Source: Anaerobacillus sp.
GTDB lineage: Bacteria > Bacillota > Bacilli > Bacillales > Anaerobacillaceae
NCBI GenBank assembly: GCA_007118195.1
Contig: SKSA01000174.1
Span: forward strand, 1 to 10,726
DNA: 10,726 bases
Reading direction: 5' to 3'
Shown here: in pieces, positions 1 through 10,726 of the stretch
Layout: each line of letters opens with the position of its first letter
How positions within the stretch are numbered: position 1 is the first letter of the stretch
Notes under the pieces: model-generated
Seen by the model: the letters and a program-made list of their open reading frames with translations, nothing else
The model's database searches: none
Told to the model about the DNA's origin: nothing
Position numbers and translations under genes: made by a program

Positions 1-9
1 AATGGTTTT

Positions 10-122
10 AGGGTTATAGACCCCCACCTCAACGCGTAGCGTAGGTGGGAACTTTTAATCAGGTGGAGTCGAGACTCCATCTGATTTCTCGATGTTTCAG
101 CTTGCTGAAACGAGTTCGCTTT
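10..122 (-). repeat. 113-nt structured repeat, left copy
   Basis: The reverse complement of this stretch is identical over 113 nt to 10608-10720, checked block by block. Similarity continues outward to the window edge with one mismatch. Read on the reverse strand it carries three consecutive hairpins: GTTTCAG/CTGAAAC, a 12-bp stem with one mismatch built on TGGAGTC/GACTCCA, and CCCACC/GGTGGG with an inner ACGC/GCGT. It ends in a short GGTCTATAACCC tail. Such hairpin chains are typical of IS200/IS605-type ends and TnpB guide-RNA scaffolds, but no transposase or nuclease gene is in the window, so that link is only inference. It may equally be another multicopy intergenic repeat. Confidence 0.85.
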
Positions 123-204
123 AATGCTGTTTTCGTTAATACTATTGCTTTTTTGACTTTTTTAGAATACATGAGCATTTAAGATTCAAGGATGTGGCGT
201 TAAG

Positions 205-1290
205 ATGATTAAAGGTATATCGTTTGAAAAGGGAGTTTTTTTTATTGGGAAGCGCCATGTTTCATGTGGTTATGATGAAAACGGCAGAATTGTTGATTGG
301 GTAAAACCATTAAATAGTAAAGCGTTTCTTCAAGTATTAAAAAAGGTAATATGGACGATGCCATGTTCATTTAAAATTATATCGTTTGTTTTTCTTTCAT
401 TAATTTTTGTGCCGAAGGCTTTTCTAATTTTAGGGTATGAGATTTTATGGGGGGGACTTCCATTTTACTTTCTTTTTTATTTTATGTATGGAACTCACTT
501 TATTTTCCCGGTAGGGTTACGAAAATTTCATGGCGCAGAACATAAAGTTTTTAGTTATCGCGGTATGAAGACTTTAGGAAATCTGAAGGATATAAAACAG
601 GCGAAAATTACCAATCGTTATTGTTCAACGAATTTAGTCGTTGTATATTTTAGTAGTGTACTACTGTTGTTAACTATCTTTATTCGCCTATATTCTTTTC
701 CAACGGCATTAGCATATGCTTCATACGGGGCATTTTTATTAGCTCCTCTCGTGAATTCGCAGCTAAACCGAAAAGTGATGAAGTGGGTGAAGAACTACGT
801 CTTAACTGTTTCGTTTTTTTTACAAGAAAAGTTAACGACGACAGAGCCTGATGATTTTCATATTAAAACAGCCATTCGGTCGTATCGAAGGTTAGCGCTA
901 AGAGAATTCCCAAATGAACTACGAATAAAACGTAAACAAAAGGAGGAGGAACAGAAAATGGCTATTGTAGATATAACCATTATTCCGATAGGAACTGAGG
1001 GACCTAGTGTTAGTAATTATGTTGCAGAAATTCATAAAGTTTTAGAAACGTATCAAGATCGAGTAAATTATAAACTCACACCGATGAGTACGATCATTGA
1101 AGGAGAGTTATCCGTTTTATTTGAAGTGATCCAAGCTTTACATGAAGTCCCTTTCACAAAAGGTATTAAGAGGGTTGCCACAAACATCCGAATAGATGAT
1201 CGCCGTGATAAATTAGCGACAATGTCAGAGAAGCTCAGTAGTGTAGAAAAAAAGCTTCAAAAAGAAAGCGAAGCTAAAAGTAGTGAATAA
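205..1290 (+). CDS. DUF1385-type membrane protein reading in frame into a YqgV domain
   Basis: The ORF encodes 361 residues in two parts. Residues 1-251 form a membrane protein with hydrophobic segments near 53-77, 82-104 and 143-182. Between them are HGAEHK (109-114) and a Cys-Ser-Thr-Asn stretch at 140-143, the pattern of DUF1385 (YqhQ-type) proteins, whose function is unknown to me. A charged linker, RIKRKQKEEEQK, leads directly into a complete YqgV sequence from residue 252. The linker is encoded by the Shine-Dalgarno region of yqgV, so this looks like a DUF1385 gene whose stop codon was lost or never existed. The start at 205 has a modest AAGGAT site at 188-193. Whether the full fusion is made, or translation mostly restarts at 958, cannot be decided from sequence. 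The gene lies 82 bp after the left repeat. Confidence 0.75.
   Translation: MIKGISFEKGVFFIGKRHVSCGYDENGRIVDWVKPLNSKAFLQVLKKVIWTMPCSFKIISFVFLSLIFVPKAFLILGYEILWGGLPFYFLFYFMYGTHFIFPVGLRKFHGAEHKVFSYRGMKTLGNLKDIKQAKITNRYCSTNLVVVYFSSVLLLLTIFIRLYSFPTALAYASYGAFLLAPLVNSQLNRKVMKWVKNYVLTVSFFLQEKLTTTEPDDFHIKTAIRSYRRLALREFPNELRIKRKQKEEEQKMAIVDITIIPIGTEGPSVSNYVAEIHKVLETYQDRVNYKLTPMSTIIEGELSVLFEVIQALHEVPFTKGIKRVATNIRIDDRRDKLATMSEKLSSVEKKLQKESEAKSSE
941..950 (+). promoter_or_regulatory. Strong internal ribosome binding site for yqgV
   Basis: AGGAGGAGGA lies seven bases before ATG at 958. It sits inside the longer reading frame, where it encodes the Glu-rich linker. It is the strongest reason to think YqgV is also made as a separate protein. 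Confidence 0.8.
958..1290 (+). CDS. yqgV: YqgV, MTH1187/DUF77-family thiamine-binding protein (internal start)
   Basis: From the internal ATG the product is 110 residues, close to the usual size of about 100 for this family. It begins MAIVDITIIPIGTEGPSVS and contains TPMSTIIEGEL, FEVIQALHEVPF and RVATNIRIDDRRDK, the conserved core of the small ferredoxin-like YqgV proteins. Members form oligomers and are described as binding thiamine-like ligands in the cytoplasm; the role in Bacillus is not settled. The C-terminal 20 residues are charged and probably helical. The gene shares its frame with the upstream DUF1385 ORF, which has no stop before it. Transcription probably ends at the hairpin at 1336-1369. 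I am confident in the family and fairly confident that this start is used. Confidence 0.85.
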   Translation: MAIVDITIIPIGTEGPSVSNYVAEIHKVLETYQDRVNYKLTPMSTIIEGELSVLFEVIQALHEVPFTKGIKRVATNIRIDDRRDKLATMSEKLSSVEKKLQKESEAKSSE

Positions 1291-1335
1291 ATAAAATAGG
1301 CTGTTTAGAAAACAGAAAAGAGCAAGTGCTAAAAT

Positions 1336-1369
1336 AAAAAGAGGTTGTTCAAATGAACAATCTCTTTTT
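1336..1369. terminator. Bidirectional intrinsic terminator between yqgV and yqgW
   Basis: A 15-bp stem (1336-1350 with 1355-1369, one G-U pair) closes on an AAAT loop. A-runs and T-runs flank it on both sides, so it can stop yqgV on the forward strand and yqgW on the reverse strand. Confidence 0.85.
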
Positions 1370-1398
1370 ATTGCGGGATTTAGCAGCGCGGATGTCGC

Positions 1399-1567
1399 TT
1401 ATGATCCAGAAAGGATTGAAAAAATTGTCATAACTGAAAACCACCCGAAAACAGCAAATGATAAAAAGGAAAATGCTGCTCCAAATAGGTTTTTGCGACG
1501 GAATTCACGTAAAATTCCAAATCCACTCAGAATCGCAACGAATAACGTAATAATGCCTAAAACCATC
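1399..1567 (-). pseudogene. yqgW: YqgW-like DUF2759 small membrane protein, start codon out of frame
   Basis: The reverse strand reads LGIITLFVAILSGFGILRE, then a basic RRKN turn, then a second hydrophobic segment with FAVFGWFSVMTIFSIL, ending in GS and TAA. This two-helix pattern, the length of about 55 residues and the position between yqgV and yqgX match DUF2759 proteins such as YqgW. An AGGGGG site and ATG at 1567 precede it, but a run of five T (five A at 1559-1563 on the forward strand) puts that ATG one base out of frame. With four T it would read MVLGIITLF. No ATG, GTG or TTG start exists in the open frame. This is either a one-base insertion that inactivates the gene or a homopolymer sequencing error. 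The rest of the frame is intact, which slightly favours the latter. Confidence 0.6.
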
Positions 1568-1739
1568 CTGAAAGAACCCCCTTATATTACTATGTAGTTT
1601 AGCTTATTATTGACTTTACCTTGAACTTTAAACAATTTAGTGCTCATATATGTTATTCTAATTGTTTTCAAATCGTTTGTCGAGGATAACTTTAGTAACG
1701 TGTTAATGTTGGTAATATCGCTACTTCTATTCTTCTTGA

Positions 1740-2216
1740 TTATAAATAAAAAATAACATTTATATTATATGCATCAGCAATCCCTTCTATTAATTGTTGA
1801 TGATAACGTTCAACAAAATAGATCGTTTTCGTAGCTCCTCTATCAATAGCGACTAAATGTTCATCCATCTGCTCTAAAGCAGCTGAAACGTCTTTCTCAT
1901 TATTTCCTGAAGTTGTAAAAGGTATGATCAATTCTTCATATAAATAAGATTTATCACTATAAGAAATAAAACCAAAGTCAGTAAAAACTGATTTTTGCTC
2001 AGGAGTTTCTATTTTAAATAAAGAATATTTAGCATCGAAAACATCTTCCTTTTGAAAGAACCCAATAAAAAAATCAACGTCTTTCTCATTGGTAATAATT
2101 ACCCCATAATCATAAACTTCTAAGTTATGTTCTTTAATGAAAGAAGCGACCTTTTTATTTTTACGAGAAATTTCAGTTGTTTCTTTAGTTAGCTCTAATC
2201 CAATTGTTTTTCTCAT
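1740..2216 (-). CDS. Hypothetical protein, 158 aa
   Basis: I do not recognise this protein. It is soluble-looking, mixed alpha/beta and acidic, with no signal peptide or membrane segment. Visible landmarks are MRKTIGLELTKETTEISRKN at the start, YDYGVIITNEKDVDFFIGFF near 35-55, and a C-terminal part containing ALEQMDEHLVAIDRGATK and IYFVERYHQQLIEGIADAY. There are no cysteines and no obvious metal or nucleotide motif. ATG at 2216 has a weak GTGGTG site about 9 bases upstream. The gene is transcribed towards yqgW and diverges from yqgX. The structured repeat at 2270-2348 lies in its upstream region. No clear terminator follows it. The sustained codon pattern and isolated position support a real gene. 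Confidence 0.65.
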   Translation of the reverse strand: MRKTIGLELTKETTEISRKNKKVASFIKEHNLEVYDYGVIITNEKDVDFFIGFFQKEDVFDAKYSLFKIETPEQKSVFTDFGFISYSDKSYLYEELIIPFTTSGNNEKDVSAALEQMDEHLVAIDRGATKTIYFVERYHQQLIEGIADAYNINVIFYL

Positions 2217-2269
2217 TGATACACACCACTTTTCTTTTTACTATTAGAAAGTTATTTTAAGAGATTACA

Positions 2270-2348
2270 TTTGACGACTGAGATGATCGAACAAGCCTCT
2301 AAAGTTCGATAGAAATTTAAAGCGAAGTGAGAGAAATCAGTCGTCAAA
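2270..2348 (+). repeat. Structured intergenic element, copy 1
   Basis: A perfect 12-bp outer stem (2270-2281 with 2337-2348) encloses an inner hairpin, ATCGAAC with GTTCGAT, closing on a loop containing AAGCCTCTAAA. A purine-rich arm with AAGCGAAGTGAGAGAAA follows. The 18-nt core TCGAACAAGCCTCTAAAG recurs exactly in the copy at 3506-3588 and in diverged form at 3371-3450, while the outer stem sequence differs but stays paired. The element sits between the divergent 158-aa gene and yqgX, upstream of the yqgX promoter. Confidence 0.75.
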
Positions 2349-2393
2349 AATGGCTTAGCAGAAAACGTGTCTGCATTATTCTTTATTAAATTT

Positions 2394-2422
2394 TTGAAAC
2401 CTTCTTTATTAAAGTGTAAAAT
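2394..2422 (+). promoter_or_regulatory. Sigma-A-type promoter of yqgX
   Basis: TTGAAA (2394-2399), a 17-bp spacer and TAAAAT (2417-2422) give a good housekeeping promoter. The predicted start near 2429 leaves a short leader before the AAAGGAG site at 2441-2447. Confidence 0.7.
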
Positions 2423-2457
2423 AAAAGACAACAAACATGCAAAGGAGACGAATTATT

Positions 2458-3093
2458 ATGGAATGGAAACAACTTCCGTTAGGTCCGTTACAAACGAACG
2501 CCTACGTTTTATTCGATGAAAACAAAGAGGCTGTAATCTTTGATCCAGGTGGGGAAGGAACAAAATTAAATACATTGTTAGAGGCAGAAGGATTAACCCC
2601 AAAAGCGATATTACTTACTCACGCTCATTTTGATCATATCGGAGCTGTTGATGATGTTAAAAATTTTTGGGAAATTCCAGTTTACATACACCATCTTGAA
2701 AAAGATTGGCTTACAGATGCCACGAAAAATGGCTCCGCTTTATTTTTAGGTAATAATGCAATAACAGCAAGTGATGCAGATTTTTTAATTAAAGAAGAAG
2801 GGCAGTTAGACATCGGCTCTTTTAGCTTTGAAGTATTTGAAACCCCGGGGCATTCTCCTGGTAGTGTTTCATACTACTTAAAAGAGGTAGGGATTGTATT
2901 TTCTGGAGATGCTTTATTTGCAGGGGGAATAGGAAGAACTGATTTACCTGGTGGTAGCTATGAAGTATTAATGGATAGTATAAATAATAAATTGATGGAG
3001 CTTCCAGAAGAAACAGTGGTAGCGAGTGGACACGGCCCAGTAACGACCGTTAGGAATGAAATGGATTCAAATCCGTTTTTAAGAGGCGTATAA
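2458..3093 (+). CDS. yqgX: YqgX, metallo-beta-lactamase-fold hydrolase (glyoxalase II-like)
   Basis: The 211-residue product has the length and features of B. subtilis YqgX. The metal site is complete: H55-A-H57-F-D59-H60, H132 in GHSPG, D151 in SGD, and H192 in GHGP. This is the single-domain MBL fold related to hydroxyacylglutathione hydrolases. In Bacillus a bacillithiol or S-lactoyl thioester substrate is plausible but cannot be read from sequence. ATG at 2458 was chosen because AAAGGAG at 2441-2447 is well spaced from it; an in-frame start at 2437 would precede that site and add seven residues, MQRRRII. It is followed after 59 bp by the CcoS-like gene with no terminator between, so the two are probably co-transcribed from the promoter at 2394-2422. 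Confidence 0.92.
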   Translation: MEWKQLPLGPLQTNAYVLFDENKEAVIFDPGGEGTKLNTLLEAEGLTPKAILLTHAHFDHIGAVDDVKNFWEIPVYIHHLEKDWLTDATKNGSALFLGNNAITASDADFLIKEEGQLDIGSFSFEVFETPGHSPGSVSYYLKEVGIVFSGDALFAGGIGRTDLPGGSYEVLMDSINNKLMELPEETVVASGHGPVTTVRNEMDSNPFLRGV

Positions 3094-3152
3094 AAAAGTA
3101 ATGAAATAGGAAAAAAGTGGGATACTAATCAGAAAATAAGGAGGTTTTTATT

Positions 3153-3344
3153 GTGATTAGTACTTCTGCTTTTTTAGGTTTATCTTTAAATGGCTGGATT
3201 TTAATTATCATTATGCTAAGCTTATCAGGAGCAGCATTTTTTATTTATTTAGGAGCAAAAAAGACTGGCCAATTCGATGACGTAGAAAGTATTAAGTATC
3301 GGATGCTTTTTGAAGAAGATGATGAATGGAACGTGAACGAATGA
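3153..3344 (+). CDS. CcoS-like small membrane protein (cbb3 oxidase assembly family)
   Basis: The 63-residue product has one membrane helix (about residues 13-34, LNGWILIIIMLSLSGAAFFIYLG) and a short cytoplasmic tail with KKTGQFDDVESIKYRMLFEEDD. The pattern of one helix, then SGQFDD-like, then an acidic tail with a conserved hydrophobic patch, is that of CcoS/FixS proteins. These help assemble copper-containing cbb3-type cytochrome oxidases, usually beside ccoN or the copper ATPase ccoI. Neither is in this window. The GTG start at 3153 has a perfect AAGGAGG at 3138-3144. It probably shares a transcript with yqgX and is followed by terminator-like structured elements. The family call is from motif recognition only; a stand-alone paralogue with another role is possible. 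Confidence 0.7.
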   Translation: MISTSAFLGLSLNGWILIIIMLSLSGAAFFIYLGAKKTGQFDDVESIKYRMLFEEDDEWNVNE

Positions 3345-3370
3345 ATGATAAGAGGGAAGGTTTTGTACGG

Positions 3371-3450
3371 AAAAGCGGATGATTTCGTGAACGAGCATCT
3401 GAGATTCACCAGAAGGTCGCGGCGAGGTGAAGGAAATCGTCCGCCTTTTT
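3371..3450 (+). repeat. Structured intergenic element, copy 2 (terminator-like)
   Basis: GCGGATGATTT (3375-3385) pairs with AAATCGTCCGC (3434-3444) over 11 bp including one G-U. An A-run precedes the stem and a T-run follows it, so it could end the yqgX-CcoS transcript. The interior, from GTGAACGAGCATCTGAGATT to GAGGTGAAGGAAATC, aligns along its length with copies 1 and 3, with many substitutions. TTCACC in the interior can pair with either GTGAA upstream or GGTGAA downstream, so two alternative folds are possible. Confidence 0.7.
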
Positions 3451-3505
3451 CGTTCTAGATGGTGGTGGCAGGCATGCCGGCATGAGCGTTTTGTATGTAA
3501 AAAGC

Positions 3506-3588
3506 AAAATGACGGTCGGTTTTTTCGAACAAGCCTCTAAAGTCGGTACGAATTTACAGCGCAGAGAGGAAAAGTCGACCGTCATTTT
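3506..3588 (+). repeat. Structured intergenic element, copy 3 (terminator-like)
   Basis: A perfect 13-bp stem, AAAATGACGGTCG (3506-3518) with CGACCGTCATTTT (3576-3588), encloses the same core TCGAACAAGCCTCTAAAG as copy 1. Together with copy 2 it forms a diverged tandem duplication. Each element is followed by a related spacer starting AGATGGTG and ending GTTTTGTATG, at 3457-3497 and 3597-3633. Confidence 0.72.
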
Positions 3589-3633
3589 TACATGACAGAT
3601 GGTGATGATGCCTCGTCATGAGGGTTTTGTATG

Positions 3634-3668
3634 AAAAAAAAGGAGGATGACTCGTAAAAGTCATCCTC
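3634..3668 (-). terminator. Intrinsic terminator of the reverse-strand small RNA
   Basis: A perfect 10-bp stem (3643-3652 with 3659-3668, six-base loop) is followed on the reverse strand by C and then eight T. On the forward strand no T-run follows, so the terminator acts only on reverse-strand transcripts. No protein gene lies just upstream on that strand. Confidence 0.85.
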
Positions 3669-3745
3669 AATGGGGAGTTAATCTTAGTTATCATAAATGA
3701 ACTTTTGAGGGGAGGGGGAACTCCCGAAGATCATTGCTAACTTAC
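3634..3745 (-). ncRNA. Probable trans-acting small RNA with C-rich motifs
   Basis: A perfect consensus promoter and a strong intrinsic terminator, 110 bp apart on the same strand, define a transcript of about 110 nt with a predicted 5' G at 3745. It contains CCCCCTCCCCTC and, nearer the terminator, AACTCCCC. Both are suited to pairing with GGGGAG-type Shine-Dalgarno sequences. C-rich unpaired stretches followed by a terminator are the known design of Firmicutes regulators such as RsaE/RoxS and FsrA; I cannot assign it to one of these by sequence. The only internal ORF is 16 codons (start 3734) without a good ribosome site. The promoter overlaps a 26-bp palindrome, which suggests repressor control. 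Its target set is unknown. The gene 74 bp away in the divergent direction has a GAGGGGAAG site that partly complements the C-rich segment. Confidence 0.7.
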
Positions 3746-3761
3746 AAATTTATTATATAAT
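3734..3761 (+). promoter_or_regulatory. Possible forward promoter of the methyltransferase gene
   Basis: TTGCTA (3734-3739), a 16-bp spacer and TATAAT (3756-3761) face the gene at 3819. Its start near 3768 would place the 3765-3790 palindrome at the very 5' end of the mRNA. It overlaps the opposing small RNA promoter, so the two could compete for polymerase. The match is moderate. Confidence 0.4.
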
Positions 3762-3780
3762 CATATAAACACTATGTCAA
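3752..3780 (-). promoter_or_regulatory. Perfect consensus promoter of the small RNA
   Basis: On the reverse strand TTGACA (3780-3775), a 17-bp spacer and TATAAT (3757-3752) match the sigma-A consensus at all twelve positions. The predicted transcription start is at 3745. Confidence 0.85.
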
Positions 3781-3800
3781 TAGTGTTTATAATTTTTTTT
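3765..3800 (+). terminator. Palindrome acting as forward terminator and possible operator
   Basis: ATAAACACTAT and ATAGTGTTTAT form a perfect 11-bp inverted repeat around GTCA (3765-3790), followed on the forward strand by AATTTTTTTT. It would stop forward transcripts coming from the yqgX side. Its centre is the -35 box of the reverse-strand small RNA promoter, so it could also be a repressor operator. I cannot match the half-site AACACTAT to a named regulator. Confidence 0.65.
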
Positions 3801-3818
3801 GAATAGAGGGGAAGTTTT

Positions 3819-4955
3819 TTGAAAGAGATACTAGTTGAAAAAATTAAAGAAGCAGAAGGTAAAATGATTACGTATGCCGATTATATGAGCCTTGCTTTGT
3901 ACGACAGTGAAATAGGCTACTATATGAAAACAAATAAAAAGTTAGGCACCGAAGGAGATTTTTATACGAGTAGTGGCGTGCATGCGGTATTTGGAAAAGT
4001 GTTTGCTCACTTTTTTTTAGATGTGATCGAAAAAGAAGGTTTACCAGCAAAGATTTGTGAGTTTGGTGGTGGAGATGGTCGATTTGCAAAAGCGGTTATC
4101 GATGAATGGGAACAGTTAAAACCTGAGGGGAAAGAAGACTTATCTTATGCAATTGTTGAAATGAGTCCATATCATCGTGAAGAACAAAAGAGGCTTCTCG
4201 CTAGTAAGAATGGATTTAGTCAGTATGATAGTTTGAATTCGTTAAAAGAACAAATGGGTAAAGAATTTAAAGGGGTTATTTTTTCAAATGAATTAATTGA
4301 TGCTTTTCCAGTTCATGTTGTTGAAAGGCGTGGAGATGACTTATATGAAATTTACGTGTCTATCGATGAAAATGATCAATTAATCGAAACATCTCAGCTT
4401 GGTACTAATCAGAAGGTTTTGAAGTGGCTAAAGCGTTATGGTCCCACATTAAACGATCGTCAAAGAATAGAAGTTTCTCTTTATATGAATGACTGGATTG
4501 AAGAAATAAGTGAGTTTATGAAAAAAGGGTTATTAGTCACTATTGATTACGGTTATACAAAAGAAGAATGGGGAATGCCTGAAAGAAAAGAGGGGAGTTT
4601 AAGGGGGTATTTTAAGCATCAGCTAATTAGTAACCCACTATTACATCCAACTGAGATGGATATTACCTCACATATTCATATTGATGCTTATAACACAGTT
4701 ACAGAAGAAAATCGTTTTACAAAAATTGATGATTTAAAACAAAATCGCTTTTTGTTTAAATTGGGAATTTTGAAATTTTTACAAGAAAACTATGATCCAA
4801 ATCCATTTTCTGAAAAGAGCAAATCAAACCGTGCTATTCAAACTCTTATTAATGATAGTGGAATGAGTGCTGCTTTTCATGTATTTCTTCATAGTAAACA
4901 GCTTACGAAAACGACCTCTTATCGTTTTTTAAATGAAGATCCGTATAAAATATAA
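3819..4955 (+). CDS. MidA/NDUFAF7-family SAM-dependent methyltransferase
   Basis: The 378-residue protein shows the family marks of the DUF185/Methyltransf_28 group. These are an N-terminal MSLALYDSEIGYYM, then GDFYTSSGVHAVFG (46-59), the SAM-binding loop CEFGGGDGRFAKA (80-92), and SNELIDAFPVH (156-166). Later LVTIDYGYTKEEW and a GYFKHQ segment followed by HPTEMDITSHIHIDA are also typical. The mitochondrial member methylates an arginine of complex I subunit NDUFS2; the substrate in Bacillaceae is not known. The TTG start at 3819 was chosen for the AGAGGGGAAG site at 3805-3813. It is monocistronic, bounded upstream by the palindromic terminator and downstream by the hairpin at 4958-4991. Length is normal and no defect is seen. 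Confidence 0.88.
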   Translation: MKEILVEKIKEAEGKMITYADYMSLALYDSEIGYYMKTNKKLGTEGDFYTSSGVHAVFGKVFAHFFLDVIEKEGLPAKICEFGGGDGRFAKAVIDEWEQLKPEGKEDLSYAIVEMSPYHREEQKRLLASKNGFSQYDSLNSLKEQMGKEFKGVIFSNELIDAFPVHVVERRGDDLYEIYVSIDENDQLIETSQLGTNQKVLKWLKRYGPTLNDRQRIEVSLYMNDWIEEISEFMKKGLLVTIDYGYTKEEWGMPERKEGSLRGYFKHQLISNPLLHPTEMDITSHIHIDAYNTVTEENRFTKIDDLKQNRFLFKLGILKFLQENYDPNPFSEKSKSNRAIQTLINDSGMSAAFHVFLHSKQLTKTTSYRFLNEDPYKI

Positions 4956-4957
4956 AA

Positions 4958-4991
4958 GGAAAGAGGTGACACAATTTTGTCACCTCTTTCC
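4958..4991. terminator. Shared terminator between methyltransferase and yqgY
   Basis: GGAAAGAGGTGACA (4958-4971) pairs perfectly with TGTCACCTCTTTCC (4978-4991) around a six-base loop. On the reverse strand it is followed by TTTTATATTTT and serves yqgY. On the forward strand the T-run is weaker but present. Confidence 0.82.
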
Positions 4992-5007
4992 TCTTTAAGA
5001 CAAGACT

Positions 5008-5250
5008 TTAATGCCCAATTCCTGGAACCATTATGAAAGTAGCGTAGTATGTGAAGCCGACAAAAAATAGTGTAAGAAAAGCACCGAAAATGTATAAGTA
5101 CATACGTTCCGACAAGTTTAAGTAGCTTAATGCAACAAATGCTCCAGTGATACCAAAGAAAAGTATTGCTGGAGAGTGCATATCTCCAATCATGAATAAA
5201 ACTGCGAAAATCCCTGTCCAGAAGCCTAAAACACGATACATACGTTCCAC
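5008..5250 (-). CDS. yqgY: YqgY, DUF2626 small membrane protein
   Basis: The 80-residue product begins VERMYRVLGFWTGIFAVLF (initiator read as Met) and has three hydrophobic helices, around 6-22, 26-42 and 47-72. SERMYLYIFGA lies between the second and third, and the protein ends YYATFIMVPGIGH. This is the DUF2626 family, found in Bacillaceae beside yqgX, with no known function. GTG at 5250 was chosen because AAAGGAGGG lies six bases upstream. A start 13 codons earlier would run through that ribosome site. It is convergent with the methyltransferase gene and shares the terminator at 4958-4991. Confidence 0.9.
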   Translation of the reverse strand: MERMYRVLGFWTGIFAVLFMIGDMHSPAILFFGITGAFVALSYLNLSERMYLYIFGAFLTLFFVGFTYYATFIMVPGIGH

Positions 5251-5277
5251 TTTTTTCCCTCCTTTTATGTTTATGAT

Positions 5278-5338
5278 GTACACATTCAAGCTTTAATATT
5301 ATATATAAGGTAAAATAATAACAATGATGAATGTGCAC
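5278..5338 (-). promoter_or_regulatory. Promoter region of yqgY bracketed by an inverted repeat
   Basis: A TATAAT box lies at 5303-5298 on the reverse strand. Upstream matches to a -35 box are poor: CATTGT at 17 bp or TTGTTA at 15 bp. The region is flanked by an 11-bp inverted repeat with one mismatch, GTACACATTCA (5278-5288) and TGAATGTGCAC (5328-5338), which could be paired operator half-sites for a dimeric regulator. No regulator can be named. Confidence 0.4.
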
Positions 5339-5387
5339 CTTTACAACATAAACATATTATAAACGATAAAAAATCAAATTGTAAATC

Positions 5388-6095
5388 TTAAGGCAAAATT
5401 AGTGTATTATATGAACAAAAACTGTAATCGACTTCATCAGCCATATAGCTATCCTTTTTTAAATTAATATCAGTAAAGAAGAAATCAAAAAATCCATTGA
5501 TTAATGCTTGGTGCATTTTACAAATTGGTACACGGTCAGGAACAAGCTCCTTGAACGTACAATTGTATATTCTAAAGTTCACTTCATTTGATTCTTTGTC
5601 GAAATGAATTTCAGGGTTTAAGCCTTGTTGCAGAGCGACAGTTTTAATATGATTTAATTTTTCTTCATTTTTAAGGGTTTCTAATTTTAAATTGAGTGCT
5701 TGTAAATAAGATTTAGCTGTTTCAAAACCGAATTTACGACCAGTTTCAATTAAAGCTTTCTCACCAATATCACCTAAAGATAAAAGCGTATCTATAGCAA
5801 TTTCCGATAATTTTTGATAATCTCTATATGGAAACTGTAAGCTTACTACTTCATCAGACAAGCGATAAAAACGGCTCGGGCGTCCCCCTTTACCTGTTTT
5901 CTTCGTTTCTGATATTAACATATTTACATCTTCTAATTTTGTTAAATGAAGGCGCGCAACATTGGCATGTATTTCAAAGGCATCGGCTATTTCTTGTACA
6001 GTGATATCGCGATGCTGTTTTGCCACATATTGATAGATCGAAAAGCGTGTCGGATCAGAAAGCACCCCTGTTATTTTTAGAGTTTGTTGCTCCAT
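5388..6095 (-). CDS. Winged-helix transcriptional regulator, SufR/ArsR-like with cysteine motif
   Basis: The 235-residue protein opens with an ArsR-type winged helix-turn-helix: VLSDPTRFSIYQYV (11-24), ITVQEIADAFEIHANVARLHL (31-51), and the wing GKGGRPSRFYRLS (68-80). A helical middle part follows. The C-terminal domain contains NCTF, PICKMH and SFCSY, giving C179, C192, H195 and C227. The C-x12-C spacing of the first two equals that of the iron-sulfur repressor SufR, whose ligands sit in the same part of the protein, so a cluster or metal sensor is a fair guess. The start has an AAAGGGAGTG site. Upstream is a TATAAT box near 6130. Homologues occur beside comGA in other Bacillaceae as I recall. 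The target genes are unknown. Confidence 0.78.
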   Translation of the reverse strand: MEQQTLKITGVLSDPTRFSIYQYVAKQHRDITVQEIADAFEIHANVARLHLTKLEDVNMLISETKKTGKGGRPSRFYRLSDEVVSLQFPYRDYQKLSEIAIDTLLSLGDIGEKALIETGRKFGFETAKSYLQALNLKLETLKNEEKLNHIKTVALQQGLNPEIHFDKESNEVNFRIYNCTFKELVPDRVPICKMHQALINGFFDFFFTDINLKKDSYMADEVDYSFCSYNTLILP

Positions 6096-6190
6096 CCATT
6101 TTCACTCCCTTTTTATTCTTATATAGATTATAATACAGTATGAAATATAAATAAATGCATTTTCAATTTATTTATGTGATTAAACGTAAA

Positions 6191-6317
6191 AAGAAAGGTT
6201 GTTTTCGTAAACTTTGTTGCTTTTTGAGTCGTAGCCAATCTAATGCTTGGCTACGACTCAAAAAGCAAATAGCAGAAGTAGTAGTGTGACGAGTAACTAC
6301 AGGAGCAACAATCTTTT
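6191..6317. repeat. Palindromic intergenic element with a 20-bp perfect hairpin
   Basis: Bases 6219-6238 and 6247-6266 are a perfect 20-bp inverted repeat around an 8-nt loop. Outside it, AAGAAAGGTTGTT on the left is an imperfect inverted repeat of AACAATCTTTT on the right. This suggests a miniature element of about 125 bp with degenerate terminal repeats. No ORF is present. It occupies most of the 303-bp gap between the regulator gene and the tRNA genes. Confidence 0.55.
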
Positions 6318-6346
6318 AGAAAAGAGGCTTAAAAAATAAGCCAACT

Positions 6347-6384
6347 AAAAAAGATAACTACTTATCAAGCGAGAAAGTTAGTTA
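6347..6384 (-). terminator. Weak terminator of the tRNA-Gln transcript
   Basis: On the reverse strand a TAACTA/TAGTTA stem, or alternatively GATAA/TTATC, is followed by six T. The stems are short and AT-rich. Position just after the second tRNA supports the call. Confidence 0.45.
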
Positions 6385-6398
6385 CCTTTTGAATAAAT

Positions 6399-6473
6399 TG
6401 GCTGGGATGGCAGGATTCGAACCTACGCATGACGGAGTCAAAGTCCGTTGCCTTACCGCTTGGCGACATCCCA
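6399..6473 (-). tRNA. tRNA-Gln (anticodon TTG), downstream copy
   Basis: The reverse strand gives a 75-nt tRNA: TGGGATG acceptor arm pairing with CATCCCA, discriminator G and encoded CCA (6401-6399). The D-arm has GCCAAGCGGTAAGGC and the T-loop GGTTCGAATCC. The anticodon loop CTTTGAC carries TTG at 6441-6439. The sequence is identical to the copy 116 bp upstream. Confidence 0.97.
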
Positions 6474-6514
6474 ATGACGTGGCATTATTTAATGTTAAAT
6501 TAATAAATAGAGGG

Positions 6515-6589
6515 TGGCTGGGATGGCAGGATTCGAACCTACGCATGACGGAGTCAAAGTCCGTTGCCTTACCGCTTGGCGACATCCCA
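6515..6589 (-). tRNA. tRNA-Gln (anticodon TTG), upstream copy
   Basis: This copy is identical in all 75 positions to the one at 6399-6473, including the encoded CCA (6517-6515). The first 12 to 15 flanking bases on its 5' side are also similar, so the pair comes from a tandem duplication with a 116-bp period. It is the promoter-proximal copy. Confidence 0.97.
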
Positions 6590-6606
6590 ACGACATGACA
6601 TTATAT

Positions 6607-6636
6607 ATTATAAAAAAATCCAAAAAAATTATGCAA
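6607..6636 (-). promoter_or_regulatory. Putative promoter of the tRNA-Gln pair
   Basis: On the reverse strand TTGCAT (6636-6631), an 18-bp T-rich spacer and TATAAT (6612-6607) predict a start about ten bases before the first tRNA base. Confidence 0.5.
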
Positions 6637-6645
6637 AAAAAGAGG

Positions 6646-6677
6646 AAAAAACATTTTAAATGTCGAAACTGTTTTTT
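6646..6677 (+). promoter_or_regulatory. Possible ComK-type box upstream of comGA
   Basis: Two near-matches to the AAAA-N5-TTTT half-site lie in the comGA upstream region: AAAA-N5-TTTA at 6646-6658 and GAAA-N5-TTTT at 6665-6677. They are six bases apart rather than the usual eight, and the region is AT-rich, so chance is likely enough to keep confidence low. Confidence 0.3.
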
Positions 6678-6736
6678 TACAGCGACATTCAATACAAAAC
6701 AGCAAAAGTATTTTACTAAAAAGGAAGGTGGTATAA

Positions 6737-7780
6737 TTGTTTGATATTGAAGCAAAAAGTAACGAAATAATCATTCAAGCCTACAAAGTTCGTGCATCGG
6801 ATGTTCATATTATTCCTACAAATCCCTATTCTGTTATTGAATACCGTGTTGATCACCAGTTAGTAACAATAGAAAAAATACGAAATAGTGAAGCTGAAAA
6901 GATCATTTCTCACTTGAAGTTTCGCTCTAAAATGGATATTGGCGAAAGAAGAAAACCTCAAAGTGGCTCGCTTACAATGACAATAATGGAAGATAAAATA
7001 AATATTCGCCTCTCTACTTTACCAACAATTCCGCATGAAAGTTTATCTATCCGAATTTTACCTCAAAACGAAGTCGAAACTCTTCAACGTCTCACACTTT
7101 TTCCAAAACATACAGCAATGTTAAGTTCGTTAATTAAAAAGGCGCACGGCTTAATCATCGTTTCAGGGCCTACTGGTTCAGGAAAAACGACAACGATCTA
7201 TTCACTTTTAAATGAAGCAGCAGCAAGAAAAAAAAGAATTATTTGTATTGAAGACCCTGTCGAGATGCAAACAGATACCTTTATTCAAGTAGAGATTAAT
7301 GAAAAGGCCGGACTCACTTATGCAGAGACTTTAAAGTCTGTGTTAAGACACGATCCAGACATTATCATGATTGGTGAAATACGTGATTTTGAAACAGCGA
7401 AAATCGCTGTTCGTGCAGCAATGACTGGTCATTTAGTCATTAGTACGATACATGCTAAAAGTTGTCTTGGTTCTATTAATCGTCTAAAAGAGTTAGGTAT
7501 TGAAGAGCACGATATAAATGAAACAGTGATTGGGCTTGTCTCGCAAAGATTAGTTGAAATGAAATGTCCCTTATGTGGCGATAACTGTTCGAAGTTTTGT
7601 CGAATTTATCGGAAAAGAAGGCGCCTAGCTATTTTTGAAATTTTAGCTGACAAATCTTTAGAAGCTTTAATTAATGAAGGTGAAATAAACCATCGATATG
7701 AAAGTTTGGAACAAACGATAAAGAAAAGTATCACATTAGGATATGTAAACGAAAAAGAATATGAAAGGTGGCTATGTTGA
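6737..7780 (+). CDS. comGA: ComGA, competence pseudopilus assembly ATPase
   Basis: The 347-residue protein is a GspE/PilB-type secretion ATPase of the short Gram-positive form. It shows RASDVHI (19-25) of the N-terminal domain, Walker A GPTGSGKT (144-151), the Asp box IEDPVE (171-176), Walker B around DIIMIGEIRD (208-217), and the His box HLVISTIHA (232-240). A tetracysteine cluster (C277, C280, C284, C288) is consistent with the zinc site of this family. It powers assembly of the ComGC pseudopilus used for DNA uptake at the cell membrane. TTG at 6737 follows AAGGAAGGTGG at 6721-6731. Its stop overlaps the comGB start (TGATG), showing translational coupling. All catalytic residues are present, so the gene itself is intact. 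Confidence 0.94.
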   Translation: MFDIEAKSNEIIIQAYKVRASDVHIIPTNPYSVIEYRVDHQLVTIEKIRNSEAEKIISHLKFRSKMDIGERRKPQSGSLTMTIMEDKINIRLSTLPTIPHESLSIRILPQNEVETLQRLTLFPKHTAMLSSLIKKAHGLIIVSGPTGSGKTTTIYSLLNEAAARKKRIICIEDPVEMQTDTFIQVEINEKAGLTYAETLKSVLRHDPDIIMIGEIRDFETAKIAVRAAMTGHLVISTIHAKSCLGSINRLKELGIEEHDINETVIGLVSQRLVEMKCPLCGDNCSKFCRIYRKRRRLAIFEILADKSLEALINEGEINHRYESLEQTIKKSITLGYVNEKEYERWLC

Positions 7781-8814
7781 TGAAAAATAAACATAGCTTG
7801 AATTACGAAGAAAAAGCCGAATTTTTAGTAAGAACTGGAAAACTTCTTGAACAAGGATATACGATATCGGATTGTATTGATTTTTTCTTAAAATACGAAA
7901 AGAAAAAACTAAAACCGGCGCTATATGTCATGCTTCAACAACTTCAAAATGGAAGTTCATTTAGTGATACATTGGTAGTTTTACAAATGCCCAAAAATAT
8001 TATTAGTTTTGTTTATTACGCTGAGCACTACGGGGATTTAGCTCACGGGCTTATAAAAGGTGGAGATTTATTACGGAAAATAGAAGAAAATAAAAGGAAG
8101 CTTGAAAAGCTTTTAAAATACCCGATTTTTTTACTGTGGATCATAACGGTCTTTTCGATCATTTTATATCAATATTTATTTCCACAATTTTTGCTCCTTT
8201 TTTCTAGTATTAATATTCAACTACCCTTCATTTCGCGAATATTCCTTTATATTATTGACCAATTACCATACTATTTCGCAACAACATTCATTTTAGCTTT
8301 TTTGTTGCTTACCTATTTTATTTTTGTGATTCGAAAAAAAGGTGGGATCTATAAAGCTAGATTAATTTGTCGATTTCCAATCATTGGTCACTTTTATCGA
8401 GTTATGATTACGTACTATTTTTCAATAAATTTAAGTTGTTTAATAAAAAGTGGGATGTCGATCTTAGAAGCACTTTCGATTTTTCATAAACAGGAAAGTG
8501 AAAAATACGTTGGTGAGGAGGCACAACAAATAATTATGAAATTAGAGAAGGGTGAGCCACTGCACCTCGCCTTAATCGATAACACCGTTTACTTAAAGGA
8601 GTTAGCTTACATCGTTGATCATGGTCAAGCAAATGGCCGTTTAGATGAAGAACTTGATCATTATAGTCAATGGCTATTGGAAGAATTTGATCATAAATTG
8701 AAAAAAATATTTATGATCATTCAACCGACATTATTTTTATTCATAGGAATTACAGTTTTACTTATGTTTGCATCAGTCCTTCTACCTATTTTTTCTTTAA
8801 TCGAAGGGCTTTAA
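7780..8814 (+). CDS. comGB: ComGB, competence pseudopilus membrane platform protein
   Basis: The product, 344 residues from ATG 7780, is a T2SF (GspF/PilC) family inner-membrane protein. Two cytoplasmic helical domains are separated by membrane segments. The first pair begins with YPIFLLWIITVFSIILYQYL and LPYYFATTFILAFLLL, and the last helix near the C terminus ends LLMFASVLLPIFSLIEGL. The repeat features SGMSILEAL and GQANGRLDEELDHYSQ are typical. It anchors ComGA and helps assemble the pseudopilus. ATG 7780 was preferred over GTG 7768 because the AAAGGTGG site (7764-7771) is correctly spaced from 7780 and overlaps the GTG. The gene is complete, and a ribosome site for the next gene follows five bases after its stop. 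Confidence 0.92.
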   Translation: MKNKHSLNYEEKAEFLVRTGKLLEQGYTISDCIDFFLKYEKKKLKPALYVMLQQLQNGSSFSDTLVVLQMPKNIISFVYYAEHYGDLAHGLIKGGDLLRKIEENKRKLEKLLKYPIFLLWIITVFSIILYQYLFPQFLLLFSSINIQLPFISRIFLYIIDQLPYYFATTFILAFLLLTYFIFVIRKKGGIYKARLICRFPIIGHFYRVMITYYFSINLSCLIKSGMSILEALSIFHKQESEKYVGEEAQQIIMKLEKGEPLHLALIDNTVYLKELAYIVDHGQANGRLDEELDHYSQWLLEEFDHKLKKIFMIIQPTLFLFIGITVLLMFASVLLPIFSLIEGL

Positions 8815-8831
8815 AGAAGGGGAGTTCTATA

Positions 8832-8846
8832 GTGAAAAAGACCTAA
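8832..8846 (+). pseudogene. comGC: Remnant of comGC: start codon and four codons, then stop
   Basis: AAGAAGGGGAG after the comGB stop is correctly spaced from GTG at 8832, which reads Met-Lys-Lys-Thr and then stop. ComGC is always expected here in Bacillaceae and commonly starts with a few basic residues before the GFTLIEM pseudopilin motif. No frame in the following 110 bases shows that motif. The most economical reading is that comGC is cut directly after its fourth codon, near 8843, by an insertion, deletion or rearrangement. The assignment rests on position and ribosome site, since four codons carry no identity. Confidence 0.55.
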
Positions 8847-8956
8847 TTTCAATAGAGTTTTATAAACGTTCACAATTAATAATGTGTAATTTGAAATAAA
8901 AAGTTATCATAGTAATTAGTATAGTAATTTTTCAAATTATTAGGCGGTGTTATAAG

Positions 8957-10585
8957 GTGCATAATCTATATTTTAATCGAAAAATAAAGGCGGTTGGATA
9001 TTTAATAATTTTTATTACGGTAAGTTGGTTCATTGTTTATTTCAGTAATGGAACGTCTTCAGTATTCCCGCTATTATTTTTTATACCTATTACATTTGCT
9101 GCTTGGAAATTAGGAGCTTTCGGTGGTTTAACTGTAGGATTATTGTCGGGGATTGTTATTGGTCCCTTTATGGCTTTAGATGTGTCACAGCAAATTGCAC
9201 AACCGTTATATAACTGGGTAATGAGGTTATTGTTTTTTTCAGTATATGGTTATGCAATAGGAAGATTAATTACTGAACTAAAAAGTAATAGTATATATGA
9301 CAGTTTAATGGGAATCCCAAATCGGACTTTCTTTTACAGGTATTTAACAACCAAATTGCAGCAAAAAAAAATTAAAAAAGCATTTTTTGTTGTTTTAATT
9401 AATATTGATGATTTTAAAAGTATAAATGATAGTATTGGGCATACTGCTGCTGACTCATTATTAATTGAAATAAAGTCTCGTATCTTAAATTGCATAAGTA
9501 AAAAGGATATGCTGGCAAGGTGGTCTGGAGATGAGTTTGCAATTGTCGTATTTGGCGATAGTGAGGAACAGTTAACCCCTGTTTGTGATTGTATTTATAA
9601 AACGTTACGCTCACCATTTGAAGTAAAAGGGCAACAATTTTTTATTAATGCTAGTATGGGGGCAAGTGCGATTTCTAGCAAGCATCAAAAATATGAAATT
9701 TTGCTTAAAGAAGCTGAAACGGCAATGCGTTTTGTAAAAAAACGTGGGAAAAATTGCTATAAGTTTTATACAGAGGAAATGGATAGAAACTCACTAGAAG
9801 AGAAACTTCTTGAAACGAAGTTGCATCAAGCATTGGAAGAAGAGCAGTTTGAACTTTATTATCAAGCGAAAATTGATTGTAAAGAAAAGAAAATTTATGG
9901 TGTTGAGGCATTAGTTCGTTGGAATAGTCCCGAAGAGGGAATAATCTCACCAGGTGTCTTTATTCCGATGGCGGAAAAAACGGGTTTAATTATTCCAATA
10001 GGTAATTGGGTGTTAAAAACAGCTTGTAATCAAGTGAAAAAATGGCAAGAACAAAACCTAAGAGATATATGTATTTCTGTGAATGTTTCAGCATTACAAA
10101 TTCAGGAAGAAGATTTCGTCTCTACAGTTGCTAACATTTTAGAAGAAACAAATATAAATCCAGAATTAATTGAGTTAGAAATTACTGAAAGCAGTATTAT
10201 GGAAGATACAATTGAGAATATAATGAAGTTAAATGAATTAAAGGAACTTGGATTAAAAATATCGCTTGATGATTTTGGAAAAGGATACTCTTCATTAAAT
10301 TACTTGAAAATCTTACCGATTGACACATTGAAAGTTGATAAATCTTTTATTCAAAACATTGAGTATGACCCAAAAGAAAAAGTTATTACCGAATCAATTA
10401 TTCGTATGGCTAAAGCACTTGGGTTAAAAGTACTTGCTGAAGGGATCGAAAATGAGTCACAACACTCTCTTTTGGTCCAACTTGATTGCGATGCAATGCA
10501 AGGATTTTTATTTTCAAAACCGTTACCTATTGAACAAGCAGAAAATTTAATTAAAAAAAATCGCTCAGTTATTTATGAACGTTAA
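8957..10585 (+). CDS. Membrane GGDEF-EAL protein (c-di-GMP synthesis/hydrolysis)
   Basis: The 542-residue protein has three to four N-terminal membrane helices (about 12-30, 36-52, 54-73, 88-106), then a GGDEF domain (about 112-272) and an EAL domain (about 282-535). The cyclase site has D151/D152 in INIDDFKSIND and SGDEF at 190-194, a variant often still active. The inhibitory I-site position reads SKKD instead of RxxD, so product inhibition is probably lost. The phosphodiesterase site looks complete: E317-A-L, N376, E408, D438-D439, K459, E498 and Q515. It may be bifunctional or mainly a phosphodiesterase. The GTG start follows GGCGGTG. It lies where comGC-GG should be and stops 22 bp before the right repeat. 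Similar proteins govern the motile-to-sessile switch in Bacillus. Confidence 0.92.
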   Translation: MHNLYFNRKIKAVGYLIIFITVSWFIVYFSNGTSSVFPLLFFIPITFAAWKLGAFGGLTVGLLSGIVIGPFMALDVSQQIAQPLYNWVMRLLFFSVYGYAIGRLITELKSNSIYDSLMGIPNRTFFYRYLTTKLQQKKIKKAFFVVLINIDDFKSINDSIGHTAADSLLIEIKSRILNCISKKDMLARWSGDEFAIVVFGDSEEQLTPVCDCIYKTLRSPFEVKGQQFFINASMGASAISSKHQKYEILLKEAETAMRFVKKRGKNCYKFYTEEMDRNSLEEKLLETKLHQALEEEQFELYYQAKIDCKEKKIYGVEALVRWNSPEEGIISPGVFIPMAEKTGLIIPIGNWVLKTACNQVKKWQEQNLRDICISVNVSALQIQEEDFVSTVANILEETNINPELIELEITESSIMEDTIENIMKLNELKELGLKISLDDFGKGYSSLNYLKILPIDTLKVDKSFIQNIEYDPKEKVITESIIRMAKALGLKVLAEGIENESQHSLLVQLDCDAMQGFLFSKPLPIEQAENLIKKNRSVIYER

Positions 10586-10607
10586 GTAAAGCGAAACAAA
10601 GTCAGTA

Positions 10608-10720
10608 AAAGCGAACTCGTTTCAGCAAGCTGAAACATCGAGAAATCAGATGGAGTCTCGACTCCACCTGATTAAAAGTTCCCACCTACGCTACGCGTTG
10701 AGGTGGGGGTCTATAACCCT
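10608..10720 (+). repeat. 113-nt structured repeat, right copy
   Basis: This is the inverted partner of 10-122 with no mismatch. Read forward it has hairpins at about 10619-10636 (GTTTCAG/CTGAAAC), 10645-10672 (ATCAG-x-TGGAGTC with GACTCCA-x-CTGAT) and 10681-10707 (CCCACC/GGTGGG with ACGC/GCGT inside), then GGTCTATAACCCT. Starting 22 bp after the GGDEF-EAL stop, it may also serve as that gene's transcription end, although no T-run follows the hairpins. Confidence 0.85.
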
Positions 10721-10726
10721 TAAACC

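Follow-up and report, generated by a model that had tools for sequence, protein, structure and literature searches.

A predicted C-rich small RNA of Bacillales under a palindromic candidate operator linked to a SufR-like regulator gene, with formate dehydrogenase mRNA as its most likely target

The locus analysed here raises three connected questions: whether a promoter and a terminator on the minus strand of an Anaerobacillus contig delimit a genuine small RNA gene, which regulator might control such a gene and on which mRNAs its product might act. The window, i.e. the whole stretch of DNA analysed, comprises 10,726 nt. Our reading, to which we assign a probability of about 0.68, is that the gene encodes a trans-acting C-rich small RNA forming the RNA arm of a redox/Fe-S regulon, in which a SufR-like repressor would act at a palindrome over the -35 element and the RNA would pair with the leaders of respiratory genes, above all of fdhA. 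Gene anatomy, conservation, the operator, the link between operator and regulator gene and the complementarity of the leaders were seen in the sequence itself.

The small RNA gene (predicted transcript of about 112 nt) occupies positions 3634–3745 of the minus strand, as indicated by its promoter and terminator, by conservation within the genus and by model matches across the order. The sigma-A-type promoter (3752–3780, minus strand) agrees with the consensus at 12 of 12 positions, with the -35 hexamer TTGACA at 3780–3775, a 17-nt spacer and the -10 hexamer TATAAT at 3757–3752, and is the sole 12-of-12 sigma-A-like site in the whole window. Of 2000 simulated windows (first-order Markov, equal length), 29 contained a perfect TTGACA-N16-18-TATAAT; by itself, the promoter is unusual, yet not decisive. 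The intrinsic terminator is a stem-loop at 3643–3668 (minus strand) with 11 pairs as counted by the tool, followed by a C and eight T ending at 3634. The sequence-only reading had proposed an undescribed small RNA between such a perfect promoter and a 10-bp stem with eight T: the promoter and the T run were borne out, while the stem proved to be one pair longer. Its statement that no coding gene lies between the two also held, none of the listed open reading frames of at least 60 aa falling into this interval. Both of the C-rich segments it had pointed to are present, the first (UUCCCCCUCCCCUC, 3720–3707, minus strand) partly within the loop of a GGGAG/CUCCC hairpin and the second (UUAACUCCCCAUU, 3681–3669, minus strand) directly before the terminator and mostly single-stranded in the predicted fold. 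The segment 3684–3705 (minus strand) has an exact complement in the fdhA leader of genome G004. The predicted RNA folds at -29.8 kcal/mol (z = -4.95; none of 200 shuffles equally stable), much of this stability coming from the terminator. The idea of a structured RNA or riboswitch found no support: RNAalifold detected only the invariant GGGAG hairpin in variant A (the variants are described below) and nothing shared in variants B and C.

The gene is flanked divergently by a putative SAM methyltransferase gene (PF02636; 3819–4955, plus strand) and convergently by an MBL-fold hydrolase gene (PF00753; 2461–3093, plus strand), which are neighbours in 82 and 89, respectively, of 89 collected loci, both counts being affected by the retention of only those loci where one of these two genes was found. 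A DUF2626 protein gene (PF11117; 5008–5289, minus strand) lies between the methyltransferase gene and the SufR-like regulator gene, and no suf genes were seen within the window. Several other features of the window were recorded in passing. Near the RNA gene, hairpin elements (3506–3588 and, by eye, 2265–2350) have a core sequence in common (cgaacaagcctctaaagt...) and resemble dispersed copies of one small repeat. A 101-nt direct repeat, 93% identical between its copies, contains two tRNA genes in tandem (6402–6473 and 6518–6589) with the same score. In the region 6737–10585, genes which we take to be comGA- and comGB-like are followed by a GGDEF-EAL-looking gene of 542 aa instead of the remaining comG operon. 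Both contig ends (4–122 and 10608–10726) consist of a 119-nt inverted repeat with 99% complementarity, which makes a break of the contig at a dispersed repeat probable.

Comparison of relatives supports the element in the window as a real small RNA. It was kept in all six other Anaerobacillus genomes compared, adjoining the methyltransferase and MBL genes, with a body near-invariant within the genus, and the promoter, C-rich motifs and terminator, on whose joint conservation in relatives the sequence-only reading had staked its proposal, were found conserved together. The terminator covaries: in an alignment of six Anaerobacillus rows (L007, whose stem differs, was left out), 4 of the 11 pairs were changed on both sides with 98.5% of the cells paired, and a slide of the helix by one column lowered pairing to 42–44%.

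Search models built from the RNA alone, with the promoter excluded, matched 63 of 299 genomes of the order with one match each (18 for variant A and 45 for variant B/C), and no genome was matched by both types of models; this number is a lower bound, as G066, G227, G250 and G293 have the palindrome and a C-rich RNA without a model match. All 20 fetched matches unused in model building adjoin the MBL-hydrolase gene and 18 of them adjoin the methyltransferase gene; these 20 constitute an independent set, the loci collected through the palindrome being partly selected by it. Altogether, 89 distinct loci were gathered by requiring a TTGACA-centred palindrome and one or both neighbour genes; each of them has at least two C-rich clusters, the conservation of the palindrome within this set being partly by construction. 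Reading of the sequence downstream of the palindrome matches revealed C-rich RNAs of differing bodies at the same locus; within a named collection of 50 palindrome loci such an RNA was read in 40 (L151 is cut at the contig end), the remaining ten belonging to Brevibacillus (five), Actinobacteria/Thermoleophilia MAGs (four) and Robertmurraya (one). Three variants can be distinguished: variant A (Anaerobacillus, Evansella, Salipaludibacillus and their kin) with GGGAGU(U)CCCCCUCCC ... UUCAUU ... ACUCCCC, variant B (Salinibacillus, Lentibacillus and their kin) with AUCCCUAACCAA ... GCACAUCCCCC and variant C (Anoxybacillus, Neobacillus, B. methanolicus and their kin) with AUCCCCUCCCAU ... ACAUCCCCC.

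The Rfam search of the window and 18 RNA-bearing loci gave no family at gathering score for this RNA, which supports the claim of an undescribed RNA, and literature searches by sequence string and topic in open papers found no description of the RNA, the palindrome or the regulator. Two further loci were included in the search of the 18, and the one match there was a SECIS element. At a permissive threshold U4, sRNA71, PyrR, MIR1515 and others appeared, all far below gathering. The sequence-only reading had likened the RNA to RsaE/RoxS and FsrA: the style of a C-rich small RNA stands, while identity with RsaE/RoxS (RF01820) was rejected, there being no covariance-model match and a separate RsaE match in twelve carriers. 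The latter was found among 61 genomes searched, where RsaE matches lie at another place in G007, G010, G015, G017, G018, G032, G037, G052, G053, G060, G062 and G063, eight of them over the family cut-off; none was found in the variant A carriers G000, G001, G011, G047, G050 and G056 with strict filters, under which the absence is not firm.

A feature that went unmentioned in the sequence-only reading lies over the promoter: a perfect inverted repeat of 10-6-10 shape (TTAACACTATTGACATAGTGTTAA-like) is centred on the -35 hexamer, giving a candidate operator ATAAACACTA-TTGACA-TAGTGTTTAT at 3765–3790, with the same motif in the same place in other genera. To expect an abundant RNA from the consensus promoter, as the sequence-only reading did, is consequently too simple; because the operator covers the -35 element, expression is probably conditional. 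Repeats of this shape occurred in 20 of 500 Markov windows, and the window itself has two more at terminators, so that the palindrome counts through its conservation and not by itself. Among the 20 independent model matches, 18 keep a TTGACA-centred palindrome with 3–7 mismatches, although the models contain no promoter. The match is poor on one arm in L227 and L228, and only the -35 remains in L226 and L229 (genomes G017 and G062), with 8 mismatches to the pattern. In control stretches from the same loci, some of which include the operator itself, 229 of 4000 reached 8 mismatches and 78 reached 6. With up to three mismatches the palindrome matches 82 of the 299 genomes; single sites of this kind prove little, since a reversed control pattern also matches in scattered places.

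Outside the RNA-bearing loci, the palindrome recurs beside the regulator gene. In all five Brevibacillus loci it stands 86–234 bp before a divergent regulator gene, and in three of the four loci from Actinobacteria/Thermoleophilia MAGs 25–143 bp before one; in the remaining one, L128, the palindrome is overrun by the predicted regulator frame, which probably extends too far. On the opposite side, the five Brevibacillus loci (L121, L127, L140, L148 and L150) have a Spx/MgsR-like gene in place of the small RNA, the family being tested for L121. In the MAG loci the palindrome precedes cytochrome c and COX1-family genes taken to be norCB-like in L116, cytochrome c again in L136 and an anaerobic CO dehydrogenase gene in L123; a norCB-like gene was noted in L128 by reading only. 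In Robertmurraya massiliosenegalensis (L145, 3385–3408) it is flanked by ctaA (PF02628) on one side and a divergent ctaB-like gene on the other, and no small RNA was seen at this locus. Palindrome-like sites were further found before qoxA, ctaA, cytochrome oxidase subunit II, sulfide:quinone-reductase-like, NiFe hydrogenase, formate-dehydrogenase-like and resA-like genes, several of the downstream genes being named by reading. These sites show a respiratory theme, amid many other 3-mismatch sites that stand before unrelated genes or within coding sequence.

Searches of the promoter for consensus operators of known regulators gave nothing better than chance for Fur, Rex or SufR: the best Fur-like box (7-1-7) had 5 mismatches and was equalled or bettered in 160 of 300 other windows, the best Rex-like site had 6 (133 of 300) and the best match to the SufR operator, which is CAAC-N6-GTTG, had 3 (274 of 300). 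For Fnr, NsrR and NrdR sites the best matches had 3–6 mismatches and were matched or bettered in 263, 39 and 23 of 300 windows, respectively.

The likely binder of the palindrome, judging from linkage, is the product of the SufR-like HTH regulator gene (PF12840) at 5388–6095 on the minus strand, 1.6 kb from the small RNA gene. The protein is an HTH_20 member with a fair AlphaFold model (pLDDT 83.7, pTM 0.60). The residues C179-x12-C192-x2-H195 and C227 (C192-x34-C227) were invariant in 41 of 41 aligned homologues; the three cysteines also align in the regulator proteins of Actinobacteria and Brevibacillus, and the HTH residues H-x-NV-x-R-x-HL are common to the regulators across these phyla. 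It differs from SufR in scoring far below the cut-off of the SufR_cyano equivalog (TIGR02702; 29.7 bits vs 178.8) and in its operator, which departs from CAAC-N6-GTTG. Its C179, C192 and C227 come close to the three conserved C-terminal cysteines C203, C216 and C244 given for Rv1460 of the SufR family in the available part of PMC6034842. We infer an Fe-S cluster as the sensor of this protein, and likewise the signal that it would sense.

The distribution of the regulator is linked to that of the RNA. A search with the window protein (E ≤ 1e-20) found it in 117 of the 299 genomes: in 61 of the 63 RNA-bearing ones vs 56 of the 236 others (Fisher p = 4e-28, kinship ignored). Regulator and RNA genes share strand and contig in 61 of 61 cases and stand within 2.5 kb of each other in 60. 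The only RNA-bearing genomes without the regulator at this threshold, G017 and G062, are the same two that lost the palindrome; since they belong to a single genus and are near-identical at the locus (149 of 160 positions), the two losses count as one event. Of the 56 regulator-bearing genomes lacking a model match, 20 were examined: in 11 the gap between the methyltransferase and MBL genes is too short for the RNA (10–141 nt between the protein-match ends), two (G023 and G105) have diverged C-rich remnants, four retain the MBL gene only and three have neither neighbour. Judging from these gap sizes and neighbours, the RNA seems to have been lost as a unit with the regulator retained.

The candidate target emerged from a relaxed genus-wide search for RNA-like sequence, which gave one outstanding match outside the RNA genes: 34 nt in G004 (E = 1.5e-7), antisense to the RNA and about 51–84 nt upstream of a gene for a TAT-signal molybdopterin formate dehydrogenase, the next matches falling on the terminator. 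Orthologues of this fdhA are present in five of seven Anaerobacillus genomes (L245–L249), all with an in-frame TGA at codon 191, and the G004 gene contains a SECIS element (SECIS_3, L016 2141–2199), because of which the enzyme is probably a selenoprotein. No close orthologue was found in the window's own draft genome (62% complete). All five Anaerobacillus fdhA leaders are complementary to the middle and second C-rich segments of the RNA, with duplex energies of -41 to about -76 kcal/mol, and three paralogous leaders without such an element reached about -26 kcal/mol.

Within the order, fdhA orthologues occur in 24 of the 299 genomes, and pairing was tested in the 19 for which an RNA sequence was also available (G023, G067, G100, G178 and G203 were omitted for want of one), with 243 leaders with a ribosome site as controls, after exclusion of 1694 leader instances near an operator (duplicates included). 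Perfect pairing of at least 9 nt with the genome's own RNA was found in 17 of the 19, and in seven genomes none of the 243 controls paired as long: G004 (23 nt), G002, G275 and G128 (12 nt each) and G242, G118 and G089 (11 nt each). Pairing of 11 nt in G003 and G001 was equalled by 4 controls, and that of 10 nt in G154, G037 and G076 by 3, 2 and 6 controls, respectively. It was weak in G194, G219 and G145 (9 nt; 11–12 controls as long), in G006 and G296 (9 nt; 16 controls) and in G285 (8 nt; 45 controls); the sole clear miss was G169, with no pairing to speak of (6 nt; 238 controls). By duplex energy, eight of the 19 genomes beat all controls, while G296, G275, G169 and G076 were beaten by 33, 16, 16 and 10 of 243. 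Genomes of the same clade are non-independent tests in all these counts.

The leader matches track the RNA's own changes: G128 and G154 have ACAUACCCCC as the second C-rich region and GGGGGUAUG in the fdhA leader, and the f47 genomes other than G169 have GAACAUCC(C) and GGAUGUUC. When RNAs and leaders were swapped in a 12-by-12 design, the RNAs of foreign clades paired in shorter perfect stretches with most leaders. As exceptions, the own RNA was equalled by the G275 RNA at the G128 leader (12 nt) and by the G128 RNA at the G006 leader (9 nt), the G169 leader paired no better with its own RNA, and the variant A RNAs tied or nearly tied among themselves. Duplex energy fails to separate own from foreign RNAs, since those of variant A, being longer and having more C, often do equally well or better with leaders from other clades (the G275 RNA on the G242 leader gave -46.0 vs -37.9 for the own RNA). 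From the complementarity, the most likely target of the RNA is the formate dehydrogenase mRNA. The best pairing falls on the ribosome site itself in G275 and G296 (positions -20 to -3) and 24–77 nt upstream of the start codon in most clades (141–152 in G002); as the pairing is mostly upstream, the RNA need not repress and may instead activate.

Other complementary sites were noted at the ribosome site of a NapC/NirT-type cytochrome gene in the window's own genome (L176) and in G006 (L188), at the ribosome sites of MraZ-like genes (L189–L192) and at a SigB-like gene. The NapC/NirT and MraZ-like sites are strongly complementary to the first C-rich region; since G-rich sites attract a C-rich RNA, the cytochrome, MraZ-like and SigB-like sites are leads only.

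For transcription, binding, the signal, the direction of regulation and the effect on targets, the following chain is proposed. The SufR-like regulator would bind the palindrome and repress the small RNA promoter, repression being its likely mode because the palindrome covers the -35 element. Loss or change of its presumed Fe-S cluster (by oxygen, nitric oxide or shortage of iron or sulfur) would lead to synthesis of the RNA, whose C-rich regions and adjacent segments would pair with the leaders of respiratory mRNAs at or upstream of the ribosome site. The main target would be the molybdopterin formate dehydrogenase mRNA, with translation or stability lowered, and the RNA might thus reduce the output of costly, oxygen-sensitive respiratory enzymes.

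Whether the SufR-like protein is the regulator at all can be questioned, since genes of the ResD type, namely qoxA, ctaA and a resA-like gene, are preceded by operator-like sites. The palindrome might then be bound by another redox regulator such as ResD, the SufR-like gene being linked by position only; RoxS, according to the accessible part of PMC5419742, is induced by ResDE. We consider this unlikely, as the palindrome adjoins the SufR-like regulator gene in Brevibacillus and Actinobacteria as well and the sole genus with the RNA but without this regulator has lost the palindrome. A doubt of another kind concerns the meaning of the fdhA complementarity, which, with its very long Anaerobacillus duplexes lying mostly upstream of the ribosome site, might be a sponge or anchoring site for the small RNA and not a repressed target, in the manner of RosA, an RNA sponge for RoxS (PMC8464778, seen as an excerpt). 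Against this speak the pairing on the ribosome site itself in G275 and G296 and the IsrR-fdhA pairing of about 31 bp, for which impaired translation is proposed in the available part of PMC9410917; the sponge reading appears quite unlikely.

Two further explanations are less probable still. The position of the RNA gene directly beside the methyltransferase start in 82 of the 89 loci would fit a regulatory leader or an antisense by-product of the divergent methyltransferase promoter that does not act in trans; yet the RNA has its own covarying terminator, is absent from at least 11 of the 20 examined regulator-bearing genomes despite the presence of both neighbours and is matched clade by clade by leaders elsewhere, which makes such an origin very unlikely. 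A small mRNA is the least probable, to the point of being hardly credible: a 16-codon frame with its AUG at about 3734 does span the conserved body in the window, but no Shine-Dalgarno sequence was seen before it, a one-base deletion in the C-rich stretch of L007 shifts the frame, on which ground the peptide reading was dropped, and the bodies of the other variants are quite different.

What the comparison would offer is an RNA traceable across many Bacillales genera, its operator and candidates for both the regulator and the target, i.e. a chain that can be tested in Bacillus methanolicus, Anoxybacillus and Anaerobacillus, and a suggested function for a widespread, unnamed 'ArsR-like' regulator. 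Trans-acting small RNAs are mostly poorly conserved across species (PMC9410917, in part), and RNA-seq of B. methanolicus had yielded 24 intergenic small RNAs, six of them with a predicted function (PMC4342826, in part).

Among the known systems, RsaE/RoxS is likewise a C-rich small RNA of Bacillales, linked to redox and NO, with a promoter under redox regulators, and RoxS and FsrA use their C-rich regions in redox and iron control (available parts of PMC5419742 and PMC8464778). RsaE/RoxS pairs with its target mRNAs through such regions, which are present here with pairing predicted, while the window promoter differs in having no Rex-like site better than chance. FsrA of Bacillus subtilis is likewise small (84 nt), and its C-rich regions are proposed to pair with the ribosome sites of iron and respiratory mRNAs (PMC8464778, in part); it differs in being Fur-controlled, no Fur-like box better than chance having been found here. 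Staphylococcal IsrR, described in the accessible part of PMC9410917, has C-rich regions, as here, and targets fdhA mRNA, which for the present RNA is a candidate target by complementarity with one clear miss and six weak genomes of 19, the predicted targets of IsrR being Fe-S enzymes; it is controlled by Fur through two Fur boxes, whereas the window promoter has no Fur-like box better than chance. Formate dehydrogenase would thus come under small-RNA control by two different regulators, Fur with IsrR and a SufR-like protein with the present RNA. With odds somewhat better than even, Firmicutes would have in the latter pair a third small-RNA system for redox and iron, next to Fur-FsrA/IsrR and ResD/Rex-RoxS. 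In such a system the genes of the SufR-like Fe-S regulator and of its small RNA lie near one another, the operator would be older than the RNA (serving also, in Actinobacteria, nitric oxide reductase-like genes and CO dehydrogenase genes and, in Brevibacillus, a Spx/MgsR-like gene) and the second C-rich region would co-evolve with the formate dehydrogenase leaders.
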